Source: an uncultured Lentisphaerota bacterium
GTDB lineage: Bacteria > Verrucomicrobiota > Kiritimatiellia > RFP12 > UBA1067
Length of the DNA stretch: 42,464 nt
NCBI GenBank assembly: GCA_900320225.1
Contig: ONRL01000060.1
Span: forward strand, 1-42,464
Direction of reading: 5' to 3'
Translations under genes and position numbers: made by a program
Part shown: piece after piece, positions 1 to 42,464 of the stretch
How the letters are laid out: every line of letters starts with the position of its first letter
Numbering within the stretch: position 1 is the stretch's first letter
Notes under the pieces: generated by a model
Seen by the model: the letters and a program-made list of their open reading frames with translations, nothing else
Databases searched by the model: none
What the model was told of the DNA's origin: nothing

Positions 1-692
1 TCGTCGATGACGATCGGCGTCGGCCAGTTCTCCAACACGTACCGCGCGCTGGCCGGGTCGTTCTGGATGTTGCACTCGCGTCCCTGCGGGATCTTCCAGC
101 CCATCGCGTACCACGCCTTCACCTTCCGCTTCACGAGCGCGCGGCCGTCAAGCGGCGAATGCGCGTCGGACGGCGTCTGCAGTAGCCGTTTCAGGTTCGT
201 GAGGAAGCCGACGGTGCAGATCGTCACGCTACCGTCCGGCTGGGCGGCAAGGACCTGCCGGTAGACCTCGTTCGCGTCCGGCGCGTCGTTCGCGTTCCGG
301 TGGCGCCAGCGTCCTGGATACTTGGCGAGCAGACGCTCGTACTTGATGTGCGAGCGGTGCTTTTCCGATCCGCCGCCCACGCCCTCGCCCTTCACGGCGC
401 CGACGGGAATGTCGGGCCGCCCGTACCACCAGTTGATCAGCTCGACCGTGCCGGCCGACGCATTTGAGTGCGTGGACGAAACCGTCGCGAGGATCTCGCA
501 CTCCCCCGCGTCCGCCAGCTTGTGCAACACGGCCATCGCGCCCACGTCGTCGTAGTCGCCGATCATGTCCGTGTCGAAGATGATCTTCACGGGCGCCTTG
601 TCCGCCGCCGCGCAAAGCGCAAGCATTCCAACAGCAAGGAGGGCGGCTAGCTTACGCCCACAGTCTCGGGTCCGTTTTCTCGCTTTCGTCAT
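1..692 (-). CDS. Secreted nucleoside hydrolase-like protein (partial)
   Basis: The gene enters from beyond the left edge, so only about 230 N-terminal residues are visible. After a basic N-terminus and a hydrophobic stretch ending near residue 30 (signal peptide), it reads KIIFDTDMIGDYDDVGAM. This is the calcium-binding aspartate cluster of the inosine-uridine nucleoside hydrolase family (D40, D42, D48, D49). That family hydrolyses the N-glycosidic bond of nucleosides; a secreted copy would act in the periplasm or outside. The ATG at 692 was chosen because AAGGAGA lies just upstream. A -10-like TATCAT at 724-729 gives a short leader. It diverges from the glycosidase at 817. Family assignment is firm; substrate is unknown because the C-terminal part is missing. 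Confidence 0.82.
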   Translation of the reverse strand, partial: MTKARKRTRDCGRKLAALLAVGMLALCAAADKAPVKIIFDTDMIGDYDDVGAMAVLHKLADAGECEILATVSSTHSNASAGTVELINWWYGRPDIPVGAVKGEGVGGGSEKHRSHIKYERLLAKYPGRWRHRNANDAPDANEVYRQVLAAQPDGSVTICTVGFLTNLKRLLQTPSDAHSPLDGRALVKRKVKAWYAMGWKIPQGRECNIQNDPASARYVLENWPTPIVID

Positions 693-723
693 TTTGCGTT
701 CTCCTTATCGAACGTGTTTACGT

Positions 724-729
724 ATGATA
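724..729 (-). promoter_or_regulatory. -10 element of the nucleoside hydrolase gene
   Basis: On the minus strand the sequence reads TGGTATCAT, an extended -10 box. It ends about 31 nt before the ATG at 692, leaving a leader of roughly 25 nt that carries the Shine-Dalgarno AAGGAGA. Confidence 0.45.
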
Positions 730-804
730 CCACATCGGTCCGCCCGCTTCAAGCCGAGTGCGGGGTCTTGTTGATCACGGCCACACAGCAGCATGAAAAT
801 GCGA

Positions 805-810
805 TATAAT
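805..810 (+). promoter_or_regulatory. -10 box TATAAT for a leaderless glycosidase mRNA
   Basis: A perfect TATAAT ends 6 nt before the ATG at 817, so transcription should start on or next to the start codon. There is no room for a Shine-Dalgarno sequence and no clear -35 box. This is one of six genes in the window with the same 6-7 nt spacing. Confidence 0.6.
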
Positions 811-816
811 ATCGGC

Positions 817-2601
817 ATGAAAGACTTACGCAACATCTTGTTACTGATCGCGACTTGCCTGGCGGGGGCGCTGTCTGCGGAGAAGGTGGACGTGCTGGTG
901 ATACCGGGCGGCTCCGCCACGAAAACGGCCGACAAGACGGCGAAGGCATTCGCGAAATACTTCGGCGAGGTGGCGGACTCCCTCTCGCTGACGACGAACG
1001 CGGTGGAGGAGGCGAAGCTGCCCGACGACCTCCGCGCCGCCGCGGACGCGATAGTGCTCGGCTTCAACGCCACTGTCACGCCCGCCACGCTCAAGAAGCT
1101 GCGCGCGTTCGTGAAGGACGGCGGCCGACTCCTCGTCGCCTGCCGTCTGCCAAAGGGCGTGGACGAGATCATGGGACTCAAACAGACGGGGAAAATCACC
1201 CAGCGCGACGCGCTTGATCCGGAGCTCGCCGGCATCCTGCCCGTGGCGGGTAAGCTTCCGCCAGCCGCAAAGTACGCCGCGTTCACGCGTTGGGTGGAAT
1301 ACTCTGCACCAGTCGTGGAGCTGACGGGACCGGGCGAAGTGGTGGCCCACTGGGCGAAGGAAGGCGGCGCGAAGCGTGCCGAACCCGCTGTGGTGAAAAC
1401 GCCCGCCGGCGTGTTCATCAGCTATCTGTGGTTTCGAGGCGGCTCGCCCGCGCAACGCGATCTGCTGGAGGGCGTGTTCCGCGCGCTTCTGCCGGGCAAG
1501 GCGATCGTGCGCAAGCCCGATCCGGCGTGGCGCACGGACAAGCCCGCCCCCGTGCCGCCCAAGGAGCATCGCGGCGTGTGGAGCCACGCGCGCGGACTCT
1601 TCGCGAGCGGGAAGAACTGGGACGAGACGTGCGCGCTCCTGAAGGACCGCGGCGCCACCGACCTCTACATGCTCTCCGCGTGGGCGGGCGCGGCGTTCTA
1701 CGAGAGCGACGTCATCCCGCGCGCGCCGCACGTGGCGAAGTTTGGCGATCTCGTGAAGCAGGCGGCCGACGGCGCGCACAAACACGGCATCCGCATGCAC
1801 GCCTGGATCGTGTGCTGGCGTATGGACCAGCATGCGGACAAGGCGCTCGTCGAACGCGAGCGGGCGGCGGGCCTCTTGCAAGTCGAACGGAACGGCACGC
1901 CGCAGGACTGGTACTGCCCTTCCGCCCCGGAGAACCGAAAGAAGATGGCCGACATCGCCTGCGAACTCGCAACACGTGGCGTGGACGGCATCCATTTGGA
2001 CTTCATCCGTTTCGGCGACTCGCGGTATTGCTACTGTCCGCGTTGCCGCCGCCTCTTCGAGGAACGCATCGGCAAGAAGGTGGAGAAGTGGCCGGAGGAT
2101 GCGCGATGGGACGGTCCCCACTGGGAAGAATGGCTCGCCTTCCGCACGGACCAGGTCTCCCAGACGGTGGAGGAGACCGCGCGCCGCGTGCGCGCAACGA
2201 ATCCGAAGATCATCCTATCCGCCGCCGTGATCCGAAACACGCTGTTCCACAAAAAGCACGCCGAGCGGTACAAGGGCACCGGACGGCTGAGGTATCGCGC
2301 GTGGGCCCTGATGGGGCAGGATTCGTCGCTCTGGCTCGGAAAGAACTGGGTGGATTACGTCTGCCCGATGGATTACGACTGCGAGGGCTGGAAGGACATG
2401 AACGAGCTGGCGGCGCTCCAGAACAGCGTCGCGCCGGGGCGCGTCTATCCCGGCATCGGAGTCGCGGCCTGGACCTACCCCGGCGCCGACGCGGCGAAGC
2501 TCGCCGAGATGCAGGACTCCATCCGCGCCGCCGGTTGCGCGGGCAGCACGATCTACGTCCTCGACGACGACCGCGCCGAGTTCATCGAGAAATGGTGGTA
2601 A
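817..2601 (+). CDS. Secreted GHL10-type glycosidase with ThuA-like N-terminal domain
   Basis: 594 residues starting at the ATG that follows TATAAT by 6 nt; an upstream in-frame ATG at 793 lies before the promoter and is rejected. Residues 1-21 form a signal peptide. Residues about 23-230 resemble a glutamine-amidotransferase/ThuA-like fold (VDVLVIPGG, then AIVLGF and GGRLLVAC). From about 250 to the end it matches the glycosyl hydrolase-like 10 (DUF187) TIM barrel: RGVWSHARG, the HKHGIRMHAW strand, and GVDGIHLDFIRF with D395. A CPRC pair after this is unusual. GHL10 proteins are putative polysaccharide hydrolases whose substrate is generally unknown. Its 3' end overlaps the opposing GH2 gene by 20 nt. 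Confidence 0.8.
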   Translation: MKDLRNILLLIATCLAGALSAEKVDVLVIPGGSATKTADKTAKAFAKYFGEVADSLSLTTNAVEEAKLPDDLRAAADAIVLGFNATVTPATLKKLRAFVKDGGRLLVACRLPKGVDEIMGLKQTGKITQRDALDPELAGILPVAGKLPPAAKYAAFTRWVEYSAPVVELTGPGEVVAHWAKEGGAKRAEPAVVKTPAGVFISYLWFRGGSPAQRDLLEGVFRALLPGKAIVRKPDPAWRTDKPAPVPPKEHRGVWSHARGLFASGKNWDETCALLKDRGATDLYMLSAWAGAAFYESDVIPRAPHVAKFGDLVKQAADGAHKHGIRMHAWIVCWRMDQHADKALVERERAAGLLQVERNGTPQDWYCPSAPENRKKMADIACELATRGVDGIHLDFIRFGDSRYCYCPRCRRLFEERIGKKVEKWPEDARWDGPHWEEWLAFRTDQVSQTVEETARRVRATNPKIILSAAVIRNTLFHKKHAERYKGTGRLRYRAWALMGQDSSLWLGKNWVDYVCPMDYDCEGWKDMNELAALQNSVAPGRVYPGIGVAAWTYPGADAAKLAEMQDSIRAAGCAGSTIYVLDDDRAEFIEKWW

Positions 2602-5200
2602 CGCGCGCCGCTTCCGCGTTCCAGGCTGAGACCGACAGCTTGAACGGCTTGGCGGGATGCGACACCGTCACCGTCTTCGACTCGCCGGGCAGGAGCGAGA
2701 ACCAGTTGTCGGAATAGAACGAGGGGCGCAGCGGCTTTCCGTCCTCGCCGGTCAGGGCCAGGCGCGTGAGGAACGCGATCTTGTCGCCCGTGTTCGTCAC
2801 GGTCACGCGCAGCGTGCCCGCCGCGTCGGATGTCTGGACTGCCAGCGTCGTCCTGGGCAGCGCGGACAGCGACTCGAATCCCGCCGTGCACGGGCCGGTC
2901 AGCGCGTCCGGCGTCTTCGGATTGTACTTCTCCGGCGAACGCCAGTAGAACGTGAACGCGATCTCGCGCCCCGCCTCCCGCACGGAGAGGCGGATGAAGT
3001 GCGGCTTGTCGAGCGGCGGGAACTCAATCTTGAACGCCTCCACGCACCGTTCGGCGGGCACCGTGACGGACGCCGCCTTCTCCCACACCTTGCGGGATTC
3101 GAAGTCGTAGACGACAGCCGCCACCTCCACGGCGCGCGGCTCGGTCAGGTCGTTCGCGAGGCACACCATGTCGTCCAGGTAGTCATACTGCGCGTGGAGC
3201 GGCTCCAGCGCGTTCTGCGTGGCAAAGAGCGCGGGCGTCGGCTCCAGCGAATAGTCCCACCCATACGCCACCACCTTCGGCAACGGCACGTTGTTGTACC
3301 AGTACAGGACACCCGTCCCCTTCTCGTTCCGCACGCGGTTCCACACTTCCCAGATCGCGCGCGTGGCGTGGTAGTCGAGCGCCTGCGAGCGGCGGCAGTA
3401 GTCCTCCAGCGACGTCGCCTCGCCGTAGCACTTCACGAGGTCGTCGTGCACGGTGACCGACTTGTAGAAGTTGTTGCCGTCGCGGTAGGCCCACGCCTCG
3501 CGGTTGATCGGCCACAGGTCTTTCTCCGGCAGCACCTCGCGCAGGCATCCCGCCGTCGGCAGCACGGCCGTGCCGTATTCGGGGTTGAAGCCGTAGACGC
3601 GGCTGCCGCGCGGCGAGGCCGTGTCGTCGTAGTAGCGCATCGGGTTGAGCGAGTAGTAGGGCGAGCCGTCGTGCACGCCGTCGCACTCGCTCTGCATCAT
3701 GTAGCTGCGCGTGCCGTCCAGACGCTCCAGCAGCTCGCGGATGCCGTCCACTTCCGTCGACTCGTTGGAGCAGACGTAGTGGCAGATCGAGGCGTGGTGG
3801 CGGGTGCGCTTCACCTGGTCGGCCACGCACGAGAGGTAGAGCGCCGCGTCGTCGGGATGTGCCGTGTCGCCTGTCATGAAGAACTCCTGCCACACGAGCA
3901 GACCCATCTCGTCGCAGAGGTCGTAGAAGCGGTCGCTCTCGACGATGCCGCCGCCCCACAGGCGCACCATGTTCACGCCCTGCTGGCGCGTGAGGCGCAG
4001 TTCCGCCTCCATGCGCGCGTCGTCCGTCCGCAGCATCGCCTCGGGGATCCAGTTCGTCCCGCGGATGAAGATGCGCCGCTTGTTGATCCAGAACTGGCGC
4101 GCGCCATCCTTCCCCGACTGGTCGCTGTACGCCTCGCGCACGCCGAAGCGCCGGCGCAGCACCTGCTCGCCGTGGGCCGTCTTCGCGCGGCAGACGAGCG
4201 TGTACAGCTCGGGCCGTCCCTTGTTCACCGGCCACCAGAGGCGCGGGTTGGCGAGCGTCCCCTTGAAATGGATCTCGCGCCGCTCGCCGCGGTGGAGCTG
4301 CACCTCCTGGTGGAAGCGGAGCGGCGTTCCCTCCACCTCGATCTCCAGCGTGCCCTTCGCCTTGCCGCGGAACAGCCACCGGTCGCAGTTCGAGTTGATC
4401 GCCTCGACGGAGATGTCGAGCTCCGCCGACTTCAGGTCGTCCGACAGCTTCGTGCGCACGAACGGCGCGTCCAGGCGCACGTCGCCCGTCGCGAAGAACA
4501 CGATGTCCTTCCAGATGCCCGTGTTGCGGTCGCGGATGCCGTCGCGGAACGTGAAGTCCCACCCGATGCTCATCAGCATCGTCACGTTACGTCCGATCAG
4601 TCCGTCGCCGCCGTTGGCGTACTCGGCCATCCCCTTCGTCTTCCACTGGCGCGTGTCGCCGGGGATGTCGAGCGGATAGACCTTCACGGCCAGCACGTTG
4701 CGCGCGCCCGGCTTCGCGAAGAGGCTCACGTCCACCGTCTGACACGCGAACATGCCGGACGGAAACGCCACCATCTTGCCGTTGAGCCAGATCTCGGCGC
4801 GGTAGTTGATCCCCTCCGGCCGCATCCAGACGCTGCGCCCCTTCCAGTCCGCCGGCAGGTCGAACTCGGTGCGGAACCACGCCGTGTAGTAGTTGCGGTT
4901 GCCGTCCCCGAGGTCGGGGATGAGCTTGTCCGACTTGCGGTTGTTGAGCCCCCAGTAGGGTTCTGGCAGCTTTCCGTTCCGCACGAGCGTGTCGAGCACC
5001 GTCCCCGGCACCTTCGCGGGCATCCACGCGGCGGCGTCGAAGCCGGGCGCGGACACCTTCTCACCCGCGAGCGCGAGCGCGTTCGTGCCGTTCAGCATCC
5101 GCCATCCATCGCGCGGCACGACATCCGCCGCTGCCGTCCCGCCAACGGCCAACAGCACCGCGCCGACGCTACCAAGCACAATTTGCAGAACTCTTTTCAT
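2582..5200 (-). CDS. Secreted GH2 glycosidase, exo-beta-glucosaminidase-like
   Basis: 872 residues. Residues 1-24 are a signal peptide. Then come the GH2 sugar-binding jelly roll (YYTAWFRTEFDLP, IWLNGKMVAFPSG), the Ig-like domain, and the TIM barrel (NMVRLWGGGIVESDRFYD, LLVWQEF). The candidate general acid lies in CSNES (E480). The candidate nucleophile is E541 in GFNPEYG, placed like the nucleophile of exo-beta-D-glucosaminidases (CsxA type), and NTGIWKDIVF also fits that branch. Beta-mannosidase activity is the alternative. The ATG at 5200 follows GAGGA and lies 8 nt after the response regulator stop, so it is the third gene of a kinase-regulator-glycosidase operon. Its 3' end overlaps the convergent gene by 20 nt. 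Confidence 0.85.
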   Translation of the reverse strand: MKRVLQIVLGSVGAVLLAVGGTAAADVVPRDGWRMLNGTNALALAGEKVSAPGFDAAAWMPAKVPGTVLDTLVRNGKLPEPYWGLNNRKSDKLIPDLGDGNRNYYTAWFRTEFDLPADWKGRSVWMRPEGINYRAEIWLNGKMVAFPSGMFACQTVDVSLFAKPGARNVLAVKVYPLDIPGDTRQWKTKGMAEYANGGDGLIGRNVTMLMSIGWDFTFRDGIRDRNTGIWKDIVFFATGDVRLDAPFVRTKLSDDLKSAELDISVEAINSNCDRWLFRGKAKGTLEIEVEGTPLRFHQEVQLHRGERREIHFKGTLANPRLWWPVNKGRPELYTLVCRAKTAHGEQVLRRRFGVREAYSDQSGKDGARQFWINKRRIFIRGTNWIPEAMLRTDDARMEAELRLTRQQGVNMVRLWGGGIVESDRFYDLCDEMGLLVWQEFFMTGDTAHPDDAALYLSCVADQVKRTRHHASICHYVCSNESTEVDGIRELLERLDGTRSYMMQSECDGVHDGSPYYSLNPMRYYDDTASPRGSRVYGFNPEYGTAVLPTAGCLREVLPEKDLWPINREAWAYRDGNNFYKSVTVHDDLVKCYGEATSLEDYCRRSQALDYHATRAIWEVWNRVRNEKGTGVLYWYNNVPLPKVVAYGWDYSLEPTPALFATQNALEPLHAQYDYLDDMVCLANDLTEPRAVEVAAVVYDFESRKVWEKAASVTVPAERCVEAFKIEFPPLDKPHFIRLSVREAGREIAFTFYWRSPEKYNPKTPDALTGPCTAGFESLSALPRTTLAVQTSDAAGTLRVTVTNTGDKIAFLTRLALTGEDGKPLRPSFYSDNWFSLLPGESKTVTVSHPAKPFKLSVSAWNAEAARVTTISR

Positions 5201-5208
5201 CGCATTCC

Positions 5209-5937
5209 TCATTTCGGTGGCACATAACGGTACCCCACACGGTAGACGGTCTCGATGCACACGCCGTCGCGACCGAGCTTCGCGCGCAAACGGCAGATCG
5301 CCTGGTCGATTGAGTGCGTGGTTCCGAAATACGCCTCGCCCTCCCATAACACCTTCAGCAGATCGTCGCGGCTCACCACCTCCCCCGGCCGGCGCGCGAG
5401 ATGAGACAGGATCTTGTACTCGTTGATGAAGAGATCCTTGACGCGCCCGCGCGCATCGATCAGCTTGAGCCGGTTCGCGTCCACGCGGAACGACGCGAAC
5501 GAGAAGTCCCTTCCCTCGGAGATGTCTGCCGCCGCAGATGGCTGAGCCGCAGAGGCCGACGTGGCGGCATTCTGCCCTGCGCGCCGCAACGCCGCCGACA
5601 CGCGCGCGAGCAGCTCGTCGCCGTCGAAGGGCTTCTTCACGTAATCGTCGGATCCCAAACCAAGCCCCAGCACGACATCGGACTTCTCGCCCTTCGCCGT
5701 GAGCAAGATCACCGGTAGCGCGGCGTCCGTGCGGCGGATTTCCCCCAGCACCTCGTAGCCGCTCTTCTTCGGCATCATCACGTCGAGCAGGAGCAGGTCG
5801 GGTCGCTTCTGCGCCACTTGCGCGAGCGCCTCCTCGCCGTTGACGGCGAAGCGCACCGTGTGCCCCGCGCCCCGCAGGAGCGTCCTGAGCACGCTCCGCG
5901 TGGCGGGATAGTCCTCTGCCACCAGGATATCAGCCAT
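5209..5937 (-). CDS. OmpR-family response regulator
   Basis: 242 residues. The receiver domain spans residues 1-120 with acidic pocket E8/D9, phosphoacceptor D52 (LLLLDVMMP), the switch threonine in ILLTAKGE and the lysine in VKKPFD. A 25-residue Ala/Ser/Gln-rich linker follows. The C-terminal winged helix (residues about 150-242) has the family's INEYKILSHLARRPGEVVSRDDLL and VYRVGYRYVPPK. It should bind DNA when phosphorylated by the neighbouring kinase. The start at 5937 overlaps the kinase stop by 8 nt, so the two are translationally coupled. Its stop is 8 nt from the GH2 gene, suggesting the pair controls that operon; this is inferred. Confidence 0.93.
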   Translation of the reverse strand: MADILVAEDYPATRSVLRTLLRGAGHTVRFAVNGEEALAQVAQKRPDLLLLDVMMPKKSGYEVLGEIRRTDAALPVILLTAKGEKSDVVLGLGLGSDDYVKKPFDGDELLARVSAALRRAGQNAATSASAAQPSAAADISEGRDFSFASFRVDANRLKLIDARGRVKDLFINEYKILSHLARRPGEVVSRDDLLKVLWEGEAYFGTTHSIDQAICRLRAKLGRDGVCIETVYRVGYRYVPPK

Positions 5938-7264
5938 TTCCAGCCTCCTTGAGTTCAAGCGTGAATACTGTTCCACCGCCCGGCCGCGCCGCAACGGTGA
6001 GGTCGCCGCCCATGTCCCGCGCGTACGACCGCGCGATCGTCAGGCCCAGCCCGAAGCCGCCCACGGACGCCGTGGCGCTGTCGTCCGCGCGCCAGAAGCG
6101 CGTGAAGACGTTGCGCAACCCCTCGGGCGACAGACCCGGCCCGCGGTCGCGCACCTCCACGCGCACGCCGCATCCGCCCTTCTCGGCAACGACCTCCACC
6201 GGCGCGCCCGGCGCGTACTTCGCGGCATTGTCGAGCAGGTTGATGAGAATCGCCTTCACGGCGTCCGCATCGGCATGCACGGGCAGCGACCCTTCGGCCG
6301 ACACGGACGGCGCACCGTCGGGGAAGCGCCCGCGCATGAGCCGTACCACGGAGCGCACCAGCTCGGCCGCGTCGAAGTCCGTGATCGTATACTTCTTCGT
6401 GCGTCGCTCGAGGCGCGAGAAGTCGAGCAGTTCCGCCACGAGTCCCTTCAGGCGCACCGACTCGTCCGCAATCACGCTGTACGCCTCCTGGCGGTCTTCC
6501 TCGGACGCGAGGCGCCCCTTGCGCAGCATGTCCGCATACGGGATGATCGCCGTGAGCGGCGTGTTGAGCTCGTGCGAGACGAGCGACACGAAGTTCGTCT
6601 TCGTAAGGGCATCCAGCCGCGCCTTGTGCGCGGCATGGTAAAGCAGCCACACGACGGCGACGACAAGAAGCAACGCGATGCACAAGAGGCCGTAGCCCGT
6701 CAGGCGAATGACCACGGGGTCGTCAAACGGCAGATTCTCCGGATCGTCGAACGGGAGCATTTCCGGCTTGCCGATGAGGATGCCGAACACCTCAATCGCC
6801 TTGTCGGCGTTTCCCTGCAGGCGCTGCCAGGCCACCAGATGTCCGTCAAATTCCTGCAAGGCGCGCGGATGCGGCGTCTGCCCCTTTTCCTTCCACGAAT
6901 AGTCGGGCGGGAACTTCGCGGCAAGGTCTGGCGGGATTTCGAGGGAACACACAAGCCCCTTCCCCTTCACCCAGATGAACGCGCCCTGCGCGTAGGGTTC
7001 GTCCGCAAGCGTCTGGCGCAGGACATGCTCGCGCTTGGCGATGGATTTCTGGCGCACCTGCCCCTGCACGTCGTGCATGAGCGCCTTCCAGCGGTCGTTG
7101 CGCAGGTCCTCGAACGCCTGCCGGTTCGCCTCGGCCTGGTGCGCGCGCACCACCTGATTCGCCTCGATCTGCCGTGCGCACTTCAACAGCCACAGGCCCG
7201 TCGCCGCAAGCGAGAACGCAATCGCGGCGCCGATGATGGCAGTAATTTTCAGGTCTCTGTTCAC
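5930..7264 (-). CDS. Membrane sensor histidine kinase
   Basis: 444 residues from a GTG at 7264. That start sits 6 nt after a TATAAT box, so the in-frame ATG at 7282 lies upstream of the -10 and is rejected. Layout: TM1 at residues 7-27; a sensor region of about 160 residues outside the membrane; TM2 (GYGLLCIALLLVVAVVWLLY); the H-box SHELNTPLTAI with phosphorylated H231; then the HATPase domain with N-box NLLDNAAKYA, DRGPGLS and GGFGLGL. The sensor region matches no domain I recognise; it holds a repeated PFDDPENLPFDDP just before TM2. It is coupled to the response regulator by an 8-nt overlap. The ligand is unknown; a sugar released by the GH2 enzyme is possible. Confidence 0.92.
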   Translation of the reverse strand: MNRDLKITAIIGAAIAFSLAATGLWLLKCARQIEANQVVRAHQAEANRQAFEDLRNDRWKALMHDVQGQVRQKSIAKREHVLRQTLADEPYAQGAFIWVKGKGLVCSLEIPPDLAAKFPPDYSWKEKGQTPHPRALQEFDGHLVAWQRLQGNADKAIEVFGILIGKPEMLPFDDPENLPFDDPVVIRLTGYGLLCIALLLVVAVVWLLYHAAHKARLDALTKTNFVSLVSHELNTPLTAIIPYADMLRKGRLASEEDRQEAYSVIADESVRLKGLVAELLDFSRLERRTKKYTITDFDAAELVRSVVRLMRGRFPDGAPSVSAEGSLPVHADADAVKAILINLLDNAAKYAPGAPVEVVAEKGGCGVRVEVRDRGPGLSPEGLRNVFTRFWRADDSATASVGGFGLGLTIARSYARDMGGDLTVAARPGGGTVFTLELKEAGNG

Positions 7265-7270
7265 GGCTTC

Positions 7271-7276
7271 ATTATA
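7271..7276 (-). promoter_or_regulatory. Extended -10 box for the leaderless kinase operon
   Basis: The minus strand reads TGGTATAAT, ending 6 nt before the GTG at 7264. This predicts a leaderless mRNA beginning at the GTG for the kinase-regulator-GH2 operon. No good -35 is visible; the TG dinucleotide of an extended -10 may compensate. Confidence 0.6.
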
Positions 7277-7282
7277 CCACAA

Positions 7283-7439
7283 TCCTCGGATTGGAGACCA
7301 TGCCAGAATTCAAAAGATGTTCGTTGCGGGCACATCTCCGTTATTCACCGATGCGTATTGAGGTTGTGAAACAACCAGAACAACTTTCAAAAAACTTTGC
7401 CCTAAGGGCGCACTTTGAACATACCCTCTCTCGGAATCG
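7283..7439. other. Gap between the kinase promoter and the restriction locus
   Basis: No gene is seen here. Two hairpins are visible. GGTTGT-GAA-ACAACC at 7362-7376 has a 6-bp stem. GCCC-TAA-GGGC at 7399-7409 is followed, on the minus strand, by AAAG and a run of six T, and may terminate the restriction operon. Base composition is more AT-rich than in the kinase. Confidence 0.5.
7388..7409 (-). terminator. Possible terminator after the type III restriction operon
   Basis: On the minus strand a short GCCCTTAGGGC hairpin is followed by AAAG and TTTTTT. The stem is only 4 bp, so this is a weak candidate. Confidence 0.3.
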
Positions 7440-7562
7440 TTATAGTTTAAGAACTGGCAAAAGAGCGCGGGCGAGTGAACCCGCGCGCCTTTGGAAAAAC
7501 GGCAACAACTTCTCGCGCCAGTATTTGTACTGTTTCTTCTGCGCAGCGATCTCAGTCGCCAT
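7440..7562 (-). pseudogene. HsdS C-terminal tail fragment (type I specificity subunit remnant)
   Basis: A 40-residue frame begins 17 nt after the res stop and reads MATEIAAQKKQYKYWREKLL, then PFF. The pattern K-Q-Y-x-Y-[YW]-R-x-K-L-L-x-F is the usual C-terminal end of the second coiled coil in type I restriction specificity (HsdS) proteins. Nothing else of HsdS, and no HsdM or HsdR, is present. I read it as debris of a former type I system replaced by, or recombined with, the type III locus. The match rests on one motif recognised by eye, and the frame could also be a tiny gene of its own. Confidence 0.5.
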
Positions 7563-7579
7563 TGCTGTTGCCTCAAGAA

Positions 7580-10567
7580 TCACTGAAATGCGATTTTCCT
7601 GAAGTCCGCCACGGTCTTCACCGGGCCAAGGTAGTCGTCGCCATGCGCCGAAAGACCAACCGCCTTGAAATGCTCTTTGCCGCACTTTATCTTCATCCGC
7701 TGCTCCGGTGGCAAGTCATCCTCCACGCCCGTGCCTTTCGTCTCCACCACGAAATACAGCCGTTCGTCCCCGTCCTTCTCCAGTACCACCGCCCAGTCGG
7801 GATTGTAGGTGCCGAGCGGCGTCGGGATCGTGAACCAGCTGGGCAGCTTCGCGAACAACTTCACGTCCTCAGACCGGTCGAGGTCTTCCGCGAATTTCCG
7901 CTCCACCTCGGAATCAAAGAGAGCACAGTCGTAAAGACCGCGATTGGGCGTCGCCTCGAGATTTCTCGCGTCGTCGAGATATCCGATGATGGCCTTGTCG
8001 GCATCCTCGAAGAGGGATTGCAGCCAAACATCTGCGTCGGGAAGCCTCGTGTACTTGATACCGGCCACCATCATCTGCGCCAGCACGCCGCGAACAATCT
8101 TCACGGCGCCCTCCATGAACATCTGCGGGTTCTTGCGTATGTCGCCCGCACGCCCGCTCTCCAGCAGAATCCGCGCCGCCGTCCTGCGCGTGAGCGCGGT
8201 CTCGTTCTGTAGATAACCCACGATGTCCGGACATGGCATCTCGCCCAGTTCCACCGCCGTCTGCGCCCCCATCTTCACGTCCACCACGCTCACGCCGTCT
8301 TCCCCATAGCGCAAACTCCCCTTTTCATACGCGAAAAGCGGCTTCGTCACCACGAACTTCGTCCTGTCCTTCATCGCCTCCACGCACTTCTCGACCAACT
8401 CCTCCGTATCGACGCTCACGCGGTAGGACGTCTTGTACTTGATCTTGTCCCAAAGGTTCTTGAATTCAGGCGAGAGAAATCTTTGTTTGTTCAGGACGAG
8501 CTTGTGCGGCTTGCGTGGCTTCTTGACCGCATATCCGCCCACGATCTTCGCCAGCTCCTTGACTATCGCCGCCTTGATGGGTTTGAACTCTTCGTCCACC
8601 TTCACGCGCTTCGCCTTGAGCGCCGCGCGCAGCCTGTCCTCGACCTTACCCTTCGGTGTGATGTAGCCGCACGCCACAAGACCGTCGAAAACTCTGCCGC
8701 TCCCTTCCGTCCCCAGCGGATGCCTCTTCCCCGTCGGATCAGACACGGGGATGTACGCGAACGTCTCGCGCGTAACGATGCCGAACGTGATACCGGTGTC
8801 CTCCTCGATTTCCCTCTGGAGGTTCTCAGCAAAATTCGCAAAACTCTCGTTCGCCATCACCGTAAGACGGTTCACGCCGTCCTCGCGCACGCGCTCTCCC
8901 GACTGGTTGACGCAGATTCGCAACCCCCGTCCGATCATCTGCCGCCGCCTCATGTCACTGGAAATCTCGTTCAGCGTGCAGATCTGGAATACGTTCGGGT
9001 TGTCCCACCCCTCCTTCAGCGCAGAATGCGAGAAGATGAACCGCACCGGCTCGTCGAAGGAGAGAAGCCGTGTCTTGTCCTTCATGATCAGCTCGTAGCC
9101 GCGTTCTGCGTTGGCGCGCCCCGCATCGTTTGACTCGCTCGTATCAACGCTCCGTCCCTTCTTGTCGATAGAGAAGTAGCCGTTGTGAACCTTTTCCGCG
9201 TCGCCCGCCTTGAGTCCCAATGCGGCGAACTGCGGTTTCACGGCCATCTCGGCGTAGATTTCCTCGAACCATTCCGCATACTTTCCGTTGTACGCCCTGC
9301 CGTCCTCGCCGTAGCGCCGGTAGCAGTCCACTCGGTCGATGAAGAAAAGGCTCAGCACCTTGACGCCCTTGGCCCTGAGGAGCAACTCCTTTCGCAAGTG
9401 TTCCTCCACCGTTCTGCGCATCTGCTCTTTCTTCAAGGCGTCCGCCTCCGCGTTCCCCGCCGCACCTCCAATTCGCAGCACTTCCGGCTTCGACGTGAAT
9501 GTGAGGTATTCGCCGCCCTTCTCGCAACCGATGTCATCGACAATGTACCCCTCGTAGATGTCACGCATCCCGGACTTCTTGTGGAGGTTTTCGCCGCTCC
9601 TTACCTTGACGGTCTTGCGCGCCACCTTGCCGCCCTTGTCTATGTCCATTTCGACTCTCGCCGTAATCGCACCGCCCGCATTGTCTACCGAGACGAGACG
9701 GAAATATGCCGTATTGTGGCTGTCCGCAACCGTGAGCTCGGCCACCTCGATTTCCTTGACGAGTTTCTTCTCCATTGCGTCGATCGAGTCGAGCCGGTAG
9801 ATGAGTACGTTCACGTCTTTCTTGCGGTGCGTGGCTGAGTAGCGCAGCTGGCAGAGCGGCCCCAACGTCGCCATCGCCGCCTTCGACTTCTCCGTGCCGT
9901 CCACGCTCTGGGGCTCGTCCACGATCACCACCGGATGACATCCCGCGATAAAGTCGATGGGACGCCCCATCATCTTGTCGTTCTCGCGGTGGATGACGTT
10001 CTCCGAGCGGATGAACGACTGGATGTTGATGACCATGATCTGGATCGTGTCCGACACCGCGAAGCTGCGCACTTCGTTGAGCCGCCCCGAATCGTAGGCA
10101 AATGCGTCGTAGACGGGATTTCCGTATTGTGCTGCGAAATGCTCCTTCATCAACGCAAGCGAGCTCATCACCCCCTCCTTGATGGCGATGGAAGGCACGA
10201 CTACGATGAACTTGATGAAACCGTAGAGGCGGTTCAACTCGAACACCGTCCGCAGATAGACGTATGTCTTGCCCGTACCCGTCTCCATCCACACGCAGAA
10301 CTGCATCTGGCGCACCGACTCGTCGTCGCTCGGCGCGAGGCCGTTCCCCATCTGCACCTCGCGCACGTTCTCGGCAACCTGTTCTGGCGAAAGCCGCAGT
10401 TCGTTCGCGTAGGCCGCCGTCGTCCCCGACGCGGAGAACTCCTCGGGCAACGCTTGAACGGTGAAGTTCCCGGCCAACTTCTCCTGCCCCTTGAAGATGC
10501 CCGTCGCCGACGCGATCGCCTCGCGCTGGAAGTCGAGATCCGGTTCGAATTTGAGCGTTCCGTTCAT
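7580..10567 (-). CDS. res: Type III restriction enzyme, Res subunit
   Basis: 995 residues, normal length for Res. The N-terminal superfamily 2 helicase motor has Walker A in METGTGKT (near residue 97), motif Ia IVVVPSIAIKEGV, and motif II as VDEPQ (DEPQ variant). The second RecA lobe carries FIFSHSALKEGWDNPNVFQ and MIGRGLRI. The C-terminal nuclease is PD-(D/E)xK type: NPDWAVV (D924) and VVETKGTG (E942, K944). Res needs Mod and cuts DNA after ATP-driven translocation from two unmethylated sites. Its ATG overlaps the mod stop (ATGA), so the two are coupled. The motor and nuclease motifs are intact, so the enzyme is probably active. Confidence 0.95.
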   Translation of the reverse strand: MNGTLKFEPDLDFQREAIASATGIFKGQEKLAGNFTVQALPEEFSASGTTAAYANELRLSPEQVAENVREVQMGNGLAPSDDESVRQMQFCVWMETGTGKTYVYLRTVFELNRLYGFIKFIVVVPSIAIKEGVMSSLALMKEHFAAQYGNPVYDAFAYDSGRLNEVRSFAVSDTIQIMVINIQSFIRSENVIHRENDKMMGRPIDFIAGCHPVVIVDEPQSVDGTEKSKAAMATLGPLCQLRYSATHRKKDVNVLIYRLDSIDAMEKKLVKEIEVAELTVADSHNTAYFRLVSVDNAGGAITARVEMDIDKGGKVARKTVKVRSGENLHKKSGMRDIYEGYIVDDIGCEKGGEYLTFTSKPEVLRIGGAAGNAEADALKKEQMRRTVEEHLRKELLLRAKGVKVLSLFFIDRVDCYRRYGEDGRAYNGKYAEWFEEIYAEMAVKPQFAALGLKAGDAEKVHNGYFSIDKKGRSVDTSESNDAGRANAERGYELIMKDKTRLLSFDEPVRFIFSHSALKEGWDNPNVFQICTLNEISSDMRRRQMIGRGLRICVNQSGERVREDGVNRLTVMANESFANFAENLQREIEEDTGITFGIVTRETFAYIPVSDPTGKRHPLGTEGSGRVFDGLVACGYITPKGKVEDRLRAALKAKRVKVDEEFKPIKAAIVKELAKIVGGYAVKKPRKPHKLVLNKQRFLSPEFKNLWDKIKYKTSYRVSVDTEELVEKCVEAMKDRTKFVVTKPLFAYEKGSLRYGEDGVSVVDVKMGAQTAVELGEMPCPDIVGYLQNETALTRRTAARILLESGRAGDIRKNPQMFMEGAVKIVRGVLAQMMVAGIKYTRLPDADVWLQSLFEDADKAIIGYLDDARNLEATPNRGLYDCALFDSEVERKFAEDLDRSEDVKLFAKLPSWFTIPTPLGTYNPDWAVVLEKDGDERLYFVVETKGTGVEDDLPPEQRMKIKCGKEHFKAVGLSAHGDDYLGPVKTVADFRKIAFQ

Positions 10568-12594
10568 ATCGTCCTCACCGATTCGACGCCAGCTGACTTC
10601 AGGGTCGTGAGTGCGTTCGCCTTGTCCTCGTCCGAGGCGAAACCCGTCTCGCGGAACACCGCCGACCAGGGGAGTGCCGCACTTTTGCGCGTCTGCGCCA
10701 GAAGCGCCATCTTCTCAGCCACCTCTACTGTGATCTTCGCATCGAGGCACACGAACAGCTCCCCTCCGTTCACGATGCGAATCACGCATTCGCCGACGGC
10801 GTGCTCTGCGACCTCGGCAGTGAGCGGGATGTTCGACTTGAGCAGCACCTCGACAAACAGATCCTCAGCAGTGCGTCCCAGCAGTATGTTGTCGGCGGCG
10901 TTCTGAAGCTCCAGTTCAAGGTCCGCCGCGTTCGGGTTCCACGCCACCACGTTCGACGTGTCGAGTTTGTACACCCTGAATCCAACGTCGGGCTCGGCAA
11001 CTGGCGCGTCCACGCCATTGCCGAGCTGAAGTTGGGACGCCGCCTCCCGGTTGCGTTCACGCACAAATGCAAGAACTTTCTCCCCCGCGCGCCTAATCCG
11101 CTCCTTCCCGATTTCACAAAGTGTGTGAGGTAACTTTAACGAGTCGCAAAATTTGATTCCTAGTTCTATGGTTTCTCTGGCATTCACATCCGCTTTTTTT
11201 AGGGATGCATCAAGATCTTCAGGGATTTGAATGGCGATGAATTTACGTCTTGAAACATTTTCCCCTGAAGCGTTCAGACGCATAATCGCATCAGGGAAAG
11301 AACTTGATCCAGAAAATAGATCAAGAATAATATCATCGTCCCGTGTTGTTATTTTCGCGAGGAATTCGCACAGCGATGTTGGTTTAGGGTAATCAAACAC
11401 CTTAGCACCCAGGAGAGATTCAACTTCATCCGTTCCGTTCTTTGTGCTTCCAACATTCTTAAGAACAGTTGGAGGATTTACAACAGACCTGTCTTTTTCA
11501 TACCGGAGAATTCCCTTCTCGTTAAAGTAGAAGGACTTTACTAGTTGTCCTTTAGAATCATACGTCTCCTTCCCATCAAAAATCGACCTCATTTGAGCCG
11601 CCATGCACCACCCAGCTGAAAGGACAACATCTTCTGCAAGTTTTCCATCCTTGCATACCATTCGACCTGAAACTAGCGTCGTCGATTCCGAGCCACCCCA
11701 AGTTCCGCTTAACTCTGTTCCGTTAGGAGCATCCCATCTCGTTCCTGCCTTGAACTCGAAGTCAAAAGCTGGGTTCTTTCGTGATATCTTCTTGAGTGCG
11801 GAATGTTCTATCACGCCATCTCCACCCTTGAAGTTTGGAACCTTGGTCTTATCCCTGAAATAGCAGATAACATATTCATGAGCCCTTACAAAATGGCCCG
11901 CCTGTGTTCCTGTTCCTAAATCCCACACCAATTGAGCAACAAAGTTATCTTCACCAAACACCTCATCACATAGTTTTCGAAGACTTGCAGCCTCGTTATC
12001 GTCAATTGAGATGAAAATAACCCCGTCGTCTCGGAGAAGGTTGCGTGCAACGAGAAGCCGAGGAAAGAGCATGTTGAGCCAGTCCGTATGGTAGCGGCCG
12101 CTTGTCTCCGCATTGGCGCGGAGCTTGCGCCCATCAGAATCGACCTGGCCCGTCTGCTCCTTGTAGTTCCGGATCGAGTCGTGGAAGTTGTCGGCATAGA
12201 CGAAATCCTTTCCGGTGTTGTAGGGCGGGTCGATGTAGATCATCTTCACGCGCCTGTGGTACGCGCCCTGTAGGAGCTTCAGCACTTCAAGGTTGTCGCC
12301 CTCGATGTAGAGATTCCCAGTCGTATCCCAGTCTTTGGACTCCTCACGGCACGGACGCAACGTCCCCATCGACCGCGCCCGCGAGAACGCCCGCGCCTCC
12401 TCCTTGCCGTTCCAGATGAAGCTGTAGGAGGCCTTGCCCGTCTCCACCGCTTCGCCGAGGCAGGACTTCAGAACCTCAAAGTTGATCTTTCCCTCCCGCA
12501 CCGCCTCGGGGAACAGCGCCTTGACGGCCGCGACATTCGCCGCCGTCTCGTCCCAGCTCCCGCCGTCCATCTTTTCCATGCTTTCCGCCATCAT
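10564..12594 (-). CDS. mod: Type III modification methyltransferase, Mod subunit
   Basis: 676 residues from the ATG at 12594, chosen because AAGGAG lies 4 nt upstream; the frame stays open to 12669 without a better site. It is a beta-class N6-adenine methyltransferase: catalytic motif IV DPPYNTG (D122) comes before the AdoMet motif DLFSGSSS (D425), with the target recognition domain between them. It methylates one strand of the recognition site and sets specificity for Res. DNA for residues about 190-490 is clearly AT-rich, while both ends are GC-rich, suggesting the specificity part was exchanged by recombination. A leader of about 375 nt with several hairpins may precede it. Confidence 0.94.
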   Translation of the reverse strand: MMAESMEKMDGGSWDETAANVAAVKALFPEAVREGKINFEVLKSCLGEAVETGKASYSFIWNGKEEARAFSRARSMGTLRPCREESKDWDTTGNLYIEGDNLEVLKLLQGAYHRRVKMIYIDPPYNTGKDFVYADNFHDSIRNYKEQTGQVDSDGRKLRANAETSGRYHTDWLNMLFPRLLVARNLLRDDGVIFISIDDNEAASLRKLCDEVFGEDNFVAQLVWDLGTGTQAGHFVRAHEYVICYFRDKTKVPNFKGGDGVIEHSALKKISRKNPAFDFEFKAGTRWDAPNGTELSGTWGGSESTTLVSGRMVCKDGKLAEDVVLSAGWCMAAQMRSIFDGKETYDSKGQLVKSFYFNEKGILRYEKDRSVVNPPTVLKNVGSTKNGTDEVESLLGAKVFDYPKPTSLCEFLAKITTRDDDIILDLFSGSSSFPDAIMRLNASGENVSRRKFIAIQIPEDLDASLKKADVNARETIELGIKFCDSLKLPHTLCEIGKERIRRAGEKVLAFVRERNREAASQLQLGNGVDAPVAEPDVGFRVYKLDTSNVVAWNPNAADLELELQNAADNILLGRTAEDLFVEVLLKSNIPLTAEVAEHAVGECVIRIVNGGELFVCLDAKITVEVAEKMALLAQTRKSAALPWSAVFRETGFASDEDKANALTTLKSAGVESVRTI

Positions 12595-12686
12595 CTTTCT
12601 CCTTGCGACCGTTGACTTCTCTTGTGAGATTACGGTGCGTATGAAATCTCGTTCCGCGCTCATCGACATCGCGGAGACCGCCTCGC

Positions 12687-12722
12687 GTGCATGAAAAAAG
12701 AGCGCATGTTCCTTTCATGCAC
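12687..12722. repeat. 10-bp perfect inverted repeat upstream of mod
   Basis: GTGCATGAAA and TTTCATGCAC are separated by 16 nt, just upstream of the mod start region. It could be an RNA hairpin in the leader or a binding site for a dimeric regulator. Confidence 0.6.
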
Positions 12723-12769
12723 TCGTACGAAGCCCGACCAAAGGCCCAAAGGAATACACGGAAGAGACA

Positions 12770-12790
12770 ATGCGCCCGTATCGGGCGCAT
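12770..12790. repeat. 9-bp GC-rich hairpin in the mod leader
   Basis: ATGCGCCCG and CGGGCGCAT pair perfectly around a 3-nt loop. No T-run follows on either strand, so it is not a standard terminator. Confidence 0.6.
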
Positions 12791-12976
12791 CACCACTCAC
12801 ATGCCGTTCCTTTAGTGAAAACTGGTCGTATTTCGTACGAACGACGTGTAGCGTTGATGCTACGTTGTTGTTAGACGCCCGGCGGGGCTGGTGCGGCGCG
12901 TCCAGAGGCCGCGCCCTACCTTTCCGTTTTCCGGACTATGTTCCCGCGCCGCGTACACGCCTCGCTGGATGGTTGT

Positions 12977-12982
12977 AGTATA
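12977..12982 (-). promoter_or_regulatory. Candidate -10 box for the mod-res operon
   Basis: The minus strand reads GAGCTATACT. If used, transcription starts near 12970 and mod receives a leader of about 375 nt. No start codon lies at the 6-7 nt spacing seen elsewhere. Confidence 0.35.
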
Positions 12983-13062
12983 GCTCATTCCCTCGCCGGA
13001 ATCAAGCCCTAGCGCATAGTATTCACTCTACATACAGCAAGATCGCACTTGCAAAATGGTGA

Positions 13063-13091
13063 TTGACGGATCTACGCCAATGGCGTATAAT
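13063..13091 (+). promoter_or_regulatory. Sigma-70-type promoter of the toxin-antitoxin operon
   Basis: TTGACG (13063-13068), a 17-nt spacer and TATAAT (13086-13091) form the best canonical promoter in the window. The -10 ends 6 nt before the ATG at 13098, predicting a leaderless toxin message. Confidence 0.75.
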
Positions 13092-13097
13092 TACGGC

Positions 13098-13427
13098 ATG
13101 ATTTTCGTAGAGACCAGTTTGTTCACACGACGCATTGTCCAGGTTATGGACGATGACGCATACGGTGAACTGCAAGGTTACCTGACCGAACATCCTGATG
13201 CTGGGCCAGTTATCCCCGGGTCAGGAGGCGTGAGAAAGATCAGATGGAGTGGTTCTAGTAGAGGTAAGCGCGGAGGCTCACGCTTGATTTACTATTGGGA
13301 CAATGGCAATCAAATCCTGATGTTGTATGTCTACCTGAAAAGAGAACGAGAGAACCTAACCCCAAACCAGATTTCAATGATGCGAGAAATTGCAAAGGAG
13401 TTCAAAAATGAACAAGAAGAACTTTGA
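13098..13427 (+). CDS. RelE/HigB-family toxin
   Basis: 109 residues from the ATG 6 nt after TATAAT; an upstream in-frame ATG at 13056 lies ahead of the promoter. The fold signature is RelE-like: GVRKIRWSGSSRGKRGG followed by RLIYYW, then a hydrophobic strand ILMLYVYLKRE and an acidic tail. HigB-type toxins are ribosome-dependent mRNA endonucleases. The antitoxin overlaps its 3' end, the toxin-first order typical of HigBA. The DNA is more AT-rich than its neighbours and lies beside a type III restriction locus, consistent with acquisition as part of a defence island. The family is clear; the exact subfamily (HigB2-like) is my judgement. Confidence 0.88.
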   Translation: MIFVETSLFTRRIVQVMDDDAYGELQGYLTEHPDAGPVIPGSGGVRKIRWSGSSRGKRGGSRLIYYWDNGNQILMLYVYLKRERENLTPNQISMMREIAKEFKNEQEEL

Positions 13428-13725
13428 GATGCTACTTGAGAGCATGCGAGAAGGCGCGCAAATCCTGCGTGGTGAGAAGGCTCCATCCCGTCGATTTGTC
13501 GTTGACAAAAAAGAAGATGTACAGTTTGTGCGCCAGACGTTTCATGCTAGTCAAGACGCCTTTGCAAAGTTCATGGGCGTAAGCGTCGGCACATTGCGGA
13601 ACTGGGAACAAGGGCGACGACGTCCAACGGGAGCCGCCCGTGTACTGCTCACGATTGCGTTGCGGCAGCCAGAACTGTTTCGCGCTGCCGTCCAGGAAAA
13701 CTGTCCAGAACTGTCTTTCTGCTAA
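13408..13725 (+). CDS. HTH antitoxin, HigA-like
   Basis: 105 residues. The ATG at 13408 follows AAAGGAG by 7 nt and overlaps the toxin end by 20 nt, giving coupled translation. A DNA-binding helix-turn-helix lies in SQDAFAKFMGVSVGTLRNWEQGRRRP (XRE class). The N-terminal 45 residues (KNFEMLLESMREGAQILRGE) would bind the toxin. As in other type II systems, it should neutralise the toxin and repress the promoter at 13063-13091. Its stop is 9 nt from the stop of the convergent mfd gene, with no visible terminator between them. Confidence 0.9.
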   Translation: MNKKNFEMLLESMREGAQILRGEKAPSRRFVVDKKEDVQFVRQTFHASQDAFAKFMGVSVGTLRNWEQGRRRPTGAARVLLTIALRQPELFRAAVQENCPELSFC

Positions 13726-13734
13726 TCCTCGCCG

Positions 13735-15513
13735 CTACAACGTCACCATATCACGATCCTCTAGCTGGAGGATGCGTTTAGCAAGAGCGGCGATGCGTTT
13801 TTCCGGCGACGGCGCGGAAAGCTGCTCGGCGAACGCCGGCCCGGCCTTGCCGACGCGGTAGAAGACGGCGCGGCCCTTGCGCACGTCGATGCGGCGGATG
13901 CCTGCCTGCGCGCATAGGACGCGGAGCTCCGCGAGCTTCACAAGGCGCATCGCCGCCTTCGGGAGCTTGCCGAAGCGGTCCGCCAGTTCGCCCTTCAGAC
14001 GCGTGACGTCCTTGAGCGTGGACGTCTCGGCGAGACGGCGGTGGAATTCCATGCGCTGTCCTTCATCCTCGACGTAGTCGTACGGCAGGCAGGCACCGGA
14101 CGCGTCGGCGTCGTCCGACCCCGGCGAGAAGTCGAGGAAGTCGAAATTGAGCGTCACGTCCACCACGTCCGGTACGTGTTCGCCCTTGAGACGCGCAACC
14201 GTACGCTGCAGGAGCTGGCAATAGAGCTGGAATCCCACGGCGGCGATGTGGCCGCTCTGCTCGCGTCCGAGCAGATTGCCCGCGCCACGTATCTCGAGGT
14301 CGCGCATTGCGATACCGAACCCCGCGCCGAGCCCCGCGTGGCGCTTCAGCGCGTCGAGGCGCTCGCGCGCCTCGGCGTCCACGAGCCCTTCGGCGGGCAG
14401 CAGGAAGAAGGCGTAGCCCTGGCGCGCCGAACGCCCCACGCGGCCGCGCAGCTGGTAGAGCTCGGCGAGGCCGAAGCGGTCCGCGCGGTCCACGAGGATC
14501 GTATTCGCGCGCGGGATATCGAGACCGCTCTCCACGATCGTCGTGCACAGGAGCACGTCCGAACGCCCTTTCGCGAACGCCTGCATCTTGGCGGAGAGCG
14601 TGGCCGACGGCATCTGCCCGTGCGCCACCTCGATGCGCGCGTCGGGCACGAGCGCGCGCAGGCGCGCCGCCGCCTTCTCGATCGTCAGCACGCGGTTGTA
14701 GAGGTAGTAGACCTGCCCCCCGCGCGCAAGCTCGCGTGTGATGGCGGCGCGCACGGTCTCGTCTGAGTCACGCACGATTTTCGTCTCCACCGCCACGCGC
14801 TCGCGCGGCGGCGTGCGCAGGAGAGAAAGATCGCGCGTGCCCGTCATGGAGAGGTAGAGCGTGCGCGGAATCGGCGTGGCGCTCATCGTCAGGACGTCCG
14901 CCGTGGCGCGCAGGCGCTTGAGGTGTTCCTTGTGGCGCACGCCGAAGCGCTGCTCCTCGTCGATGACGATGAGGCCGAGGTCGTGGAACTGCACCTTCGC
15001 GGACAGGATGGCGTGCGTGCCGATCACGATGTCGGTGGCGCCGGAGAGCAGGCGTGCACGCGTGCCTTTCTTCTCTTCGGCGCTCTGGAAACGGCTCATC
15101 GTCTCAATGCGCACGGGCGTGTCGGCGAAGCGCGCGAGGAAGGTCTCGTAGTGCTGTTCCGCGAGCACCGTGGTGGGCGCGAGCAGCGCGGTCTGGCGTC
15201 CGTTCATCGCGGCGATGAACGCGGCGCGCATCGCCACCTCGGTCTTGCCGTAGCCCGCGTCGCCGCACACGAGACGGTCCATCGGCTTCGACTGCGCCAT
15301 GTCGTTCTTCACGTCCTGGATCGCGTGCGCCTGGTCGTCGGTCTCCTCATAGGGGAACGCCGCCTCGAACTCGGCGACGCCCGGCGCCGTGACGTCATAC
15401 GCAAAGCCCGGCACCACGGCGCGGCGCGCCTGCGTCTCGAGGAGCGACGCCGCGAGGTCCTGCACCGCGCGCTGCGCGTCCGCCTTGTCCTTCGTCCAGC
15501 GCGCCATCCGCAT
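13735..15513 (-). pseudogene. mfd: Mfd transcription-repair coupling factor, 3' part (frameshifted)
   Basis: About 590 residues in a different frame from the 5' part. It holds the relay region (ARWTKDKADAQRAVQDLAASLL), the RecG-like translocase with Walker A in CGDAGYGKTEVAMRAAF, motif II DEEQRFGVRHKE, SATPIPRT, the second RecA lobe (QLRGRVGRS) and the C-terminal TRCF domain. Mfd removes stalled RNA polymerase and recruits UvrA. Compared with known Mfd, the roughly 34 residues joining the polymerase-interacting domain to the relay helix are missing, and the frame changes at the same point (about 15505). An ATG at 15513 or 15507 could restart translation. Either the gene is broken or the assembly is wrong here. 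Confidence 0.8.
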
Positions 15514-16759
15514 ACTCGATCGTGAACACTTCGCTGCGCGTGCCGCCGACCTCGACCTCGGTGGATCCAAGGAACCGCCCGATGCCGTAGTCCACATGCA
15601 CCACGTACTCGCCTGGCTCGATGTCGAGCGATTCGGAGAGACGCTGTCCCGTCACGCCCGCCACCTGCGCGCGCGGCGCGCGCCGCCGGTGCGCGAACAC
15701 GCGGTCGCCCCTCGTCACGACAACGAGTCCCGGCACCTCGAACCCACCGCCGAGCTCGCCGTCCTCCACCACGAGCGCGCCCCTCTTCTCCGCCGCCGCG
15801 AGATGCGCCGCGAGACGCGCCCGCGCCGCCTCCAGCAGTTCGGGGCTGCGCGCCGACTCCGCGCCGAGCTCCGCGAAGCCCGGCAGCGGCGAGCTCTGGA
15901 ACGTCCCCTCCGGCACGCCCGGCGGCGCGGGCATCCCCGAGAAGATCTGACGGAAATTCACGTTTCCGAGAAGCGAATGGGAAAGCCCCGTGTAGGAGTT
16001 GTGGTCCACCCAGAGGATCGTCGCGCCGGCGGGCAGGATGTCGAGGAGACGCGTCTCCTCGCCGCTTGGCACGGTGACGGGCGACAGCTCCGCCGAAGGC
16101 ACGTTCTTCACGGAGGTCTGTAACGCGGGATCGAATTCGCGCAGCGACTCGAGGTCCTCGCCGAAATACTCCGCGCGCACGGGACGCGCCGCGCCGGGCG
16201 ACCAGGCGTCGAACACGCCACCGCGCACGGCGTACTGTCCCACGGCCGTCACCTCGCCCGCGCGCTCGTAACCGGCGGCGGCGAGACGCGCCTGCACCTG
16301 CGAGAACGCGCTCGCGGCGTCGCCCGGCACGAGACGTACCGTCGCGGCATCCACGGCGGCGGCGTCCGGCACGCCCGTCAGAAGCGCCGCGCTCGGCGCC
16401 ACCACGACGAGCGGATACGGACGCATCCGCCACGCGCCGAGGGCCGCCGACACCTTGAGGCGCGCGGCCGTGGACGCCGGGTCGTCCTCGAGCGGCGGCG
16501 GGAATGAGAGCGCGCGCACGCCGCATTCGCCCTCCAATACGCGCAGATCATCCGCCACCGCATCCGCTTCGGGCAGACCCGGCGTGACCGCGAGCACGAA
16601 CGGCGCGTCCTCCGCGCGCGGCGTGCGCGCAAGCGCGGCGGCGGCAAACGCCGTGGCCGAACCGGAGAACGAAGGCAAAGCAAGCCTCGGGGACGGGCTC
16701 TCCGCCCCCTCCCAAAAGGCCTTCTCAAACAAGGCGAATCTCTTACTCGCCTTCAGCAC
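15395..16759 (-). pseudogene. mfd: Mfd transcription-repair coupling factor, 5' part (frameshifted)
   Basis: The first 418 residues or so are Mfd: UvrB-homology modules, then the CarD-like RNA polymerase-interacting domain (PGEYVVHVDYGIGRFLGSTEVEVGG) up to FTIEYADGA at about 15505. Beyond that the frame is junk until a stop at 15395. The normal continuation (a LYVPV...LGG-like stretch) is absent. The GTG at 16759 was chosen as start because it lies 7 nt after an extended -10 TATACT; a TTG at 16765 is only 1 nt after that box. Together with the 3' part the protein would be about 1000 residues, shorter than the usual 1100-1150. Confidence 0.8.
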
Positions 16760-16766
16760 GCCCAAT

Positions 16767-16772
16767 AGTATA
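16767..16772 (-). promoter_or_regulatory. Extended -10 box for leaderless mfd mRNA
   Basis: The minus strand reads TGGTATACT, ending 7 nt before the GTG at 16759. A CCCGCC/GGCGGG hairpin lies immediately upstream. Confidence 0.55.
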
Positions 16773-16828
16773 CCACAGATTCCCGCCGGCGGCGGGGATC
16801 AGCATTTCGCTTGAAAAACGCTGCCCTT

Positions 16829-16857
16829 ACTTCGCCTCTGCTGCCACTCGGCGAAGT
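16829..16857 (-). terminator. Inverted repeat after the phosphohexomutase gene
   Basis: ACTTCGCC and GGCGAAGT pair over 8 bp around a 13-nt loop, 25 nt downstream of the mutase stop. On the minus strand a TTTTT run follows about 10 nt later. It could terminate the dehydrogenase-mutase operon, but the spacing to the T-run is poor. Confidence 0.35.
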
Positions 16858-16882
16858 TCTCCTCAGCACGTGCCCGCCCGTT

Positions 16883-18232
16883 CTACGCGCGGATGAGCGC
16901 GAGGAGCTCGTCGCGCTTCGCGGCCATGAGGTCGGGCGTCTTCGCCTCGAGGTTGAGGCGCACGAGCGGCTCCGTGTTGGACATGCGCACGTTGCACCAC
17001 CAGCCGTCGCGGGACCAGTTGTCCACGCTCACGCCGTCGAGCTCGAACACGCGTTCGGCCGTAGGCGCATAGGTGGCCTTCACGCGCGCGAGGACGTCCG
17101 CAGGGTCGCCCGCCACGCGCGAGTTGATCTCTCCCGACTGCGAATAACGCCGGAGCGGCGCGATGAGCTCGCTGAGGGGCTTGTCGCTCTTCGAGACGAT
17201 GTTCGCGAGCGCGAACGTGGCCATCGAGCTGGACTCCGCGGTGAAGTTCGCCTTGAAGTAGTAGTGGCCCGAGAGCTCGCCCGCGAAGATCGCGTCGTTC
17301 TCACGCATCTGCGCCTTGATGAAGCTGTGGCCCACGCGGGACATCATCGGCTTGCCGCCGGCGGCGGCGATCGTCTCCTCCGCCACCTTCGAGGAACGAA
17401 GGTCGTAGAAGCAGGCGGCGCCGGGATTCGACTGGAGCAGGTCCTCGCTCACAAGCGCCGTGATGAAGTCCATCGGGATCACGTCGCCCTTCTCGTCGAT
17501 GAAGCCCGCACGGTCCGCGTCGCCGTCGAACGCCACGCCAAAGGCGTATTTGCCGGGGTTCGCGCGCACGAGCGCCTGGAGGTCCTTCAGCGTCTCCGTC
17601 TTGAGCGGGTTCGCGTCGTGGTTCGGGAACGCGCCGTCGAACTCCTCGAAGAGGCCGTCGTACGTGAGCGGCGAGCCCTTGAACGCGGCCGCCTCGCAGA
17701 TGCCCATGCCGTTCGCGAAGTCACACGCCACGTGGAGCGGCTTCGCCATGTGCTCGAACGTGCGCACGTGCCGCGCGTAGTCGGCCAGCACGTCCACCTT
17801 CGTAATCGTGCCCTTGACGTCTGCAACGTCGCCGAGGTCGTTCTCCATCACCATCCGCTCGATGTCCTTGATGCCATTCGCGCCGGAAATCGGCACGGCG
17901 TTCGCGCGGCAGAGCTTGCAGCCGTTCCATTCCTTCGTGTTGTGCGAGGCCGTGATCATCACGCTGCCGTCGGGGTGGAGCGTGCCGTTCGCGAAGTAGC
18001 TCATCGGCGTGGAGGCGTGGCCGATGTCGATCACGTCCACGCCCATGTCGTTCAGCCCGCGCGCAAAGGCGGCGAAGAGGGGTTCGGAATGCGGACGGAT
18101 GTCGCGCGCGACCACGATCTTCTTCGGGTTGCCGAGGAACCGCGCATAGGCCCGCGCGATTTTGTAGAAGATGTCGTCCGTCAGGTCCTGTCCGTAGATG
18201 CCACGGATGTCATAAGCTTTGAAGATGCCCAT
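16883..18232 (-). CDS. Phosphomannomutase/phosphoglucomutase
   Basis: 449 residues, normal length for the alpha-D-phosphohexomutase family (ManB/AlgC type). The phosphoserine loop is ITASHNTKEWNG, the metal loop FDGDADR, the sugar-binding loop FAGELSGHYYF, and the phosphate-binding end MSNTEPLVRLNLEA. It interconverts hexose 1- and 6-phosphates, feeding GDP-mannose or glucose-1-phosphate into envelope polysaccharides. The ATG at 18232 is preceded by a GAAGGAAA-type ribosome site. It lies 23 nt downstream of the zinc dehydrogenase gene and probably shares its message. Which hexose it prefers cannot be read from the sequence. Confidence 0.93.
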   Translation of the reverse strand: MGIFKAYDIRGIYGQDLTDDIFYKIARAYARFLGNPKKIVVARDIRPHSEPLFAAFARGLNDMGVDVIDIGHASTPMSYFANGTLHPDGSVMITASHNTKEWNGCKLCRANAVPISGANGIKDIERMVMENDLGDVADVKGTITKVDVLADYARHVRTFEHMAKPLHVACDFANGMGICEAAAFKGSPLTYDGLFEEFDGAFPNHDANPLKTETLKDLQALVRANPGKYAFGVAFDGDADRAGFIDEKGDVIPMDFITALVSEDLLQSNPGAACFYDLRSSKVAEETIAAAGGKPMMSRVGHSFIKAQMRENDAIFAGELSGHYYFKANFTAESSSMATFALANIVSKSDKPLSELIAPLRRYSQSGEINSRVAGDPADVLARVKATYAPTAERVFELDGVSVDNWSRDGWWCNVRMSNTEPLVRLNLEAKTPDLMAAKRDELLALIRA

Positions 18233-18255
18233 TTCTTTTTCCTTCGGTTGTTTTC

Positions 18256-19587
18256 CTATTGTTGCAAGCGGATGATCCGCTCCTTGACGAGCTCCTTCGG
18301 CTCGCCGATCTCCACCTTCGGCGCGTGGGCGAGGAGGTAGTCCTCCGCCGCCTTGCACCAGAGGCCGTTGTTCGCGGAGCAGAGACGGTCGAGCTCGGCG
18401 AAGAAGGGATCCGTCTTGCCCTTCTCGGCGAAGTCCTCGATGGCCGTCATCGGCATGTTCACGTGCGTGTAGACGAGGCGCTTGCCGCCGGGTATCTTCA
18501 GCATGTCGAGCGTCGCCTCGGCGGCGGAGTCGAGTCCGCCCACGTGCGTGATCATCACCTCGGGGTGGAGGTAGCCCTTGCCGATCCAGTCCACGGAGTC
18601 CATCATGTAGTGCACGTTGTAGAAGTTGAACTCGGCCATGAGCTGCTGGTTCGTGGGGCCGGCGAAGAAGTTGAGGCAGCCGCCGAAGCCGAGCAGGTCG
18701 GAGCACTGCGTGATCAGCGCCGGCACCGCCGCGAAGAGGAAGATGTCGTCGTAGCCGCCGCCGGTGGACGTGGGGTTGTCGGCGCGCGCGTCGTCCACGA
18801 GGTTGTACGCCTTCAGCGCCGCCACGGGATCGGCCATGTCCTTCGTGTTGACGAAATGCACCTCCACGCCGTTCACCGCGCCGTCGGCGCGGCCGCCCGC
18901 ATACGCCATGCCGAACATCCGCGCGGCGCGCGCGAGGCGCGCGTCGTCGATGTCGGTCACCACGAGGCGGCGCGGGCGCTTCTCGGGCGAGTGGCAGGCG
19001 ATGTCGATGCAGCCGAGCCCCATCGCGCCGCAGCCGGCGAGGAGGAGCATCGTGCCCTTGTCGACGATGCCCACCTCCAGGTCGTGCGAGCAGAACGCGT
19101 TGTGGTAGTTCGTGCGGAAGCCCGAGACGATGCACGAGATCGGCTCGGCGAGCGAGCACTTGAAGTAGGCGTCGCCGTCATACGGCAGGAGGCAGCCCAT
19201 CTCCATCACGATGGACGGCAGGTAGACGTGCGTCGTCTCGCCGCCGATCGTGTGCCAGGCGTAGCCGACCGTCTCGAGTTCGTGGCCGGGGATGTTGAGC
19301 GACGGCTGCAGGCCCACGTGCTGCCCCACGTGGAACTGGTCCTTCCACTTCGTGCCCACCTCGCGCACGATGCCGGATATCTCGTGCCCGAACATCGTCG
19401 GGCGCGTCGCGATGTCGCGTGGCACGCGCTTGTGCCCCGTGCCGAGCGTCACGCCCTTGTAGTCGCTGAGGCAGATCGTGTTCGTGACGAGCTCCATGAC
19501 GATGCCCTCGTCGCCCGCCGCCTCCAGTTCAATGTCTTCCAGCCGCACGTCACGCGCGCCGTACAGTCTCCAGGCCTTTGCCTTCAT
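18256..19587 (-). CDS. Zinc-type dehydrogenase, L-sorbose-1-phosphate reductase-like
   Basis: 443 residues of the medium-chain dehydrogenase family. The N-terminal catalytic domain has MFGHEISGIVREVG and LAEPISCIVSG; the cofactor domain has LLLAGCGAMGLGCIDIA and VVTDIDDARL. The N-terminus (WRLYGARDVRLEDIELE) and the long insert before the C-terminus are like SorE, which reduces L-sorbose 1-phosphate to glucitol 6-phosphate. The substrate here is uncertain; another sugar-phosphate or polyol is possible. The ATG at 19587 has GAGGAGA upstream. A -10-like TACAAT lies at 19614-19619, giving a conventional leader. It is followed by the phosphohexomutase in the same direction. Confidence 0.75.
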   Translation of the reverse strand: MKAKAWRLYGARDVRLEDIELEAAGDEGIVMELVTNTICLSDYKGVTLGTGHKRVPRDIATRPTMFGHEISGIVREVGTKWKDQFHVGQHVGLQPSLNIPGHELETVGYAWHTIGGETTHVYLPSIVMEMGCLLPYDGDAYFKCSLAEPISCIVSGFRTNYHNAFCSHDLEVGIVDKGTMLLLAGCGAMGLGCIDIACHSPEKRPRRLVVTDIDDARLARAARMFGMAYAGGRADGAVNGVEVHFVNTKDMADPVAALKAYNLVDDARADNPTSTGGGYDDIFLFAAVPALITQCSDLLGFGGCLNFFAGPTNQQLMAEFNFYNVHYMMDSVDWIGKGYLHPEVMITHVGGLDSAAEATLDMLKIPGGKRLVYTHVNMPMTAIEDFAEKGKTDPFFAELDRLCSANNGLWCKAAEDYLLAHAPKVEIGEPKELVKERIIRLQQ

Positions 19588-19613
19588 GTTTATCTTCTCC
19601 TCGTTTGGCGAAC

Positions 19614-19619
19614 ATTGTA
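19614..19619 (-). promoter_or_regulatory. -10-like box of the dehydrogenase-mutase operon
   Basis: The minus strand reads TTGTACAAT, 26 nt before the ATG at 19587, leaving a leader of about 20 nt with GAGGAGA. It contrasts with the leaderless genes. Confidence 0.4.
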
Positions 19620-19662
19620 CAACATCGCCCCCGCGAACGCAAGAACAAGAAAGAGACGGGTC

Positions 19663-21581
19663 TCAAGAAAGCGGTTGCCGTCCAAGCGTCGCGGCACACA
19701 TCAGTCCGCAGGCGGCGTTCCAGGCCCCGCGCTGGAGCTTGCGGATGAGCGTTGAGTAGCGGAGGCGCGCCATGTCGTTCTCGGGCGTCGACTCGGCGGG
19801 CAACTCGCCCTGGCAGCGCCGCACGGCCTCCATCCACAGTTTCCGAAGGAAGTCCTGGAGTATCTTCTCGGGAGAGAGTTCGCTGGCGGCGGACTTCTCC
19901 TCGGTCAGGAGAATGTGGTCGAGCCACACGCACATCTCCGGCGGCAGGTCGTTGCGCAGCGCCGTGATCGCATCGGTGCCATCCGCCTCCCCTGTGCGCC
20001 AGGCACCGACGAACGCGCGCGTGAACGGATGCACGAGCACGGCGTCCGGCAGGTAGTCCGCGACGAGCGCCACAAGCGTCTCACGCGCCGCGTCGCGTTC
20101 GTGCTCCATCAAGAACTCGCACAATGCCATCTCCGTGGTGGGCGGCGGGTTGACCGTGGGCGATGAGGCGTCCTCCCCCGCAAGCGGCACGGCGGGCGCC
20201 GGCTCGGCGGAGGGTTCTTCGAAGGGCTCGTCGGAGACCACGGGCTCGGGCGGCGGCGGCTTGTGTTTCACGTCGGCGGACACCTTGAGGAAATCCTCCT
20301 GCAGGGCGGCGGGCGGCACGCCGAGGAGAGTAGCTGCCTCGCCGATGAGCGTGGCGCGCATGACGGCCGATGAGCACTTTGCGATTGTCTCGAGCGCCGC
20401 GCGGCTCACTTCCGACACCGTGCGGACGCTGTACGGCTTCGCCTCCTTCGCGAGCAGCGAACGCACCTGGAAAGAGGTGACGGACTCCGCCGCGTCGAGC
20501 CGAGCCCGGAACGCCTCCGGGCCCTGCGTGCGCAGGAACGAATCGGGATCCTCGCCCTCCGGAAGCGTCGCCACGCGCACGGGCACGCCAGCCGCGAGGA
20601 ACTCGCCCCCCGTGCGCACCGCGGCCTTCTGTCCCGCACCGTCGCCGTCGAACACGAGCACCACGGAGTCGGCGCACTTCTTGAGGATGCGCACGTGCTC
20701 TTCCGTGAAGGCCGTGCCCTGCGAGGCGACCGCCACGGGGAAACCGCACGCGTGGCAGCGGATCACGTCGATCTGCCCTTCGCACACGATGGCCTCGCGG
20801 CGCGGGGACTTGACGATGCACGGCGCGGCGTGGGCAAGGGCGAACAGCACGTTCGACTTCTTGAAGAGGATCGTCTCGGGCGAATTGACGTACTTCGCCT
20901 TCTTCTTGTCGTTCGTGAGGATGCGCCCCGAAAACGCGATCGCGCGGTCCTGGCGGTCCGTGATCGTGAACATGAGGCGTCCGCCGAAGCGGTTGTACCA
21001 GGAGCCGCCCTCGAACTTCGGCGGCAGCAGCACGCCGGCGGCGACGAGATCCTCGTCGGTGAAACCGTACTTCTTCGCCCACGTGCGCATGGCGTTCGCG
21101 GAGAGCGGCGCGTAGCCGATCTTGAACTGGGCGACGATCGCGTCGGGGAGCGCGCGGCTCGCGAGGTAGGCGCGCGCGGGCTCCGCTTCCTTCGACTGGA
21201 GAAGACAGCGACGGAAGAAGTCGGCAAGCTGGCTGTGGAGCGCCAGCAGGCGCTTGCGCTGCCCGGCCTGCGGGTCCTCCTTCTCCTCCACCGTGATGCC
21301 GCATCCGGCGGCGAGCTTCTTCACCGCCTCGATGAACGACATTCCCTCCTGCTTCTGCACGAACTTGATGCAGTCTCCCGACTCGCCGCAGCCGAAGCAG
21401 TGGTAGAACCCCTTGTCGGGCTGGATGTGGAAGGACGGCGTCTTCTCGTGGTGGAACGGACAGCACGCCATGTAGCCGCCGCTCGTGCGGCGGAGCTGGA
21501 TGCCATACGAGGAGATCAGGTCGGCGATGTCGGTCCGCGCCTTGATCTCCTCGATCGTCGACTCTGGTACGCCGAACGCCA

Positions 21582-21582
<1 letters not shown>
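19663..21582 (-). CDS. dnaG: DNA primase DnaG
   Basis: 639 residues. The CHC2 zinc finger uses C41, H44, C62 and C65 (CPFHHEKTPSF, YHCFGCGESGD). The polymerase core has WYNRFGGRLMFTI and AFSGRIL, and the Toprim centre has CEGQIDVI and VFDGDGAGQKAA. A proline-rich linker (about residues 445-490) leads to a C-terminal helicase-binding domain. It makes RNA primers for replication. The ATG at 21582 overlaps the purB stop as TGATG, so translation is coupled; a GTG one codon earlier is less likely. dnaG is often linked to rpsU and rpoD, so its place behind purB and a lipid A acyltransferase gene is unusual. Confidence 0.96.
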
Positions 21583-22946
<1,364 letters not shown>

Positions 22947-22964
22947 TTATTGTTCCTTGGTTTT

Positions 22965-23777
22965 TTACCTCCACCGGCGGTGCGCCCAGAGGTACTGGTC
23001 GGGATATTTGCGGATCGCCTCGCCGAGGCGGTCGTTGAGAAGCTGGGTGGCGGCGGCGCGGTCGGCGTCCTTCGGGAAACGGATGGGCGGCCCGCCCACG
23101 AGACGGTAGAGGTAGGGCGCCACGCGCACGAACGACCCCACCACCACGGGGTAACCCGTGCGGATGGCGAGGCGCGCGGCGGACGAGAAGGTCTTGGCCG
23201 GACGCCCGAGGAACGTGAGAGGGAGCCCCTTCGACGTATGCTGGTCCATGAGGATCGTCATCGCCGCGCGGGTCTCCACCCACTTCCGCAGGATCTCGGG
23301 GGTGAAACCGTGGTTTTTGTCGATAATCGTCACGGGGCCGCGGAAATGGTGGTTTTTCATCCAGTTCGCGATGAGCTTGTTGTTCATCACGCGGGCGATG
23401 GCGAACATCGGACGGGCGAAGGAGAGGAGGTTCGTGGCCGCCTCCCACACGCCGTGGTGGGCGCTCACGAGGATGATGGGGGTGTCCGTCTCCTCCAGCA
23501 ACAGGCGCACCGCGTCGGGATGCCCCTCCGACACGTCCAGATGCTCGCGCCAGTTCTCGCGCGTGATCACGTGCGGCACGCGCAGGGCCTCGCAGACATG
23601 CCCGGCAAGATGGCCCCAGCTCACGCGCGCAATGCGCCGCGCCTCCTTCGGGTCGTCGGTGATCCCCGCCTTGAGGATGTTCTCGACCGCGATGCGCTTC
23701 CGGCGCGGGAAAAGCCAGAAAAGGGCCCGCGCGAATGCGCTGCCCCAGTCATAGGCCTTTCTGTCCAAGAAATTCAT
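22965..23777 (-). CDS. Lipid A biosynthesis acyltransferase (LpxL/HtrB family)
   Basis: 270 residues, slightly shorter than LpxL. The catalytic Hx4E motif is H107-E112 in VSAHHGVWE, followed by family features MDQHTSKGLPLTFLG and YLWAHRRWR near the end. The N-terminus lacks the usual long hydrophobic anchor and has only an amphipathic LFWLFPRRKR. It should transfer an acyl chain to lipid A precursors at the inner membrane. The ATG at 23777 lies 7 nt after TATACT, predicting a leaderless message. It diverges from a glycosyltransferase gene whose promoter is nearly a mirror image, so the two envelope genes may be co-expressed. Confidence 0.88.
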   Translation of the reverse strand: MNFLDRKAYDWGSAFARALFWLFPRRKRIAVENILKAGITDDPKEARRIARVSWGHLAGHVCEALRVPHVITRENWREHLDVSEGHPDAVRLLLEETDTPIILVSAHHGVWEAATNLLSFARPMFAIARVMNNKLIANWMKNHHFRGPVTIIDKNHGFTPEILRKWVETRAAMTILMDQHTSKGLPLTFLGRPAKTFSSAARLAIRTGYPVVVGSFVRVAPYLYRLVGGPPIRFPKDADRAAATQLLNDRLGEAIRKYPDQYLWAHRRWR

Positions 23778-23778
23778 G

Positions 23779-23902
23779 GCGGGAAGTATATCATTTCCCA
23801 CCCGCCGGCGCAACCTTGGACGAGGCGGGACGAGGCGGGAGAGACCTGGGACATGAGACCCGAGACCTGCAGGGAATTGGAAATTATGATATACTTTCCC
23901 GC
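23779..23902. promoter_or_regulatory. Mirror-image divergent leaderless promoters around a repeat
   Basis: The left arm (23779-23798) and the right arm (23879-23902) are near-perfect inverted copies, both built around GTATATCAT. They give minus-strand TATACT at 23785-23790 and plus-strand TATACT at 23890-23895, each preceded by TG and each ending 7 nt before an ATG. Between them lie a decamer duplication and four GAGACCT-type heptamers. Confidence 0.65.
23818..23868. repeat. Decamer and heptamer tandem repeats in the divergent promoter region
   Basis: GGACGAGGCG occurs twice in tandem (23818-23837). Four degenerate heptamers then follow: GAGACCT, GGGACAT, GAGACCC, GAGACCT (23841-23868). The 7-nt period matches the repeats near 28754 and 35383. 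Confidence 0.7.
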
Positions 23903-25042
23903 ATGAAAATTTTGCAGATTCTGCCCGCCCTCCAGATGGGCGGCGTGGAGCGGGGCACGCTTGAGATCGCGCACGCGCTCAAGAAGGCCGGCATCCCCAA
24001 CGCGGTCGCCTCGCAGGGCGGCCCCATGGTTGAGCAGCTCACGGCCATGGGCGTGCCGCATTTCACCCTTCCCCTCGCGACCAAGAACCCCTTCACGGCG
24101 CGCCGGAACGCGGTGCGGCTCGCGGAGCTCGTGGAGCGGGAGGGCTTTACGCTCATGCACGTGCGCTCGCGCGCGCCGGCGTGGAGCGTCCACTGGGCCT
24201 CCAAGATGTGCGGCGTTCCCTGGCTCGCCACCTTCCACGGCGTGTACGGCACGAAGCCCGCCTTCTTCAAGATCCCGTACAACCGCGTGATGCTCAAGGG
24301 CCTGCGCACGATCTGCGTGTCCGAATACGTGCGCCGGCACGTCCTCGAGACGTACCACCCCGACCCCGCGCGCCTCGTGTGCATCCCCCGCGGGGCGGAC
24401 ACGGACTTCTTCCGCCCCGACGCCGTCTCCCCCGAGCACGCCCTCAAGAAAAAGACCCAGCAGTACCGTTTCTCTCCCGACATCCCCGTGATCACCCTGC
24501 CGGGGCGTCTCACCTTCTGGAAGGGGCAGGAGGTGTTCCTCGAGGCGCTCATGCAGATGAAGCACAAACGCGTGGGCGCGCTCTTTCTCGGCTCGGACCA
24601 GGGCCGCACCGAGTACTCCGACCACCTCCGCGAGATCGCCGGCCAGCTCGCGGACGACACGCAGGTCGTGTTCCGCGACCACACGCGCGAGATCCACGTC
24701 GTCTATGCGCTCAGCGACATCGTGGTGAACGCCTCCTCCGCCCAGCCCGAGGCGTTCGGGCGCACCATCCCCGAGGCGCAGGCGATGGGCCGCATCGTCG
24801 TCGCCACCGCGCACGGCGGCGCGTGCGAGACGATCGAGGACGGCAAGACCGGGTTCCTCGTGCCGCCGGGCGACGCCGACGCCCTCGCCGCGAAGCTCGA
24901 CGAAATCCTCGACATGCCGAAGGAACGGCTGGACGCCATCCGCGCCGCCGCCATCGAATCCGTGCGCGCGAACTACTCCGTCGCGAAGATGTGCGCCTCC
25001 ACCCTCGCCCTCTACCGCGAACTCGACGCCCGCCGGAAGTAA
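23903..25042 (+). CDS. GT4-family glycosyltransferase (envelope polysaccharide)
   Basis: 379 residues with a GT-B fold. The N-terminal acceptor domain starts MKILQILPALQMGGVERGTLE with the glycine-rich loop. The C-terminal donor domain has LPGRLTFWKGQEVFLEAL and the Ex7E motif EAFGRTIPEAQAMG, then GGACETIEDGKTGFLVPPGD. It probably adds a sugar to lipopolysaccharide or a similar glycan at the cytoplasmic face. The ATG lies 7 nt after TATACT. It diverges from the lipid A acyltransferase operon, which supports an envelope role. The 3' end overlaps the convergent symporter gene by 31 nt. Confidence 0.92.
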   Translation: MKILQILPALQMGGVERGTLEIAHALKKAGIPNAVASQGGPMVEQLTAMGVPHFTLPLATKNPFTARRNAVRLAELVEREGFTLMHVRSRAPAWSVHWASKMCGVPWLATFHGVYGTKPAFFKIPYNRVMLKGLRTICVSEYVRRHVLETYHPDPARLVCIPRGADTDFFRPDAVSPEHALKKKTQQYRFSPDIPVITLPGRLTFWKGQEVFLEALMQMKHKRVGALFLGSDQGRTEYSDHLREIAGQLADDTQVVFRDHTREIHVVYALSDIVVNASSAQPEAFGRTIPEAQAMGRIVVATAHGGACETIEDGKTGFLVPPGDADALAAKLDEILDMPKERLDAIRAAAIESVRANYSVAKMCASTLALYRELDARRK

Positions 25043-26130
25043 TCGCGCGTGGTGCGCGCCACGACGGGCGAGAGGAGGATGAGCGCGACGAGGTTCGGGA
25101 ACGCCATCAGGCCGTTGAAGACGTCCGCGATGCCCCACACCACGCTCACCGTGAGGTAGGGGCCGGCGAACACCACGAGCACGTAGAGGAGGCGGTAGAG
25201 CTTCACGGCCCACTGCCGTTTCACGCCCACGAGGTACTCGAGGCACCGCTCGGAGTAGTAGTCCCAGCCGAGGATCGTGGTGAACGCGAAGAACGTGATC
25301 GCGACCATCAGGAAACAGGGGGCGATCGACCGTGCGTGCGGCAGGAACGCGAGCCCGCGGTTGAACGCCTCGATCGTGATGTCCACGCCCTCGAGCTTGA
25401 GCGACGGCTCCCAGGCGCCCGTCACGACGATGGCGAGACCCGTCATCGTGCAGACCACGATCGTGTCGATGAACGTGCCCGTCATGCACACGAGTCCCTG
25501 GCGCGTCGGCTCGTTCGTGCGCGCCGCGGCCGCCGCGATCGGCGCGCTGCCGAGGCCGGCCTCGTTCGAGAAAATGCCGCGCGCCACGCCCTTCTGCATC
25601 GCGATGAAGAGCGACCCCACCACGCCGCCCGTGAACGCGGCCGGGTTGAACGCCGCCCGCACGACCAGCTCGACCGCCGCCGTCACCTTGGAGAGGTTGC
25701 CCAGCAGGATGAACGCGCAGATCGCCACGTAGAACACCGCCATGAACGGCACCACCACCGTGGACACCGCCGAGATGCGCTTGATCCCGCCGATCACCAC
25801 AAGTCCCACGCACATCGTCACCACAAGCCCCGCCACCACGACCGGCACGGAGTACGTGGTGCCGAACAGCTGCAGGCCCGTGGCGACGTCGCTGGGGTTG
25901 AAACCCGGGTCGAAGAAACGCTGCACGGCGGATGTGATGCCATGGATCTGCGCGATCGTGCCGATGCCCATGATGCCCGCCGTCACGCCGAAGAACGCGA
26001 ACAGGACCGCGAGCCACTTCCACTTCCGCCCGAGCCCGCGCTCAATGTAGTAAAACGGACCGCCCAGCACGCGGCCGTCCGGCAGCACCTCGCGGTACTT
26101 CACCGCGAGCAGGCCCTCCGCGCCACCTCC
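25012..26130 (-). pseudogene. AGCS sodium:alanine/glycine symporter, 3' part (frameshifted)
   Basis: This frame carries most of the transporter: AEGLLAVKYREV, GGPFYYIERGLG, the AGCS signature IFSNEAGLGSAPIAAAAA, and about eight transmembrane segments up to NLVALILLSPVV. AGCS carriers import alanine or glycine with sodium. Relative to homologues, about ten residues between GALFWM and AEGLLAVKY are lost or scrambled and the frame shifts at about 26110-26135. The downstream half overlaps the convergent glycosyltransferase by 31 nt. Functional status is uncertain; an assembly error is possible. Confidence 0.8.
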
Positions 26131-26537
26131 ATCCAGAAGAGCGCGCCGGGGCCGCCCGTGCCGATGGCCGTCGCGACGCCCACGATGTTGCCCGTGCCGA
26201 TCGTGGCGGAGAGCGCCGTGCAGAGCGCGCCGAACTGGCTCACCTCCCCTTTGACGTCCGCGTCCGTCTCGGGACGGAACATGTACCGGAACGCGCGCTT
26301 GAGGTTGAAAACATGGACGAAACGCAACATGAACGTGAGCAACATCCCGGTCACGAGAACCGCCCCGATCAACGGCAGCCCCCACACCCATCCATCCGCC
26401 ACGTCCACCCACGCCGTGAGCGTGCGTAGCCAATCGGCGGACGTCTCCACGGTCTCCGCCACGGGCGAGCCGGGCTGGACGATCTCGGTGGCGACCTCCG
26501 CGAGGGCCGTTTGCGCGATTTCAGCAACGTTTGTCAT
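26100..26537 (-). pseudogene. AGCS sodium:alanine/glycine symporter, 5' part (frameshifted)
   Basis: This frame encodes the start of the symporter: an N-terminal extension of about 45 residues, a first membrane segment (LPLIGAVLVTGMLLTFMLRFV), then ALCTALSATIGTGNIVGVATAI and GGPGALFWM, after which it leaves the family frame and stops at 26100. The ATG at 26537 overlaps the stop of the ExbD-like gene (ATGA), so it is the last gene of the operon that begins at 34143. Confidence 0.8.
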
Positions 26538-26953
26538 TTGTATCTGATTGTCCTTTGATTTGGCGGGAGCTTCATCTGCTCCTGTTGCTGGCGGCGGCGC
26601 TCCATCCGGCGTTCGTCGGCCGTCTTCCCGAGCTCCGTGTACGACTTCCGGTCGCTCAGCAGGATCGGACGCGTGAAGCCGTTCCGCGAGAGGATCGCCA
26701 TCACGCGCCGAGGCGCGCGCATGTCCCTGAGGTCCTCGGGAATGTGGATGAAGATCGTGTCCTGCTTCGTGAGCCCCGAATCCTTCAGAAGCCCCGGCAG
26801 ATCCTCGGGATCGACGAACTTCCCACGGTAGGTGACGCCGCCGTCGGCCGAGATCGCCACCTCGGGATTGCGCGCGCCCATCTCGTAGTGCTCGGTCGCG
26901 CAGCCGGCCGCGCACAGCAGCAGCGCCGCGAGCGCGATTCGCTCAATTCGCAT
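26534..26953 (-). CDS. Lipoprotein with ExbD/TolR-like domain
   Basis: 139 residues. The N-terminus is a lipoprotein signal (ALLLCAAGC, cysteine near residue 18). The middle (EVAISADGGVTYRGKFVDPEDLPGLLK, then TIFIHIPED and RRVMAILSRNGF) follows the beta-alpha pattern of the periplasmic ExbD/TolR domain, but the usual ExbD membrane helix is replaced by a lipid anchor. The C-terminus is rich in Arg and Gln. No ExbB/TolQ partner lies nearby, so a proton-driven role is doubtful. The ATG at 26953 follows GGGAGGT and overlaps the previous gene by 11 nt. Confidence 0.65.
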   Translation of the reverse strand: MRIERIALAALLLCAAGCATEHYEMGARNPEVAISADGGVTYRGKFVDPEDLPGLLKDSGLTKQDTIFIHIPEDLRDMRAPRRVMAILSRNGFTRPILLSDRKSYTELGKTADERRMERRRQQQEQMKLPPNQRTIRYK

Positions 26954-28751
26954 TCTTACCTCCCTTCGGACGCACCACCGTGTAGTCCATCGCGGGCACC
27001 GCCACGCCATCCACCTCGGTCGGCGCGTCGCCGTAGTTCACAAGCATCTTCGCGCCGTTCGAGTAGGTAACGCGGAACACGCCGTCGCGCACCCTCTCGT
27101 GTCGGTCCATGAACGCGAACTGCAGGTCGCTGCGGCGGGCGTACTCGTCGTACCCCTCCTTCATCCACGCGACGCCCTGGCGGAGCTTCTCGTCCGTCGT
27201 CGCCTCGAGGTCGATCGTGCCCATCGACGGCGCACGCCCCGTCACGAACCAGCTGTGCCAGTAGAACGTGGGACGCCCCCCGAATTCGGCGAGCTTGAGC
27301 CCGAAGCGGCGGTCAGGGTTCGCCGGACAGTTGATCATCGTGCGGAACGGCGTGGACACGACGATCCCGTGGTAGACGAGCTGCCACACGGGGATGTAGC
27401 CGTCCACCAGCGGCGACTTCGGCGGCTCGAACGGCTTCGCCCACTGGATCGTGAGCGCGGAGTCCACGGACCCGATGCAGAAGTCGTGCGCGCCCTCGCT
27501 CGCCGCGCCGCCGAACACGACGCGCAGCTCATCGAGGATGTTCCGCTCCCACACCGCCCGCTGTCCGTTGTTGAGCCGGTGGCGCGGGTCATTGCAGGGG
27601 AAGAGGGACCGCGCTGTCACCACGTCCACGTAGAAAAGTCCCTTGAACCCGAACGTGGCCATCTCGGCGCACTGCTTCGGGCAGAACCTTTCGTAGGCGC
27701 GCTGCGGGCACATCGTGAAAAGACGCCCGCCGCCATACGTCGTCTTTCCGCGCTTCAGCGTGCCGTCAGGGTTCTTCTCGACCACGTACTCGCTGTCCCA
27801 CGTGTCCGCGATCATGTAGCAGTCGCGGAAGGAACTGTGGCCCACGATCTGGTAACCCTTCGCCTGCGTGTAGCGCACGCACTCCTTCAATTTCTCCTCG
27901 CCGCCGAGCAGCGGCTCCACGGGGAATATCTGCGGATAGGCGCCGTCGTGTCCGCCCCAGTTCCAGCCCACGAGACAGAACTCCGCGCCCTTCACGCCCT
28001 GCCGCACGCATTCGTCCACGATGTCCTTCACGCGGTCGAACGTGACGACCGGCTTGACGGGCGGCGCGTTGCGCCCCACCTGCTCCGGCACGGGACTCGG
28101 CACGGGCTTCCACGCCTGGCGGATGCGCACCTCGGGGTTGCGCACGGCGTACTCGAGGAGCGGCTGGTCCTTCAGGCGGTCGACGATCGGACGGCACGCG
28201 CCGCGCTCCAGCTGGTAGGTGCGGTAGGCGCGCGCGATGCCGCTGTAGTCCGCGTCGTTCCCTTCGAGGAAGCGGAACTCGAGCGCGGGATCCTCGTACA
28301 CGTCGTCCATGAACCGGTCGAACAGCGCGCGCACGCGGTAGACGCCGTCCTTCACCACGACCTCGGGGGAGAGCGAATAGGGCATTCCCGTGGCAATGAC
28401 CGTGAACGCGCACCGCGGCGTCTTCATGCCGAACATCGGCATGCACACGTGCCAGCCTTCGCGGATGGAGCCCTTGTCGAGACGGTACGTGCCGTACGTG
28501 TTGTTCGGGAACACCCAGTAGCCGTCCTCGCCCTTCCGCGCCTCGGCGAAGTCCGGCCACACGGCGATCGACTTCACGCCCGCCGACACGTCCGCCCGCG
28601 CCATGCGCCACGTGGCGCGGCCGTCGCGGACCTCAAGCGGCTGCACAACGGACGTCTTCCGCCCGTCGAGGAACGTCGTCTCCACCGTCACCTGCGCGGC
28701 GGACGCCGCCAGGACGGCCATTGAGGCAAGCAGTACGGATGCGGTTTTCAT
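26943..28751 (-). CDS. Putative secreted glycoside hydrolase (DUF5696-like)
   Basis: 602 residues with a signal peptide (residues 1-19). A beta-rich N-terminal domain (to about 190) precedes a probable TIM barrel with KGAEFCLVGWNWGGHDGAYPQIFP, QIVGHSSFRDCYM, FKGLFYVDVVTA and the C-terminal GVFRVTYSNGAKMLVNYGD. The overall plan is like the uncharacterised DUF5696 proteins and the endo-alpha-N-acetylgalactosaminidase clan; candidate acids are in FYVDVV and nearby. I recognise the fold class, not the substrate. The ATG at 28751 has no Shine-Dalgarno and directly follows seven heptamer repeats that fill the gap to the preceding gene. Confidence 0.6.
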   Translation of the reverse strand: MKTASVLLASMAVLAASAAQVTVETTFLDGRKTSVVQPLEVRDGRATWRMARADVSAGVKSIAVWPDFAEARKGEDGYWVFPNNTYGTYRLDKGSIREGWHVCMPMFGMKTPRCAFTVIATGMPYSLSPEVVVKDGVYRVRALFDRFMDDVYEDPALEFRFLEGNDADYSGIARAYRTYQLERGACRPIVDRLKDQPLLEYAVRNPEVRIRQAWKPVPSPVPEQVGRNAPPVKPVVTFDRVKDIVDECVRQGVKGAEFCLVGWNWGGHDGAYPQIFPVEPLLGGEEKLKECVRYTQAKGYQIVGHSSFRDCYMIADTWDSEYVVEKNPDGTLKRGKTTYGGGRLFTMCPQRAYERFCPKQCAEMATFGFKGLFYVDVVTARSLFPCNDPRHRLNNGQRAVWERNILDELRVVFGGAASEGAHDFCIGSVDSALTIQWAKPFEPPKSPLVDGYIPVWQLVYHGIVVSTPFRTMINCPANPDRRFGLKLAEFGGRPTFYWHSWFVTGRAPSMGTIDLEATTDEKLRQGVAWMKEGYDEYARRSDLQFAFMDRHERVRDGVFRVTYSNGAKMLVNYGDAPTEVDGVAVPAMDYTVVRPKGGKNAN

Positions 28752-28753
28752 AA

Positions 28754-28802
28754 GTTGGTAGTTGATAGTTGATAGTTGGTAGTTGGTAGTTGGTGAGTGG
28801 TA
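28754..28802. repeat. Seven GTTGGTA heptamers filling an operon gap
   Basis: Units in order are GTTGGTA, GTTGATA, GTTGATA, GTTGGTA, GTTGGTA, GTTGGTG, AGTGGTA: exactly 49 bp. They occupy the whole space between the stop codon ending at 28804 and the ATG at 28751. On the transcript they read as CAACTAC-type units just ahead of the start codon. Confidence 0.9.
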
Positions 28803-28803
28803 G

Positions 28804-29600
28804 TCATTTCAACAGTAATTGCGGGGTGCGGCCGTCGGCGTCCCACTGACGCCACTCCTTGTATTGGCTGTTGCGCACGCGCACGTTGAACGGCAGCTTC
28901 GCGCCCGCCTCCGGGCGCACGCCGAGCGCGGCGAACGGAATCACGGCCTCGTACACCAGCGTCTTGGGCTCCCACGACTTGCGTCCCGGACGAAGGCCCG
29001 CGTACGCCTTCACCGCGCCCGCGCCGTCCCACGACGTGCGCCCGCAGGCGAACGCGCGCCAGGTCTTGCCCGCCACGCACACCTCCACCCCGTCGTCCAC
29101 GCCCCACTGGGCCCCGTCGGACAGCTCCGCCGAACGGAAGTTCGCCACGAACACGCCCACGTACAGGTTCGTATCATCCCACGCCGCGCGCAGGTACGCG
29201 GAGGCGCCGCCGATGAGAAATCCGCCCGCCCCATAGTTGAGGGCCTGCATCCGTCCCGTCCACTCGCCGGGCGCGAACGTGCCGTCCGGCTCCGGCGGCG
29301 TTTCCGCGCGCGGGACGGCGAACGGCGCGCGCGGCTTCTGCGCCTGCACCGCCGGACGCGCCTCGCCGATGTCGAGGCGGTCTGCCTCCCCGTCGGTCGC
29401 GCGGGCGCGCGACCCTCCCCGGAACACGCGGTTGCCCTCCCACTTCCGGACGGCCTCGGGGAACGCATAGTTCAGTTTTCCGCCCAACACGAGCGTGTTG
29501 CGCTCGAACGTGCAGCCAACCGACCGCTGGAAGGAGATCGTCATGTCGCCGTCGGCAATGAACGTGTTGTCGCGCACCTGCGTGCCTGCTCGTGGATCGG
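28804..29600 (-). pseudogene. Beta-helix/CBM9-like protein, 3' part (frameshifted)
   Basis: About 260 residues. The frame first finishes the beta-helix (QVRDNTFIADGDMTISFQ, CTFERNTLVLGGKLNYAF), then passes through a linker holding an in-frame palindromic insert (GGSRARATDGEAD, from 29395-29414). It ends with a domain like carbohydrate-binding module 9 (YLRAAWDDTNLYVGVFVAN, VYEAVIPFAALG, FNVRVRNSQ). The preceding part is in another frame; the shift lies near 29577-29595 between two copies of GCAGG. Confidence 0.7.
29395..29414. repeat. In-frame palindromic insert, family B (single arm)
   Basis: GGTCGCGC-GGGC-GCGCGACC is a perfect 8-bp stem with a 4-nt loop, followed by CTCCC. It matches the right arm of the element at 40074-40124 and is read in the same frame (GGSR.. 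then ATD). Confidence 0.7.
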
Positions 29601-31037
29601 ACGCGGCACGCCGTACGCCACGTTCCGCTCGATCACGCAGTCGAGCGCGCCCTCGTCGTAGTAGAACGCGCTCGCGCCGAAGCCCTTGCCGACGGGCACG
29701 ATGTCGTGCACCACGTTCCCGCGCATCACGCCGCGCGTCATGTTGCCGTAGATTGCCGCGCCGTCGTGCAGCACGCGCATCACGTGGTGGATGCAGTTCT
29801 CCTCGTAGAGCATGTCCGTGCCCCCGCCGATGATTCCCGAATAGGGCGAATCGTAGATTTCGTTGCGGCGCACCACGCCGTTCTTCCCGCCCACGCCCAG
29901 CGCGCAGGACGACGGATACTGCAGCCCCACGTGGCAGATGCGGTTCGAGACCACGAGCATGCCCTCGCCGGACGCGCTCACGCCGCGCGCGCCCACGTGG
30001 TGGACGTCGCTCGCCGCGAGACGGCACGTGCGCCCGGCGATCCGCACGCCCACGCCGCCCACGTTGCACACCTCCAGTCGCTCCGCCGCGCAGTCTTCCG
30101 CCTCGGCGACCAGCACCGCCGGCGGCAGGTCGCCGCCACCGAAGCCCGCGCGCTTGTCAGGCGGCGTCGCGGCCTGCACCGTGAAATCCATGAGCGTCAC
30201 GCCGCGTACGGGCGTCTTCTTCGTGCCCGCCACGAGCACGACCGTCTCGAGGCGCGGCGCCACCGCCAGCACCTTCGACATGTCCTGCCCCGCCTTCGGC
30301 CAGTAGACGACCTTCCCGCGCGTGCGGTCGAGATACCATTGCCCGGGTTCCGTCATCCCCTCGCGCGTGTTGTACACCTCGTACTGGCGGCGTCCGCACG
30401 CGCCCATCGGCCATGCGGCCGGCTGGGAGAGAAACACGACGTGGCGCGCGAGGTCGTTCGACGCCACGGTGCTGAGCGATTCCGACCACATGTGGTAGAG
30501 GCGGATCTCGGCGTTGCGGAAGTCCATCGTGTCCGGCAGGTCCTCCGCCTTGTACGGCATTGTCACGAGCTCCGCGAACGTGGGCTTGCGCGGCCAGTGC
30601 CCCGCGACGGCCGGCAGAAGCGGCAAATCCCACGTGCCGAGGTTGTCGAAACGGTTCGTTCCGCCGGGGAAGCACGCGCGGGGCGCGAGTTCGCCGTCCA
30701 CCACAAGCGCGCGGAAGTTCCACTTGCCGTCCTTCACCTCCGGCAGGTCCGCGCTCCAGAACGTGTCGCCGTCCGGCTTCCACCCCGTCAAGCGGCGTCC
30801 GCCCCAGATCCGCGTGCGGCCCGCGCCGGCACCGCGCAGGGTGAGCCCGGCGTCCCGCGCGTCGAGCGCGAGCGTTTCCTCAAGAAACCAGTCGCCGGCC
30901 GCGAGCGTCACGGTGTTCGTGCCGCCGGCGGCGCGAGCCTTCGCCACCGCGTCGGCGATCGACACGCCCGGCGCCACAGGAAAGTTAGCCGCCGCGCACG
31001 CGAGCGAGAGACAGGTCGCGACAAGCGCGACCCTCAC
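29541..31037 (-). pseudogene. Secreted right-handed beta-helix protein, 5' part (frameshifted)
   Basis: The GTG at 31037 follows AGGAGG by 7 nt and overlaps the GH78 stop (GTGA). Residues 1-17 look like a signal peptide. The protein then begins like family parallel beta-helices (GTNTVTLAAGDWFLEETLALDARDAGLTLRGAG) and continues through LEVCNVGGVGVRIAG and NGVVRRNEIYDSPYSGIIGGG. Such proteins bind or cleave polysaccharides; no lyase residues can be assigned with confidence. The family frame is left after GVPRPIHEQ, near 29590, and picked up by the 3' part. Confidence 0.7.
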
Positions 31038-33466
31038 AGCTCCACCTCCTGGCGGCCCGGGGCGAGCGGACGCGTCTTGCCGCGCCACTCGAACGTGCCC
31101 GTAAGGCCCTTCGGCAGCGTCACCGTGCCGCGTACGGCATCGCCCTCGAAGCGGAGGTCGGTTTCAATCACGCCCTGCGGACACGGCGTCTTCGCCTTCA
31201 CGAACTTGAGTCCGGCCGGCTGCGGCGCCACGCGCACGGTGCGGAAGAACGGCGAGGCGGGGGTGACGCCCGCGAAGACGGTCTGCATGAAGTAGACCGG
31301 GCATGCGCTCCAGGCGTGGCAGTCGCTGCGCGTCTCGATGCTCTGCGTCTCGAAGGCCGTGCGCGCGCCCCATTCCACGAAGTTCCGCCAGTACGAGAAC
31401 CGGGCGCGGATGAGGTCGGGGCGTCCGCACGCCGCGTACGTCTCGAAGAGGTAGTGGGCGAAGTAGGAGCTCGTGGGCGCGAGGCCCTCGCCCTTCGCGA
31501 GGGCGGCGAAGGACGATTCGCGCTGCGCGGGCGAGAGGATGCCGCCGAGGATTGCGAGGCACTGCGCGTGCTCGCTGAAGCGGTCCTTCTTCGGCGTGTC
31601 GGCGAGGATGCCGCGGCCCGCGTCCCAGCACGCGGCCACGATGGCCTTGCCGAGGCGGTCCGCCTTCTCGCGCCAGTGGGCCGCGAGGTGCCGCTCGCCC
31701 AGCGCGGCGTCCACGGCGGCCGCGCTCTGGAGCGCGTGCAGGTACTGGAGGTTGTTGAGCGCGCTCACGCCCTCGCCCGGGCTGCCGCCCGGCGACACGC
31801 CGCCCTTGAAAGGCTGGCCGCCGTCCTTCACCCAGTCCATGAAGCTCCAGCCGGGCAGGTTCTCGAGGAGACCGTCCGCGTTCTCGTAGAGGGCGAGGCC
31901 CATCAGCGTGTTGCGCATGCCGGGCATGCGCACGCGCAGGAACTGCGCGTCGTCGTGCCACATCAGGAAGTCGCGGAACATCATCGCCCAGCACATCGAG
32001 TAGGTGGCGCTCTCCTGCGTGCCGCGCGTGGGGAAGTTCATCGCCACGAGGCCGTTGTCGCGGCGGTCAAAGTCGTACACGCTGATCGCGAAGCGCGTCA
32101 TGCGCGGATCGCGTGTGAGGGCGTTCAGCACGTTCAGCTGGATGCGCGTGTCGCCGGGGTACATCTGCTGCTCGTAGTAGGGGCAGTCGAACAGCATCTC
32201 GTGCATGCACATCTCCATCGCGCGGCGGGAGATCTTGGCAATCGGCGCGAACGACGGGTCGTCGCAGGCGAACGCGCCGTCGACGGCGAGCGGGTAGCGC
32301 GACTCGGCGATCGCGACGCGCCGCACCGTGAGCGGCTCGCCGGCCGTCTTCACGTGCAGGCGGCACCAGCGTCCGCAGCGCCACCACGGCGCGGTGAACT
32401 GCGCGTCGGCGCGGCCGTCGGGGAGGAAGGTGTCGGTGAAGGTCTGGCTGAACGACTTGCCCTTCCACTCGTCGCGGCTGCCCTTCTTGCCGTCCGCGCC
32501 GCGCAGGGCCTCGGTCCAGCCCCACGTCACCTCCGCGCCGGTGCCGCCGGACGTCTCGAGAATGGGATAGGCGCAATAGTAGTCGTCGAGGTCCCACCAG
32601 AGGTCGCAGTCCGTGTTCGCGGGCACGGTGAACGGACGCGTCAGGTCACGGTCCGCGTTCACCACGCGGCCCGGCGTCTTGATGTCGTAGGTCTGGTCGG
32701 GGCGGTCCGACGGGTAGAGCATCCACCCCTTCGCGCGGCCGCCATACTGGTTCGTCTTGATCGGCGCGCGCACGACAACGACCTTCTGCCAGGCACCTGC
32801 CGGCGGCTGCTCGTTCGGGTAGCCCGTGCCGGACACTTGGCACTGCGAGCCGACGCCGAAGGTGCGGGACGTGCCGCGGTCGGTCATGGTCGTGTTCGCG
32901 AGCGGGGCGATCTCCCACGCGCCCTTGCCCGTGGTGAGCCTCTTGTCGTAGGTCCCCGCCGCCTTGAGGACGAACCCGCCCCGGTAGGAGAGCTGGGCGA
33001 GCGGCGCGTGGAGGCCGAGCTGCCACACGACGGCCTCGAGGAGGTGTTCGCCGGGCGTCAGGCCCTCAATGCGGTAGGTCTGGTAGTACCAGTGCTCGAC
33101 GAGGCCGCGGTGCGGCCCCTCCGCGATGCGCTTTCCGTCAAGGTAGAGCGTGAAGCGCTCGTCCGCGCTCACGTCGAACTCGAGCGGCGCGCCGTCGGAC
33201 GCGAAACGGTTGCGGAGGCGGAAGAACGAAATCGGCGCCGCCTTCATGCCGAAGCGGACGTTCCAGGCGTTCGAGTCGGCGGAGACGCCCCACACCTCGT
33301 GTCCGGGCGCCCACACCCAGGCCGCGTCGTCGATGTCCTGCACGCGGCGGACGTTTTCGTCCCCGCGCGCGTCGCGCACGGTACGGAACACGCGCGTGAC
33401 GGTGGGTTCTGCGAGAAGCGCCGGCGCAACGAGAAGCGCGGCAAGGACTGTGAGGTGCGTTTTCAT
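31034..33466 (-). CDS. Secreted GH78 alpha-L-rhamnosidase-like enzyme
   Basis: 810 residues with a signal peptide (1-19). A beta-sandwich with a lectin-like part (FTLYLDGKRIAEGPHRG, HWYYQTYRI) is followed by an (alpha/alpha)6 barrel. GH78 marks are FDCPYYEQQMYPGDTRIQ, holding the DCP...GD acid region (D427, E432), and RSDCHAWSACP (H717) near the end of the barrel. GH78 enzymes remove terminal L-rhamnose from pectin side chains and other glycans. Its ATG overlaps the stop of the coiled-coil gene (ATGA), and its stop overlaps the next start (GTGA). It is probably exported to the periplasm or surface. Confidence 0.87.
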   Translation of the reverse strand: MKTHLTVLAALLVAPALLAEPTVTRVFRTVRDARGDENVRRVQDIDDAAWVWAPGHEVWGVSADSNAWNVRFGMKAAPISFFRLRNRFASDGAPLEFDVSADERFTLYLDGKRIAEGPHRGLVEHWYYQTYRIEGLTPGEHLLEAVVWQLGLHAPLAQLSYRGGFVLKAAGTYDKRLTTGKGAWEIAPLANTTMTDRGTSRTFGVGSQCQVSGTGYPNEQPPAGAWQKVVVVRAPIKTNQYGGRAKGWMLYPSDRPDQTYDIKTPGRVVNADRDLTRPFTVPANTDCDLWWDLDDYYCAYPILETSGGTGAEVTWGWTEALRGADGKKGSRDEWKGKSFSQTFTDTFLPDGRADAQFTAPWWRCGRWCRLHVKTAGEPLTVRRVAIAESRYPLAVDGAFACDDPSFAPIAKISRRAMEMCMHEMLFDCPYYEQQMYPGDTRIQLNVLNALTRDPRMTRFAISVYDFDRRDNGLVAMNFPTRGTQESATYSMCWAMMFRDFLMWHDDAQFLRVRMPGMRNTLMGLALYENADGLLENLPGWSFMDWVKDGGQPFKGGVSPGGSPGEGVSALNNLQYLHALQSAAAVDAALGERHLAAHWREKADRLGKAIVAACWDAGRGILADTPKKDRFSEHAQCLAILGGILSPAQRESSFAALAKGEGLAPTSSYFAHYLFETYAACGRPDLIRARFSYWRNFVEWGARTAFETQSIETRSDCHAWSACPVYFMQTVFAGVTPASPFFRTVRVAPQPAGLKFVKAKTPCPQGVIETDLRFEGDAVRGTVTLPKGLTGTFEWRGKTRPLAPGRQEVEL

Positions 33467-34143
33467 AGGTCAGTCAGGTCTTTCAGTTCTTCTTGTTCGT
33501 GGGCCGCGCGCTCTTCGGGGGTACGGCTGTCCGGCGGCGGAGCAGGGGAGACGGGAACGACGACCTCCACCTCCTCCGTTACCGGCTGCATGGCCTCGTT
33601 CAACTCGCGTTCCAGTTTGTCATGTTCGACGCGAAGTTCGTTGAGCAAAACCTTTAAATCCTTCACGGACGCCTTCAGGGCCGCGATCTCCGTCTCGGCA
33701 CGGGACTGGGCATCACGGGCCACGGCCACCTCGTCCTTCAAGGCGGCCCGTTCGTTCTCCAACGTCACTCGCTTCTTTTCCCAAGCCGCCCGATCCTTTT
33801 CCCAATTCGCCCGATCCTTTTCCCAATTCGCCCGGTCCGCTTTCCACGACATGCGGTCTTTCTCGACAGAAGCCTTCTCCGCAGTACTCGCGCGCCACAT
33901 GTCACGCACCGAGCGAAACTCGTCAGCCAACTTGCCGTTGGCGGCTACCAGTTCCTCATGGTCCGTGACGAGCTTCTGGTTTGCGCGCTCCAGTCCGGCA
34001 TGCGTTCGTCGAAGCTCGTCGAGCTTCCGATGCTGTACGAGCAAGCCCACGCCGGCTGCCACCACAATGGCGACTAGTAAGACCGCACAGACAATCTTGA
34101 TGCCCATGTTCATTTCTTGGTTGTCCTTGTTTTTCGTCTCCAT
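33463..34143 (-). CDS. Single-pass membrane protein with long coiled coil
   Basis: 226 residues. One transmembrane helix (residues 14-36, MGIKIVCAVLLVAIVVAAGVGLLVQ) is followed by about 150 residues of heptad-patterned coiled coil. The centre repeats DRANWEK/DRAAWEK as 7-residue units encoded by 21-bp tandem repeats. The tail is Pro- and acid-rich (VVVPVSPAPPPDSRTPEE). No known family is recognised. It is the first gene of the GH78 operon and overlaps GH78 as ATGA, so it may scaffold or space the envelope machinery for those enzymes; that is inference. The ATG at 34143 lies 14 nt after TATAAT. Confidence 0.75.
   Translation of the reverse strand: METKNKDNQEMNMGIKIVCAVLLVAIVVAAGVGLLVQHRKLDELRRTHAGLERANQKLVTDHEELVAANGKLADEFRSVRDMWRASTAEKASVEKDRMSWKADRANWEKDRANWEKDRAAWEKKRVTLENERAALKDEVAVARDAQSRAETEIAALKASVKDLKVLLNELRVEHDKLERELNEAMQPVTEEVEVVVPVSPAPPPDSRTPEERAAHEQEELKDLTDL
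33770..33832. repeat. 21-bp tandem repeat encoding coiled-coil heptads
   Basis: Two identical 21-bp copies (33791-33811 and 33812-33832, each starting CGATCCTTTTCCC) follow a diverged third copy at 33770-33790. Each encodes one WEKDRAN-type heptad. The identity at the DNA level indicates recent duplication. Confidence 0.85.
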
Positions 34144-34157
34144 GGCAAAACGCGCTT

Positions 34158-34163
34158 ATTATA
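34158..34163 (-). promoter_or_regulatory. Extended -10 box of the GH78 operon
   Basis: The minus strand reads ATGGTATAAT, ending 14 nt before the ATG at 34143. The predicted leader is about 7 nt, without a Shine-Dalgarno. Confidence 0.5.
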
Positions 34164-34206
34164 CCATAAAATGAGTTGATTGACAGATACCGATTGCCGG
34201 CCGTTT

Positions 34207-35334
34207 CTACGGCTCCAGCATGATCGCGCGGAACTTCTCGATGTCGGCGTCCGTGAATCCGAGGGACTTGACGTAGGCGGCGACCTTCTCGTGGATGCTC
34301 GCGCCGGGGAACGCGTCGAAGACCTTCACGAGCTTGCTGAAGCGCGTGCGGTGGCCGAAATCGATCTTTTCCTTCTGGAACGCCGTGACCTCCCAGTCGC
34401 GCCACAGCTCATCCTCGTCCACGCCCAGCAGCGCGCCGAGGATGAACGCGAGTGACCCCGTGCGGTCCGCGCCCGCGATGCAGTGGAAGTCGATCGGGTA
34501 GTTCTTCTCGTCGAGGAACACGCGGAACACCTTCGCGAACGCCTGCTTGCCGGAATCCTTCCCCATGCCGCTGTAGGCCGAGGAGGAGATCTTGATCCAC
34601 TTCACCTCGGGGCCGAGCGGCGAGCCGGTCATGCCGAAACACTCGCGGTCCGAGCGCAGGTCGAGGTCCGTGCGGATGCCCAGCACGCCCTTCGCGTACG
34701 CGCGCGACTTATCGGTCAAGGTCACGTCGCCCGGCACCATTCCGCCCTTGGACTTCGACTTGTGCGCGTTGGCGTTGAGCCCGGCCGACCGGTACACGAT
34801 TCCCTGGCGCACGCGGCGTCCGCCCAGCCCCACGCGTCCGCCGAAGTCGCGCATGTTGTGCACGCGGCTGAGGTGGATGAGGCGCGGCGCGATGTCCTCC
34901 GTGCGGAACGTCCCCTCCGCGCGCAGTTGTGCGCCGTCGGCCGCCACACCCTTCACGCGCCACTTGTAGTCGCAGGCGATCTCGAGGTTGTCGATCTCAA
35001 GGGACGTCTTGTGCGTCTTTTCCGTGAACACGACCTTGCCGTCCTTCGCGCGACGCACCTTGACGCTCCACACCGTGCCCGTCGCGACGGGCACCGTGCA
35101 GGTCCAGGAGAGGAGGGTCTTCTGCGGTCGGTCCCCGAACTTCGCGATCCGCTTCCGCTCGGCGGGGTCGGCGAACTGCTTCACCCGCTCCGCGCGCGGC
35201 TGCGCGAGGTAAGCCTTCATGTCCGGCGTAAGGGTCGGCACCATGGCCCCCTCCTTCGGCGAGACGATCTCCAACGGCGCGGCACTTGCCGCAAACAGCA
35301 CGCCCACGAGGGCCGCAAGCATCAGCTTTCGCAT
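34207..35334 (-). CDS. Secreted tyrosine/serine phosphatase (Y_phosphatase3 family)
   Basis: 375 residues with a signal peptide (1-18). An N-terminal Ig/fibronectin-like domain (residues about 20-150, EIVSPKEGAMVPTLTP to TFRTEDIAP) precedes a dual-specificity phosphatase core. The Cx5R P-loop is C285-R291 in HCIAGADRTGS, and NMRDFGG with YRSAGLN are the usual N-terminal marks of this family. A secreted phosphatase could act on phosphorylated sugars, phytate or phosphoproteins; the substrate is unknown. The ATG at 35334 is preceded by AGGAGAAAG. Upstream the DNA is made of heptamer repeats, so transcription may continue from the acyl carrier protein gene. Confidence 0.88.
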   Translation of the reverse strand: MRKLMLAALVGVLFAASAAPLEIVSPKEGAMVPTLTPDMKAYLAQPRAERVKQFADPAERKRIAKFGDRPQKTLLSWTCTVPVATGTVWSVKVRRAKDGKVVFTEKTHKTSLEIDNLEIACDYKWRVKGVAADGAQLRAEGTFRTEDIAPRLIHLSRVHNMRDFGGRVGLGGRRVRQGIVYRSAGLNANAHKSKSKGGMVPGDVTLTDKSRAYAKGVLGIRTDLDLRSDRECFGMTGSPLGPEVKWIKISSSAYSGMGKDSGKQAFAKVFRVFLDEKNYPIDFHCIAGADRTGSLAFILGALLGVDEDELWRDWEVTAFQKEKIDFGHRTRFSKLVKVFDAFPGASIHEKVAAYVKSLGFTDADIEKFRAIMLEP

Positions 35335-35347
35335 TTTCTTTCTCCTA

Positions 35348-35375
35348 GTTGGTAACTGGTAGTTGGTGGTTGGCA
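35348..35375. repeat. Four GTTGGTA-type heptamers
   Basis: Units GTTGGTA, ACTGGTA, GTTGGTG, GTTGGCA sit directly upstream of the phosphatase ribosome site. The unit is the same as at 28754-28802, in the same orientation. Confidence 0.85.
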
Positions 35376-35382
35376 AGCCAAA

Positions 35383-35445
35383 GTCCTACGTCCAATGTCC
35401 TATGTCCTAAATCCTTTGTCCTCTGTCCTTCGTCCTCTGTCCTAA
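35383..35445. repeat. Nine GTCCTNN heptamers
   Basis: Nine consecutive 7-nt units (GTCCTAC, GTCCAAT, GTCCTAT, GTCCTAA, ATCCTTT, GTCCTCT, GTCCTTC, GTCCTCT, GTCCTAA) span 63 bp between the acyl carrier protein and phosphatase genes. The first four or five bases are nearly fixed and the last two vary. Confidence 0.9.
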
Positions 35446-35467
35446 AAACTGAATCTAAAGCCCAAGC

Positions 35468-35701
35468 CTAGCAATACCTCCCGAAATCCGCCAATGTCCT
35501 AAGCTCGGGCACAGCCTCCAGGGGGATTGGCTTGCCGAATTTGGCCTCAGTCTCCATCACGAGGCGGAGGTGGTTGACGCTGTCCCACCCCTCAATCGAC
35601 CCAAACGCCGTCTCGGGCGCGAGCGCCTCCACGCCCACGCCGAACACGTCCGCCGCCAGTTCAAGAAACGCCTGCGGCAACGCCTTGTCGTCTGTCGTCA
35701 T
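35468..35701 (-). CDS. Acyl carrier protein-like
   Basis: 77 residues, normal for an acyl or peptidyl carrier protein. The phosphopantetheine site is S41 in GWDSVNHL, with Val where fatty-acid ACPs have Leu. Helix I (QAFLELAADVFGV) and helix III (LEAVPELRTLADFG) fit the four-helix fold. The ATG at 35701 has GGAGAG upstream. No ligase, ketosynthase or acyltransferase gene is adjacent, so it is a lone carrier; D-alanine or other specialised acyl transfer is as likely as fatty acid synthesis. It lies 41 nt after the secreted unknown gene and just before the heptamer repeats. Confidence 0.88.
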   Translation of the reverse strand: MTTDDKALPQAFLELAADVFGVGVEALAPETAFGSIEGWDSVNHLRLVMETEAKFGKPIPLEAVPELRTLADFGRYC

Positions 35702-35741
35702 GCTCTTTTCTCTCCGATCTCGCCTTGTTGAAATCTCCCCG

Positions 35742-36365
35742 TCACCGAATAAAATCAAAAATCATACTTCGGTACGGATTACCGACTTGGTTGGCATAAT
35801 TGGTCGCTGCGTTTCCCATTCCCGCACCCGCCGCCGCCATTCCTGCAAAGACCTTAAACGCCATGCCGACCTCAAGATCAGGCATCTCGTAATACTTCAA
35901 TATGGCGGTGTTAAGAACATTCGTCTCGGGCACACCCCCAAAAATCTGCATGGCGCAGAGATTGTTGGTGCACACATCGTATGCCGAAGTAAAATTATTG
36001 TCAACGGAATATACGCTGGCAAGGAGAAGTCGCCCAGTCCAAAATTGCCATGAGTTCGTCATAGTATCTGTCCAGTTAACAACATTTGATATACATTGAA
36101 GTTGCCCGTCTATTGCCTGTCCATCTGCGGAGTCCAGAAATTGCTGATAATGGATTATCGACCGAATAATCTCAGCATCTAGTTTCATCAACAAATTTGT
36201 AGATTGCACGGATCTGTTTATATTGCTTACAAATGCCGCGTCCAGAAGATTTTCAGACGACACCAAGGCAAGGCTGGCCTCATTTTCCAACTCAGACACA
36301 GTATTCCAACCATACACCGTAGTGGAGCATATTACTCCCAAGCACACCATAAGTGATTTTCTCAT
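35742..36365 (-). CDS. Small secreted protein of unknown function
   Basis: 207 residues, not recognised. Residues 1-21 look like a signal peptide (SLMVCLGVICSTTVYGW). The middle is mostly helical, low in charge and rich in Asn, Ser and Thr. The C-terminal part has a small-residue helix (FAGMAAAGAGMGNAA), possibly membrane-active. The ATG at 36365 has AGGAGG upstream and overlaps the preceding stop as TAATG, so it is translated together with the TSP3/caspase-like protein. The DNA is AT-rich like the 3' end of that neighbour, which suggests both arrived together and may work together; this is inference. Confidence 0.7.
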   Translation of the reverse strand: MRKSLMVCLGVICSTTVYGWNTVSELENEASLALVSSENLLDAAFVSNINRSVQSTNLLMKLDAEIIRSIIHYQQFLDSADGQAIDGQLQCISNVVNWTDTMTNSWQFWTGRLLLASVYSVDNNFTSAYDVCTNNLCAMQIFGGVPETNVLNTAILKYYEMPDLEVGMAFKVFAGMAAAGAGMGNAATNYANQVGNPYRSMIFDFIR

Positions 36366-39300
36366 TACCAATCCTCCTTTGGCACTTCTACCTTTTTCTT
36401 GAAAACACCTTTAAAACTGAACTTGAAATAAACATATTTTTGCCCTTTAACAATTGCGCAAGCATTCCACGCTCGGTTATTTGCATTCGCCGACATCCAT
36501 GCGTCTACGTCACCCCTGGTGTTACGGTTGATACGCCACGAGCGCACGATGCGAGTTGGAATTCCACTAGCGTCACCAGGTGCGACATACGCATAGCCAA
36601 GTAATATTGACGGCCCAGTAGACTCCCATGAATATCCAGGAGAAAAAGAATGTTCTGCCCCGCTGTAGTTACCATTATAGTCATTGATATCAAGCACCGA
36701 ACACCCCGCTATGATAACAACGTCAAGATCCCTATCCCAACTACCATGTGCCAACAAGGGGGTAAAACCACCCTGAAGTGTGTTATTATAATGGTTGCCA
36801 TGCCCAGAGAAATAAAAGAAGTCTGCCTGATTCGTAATCTGTCTCTTCCTCGCGTCTACACCCCAATAGGTTGCCGTCACCACTTCACATCCCGCAGACC
36901 TCATGTACGACACAGACGGCACAGAATTGGGCGGTATTGAATCAAGCGTACTCGTATCATCCAGTGTCGCCTTACCTCGGAATTGACTCCCTAGTTCCGA
37001 GAACGCCTCGCTATCTGCATAATTCTGGACCGATGTTTGCACAATGTCCATCCACGCCATTTCATTCACGCCATCATCATCTTGTGCCGGTAACAGACCA
37101 AGTGCCCGCACTTGGGTAAACGACCGCGAAAGGCGAATCTCAGACTTGTTCCCCGCATTGGCGAATGATGCGCCGTCAAGCGAAATAGATGTGCCCTGCG
37201 GACATGTACCGGAAGTCCTGATTGTAATGGAATCACCAAACTTCTGCCGACAGGCCGAGAGATCCGACATCTGGGGCGTCACCGTCACCTTAATCCGCAA
37301 CTCCTCGTTATCCAGTATGACACGCGAAACATCCAGTTCGGACCAGTCTGGATCGTCTGGTGAGCAAACCGCCACATCGACCTTGTATGCCGTTAAAGTC
37401 GCTACCAGGCCCCCACCGGTAAACGTACTACCTGAAAGGTGAACGCCTAACAAGTTATCGGGGTCAAGCACGCTGACGGACTGGGACACGTTAACGGCGT
37501 TGAGCGTGTAGTCATAGTCAGGCCCCTGGGGGCGGTTCGTCGATGCGTGCGCGAGACGCACCTCGTAAGAGTACCCCGGCGTGAGCATGGCCGTGCGCGT
37601 CTCGCACGCGCCGTAATTGGCATTCACCCAGGCGAACGGACGGGGCGAATTCGTGCTGCGGTTCACGACCGGCACCACCGTCAGCTGGTACTTCTCCGAA
37701 TGGCTGGAACTGTGGTCGCCGAAATAGAACTGCACTGGTGTACGGCTGTTCGGCTTCCCCTCGTCCGTTGCGTCGGCGGGATCACTGTTCTGCGCAATCT
37801 CCACGCCATCGTTCACGCCGTCATTGTCCGTGTCGAGACTGCCGGGATTCGTCCTCCACGCACATTCATCGGCGTTCGTAAGACCGTCACCATCAGAATC
37901 GATGTCCGCGTCGTCGTCGGTGCGTTCGGTCTGGCTGTTGTGCGTGGTCGGGTCGAAGCCGTACCGGGATTCCCATCCGTCGTCCATCCCGTCGCCATCC
38001 GAATCCGGCTGGAAAGGGTCTGTCCCCAAGGCCGCCTCCTGCGCGTTCGTGAGGCCGTCAAGGTCGGGATCGGCGGATGCATCCGTGCGCGGGTCGCCCG
38101 TGTTGGCGGAGAGAGGATCCATGCCGTGCGCGGCCTCCCAGCCGTCGGGCAGCCCGTCGCCATCCGTGTCGGCGCAGAGCGGATTGGTGCCCGTCCCGAA
38201 ACGGTAGGAGATCGTCATGCCGCTCGTCACGCTCCCCGACACATCTTCCGCCACCAGCAGGTCGGGCGTTCCGCCGAAACCATGAGCGCCGATGATCGCC
38301 GATGTGCCGTCGAAGCAACTGTCGAGGTAAAGATAGCGCACATGCACCGTATCGGGTTCCGCCTCCGACACGGCCAATTGAAAGGACATCTGGTCGAAGG
38401 TGAGGTTCGCCCACCCCATCGGGTCCATCATGTCGCGCCACTCGGCAACGAACCACCGTCCCTGCACATCTGAGACAACGCCCGCGCGCAGCTGGGAACC
38501 CGCATACCCCATTGGCATGAACATATATCCGTACGCGGAAACGGCGGCATTGGCGGTGTTGTAGATGGGTGACGGCGAATAAGGGGAGGCATACGCCGGA
38601 GCGGCCGACGTGGCAGTCCCCAACTCCAGAAATTCCGCAATGCCGGCAAAGTGCACAGCGACATTGGTGGAAAGGTGGCCGGCCAGTTCGACGGCGAATG
38701 GCAAGTTTACAACCACGTATGCTGGACAGTAGGCGTACGGCTGCGTACCAGCGAGGACGTTGGAAACGGACGAAAGGTCAAAGACAGGAAACGTCGCCCC
38801 GTACTGGACAATGGACGCCTCCTGTCCGTCGTCATATCCATCCCCGTCCGTGTCCACCCGTCGGGGATTCGTGCCGAGCGCGCGCTCCTCCGCGTTCGAG
38901 AGGCCGTCACCGTCGTCGTCATCGCCGTCCCCCCCCAACCCGTCAAAGGCCCGCATCGTGAAAAATGCAATCGGCGGAAGTGTTTCATCCGGCATCCGTT
39001 CCTGTCCGATCTCAACGCAGATGTTCGTTTCGCCGGCAACCGTCTCCGCCCACCCAAGAGGAAGCACAGCCGTGTCGGCAAGGTTGGTGCGCATGTAGAA
39101 CTCGATGAAAGGCGGCGCAAGAAAAAGGTCTGATGGCCACTCGGCGGAAAGCCACACCGACGTGGGCGTGGTCGAGATGTCTGTAAAATACGGGGCGGAA
39201 GCGGCAAGAGTGCCGCTTCCCCGATGGGGAGCGGTTCGGGGAAGCGACACTCCTGTCGCTTCCTGTGCGGACGGGGAATTGCGCAGAAGCTTGGTCGCGC

Positions 39301-39487
39301 CATCGTGGCCGAAAACCAATACCAACACGACAACAACAATCTTGCCCAAAGGCGAGGCATGCCGCCATTTTCGCATGGCTTCGCGCGGCAAACCCACGAG
39401 CTGCCGCGCGCGAAGACACGCAAGCGCCGCCGCCACCAAGAGGGCGGCAGGCAGCACCAGCAACCATGTCCAGCCACCATTAATCAC
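36365..39487 (-). CDS. Membrane-anchored TSP3-repeat protein with caspase-like C-terminus
   Basis: 1040 residues from a GTG at 39487 that overlaps the restriction-methyltransferase stop (GTGA). Two N-terminal hydrophobic helices (residues 7-25 and 49-60) anchor it. Residues about 70-92 come from an in-frame palindromic insert. Calcium-binding thrombospondin type 3 repeats (DTDGDGLPDGWE type) lie at about 182-222 and 434-569. The C-terminal domain carries FFYFSGHGNHY (H896) and VVIIAGCSVLD (C929), the His/Cys dyad layout of clan CD caspase-like peptidases. DNA encoding residues after about 660 is AT-rich, unlike the rest, as if the effector domain was swapped in. A surface protease or a defence effector are both possible; activity is untested. 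Confidence 0.75.
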   Translation of the reverse strand: MINGGWTWLLVLPAALLVAAALACLRARQLVGLPREAMRKWRHASPLGKIVVVVLVLVFGHDGATKLLRNSPSAQEATGVSLPRTAPHRGSGTLAASAPYFTDISTTPTSVWLSAEWPSDLFLAPPFIEFYMRTNLADTAVLPLGWAETVAGETNICVEIGQERMPDETLPPIAFFTMRAFDGLGGDGDDDDGDGLSNAEERALGTNPRRVDTDGDGYDDGQEASIVQYGATFPVFDLSSVSNVLAGTQPYAYCPAYVVVNLPFAVELAGHLSTNVAVHFAGIAEFLELGTATSAAPAYASPYSPSPIYNTANAAVSAYGYMFMPMGYAGSQLRAGVVSDVQGRWFVAEWRDMMDPMGWANLTFDQMSFQLAVSEAEPDTVHVRYLYLDSCFDGTSAIIGAHGFGGTPDLLVAEDVSGSVTSGMTISYRFGTGTNPLCADTDGDGLPDGWEAAHGMDPLSANTGDPRTDASADPDLDGLTNAQEAALGTDPFQPDSDGDGMDDGWESRYGFDPTTHNSQTERTDDDADIDSDGDGLTNADECAWRTNPGSLDTDNDGVNDGVEIAQNSDPADATDEGKPNSRTPVQFYFGDHSSSHSEKYQLTVVPVVNRSTNSPRPFAWVNANYGACETRTAMLTPGYSYEVRLAHASTNRPQGPDYDYTLNAVNVSQSVSVLDPDNLLGVHLSGSTFTGGGLVATLTAYKVDVAVCSPDDPDWSELDVSRVILDNEELRIKVTVTPQMSDLSACRQKFGDSITIRTSGTCPQGTSISLDGASFANAGNKSEIRLSRSFTQVRALGLLPAQDDDGVNEMAWMDIVQTSVQNYADSEAFSELGSQFRGKATLDDTSTLDSIPPNSVPSVSYMRSAGCEVVTATYWGVDARKRQITNQADFFYFSGHGNHYNNTLQGGFTPLLAHGSWDRDLDVVIIAGCSVLDINDYNGNYSGAEHSFSPGYSWESTGPSILLGYAYVAPGDASGIPTRIVRSWRINRNTRGDVDAWMSANANNRAWNACAIVKGQKYVYFKFSFKGVFKKKVEVPKEDW
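39197..39263. repeat. In-frame palindromic insert, family A copy 1
   Basis: Two hairpins in tandem: GGAAGCGGCA-AGAG-TGCCGCTTCC (39197-39220) and GGAAGCGACA-CTCC-TGTCGCTTCC (39240-39263), each a perfect 10-bp stem. They differ by compensated changes, and together they form a larger inverted repeat. The element is coding (SLPRTAPHRGSGTLAAS) near the N-terminus of the TSP3 protein. Confidence 0.88.
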
Positions 39488-42267
39488 GTGAAATACTCCA
39501 CGTCGGGGTTGAGGAAGCCGAGGGAATAGATTTGCGGAAGGAGTTTCGTCCGCAGTGCGTCATGTTTCTCTCGCAGAGGCGCAGAGTCGCAGAGATTCTT
39601 CATCGCGTTGCGGACTTGATAGTAGCCCACGTCCCACGTCTCGATCTTCCAGTCCATCCACGGCGTATGGCAGATGTTCGCGTAGAACTCGCGGTAGAGC
39701 GCACGGGCAGCGGCAAGGACTGCGTGAGATTCGGGGGAGAGTCCACATAAAGCGGCGAGAGCGCCGCTTCCCCGAGGGGAGGCTTCACTTCGGGGAAGCG
39801 GCGCTCTTGCCGCTTCTCGTTCTGCCAGCCACTTCGCCAGAAACCGATCCTCGTTTGCAGCCGCGAGCTGCGCCGCGATGTCGCCGTGCCCGCACGGCCA
39901 TTGCCGCACCTCCGCCAGCAAGAACGGGAACAGGTTGTTCGCGATCTGCCACGTCCGCCCCTGGTACTCCACGTTCCGCAACGCGACGGCGTAGTTGGAG
40001 TCAGCAAACGCCGACCACACGACACAGTCCGTGACGAATTCGGCGGACAGTCCAGTTGCGGTATCAAGGGGAGGGACGCGCTCCTGCGCGTCCGCTGCGA
40101 CATCGGTCGCGCAGGAGCGCGACCCTCCCGTGGGCGCGTAAAACGCATCGCGGTCGTTCGTCCAGGTCGCCTTGGGAATCTTCTTCACGGCGTGAAGCAC
40201 CATCGCCCGCTCAAAATTCTCCGGCGTGACCGAGAACGCGCCCGCGTTTGCATAAGGCGCAGAGAGGATGAACACGCTGTTGGTGTTCTGGAAGTCGTCC
40301 CCCTTGCTCGCCACTGAGCAGATGAAGCCGGGCGCGATGTGGTTGCGCTTGTCCTTGTTGTCCGTCTTGAGGTTGAACGCGCTCACGAACGTCGGCATGA
40401 CGGACTTGCCGTCCCATTTCGGGCGCGGACACCACTTGTTGAGCATCGCCGTGCGCTCGACCGAAGGGAATTCCTTCGTGCCGATTTTCTCGGCATCCTT
40501 GTTGAACACGTCGAGGACGATTTGCTGCTCGGACAGGTGTTTCTTCTTCGCGAGGTTCCAGACGAGAAACCCGACGGGGAAGTTGCCCGTTGCGCCGTAG
40601 AAGCACTTGATCGGGAAGATGAAGCCGCGCTCGTACTGGTACTGGAAGAACCCGTCGCGTATCTTCTGGTCGTTGTTGGAGTTGACGTACTTGAGTTTTG
40701 AGAACATTCCAAGATACGCCTGCCGGTCCTTGAACTCCTTTGAAATGCGGAAAAGAAATTGCGTGAAGAGTTCGCGGCTCGCCTCGCCGTATCCTTCCTC
40801 GTTCATCCACTCGCGGAGCGTGGTCATCGAAACCGTGTCCTTGGACTTCTTGCCCGTCTCGCCGCTAACGGTGTTGGCTGTCGCGAACGGCGGATTGATG
40901 AGGATGACCCAAATGATTTCGGGATTCGCAAGATCGGCGACAAGGTTGGGCGGCATCTTGAGCGTCTGGCCGAAGGTCATCTGTCCGGCGAGCGCGGGGA
41001 TGTCGTCCGCGAGGTAGTCGTACTGGAAGCATGTCGCGTCGGGGAAGATTTTCTGGCAGTACTTCGCGTCCTCGGCCTCGAGGGTGGAGAGGTAACAGTA
41101 TTTGAGGGCGGAGGACGGCAGCTCGAATTCGAGGTTGCCGGTACCGGACGCCATGTCCCAGAGCCGGACGTTCCCGCATTTCCACCACTCGTGCCCGACG
41201 GTGCGCTCGATGTAGTCGAGGCCCTTGGCGGCGAACTCGACGGGCGTGAAGAACTCGCCCGTGAAGCGGCGGCGGAAGTCCTCGGTGAGGCGGTCGGCCT
41301 TCTGGCGGATGCGCATCATGGCGGACGGCGGAACCTTCTCGTAGTTCTGCCAGAAGTGGCGGTACTTCTCCGGCTGGAGCGTTTTGGGGATGTAGCCCTC
41401 GGCACCGCTCACGGAGAAGAGCACCTGGCCGTCCTGCGCGACGATGGACTTTCCCTGCTCGATGTCGGAGAGGAAGTACTCGGAGGATTTCCTGCCGTTG
41501 CGCACGTAGGCGCCGAAGAGGCCGTTCCAGTAGTCAAACACGTCGAGGAAGTTGTCCTCGGTGATGGCCTTCTTCTCGAGCATCTCAAGGAAGGTCATCT
41601 GGGCGATCAGCCGCTCGCGGCACTTCGCGACGAACTGCTCCTCCTCGGCCGGGTTCGTGAGATCGTAAAGGTATGGTAATCTGTTTTTAACACAGAGGCT
41701 CAGAGGCTCAGAGGATTCGTTGCTTTCGCTTCTTGGAGTCTTGGAGACTTGGAGATTTGGAGGATTTTTAGAAACTACTCCGAAACTCCGAGACTCCGAA
41801 TCTCCCCGTAGCGAAAGCAATCCTTCATTTACTGATTTCTCCGTGTCTCTGTGCCTCTGTGTTAAAAAACCAAATATATCCTCCACCAGCCTGGGGCAAG
41901 GAGTGGAGGGGGCGCGGTCCCAGTCGTAGCGGTCGCCCTTCGCGGCGTAGAACCGCGCGTAGTCCTTCGTCTCGGCGAAGAACGCCTCGTTCTTGTCCAC
42001 CACGCAGATGTACGGCGGCAGCGGGTATTTCGTGAGCCCCGCGCCGAACTTCAGCATCCGCGCGTAGTACATCGTCTGCGCCAACGCGCGCGCCACGTTC
42101 TCCGGGTTCCTGAAATTACGGTCGTACTTGAACTCGAAGAGGATGCGCTCGGTGTAGTGGTCGATGCCGCGCAAGGCGAAGATCTTCATCTTGAAGAACT
42201 TGCAGAACTCGGCCTTGACCTCCTCCTCCTTCGCGCACGCGCGCAAACTATCGTACAGGTGTTTCAT
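39484..42267 (-). CDS. Type IIG-like restriction enzyme and N6-adenine methyltransferase
   Basis: 927 residues. The N-terminus has a compact PD-(D/E)xK-like nuclease signature (D36, E45, K47 in GIDHYTERILFEFKYD). The central gamma-type methyltransferase has AdoMet motif I DMASGTGNLEFE (D371) and catalytic NPPF (N458). The C-terminal third should recognise DNA. Such single-chain enzymes cut unmethylated and protect their own sites. It has at least four repeat-derived in-frame segments: 41684-41868 (about 64 residues), 40074-40124, 39750-39816 and 39571-39594. The ATG at 42267 lies 11 nt after TAAAAT, with almost no leader. Its stop overlaps the start of the TSP3/caspase-like gene. Whether it remains active with the inserts is unknown. 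Confidence 0.8.
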   Translation of the reverse strand: MKHLYDSLRACAKEEEVKAEFCKFFKMKIFALRGIDHYTERILFEFKYDRNFRNPENVARALAQTMYYARMLKFGAGLTKYPLPPYICVVDKNEAFFAETKDYARFYAAKGDRYDWDRAPSTPCPRLVEDIFGFLTQRHRDTEKSVNEGLLSLRGDSESRSFGVVSKNPPNLQVSKTPRSESNESSEPLSLCVKNRLPYLYDLTNPAEEEQFVAKCRERLIAQMTFLEMLEKKAITEDNFLDVFDYWNGLFGAYVRNGRKSSEYFLSDIEQGKSIVAQDGQVLFSVSGAEGYIPKTLQPEKYRHFWQNYEKVPPSAMMRIRQKADRLTEDFRRRFTGEFFTPVEFAAKGLDYIERTVGHEWWKCGNVRLWDMASGTGNLEFELPSSALKYCYLSTLEAEDAKYCQKIFPDATCFQYDYLADDIPALAGQMTFGQTLKMPPNLVADLANPEIIWVILINPPFATANTVSGETGKKSKDTVSMTTLREWMNEEGYGEASRELFTQFLFRISKEFKDRQAYLGMFSKLKYVNSNNDQKIRDGFFQYQYERGFIFPIKCFYGATGNFPVGFLVWNLAKKKHLSEQQIVLDVFNKDAEKIGTKEFPSVERTAMLNKWCPRPKWDGKSVMPTFVSAFNLKTDNKDKRNHIAPGFICSVASKGDDFQNTNSVFILSAPYANAGAFSVTPENFERAMVLHAVKKIPKATWTNDRDAFYAPTGGSRSCATDVAADAQERVPPLDTATGLSAEFVTDCVVWSAFADSNYAVALRNVEYQGRTWQIANNLFPFLLAEVRQWPCGHGDIAAQLAAANEDRFLAKWLAEREAARAPLPRSEASPRGSGALAALCGLSPESHAVLAAARALYREFYANICHTPWMDWKIETWDVGYYQVRNAMKNLCDSAPLREKHDALRTKLLPQIYSLGFLNPDVEYFT
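39571..39594. repeat. Three octamers TCGCAGAG inside the methyltransferase gene
   Basis: Units TCGCAGAG, GCGCAGAG, TCGCAGAG lie in the coding sequence for LCDSAPLREKHD near the C-terminus. They are the same octamer type as the termini of the 41684-41868 element, with C for T. Confidence 0.75.
39750..39816. repeat. In-frame palindromic insert, family A copy 2
   Basis: Hairpins AAGCGGCG-AGAG-CGCCGCTT (39750-39769) and GAAGCGGC/GCCGCTTC (39795-39816) are joined by CCCCGAGGGGAGG and TTCGGGG, as in copy 1. It encodes APLPRSEASPRGSGALAAL, read in the same frame as copy 1. Confidence 0.88.
40074..40124. repeat. In-frame palindromic insert, family B (two arms)
   Basis: GGACGCGC-TCCT-GCGCGTCC (40074-40093) and GGTCGCGC-AGGA-GCGCGACC (40105-40124) are two perfect 8-bp hairpins. 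They are also inverted copies of each other, flanked by GGGAG and CTCCC. It encodes GGSRSCATDVAADAQERV. Confidence 0.88.
41684..41868. mobile_element. 185-bp palindromic octamer element inside the methyltransferase gene
   Basis: The ends TTTTTAACACAGAGGC and GCCTCTGTGTTAAAAA are perfect 16-bp terminal inverted repeats. A second nested pair, TTGCTTTCGCT (41720-41730) and AGCGAAAGCAA (41810-41820), lies inside. Between them are degenerate octamers: CAGAGGCT, CTTGGAGA, CCGAGACT and TCTCTGTG types. The whole element is open in the host frame and adds about 64 residues between VEDIF and LPYLYDLTN. It has the look of a non-autonomous miniature element; no transposase is present. Confidence 0.75.
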
Positions 42268-42273
42268 GTGGCG

Positions 42274-42284
42274 CGGTTATTTTA
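42274..42284 (-). promoter_or_regulatory. -10-like box of the methyltransferase gene
   Basis: The minus strand reads TGGTAAAAT (hexamer 42279-42284) 11 nt before the ATG at 42267, predicting a 4-5 nt leader. Confidence 0.4.
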
Positions 42285-42369
42285 CCATGTTGGGCGCGTC
42301 TCTTCCGCGTGCCAGGCCCTTTACCTAATGCGCGTCAGCACCATGTTCCTGAACGACGCGGGCGGCGGG

Positions 42370-42464
42370 CTAGCCCATGAGCAGTTCGAAGTCCTCCTCG
42401 ATCGGCGGACGTCCGTATTCGCTGATCTCGTAGGACTCCACCATTTCCGGGACGGGCCTTCCGG
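42370..42464 (-). CDS. C-terminal end of an unidentified gene (partial)
   Basis: The last 30 codons of a leftward gene are visible, ending EMVESYEISEYGRPPIEEDF then ELLMG and TAG at 42370-42372. The codon pattern is typical of the neighbouring GC-rich genes, so it is likely real. The family cannot be named from this piece. About 100 bp without features separate it from the methyltransferase gene. Confidence 0.5.
   Translation of the reverse strand, partial: GRPVPEMVESYEISEYGRPPIEEDFELLMG

Follow-up and report, generated by a model that had tools for sequence, protein, structure and literature searches.

Mosaic composition of a Type III mod gene points to exchange of its recognition domain with an AT-rich source

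The window, that is, the whole stretch of 42,464 nucleotides analysed here, comes from an uncultured Lentisphaerota bacterium and carries a Type III mod gene. We conclude, with a probability of roughly 0.87, that this gene is a mosaic whose middle has been replaced by recombination with a mod from an AT-rich bacterium or plasmid. The composition of the gene is mosaic, its centre and its ends have separate relatives, and like swaps are seen in other mods.

A compositional block inside mod

The mod gene (10564..12594, minus strand, as are all features of mod and res given below) encodes a Type III beta-class N6-adenine DNA methyltransferase subunit, assigned from Pfam (N6_N4_Mtase, 5e-27), PADLOC (MTase_III, 2e-179) and the PDB (6k0w, 2e-56; EcoP15I Mod, 4zcf, 2e-49). 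Adjacent to it, downstream and with a 4-bp overlap, lies res (7580..10567), encoding the restriction subunit (PADLOC REase_III, E=0), with a helicase part and a C-terminal endonuclease domain (Pfam ResIII, 6e-13; RE_endonuc, 7e-35). Both the adjacency of MTase_III and REase_III genes and this Res architecture are Type III hallmarks. Such systems methylate N6-adenine asymmetrically within a 5-6 bp site, and Res cuts 25-27 bp away. The mod ORF is open up to 12669 and residues are numbered from there (701 residues). Since an AAGGAG lies upstream of two ATGs at 12594 and 12591 (residues 26 and 27), and residues 1-25 show no conservation among relatives, the predicted start codon is likely one of these two.

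Mod has the beta-class order of DPPY at 147, a variable target recognition domain (TRD) and motif I (FSGSS) at 452. The catalytic DPPY (residues 147-150, 12220..12231) was unchanged in 19/19 Mods compared. FSGSS is a variant of FxGxG that recurs in many relatives. The wider SAM-binding motif I, DLFSGS (residues 450-455, 11305..11322), here reading DLFSGSSSFPDA, is slightly unusual; in a motif tally of 89 Mods, relatives mostly carried DFFSGSATT (DFFSGSATTAHA) or DFFAGSGTT. This variant may possibly alter Mod activity. An AlphaFold model of Mod had a mean pLDDT of 66, and its best structural match by Foldseek was EcoP15I Mod (E 2e-33), confirming on the predicted model an EcoP15I-like overall fold. 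Its quality is low across the TRD (pLDDT <50), and domain edges were therefore set by alignment to EcoP15I Mod. The latter (PDB 4zcf, PMC4490356) shares the beta-class motif order, with the TRD between motifs IV-VIII and motifs X, I-III, but is only ~23% identical to the window's Mod.

In 500-bp windows GC falls from ~0.60 to 0.45-0.46 over 11001-12000 and is ~0.60 again on either side. A two-change-point fit to GC3 gave 0.83 for residues 1-201, 0.40 for residues 202-538 and 0.78 for residues 539-701, with a log-likelihood gain of 63.6 compared with at most 12.7 in 200 permutations. The AT-rich block thus fitted (11056..12066) is equally evident at four-fold degenerate sites, where GC is 0.875, 0.315 and 0.771 in the same order. 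Its steps are sharp, one near residues 202-212 and the other near 515-538. Codon positions 1 and 2 stay at a GC of ~0.4-0.6 throughout with no step matching GC3; the effect is therefore synonymous, and amino-acid composition is ruled out as its cause. By comparison, res is evenly GC-rich (GC3 0.81 overall, with each 150-codon block at 0.77-0.85), and GC3 is 0.85-0.94 in most of the other large genes near mod. The initial annotation, which had placed an AT-rich segment at 11125-12025 between GC-rich flanks and next to a GC-rich res, and had called for sliding-window GC and codon analysis, is borne out on each count; its coordinates fall within the fitted block. Its estimate of the extent, about residues 190-490, covered the TRD; the fitted block begins ~55 residues after DPPY.

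The block is wider than the TRD, spanning roughly residues 205-520 and holding the last motifs before it and motif I after it, whilst DPPY lies in the GC-rich part. It exceeds the TRD homology block (about residues 245-415, 11425..11937), which is delimited by identity to other TRDs and by swap edges, by ~150 residues, and for these non-TRD parts no donor-like relative was prominent among the relatives compared. EcoP15I Mod has its TRD at aa 263-384 and its MTase domain at 62-262 and 390-516 (PMC4490356), and alignment to it would put the structural TRD of the window's Mod at roughly residues 285-395. Each edge of the block falls in or beside a well conserved stretch. On the left, inspection of the third-base string places the shift within YHTDWLNMLFPRLLVARNLLRDDGVIFISIDD (residues 191-225, 11995..12099; HTDWLNM..DGVIFISIDD), whose conservation among 88 relatives reaches 0.95 (residues 191-200) and 0.81 (211-220). 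On the right, GC-richness resumes at EIGKERIRRAGE (residues 518-530, 11080..11118; GKERIRRAGE), with a conservation of 0.78 at residues 521-530 versus 0.06-0.27 directly before in the same relatives. Diverged mods would be expected to recombine in stretches of this kind.

Elsewhere in the window, a second AT-rich stretch (35700-37300, GC down to 0.42) covers the 3′ end of a gene for a large TSP3-repeat protein (36365-39487) and the next ORF. Between mod and mfd, on the other strand, a small RelE-like gene and an HTH (MqsA-like) gene (13056-13725, GC3 ~0.5) likely form a toxin-antitoxin pair beside the restriction system. The mfd gene for the transcription-repair coupling factor (13735-16765) looks split between two ORFs that overlap in different frames; part of the expected protein is absent where they meet, and either the gene is broken or the assembly is wrong there.

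Separate relatives of the centre and the ends

A Mod encoded on a plasmid of Peribacillus frigoritolerans matches the TRD (residues 256-420) at 59% identity over the full length of the domain. Outside it, the alignment covers just 59 of 171 N-terminal positions and next to nothing at the C-terminus. The best PADLOC Mod models belong to different subfamilies (PDLC03635 for Peribacillus, PDLC03634 for the window), as the best Res models also differ (PDLC03651 and PDLC03647), and the Res proteins align over 52 residues only. On these alignments, then, the window's TRD is closest to that of a Mod from another subfamily with mostly unalignable ends. The plasmid mod is itself AT-rich, with a flank GC3 of 0.24 and 0.14. 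Further TRD relatives come from Xenorhabdus, Colwellia, Enterococcus and Levilactobacillus, all in AT-rich mods. A TRD 48% identical is found in a genome of the window's own phylum (G464), whose mod, like the window's, combines a GC-rich N-terminal part with an AT-rich centre. Among the 11 Mods of this TRD group these are the only two with a GC-rich N-terminal part; the other nine have AT-rich ends.

The ends of Mod are closest to those of a Victivallaceae locus (identity 0.68 for the N-terminal and 0.45 for the C-terminal part; Res 55%), whose TRD is unrelated to that of the window. A family search did not return a close allele of the window's mod, the best match being 54% over the N-terminal part and 42% over most of the protein. 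Likewise, the best TRD match in the collections searched is the 59% given above, and a near-identical donor was not found there. A phage donor was dismissed, as 50,697 phage records and the viral contigs gave no TRD match.

Like exchanges in other mods and the breadth of the AT-rich centre

Two mod-res loci, one from a draft genome of the window's genus and one from a draft genome of another genus of the same family (L110 and L111), share ~95% DNA identity over 10 kb. The likeness is broken mainly at the recognition domain, where the largest unaligned stretch (574 bp in mod, 3892-4465 of L110) is AT-rich, with GC down to 0.42-0.43. Shorter gaps lie near 2150-2386 and 5112-5577, the latter beyond the Mod protein match, and one end of mod aligns as a separate 647-bp piece at 91% identity. 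The 10-kb match itself reflects either contamination between the drafts or a transfer that moved the locus recently. In the Mods that these two loci encode (L087/L088), the compared end regions are 100% and 95% identical in protein and the TRDs 20%. Geobacillus jurassicus and G. zalihae give 98% and 97% for the ends and 17% for the TRD, and several more pairs across phyla have near-identical ends with unrelated centres. The left edge of the swap falls at residues 241-251 in 13 pairs; the right edge falls at 442-449 in 7 of the 13 and at 476, 516 or 559-562 in the rest.

These pairs, together with the different relatives of the TRD and the ends, support the recombination that the initial annotation had proposed, in which specificity is swapped within a conserved catalytic frame. 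The comparison of alleles that it had suggested gave alike ends and unrelated centres in L087/L088 and elsewhere, though the collections searched yielded no close allele of the window's mod. It had also named, as evidence against exchange, related mods that share both the composition profile and a conserved centre. The profile is indeed shared by most GC-rich mods; the centre is not conserved (TRD identity of the window's Mod to aligned relatives 0.11-0.38), because it is the variable part of mod.

The AT-rich centre was found in most GC-rich Type III mods sampled, in several phyla, and we found no description of this cross-phylum breadth in the open-access literature searched. Among 96 relatives centre GC3 follows 0.10 + 0.45 x flank GC3 and is the lower of the two in 93-100% of mods whose flank GC3 is at least 0.5, and in none is the reverse seen, a clearly GC-rich centre in an AT-rich mod. 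The relative sets were partly picked by TRD-based patterns; mods retrieved via the N-terminal part alone likewise have an AT-rich centre. A second, distant Type III-like mod in the window's own genome (L002, G000:C160:39118-40428) has a similar profile, with a GC3 of 0.75, 0.53 and 0.92.

So common and one-sided a dip is what would be expected if Mod centres were AT-rich for some internal reason, such as codons chosen to aid folding or expression, or relaxed selection on codons in a domain that evolves fast, with no recent recombination. We regard this as very unlikely. The dip is not obligatory, being absent from GC-rich mods such as L063 (centre 0.76), L036 (0.69), L084 (0.63) and L051, and centre GC3 ranges from 0.16 to 0.69 within one TRD homology group; taken together, these data speak for centres imported from AT-rich sources and then slowly adjusted, rather than for an internal requirement, although the one-sidedness of the dip is only partly accounted for. 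A 40-point drop is too big for relaxed codon selection, and real swaps are observed at the same place in other mods. Moreover, the adjacent res genes mostly lack comparable steps: the median change-point gain is 6.1 for res versus 29.2 for mod (Mann-Whitney p = 1.6e-8, which overstates the independence of the data because the genes are related by descent), and in 22 of 28 loci the gain is larger for mod. A general within-gene property of the locus is thus rejected as the cause.

A proposed course of exchange

We propose that the mod of a GC-rich host retained its 5′ part, encoding the NTD and the DPPY half of the catalytic domain, and also its 3′ part, encoding the CTD that contacts Res, whilst the middle would have been exchanged by homologous recombination with a donor mod from an AT-rich bacterium or plasmid. 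The crossovers would lie within short stretches that encode conserved motifs of Mod, one close to HTDWLNMLFPRL..ISIDD and the other close to ERIRRAGE. The incoming piece would carry, besides the TRD, that half of the catalytic domain which holds motif I, so that the enzyme would stay in frame and should still methylate and pair with the same Res. The TRD of Type III Mod directs both modification and restriction (PMC3311624, PMC4490356). With the dimerising, catalysing and Res-holding parts retained and a new TRD in place, modification and restriction would switch target together, the recombined Mod acting at a different DNA sequence with the same Res partner. The window's Mod is probably active and its specificity has probably changed.

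The donor was presumably AT-rich, and we infer that the centre was imported rather than the ends. Direction cannot be read from composition alone, and the block holds catalytic motifs besides the TRD. Both points leave room for a mod that came whole from an AT-rich source, its ends later turned GC-rich by gene conversion or uneven amelioration; we give this course, if anything, slightly less credence than an internal cause of the dip. Uneven amelioration inside one gene would not produce such sharp steps. Furthermore, res overlaps mod and is GC-rich throughout, and the Victivallaceae locus nearest to the mod ends is also among the nearest relatives of res, making a single insertion into a resident mod-res pair the simple course. 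An assembly chimera, in which a GC-rich mod and a second organism's AT-rich mod were fused at conserved motifs in a draft of 351 contigs where the adjoining mfd looks broken, is scarcely credible, since it needs two in-frame joins at functional positions where the two kinds of mod share protein motifs and not long identical DNA, and since named isolates and a complete genome have a like profile (L026 Oscillibacter AP012044, L045, L055, L070, L072).

Import of the centre into a resident mod has precedents. In modA, of the Neisseria and Haemophilus phasevarions, conserved ends, a variable centre and en bloc exchange have been described (PMC3311624), and the DRD of modA12 has 28% GC versus 40% on both sides (Gawthorne et al. 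2012; PMC3311624). The window's mod resembles it in its conserved 5′ and 3′ parts and its unrelated, lower-GC centre, but resides in a different host and has an AT-rich block wider than the recognition domain. It also differs in having no phase-variable repeat tract: no simple sequence repeat tract lies in or before it, so it is not placed among phasevarions and phase variation is rejected. A shufflon or silent TRD cassettes were rejected as well, there being no suitable repeats or inverted TRD cassettes near mod. In Helicobacter pylori, as recounted in PMC3983042 from the work of Furuta and Kobayashi, TRDs move between non-orthologous Type III mods at conserved motifs. Going by that account, the likeness lies in a TRD common to otherwise poorly related Mods and in recombination at conserved methyltransferase motifs; here, however, a Bacillota plasmid carries the closest TRD, and the receiving species, represented by a draft genome, is GC-rich and from a different lineage.

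Exchange of the recognition piece is therefore already known in this enzyme family, and the window's mod adds a clear new example, which helps to show how far recognition pieces spread among bacterial phyla. In this clean case, a restriction enzyme was apparently retargeted by an imported recognition piece whose nearest relative lies in another phylum. Tentatively, and at a little under even odds, we suggest that TRDs form a pool circulating across bacterial phyla mainly via AT-rich hosts and plasmids, and that most GC-rich mods contain an imported AT-rich centre. If so, composition alone could flag shifts in methylation specificity and give them a rough date. The survey suggests that import of TRDs is routine and leaves a compositional mark legible from sequence alone, and thus recent changes in the specificity of a methylome could be recognised even where methylation data are lacking.

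Follow-up and report, generated by a model that had tools for sequence, protein, structure and literature searches.

The stretch of DNA analysed here (the window, 42,464 nt; contig ONRL01000060.1 of assembly GCA_900320225.1, from an uncultured Lentisphaerota bacterium) raises the question how copies of one palindromic element came to lie, in the same frame, in two adjacent and unrelated minus-strand ORFs. An earlier note, made from the letters of the window, had described this arrangement, and both copies are present where it placed them. The shared reading frame was likewise confirmed, with weaker coding support for copy 1, of which one flank alone scored as coding. REPs are named for their position outside genes. 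The element studied here, family A, is nevertheless quite probably a REP/REPIN-like non-autonomous mobile element that is mobilised by a RAYT and tolerated in frame in genes, and ordinary enzymes appear to carry extra loops encoded by the repeat.

Anatomy of the repeat and its two copies in the window

The repeat unit was delimited in an alignment of 104 arms (found at ≤3 mismatches) from loci of the window's own genome. It is a palindrome of 27 nt (G-AAGCGGCR-NGAG-YGCCGCTT-CCCCGA; in this order a G, an 8-base left stem, a loop, the right stem and a tail) with sharp edges: in the 104 arms the neighbouring bases on either side are unconserved, and on the side opposite the tail no base is conserved beyond position -1. 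Each arm forms a 9-bp palindrome with the loop NGAG, and the CCCCGA tail (5'-TCGGGG on the opposite strand) is unpaired. Units occur as singlets or as inverted pairs with the tails pointing inward. The consensus unit contains no stop codon in any of the six frames, and all six frames are without a stop in 94 of the 104 aligned units.

Both elements of the window are inverted pairs of this one unit. Copy 1 (39197-39263) consists of arms at 39198-39224 (plus strand, stem AAGCGGCA/TGCCGCTT) and 39236-39262 (minus strand, the compensatory variant AAGCGACA/TGTCGCTT), with boundaries taken from the 104 arms; copy 2 (39749-39816) consists of arms at 39749-39775 (plus strand) and 39790-39816 (minus strand). 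The plan originally proposed for them, hairpin, linker, hairpin, was right about the palindromic arms but not about two independent hairpins. Each whole element folds into one long hairpin, with z scores on the two strands of -6.5 and -7.7 for copy 1 and -10.0 and -8.2 for copy 2, and none of 200 shuffled sequences was as stable. The paired compensatory changes that had been seen in the stems are real: among 32 distinct arm cores of the own genome, recurrent changes of both partners affect two of the nine stem pairs (G-C in 20 and A-T in 7 cores at one, A-T in 22 and G-C in 8 at the other), and a third pair shows a both-sided change in one core.

Family A resembles the REP/REPIN and RAYT systems of Pseudomonas, E. 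coli and Stenotrophomonas in its short palindromic unit (within the 20-40 nt of REPs and REPINs), its high copy number, the unpaired conserved tag at one end, the occurrence of singlets and of inverted doublets that make a larger hairpin, and the presence of the unit beside a RAYT gene (see below). It differs from them in its frequent occurrence in genes in the window's genus and in its tag: neither GTAG nor CGTC, the tags of the described REP superfamilies, is present in the unit, the conserved tail of which is CCCCGA.

The host of copy 1 is an ORF of 1040 aa (36365-39487, minus strand) with bacterial TSP3 repeats (Pfam PF18884, E 1.4e-32), in which the element follows an N-terminal stretch that is hydrophobic by eye. 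Copy 2, a net insertion of 24 aa relative to empty homologues, lies in an ORF of 927 aa (39484-42267, minus strand), which we take to be methylase-like solely from its NPPF motif. The latter ORF had no match in Pfam or NCBIfam at the thresholds used, nor in the PDB when used as the query. As listed, the two ORFs overlap by four bases (39484-39487), which would fit one transcript. The methylase-like ORF also contains, in frame, a palindromic doublet of another family, B (GGGAGGGWCGCGCTCCTGCGCGWCC, 40069-40129), at a site that is empty or otherwise filled in homologues, a CTCTCGCAGAGGCGCAGAGTCGCAGAG stretch (39567-39597) at a third variable site, and a CAGAG-type inverted repeat with arms of 35 nt (41684-41868). 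A search of positions 38000-42464 against Rfam gave four matches at E ≤ 1, none of which reached the gathering score; the best of them (E 0.04), to a microRNA family, was taken as chance.

Copy number, range and reading frame

The earlier note had made its interpretation depend on further copies in the genome, and many were found. With ≤1 mismatch allowed, the 26-mer core is found 98 times in the 5.2 Mb of the own genome and its reversed control 0 times, therefore the repeat is not a product of chance. The core is present in 22 of the 143 genomes searched, the window's own included: family A was detected in 12 of 15 genomes of the same genus, 8 of 70 that belong to the family but to another genus, 1 of 47 elsewhere in the order and 0 of 10 elsewhere in the class. 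When GTDB contigs were scanned, at least 80 loci were obtained, and the titles among the matches listed named only Kiritimatiellae, Lentisphaerae, Verrucomicrobia or uncultured bacterium; NCBI places the Kiritimatiellia bacterium in Kiritimatiellota, PVC group. Of 10 relatives searched, 8 have exact inverted pairs, 54 in all (control 0). G023, a genome of another genus, exceeds all others that were searched in copy number (262 matches) and has no exact converging pair. Family A looks like a mobile, self-complementary repeat which has repeatedly colonised the genomes of uncultured bacteria of the gut.

Occurrence in coding sequence was scored with a home-made 3-periodic Markov classifier (210-nt flanks, score >6), which was trained for each set on the same loci; clusters less than 100 nt from the end of a locus were dropped. 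Of random positions in these loci, it placed 151 of 305, 140 of 240, 102 of 215 and 73 of 180 in frame in the four sets, and it scored 3/305, 4/240, 3/215 and 1/180 as differing in frame, so the classifier errs in this way at about 1%. In the own genome, 20 of 67 clusters were in frame in coding sequence, 17 had one coding flank, 30 had neither and 0 differed in frame; with a looser arm definition the corresponding numbers were 23, 17, 30 and 0 of 70. Same-genus loci with converging pairs gave 28 of 49 in frame, 15 with one coding flank and 6 with neither, a share that is not a genome-wide rate because the loci had been chosen for converging pairs. Further loci from genomes other than G023 gave 15 of 52 in frame, 10 with one flank, 26 with neither and 1 differing in frame. 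None of 50 clusters of G023, from among the matches listed, was in coding sequence, and all had neither flank coding.

Own-genome clusters are rarer in coding sequence than random positions (20/67 vs 151/305, p 0.004). Family A is depleted in genes of the window's genome yet far from absent from them, whereas genes are avoided in G023 (p 5e-10; 50 clusters, from among the matches listed); the in-gene shares of the two genomes differ with p 6e-6. Thus one family is never found in coding sequence in one genus (0 of the 50 clusters scored) and often in another, and the predominantly extragenic position of REPs and REPINs is not kept in the own genome.

When the overlap between the two sets of relatives was removed (218 clusters, 63 of them in frame, before removal), the pooled data comprised 205 distinct clusters, 55 in frame, 38 with one coding flank, 111 with neither and 1 differing in frame. 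By flank similarity, the in-frame clusters form 43 groups, which represent independent insertions. As is typical of Rickettsia palindromic elements (RPEs), family A is inserted in frame in unrelated ORFs, and the frequent stops that would have spoken against the initial interpretation were not seen: coding copies are in frame and free of stops. One locus, L220, was considered as a true frameshifting copy and rejected, as its translation shows the repeat at the end of one gene and the next gene in another frame. The ORF after this 3'-end repeat (L220:5150-5640) presumably starts like a reverse transcriptase, as judged by eye.

Thirteen of 26 independent converging clusters of at least two arms use the frame seen in the window (EAA..PLPR..RGSGxLAAS). 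Copy 1 (39197-39263), which has the same frame, stands outside the 26 because one flank alone scored as coding. The phase of the 3' arm is distributed 18:6:2 (p 3e-4) and that of the 5' arm 14:8:4 (p 0.05) in these clusters; clusters with tied arm frames are distributed 13:4:1 (p 0.0015), or 12:4:1 (exact p 0.005) without the window's own group. The 14 independent singlets are spread over all six frames (3:3:3:2:2:1), and one obligatory frame is ruled out. Frame use is a bias, not a rule: of the single-frame preference suspected at the outset, what stands is that paired clusters favour the window's frame, and what falls is the fixed frame.

These data bear on the idea that the element is skipped at the translational or RNA level, the hairpin being bypassed by the ribosome or excised so that its residues never enter the protein. 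The elements do form very stable RNA hairpins inside ORFs, which agrees with such skipping. However, a skipped element would not need to keep the frame, and 55 of the 56 distinct clusters that lie between two coding flanks do so, the other being a gene end; a bias in the frame of the pairs (13:4:1) would also be unexpected of an untranslated element. We therefore give skipping very little credence.

Other palindromic families were scored in the own-genome loci. Family B was in frame in 18 of 34 scorable clusters (7 with one coding flank, 9 with neither, 0 differing in frame), and families C (1/13), N (3/12), E (0/3) and D (0/4) were in frame less often; these numbers are not genome-wide because the loci were chosen for family A.

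Empty and differently filled sites

The comparison with homologues lacking the insert, which the earlier note had suggested, gave such homologues for copy 2 but no clean empty site for copy 1. The segments around copy 1 (the upstream N-terminal segment and the downstream region) resemble proteins of relatives; these carry unrelated linkers of similar length, and an empty site is unsupported. For the methylase-like ORF seven sequences were compared. Its family A site has 43 residues between anchors in the own genome and G013, 19 in G011, G002 and the own paralogue on C140, and 47 and 49 in G012 and the own paralogue on C77, which share a different sequence. The two other sites of this ORF vary likewise, including that of family B at 40069-40129. 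Two more copies of the methylase-like gene are present in the own genome (L215, L217; C77, C140), with different or no inserts at the same three sites.

In RimO (11 of 13 sequences matched the anchor pattern and were measured), the linker between the UPF0004 and radical-SAM domains has 47, 48, 60 and 33 residues in the own genome, G013, G011 and G009, respectively, 15 in G005 and G002, and 20-25 of other sequence in five others. Between the aligned stretches, PDB 4jc0 has 18 residues vs 53 in the RimO query, and the A arms enclose a family-B-like stretch. In HydF (8 of 16 sequences matched the anchor pattern and were measured), 27 residues are found in the own genome, G009 and G013, 15 in G015, G012 and G010, 16 in G001 and 24, of unrelated sequence, in G005; PDB 3qq5 has 11 residues fewer at the insert. 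The linker of the Kdo transferase WaaA (L407-L418) carries one in-frame unit in the own genome, two in G011, three in G013 and none in G002 and G005, with one unit-like peptide in G006, G009 and G015. At the position of the A and B repeats of LacZ, PDB 6s6z is shorter by 16 residues; PDB alignments of GDPD, MurC-like and MetH gave no clean insertion gap and are left out of the evidence. As judged from these sequence comparisons, family A was inserted into the methylase-like protein, RimO, HydF and WaaA, and the palindromic family that occupies one and the same linker differs between genomes.

Since the consensus unit is stop-free in six frames and the observed insertions leave the frame intact, a gene that receives one would gain about 9-35 translated residues, and more from a tandem cluster. 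Copies would survive where this extra sequence lands in a loop or an interdomain linker. Frames that encode small, flexible residues (EAA..PLPR..RGSGxLAAS) would be favoured, most simply by selection against harmful insertions, and the in-frame state itself would be an outcome of purifying selection.

The intragenic copies might instead owe their presence to recruitment, either as functional linkers in proteins or as hairpins with a regulatory role. Variation in family or copy number between genomes, at the three sites of the methylase-like ORF and in the RimO and WaaA linkers, agrees with recruitment, as does the frame bias toward flexible residues. But the methylase-like ORF, RimO, HydF and WaaA all have repeat-free orthologues, the hosts are functionally unrelated, and tolerance of loops accounts for the same pattern, which makes recruitment quite unlikely in our view. 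It is also conceivable that each linker received one old insertion, later overwritten by other palindromes through recombination. The family-B-like stretch between the A arms of RimO and the varying arm numbers fit such replacement, whereas the families have no obvious sequence in common through which they could recombine, and the genus also has empty sites. We hold replacement to be possible though rather doubtful; it concerns the history of the element and not its nature, and its odds overlap those of a REP/REPIN-like element mobilised by a RAYT and tolerated in genes.

A tentative extension of the latter explanation, which may well not hold but deserves consideration, is that several RAYT/REP families have gone intragenic here and together act as a linker-diversifying system that rewrites interdomain linkers genome by genome. 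If this were true, unrelated families would enter the same linkers of housekeeping proteins repeatedly, independently and in frame, with flexible-residue frames favoured. The filled and empty orthologues in hand provide a natural comparative experiment on the passage of mobile DNA into protein sequence, and their comparison bears on insertion-tolerant protein positions and on the target choice of RAYTs.

Known systems and a candidate mobiliser

PMC3733652 and PMC3116915, both discussed below, are presumably the papers of Di Nocera and colleagues (2013) and of Bertels and Rainey (2011), respectively, and the O. terrae of the former we take to belong to the genus Opitutus. Excerpts of PMC3733652 describe REPs and REP dimers within ORFs of several species, most of them in Opitutus terrae and Rickettsia conorii. 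According to the same excerpts, intragenic dimers or groups encode 20-30 aa, flexible linkers are suggested as tolerant sites, the intragenic CGTC REPs of R. conorii are RPE-4 and RPE-6, and different REPs lie at about the same recB site in two Xanthomonas species. Family A is like the intragenic REPs of these excerpts in forming dimers in unrelated ORFs, a PVC member being included among the hosts, and unlike them in its repeat families and tags and in that site reuse here concerns several linkers across one genus. In SBW25, by an excerpt of PMC3116915 that also defines the REPIN, the commonest 16-mers have 1,067 occurrences, just 14 of which overlap genes.

Family A is not a new kind of element, since intragenic REPs are known (PMC3733652, in the excerpts used). 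The family, the lineage, the CCCCGA tag, the candidate RAYT and the recurrent colonisation of the same linkers appear to be new. The initial claim of novelty in the lineage can be kept insofar as no report of such repeats in Kiritimatiellota was found in searches of an open-access library, but has to be narrowed, as in-frame intragenic REPs were already described, PVC Opitutus terrae included (excerpts of PMC3733652). The parallel that had been drawn with RPEs is apt as regards in-frame copies in unrelated genes, but the element is better read as a REP doublet (REPIN-like). RPEs, likened here by description, are about 150 bp long in the excerpt of a MITE review (PMC10969869), vs 27-nt units or ~68-nt pairs of family A; that excerpt gives no RAYT link for them, whereas family A shows RAYT association in relatives.

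The REP doublet is probably tied to a RAYT transposase. One RAYT subtype has A arms (0-1 mismatch) on both sides of its gene in three same-genus genomes, G010, G012 and G015 (3 of 30 RAYT loci), and its proteins are 98-100% identical; one, of 208 aa, is encoded at L121:1195-1821. The flanked RAYT can be aligned with E. coli TnpA-REP (PDB 4er8) over both the HUH and the Tyr region (E 4e-4); similarity is low, and the HUH motif and the catalytic Tyr are present in MPNHVHVLF and CYIKSN, which align to 4er8. The G012 copy scores 61.4 of 80 bits, under the equivalog cut-off of NCBIfam NF047646, and matches above this cut-off were found in 1 of 10 genomes and in 1 of 14 control genomes. In G063, a 51%-identical RAYT is flanked at either end by a diverged A-like repeat (3 mismatches).

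Flanks were checked at 80 RAYT loci in total, in overlapping sets. At ≤3 mismatches, A arms were absent from the other 27 of 30 NF047646 loci, from 20 further RAYT loci (G023, G013, G011) and, with the exception of G063, from 26 of 27 other loci of a 30-locus set of RAYT protein matches. By genome, the check covered every RAYT match of G023 (9) and of G013 (10) and 12 of the 14 in G011, and none of these has A arms. In all 30 loci of the protein-match set, an exact repeat of at least 13 nt, in many cases palindromic, is common to both flanks (counted without a shuffled control). The three flanked RAYT genes may descend from one ancestral locus, because their downstream flanks are alike (97% between G010 and G012, 79-80% to G015); on the opposite side, G010-G012 homology starts at the first arm. 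The possibility that the flanked RAYT lies in different genomic contexts was not borne out, one downstream flank being common to all three. The own genome gave 0 matches to the flanked RAYT at E ≤ 1e-10, and its absence from most carriers may reflect loss or gaps in fragmented assemblies. The tag that departs from GTAG and CGTC likewise counts against a REP/RAYT system, as does the fact that no target-site signature emerged.

These observations can be set against the view that family A resembles the RPEs, has no relation to REP/RAYT and spread by some other route, having merely invaded one RAYT locus. The own genome and most carriers are without an A-flanked RAYT, G023 with its highest copy number among them, and the three flanked genes may amount to one association; this view would accommodate all of it. 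It accounts less well for the A repeats that bracket the RAYT in three genomes and the diverged A-like repeats that bracket its 51%-identical relative in G063, for the lack of A arms (≤3 mismatches) at any other of the 80 loci of the overlapping sets, and for the flank repeats shared by 30 of 30 loci of the protein-match set (again without a shuffled control). We consider an origin unrelated to RAYT unlikely. If family A is mobilised by a RAYT, as we favour, this HUH tyrosine transposase would most likely cut and join the unit as single-stranded hairpin DNA, a step suggested by the copies on both sides of the RAYT gene and by the published in vitro cleavage of REPs by TnpA-REP, in which GTAG has a role (PMC8266576, excerpt).

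The own genome contains three Y1 transposase genes above the Pfam cut-off, and 13 matches to the RAYT model NF047646 on 11 contigs, all under the cut-off; the flank check in this genome covered the three Y1_Tnp genes and, among the NF047646 matches, C178. The three Y1_Tnp genes (L081, L092, L093) do not look like mobilisers of family A: within the surrounding stretches the nearest A arm is more than 1 kb from the gene, and two of them have other end repeats. The RAYT-like gene of L092 has GGCAGCGCAAGCGCTGCC at both ends, and that of L081 (L081:7920-9240) is flanked on both sides by the palindrome AAAACAGGTCNGACCTGTTTT, which is probably this gene's own REP family.
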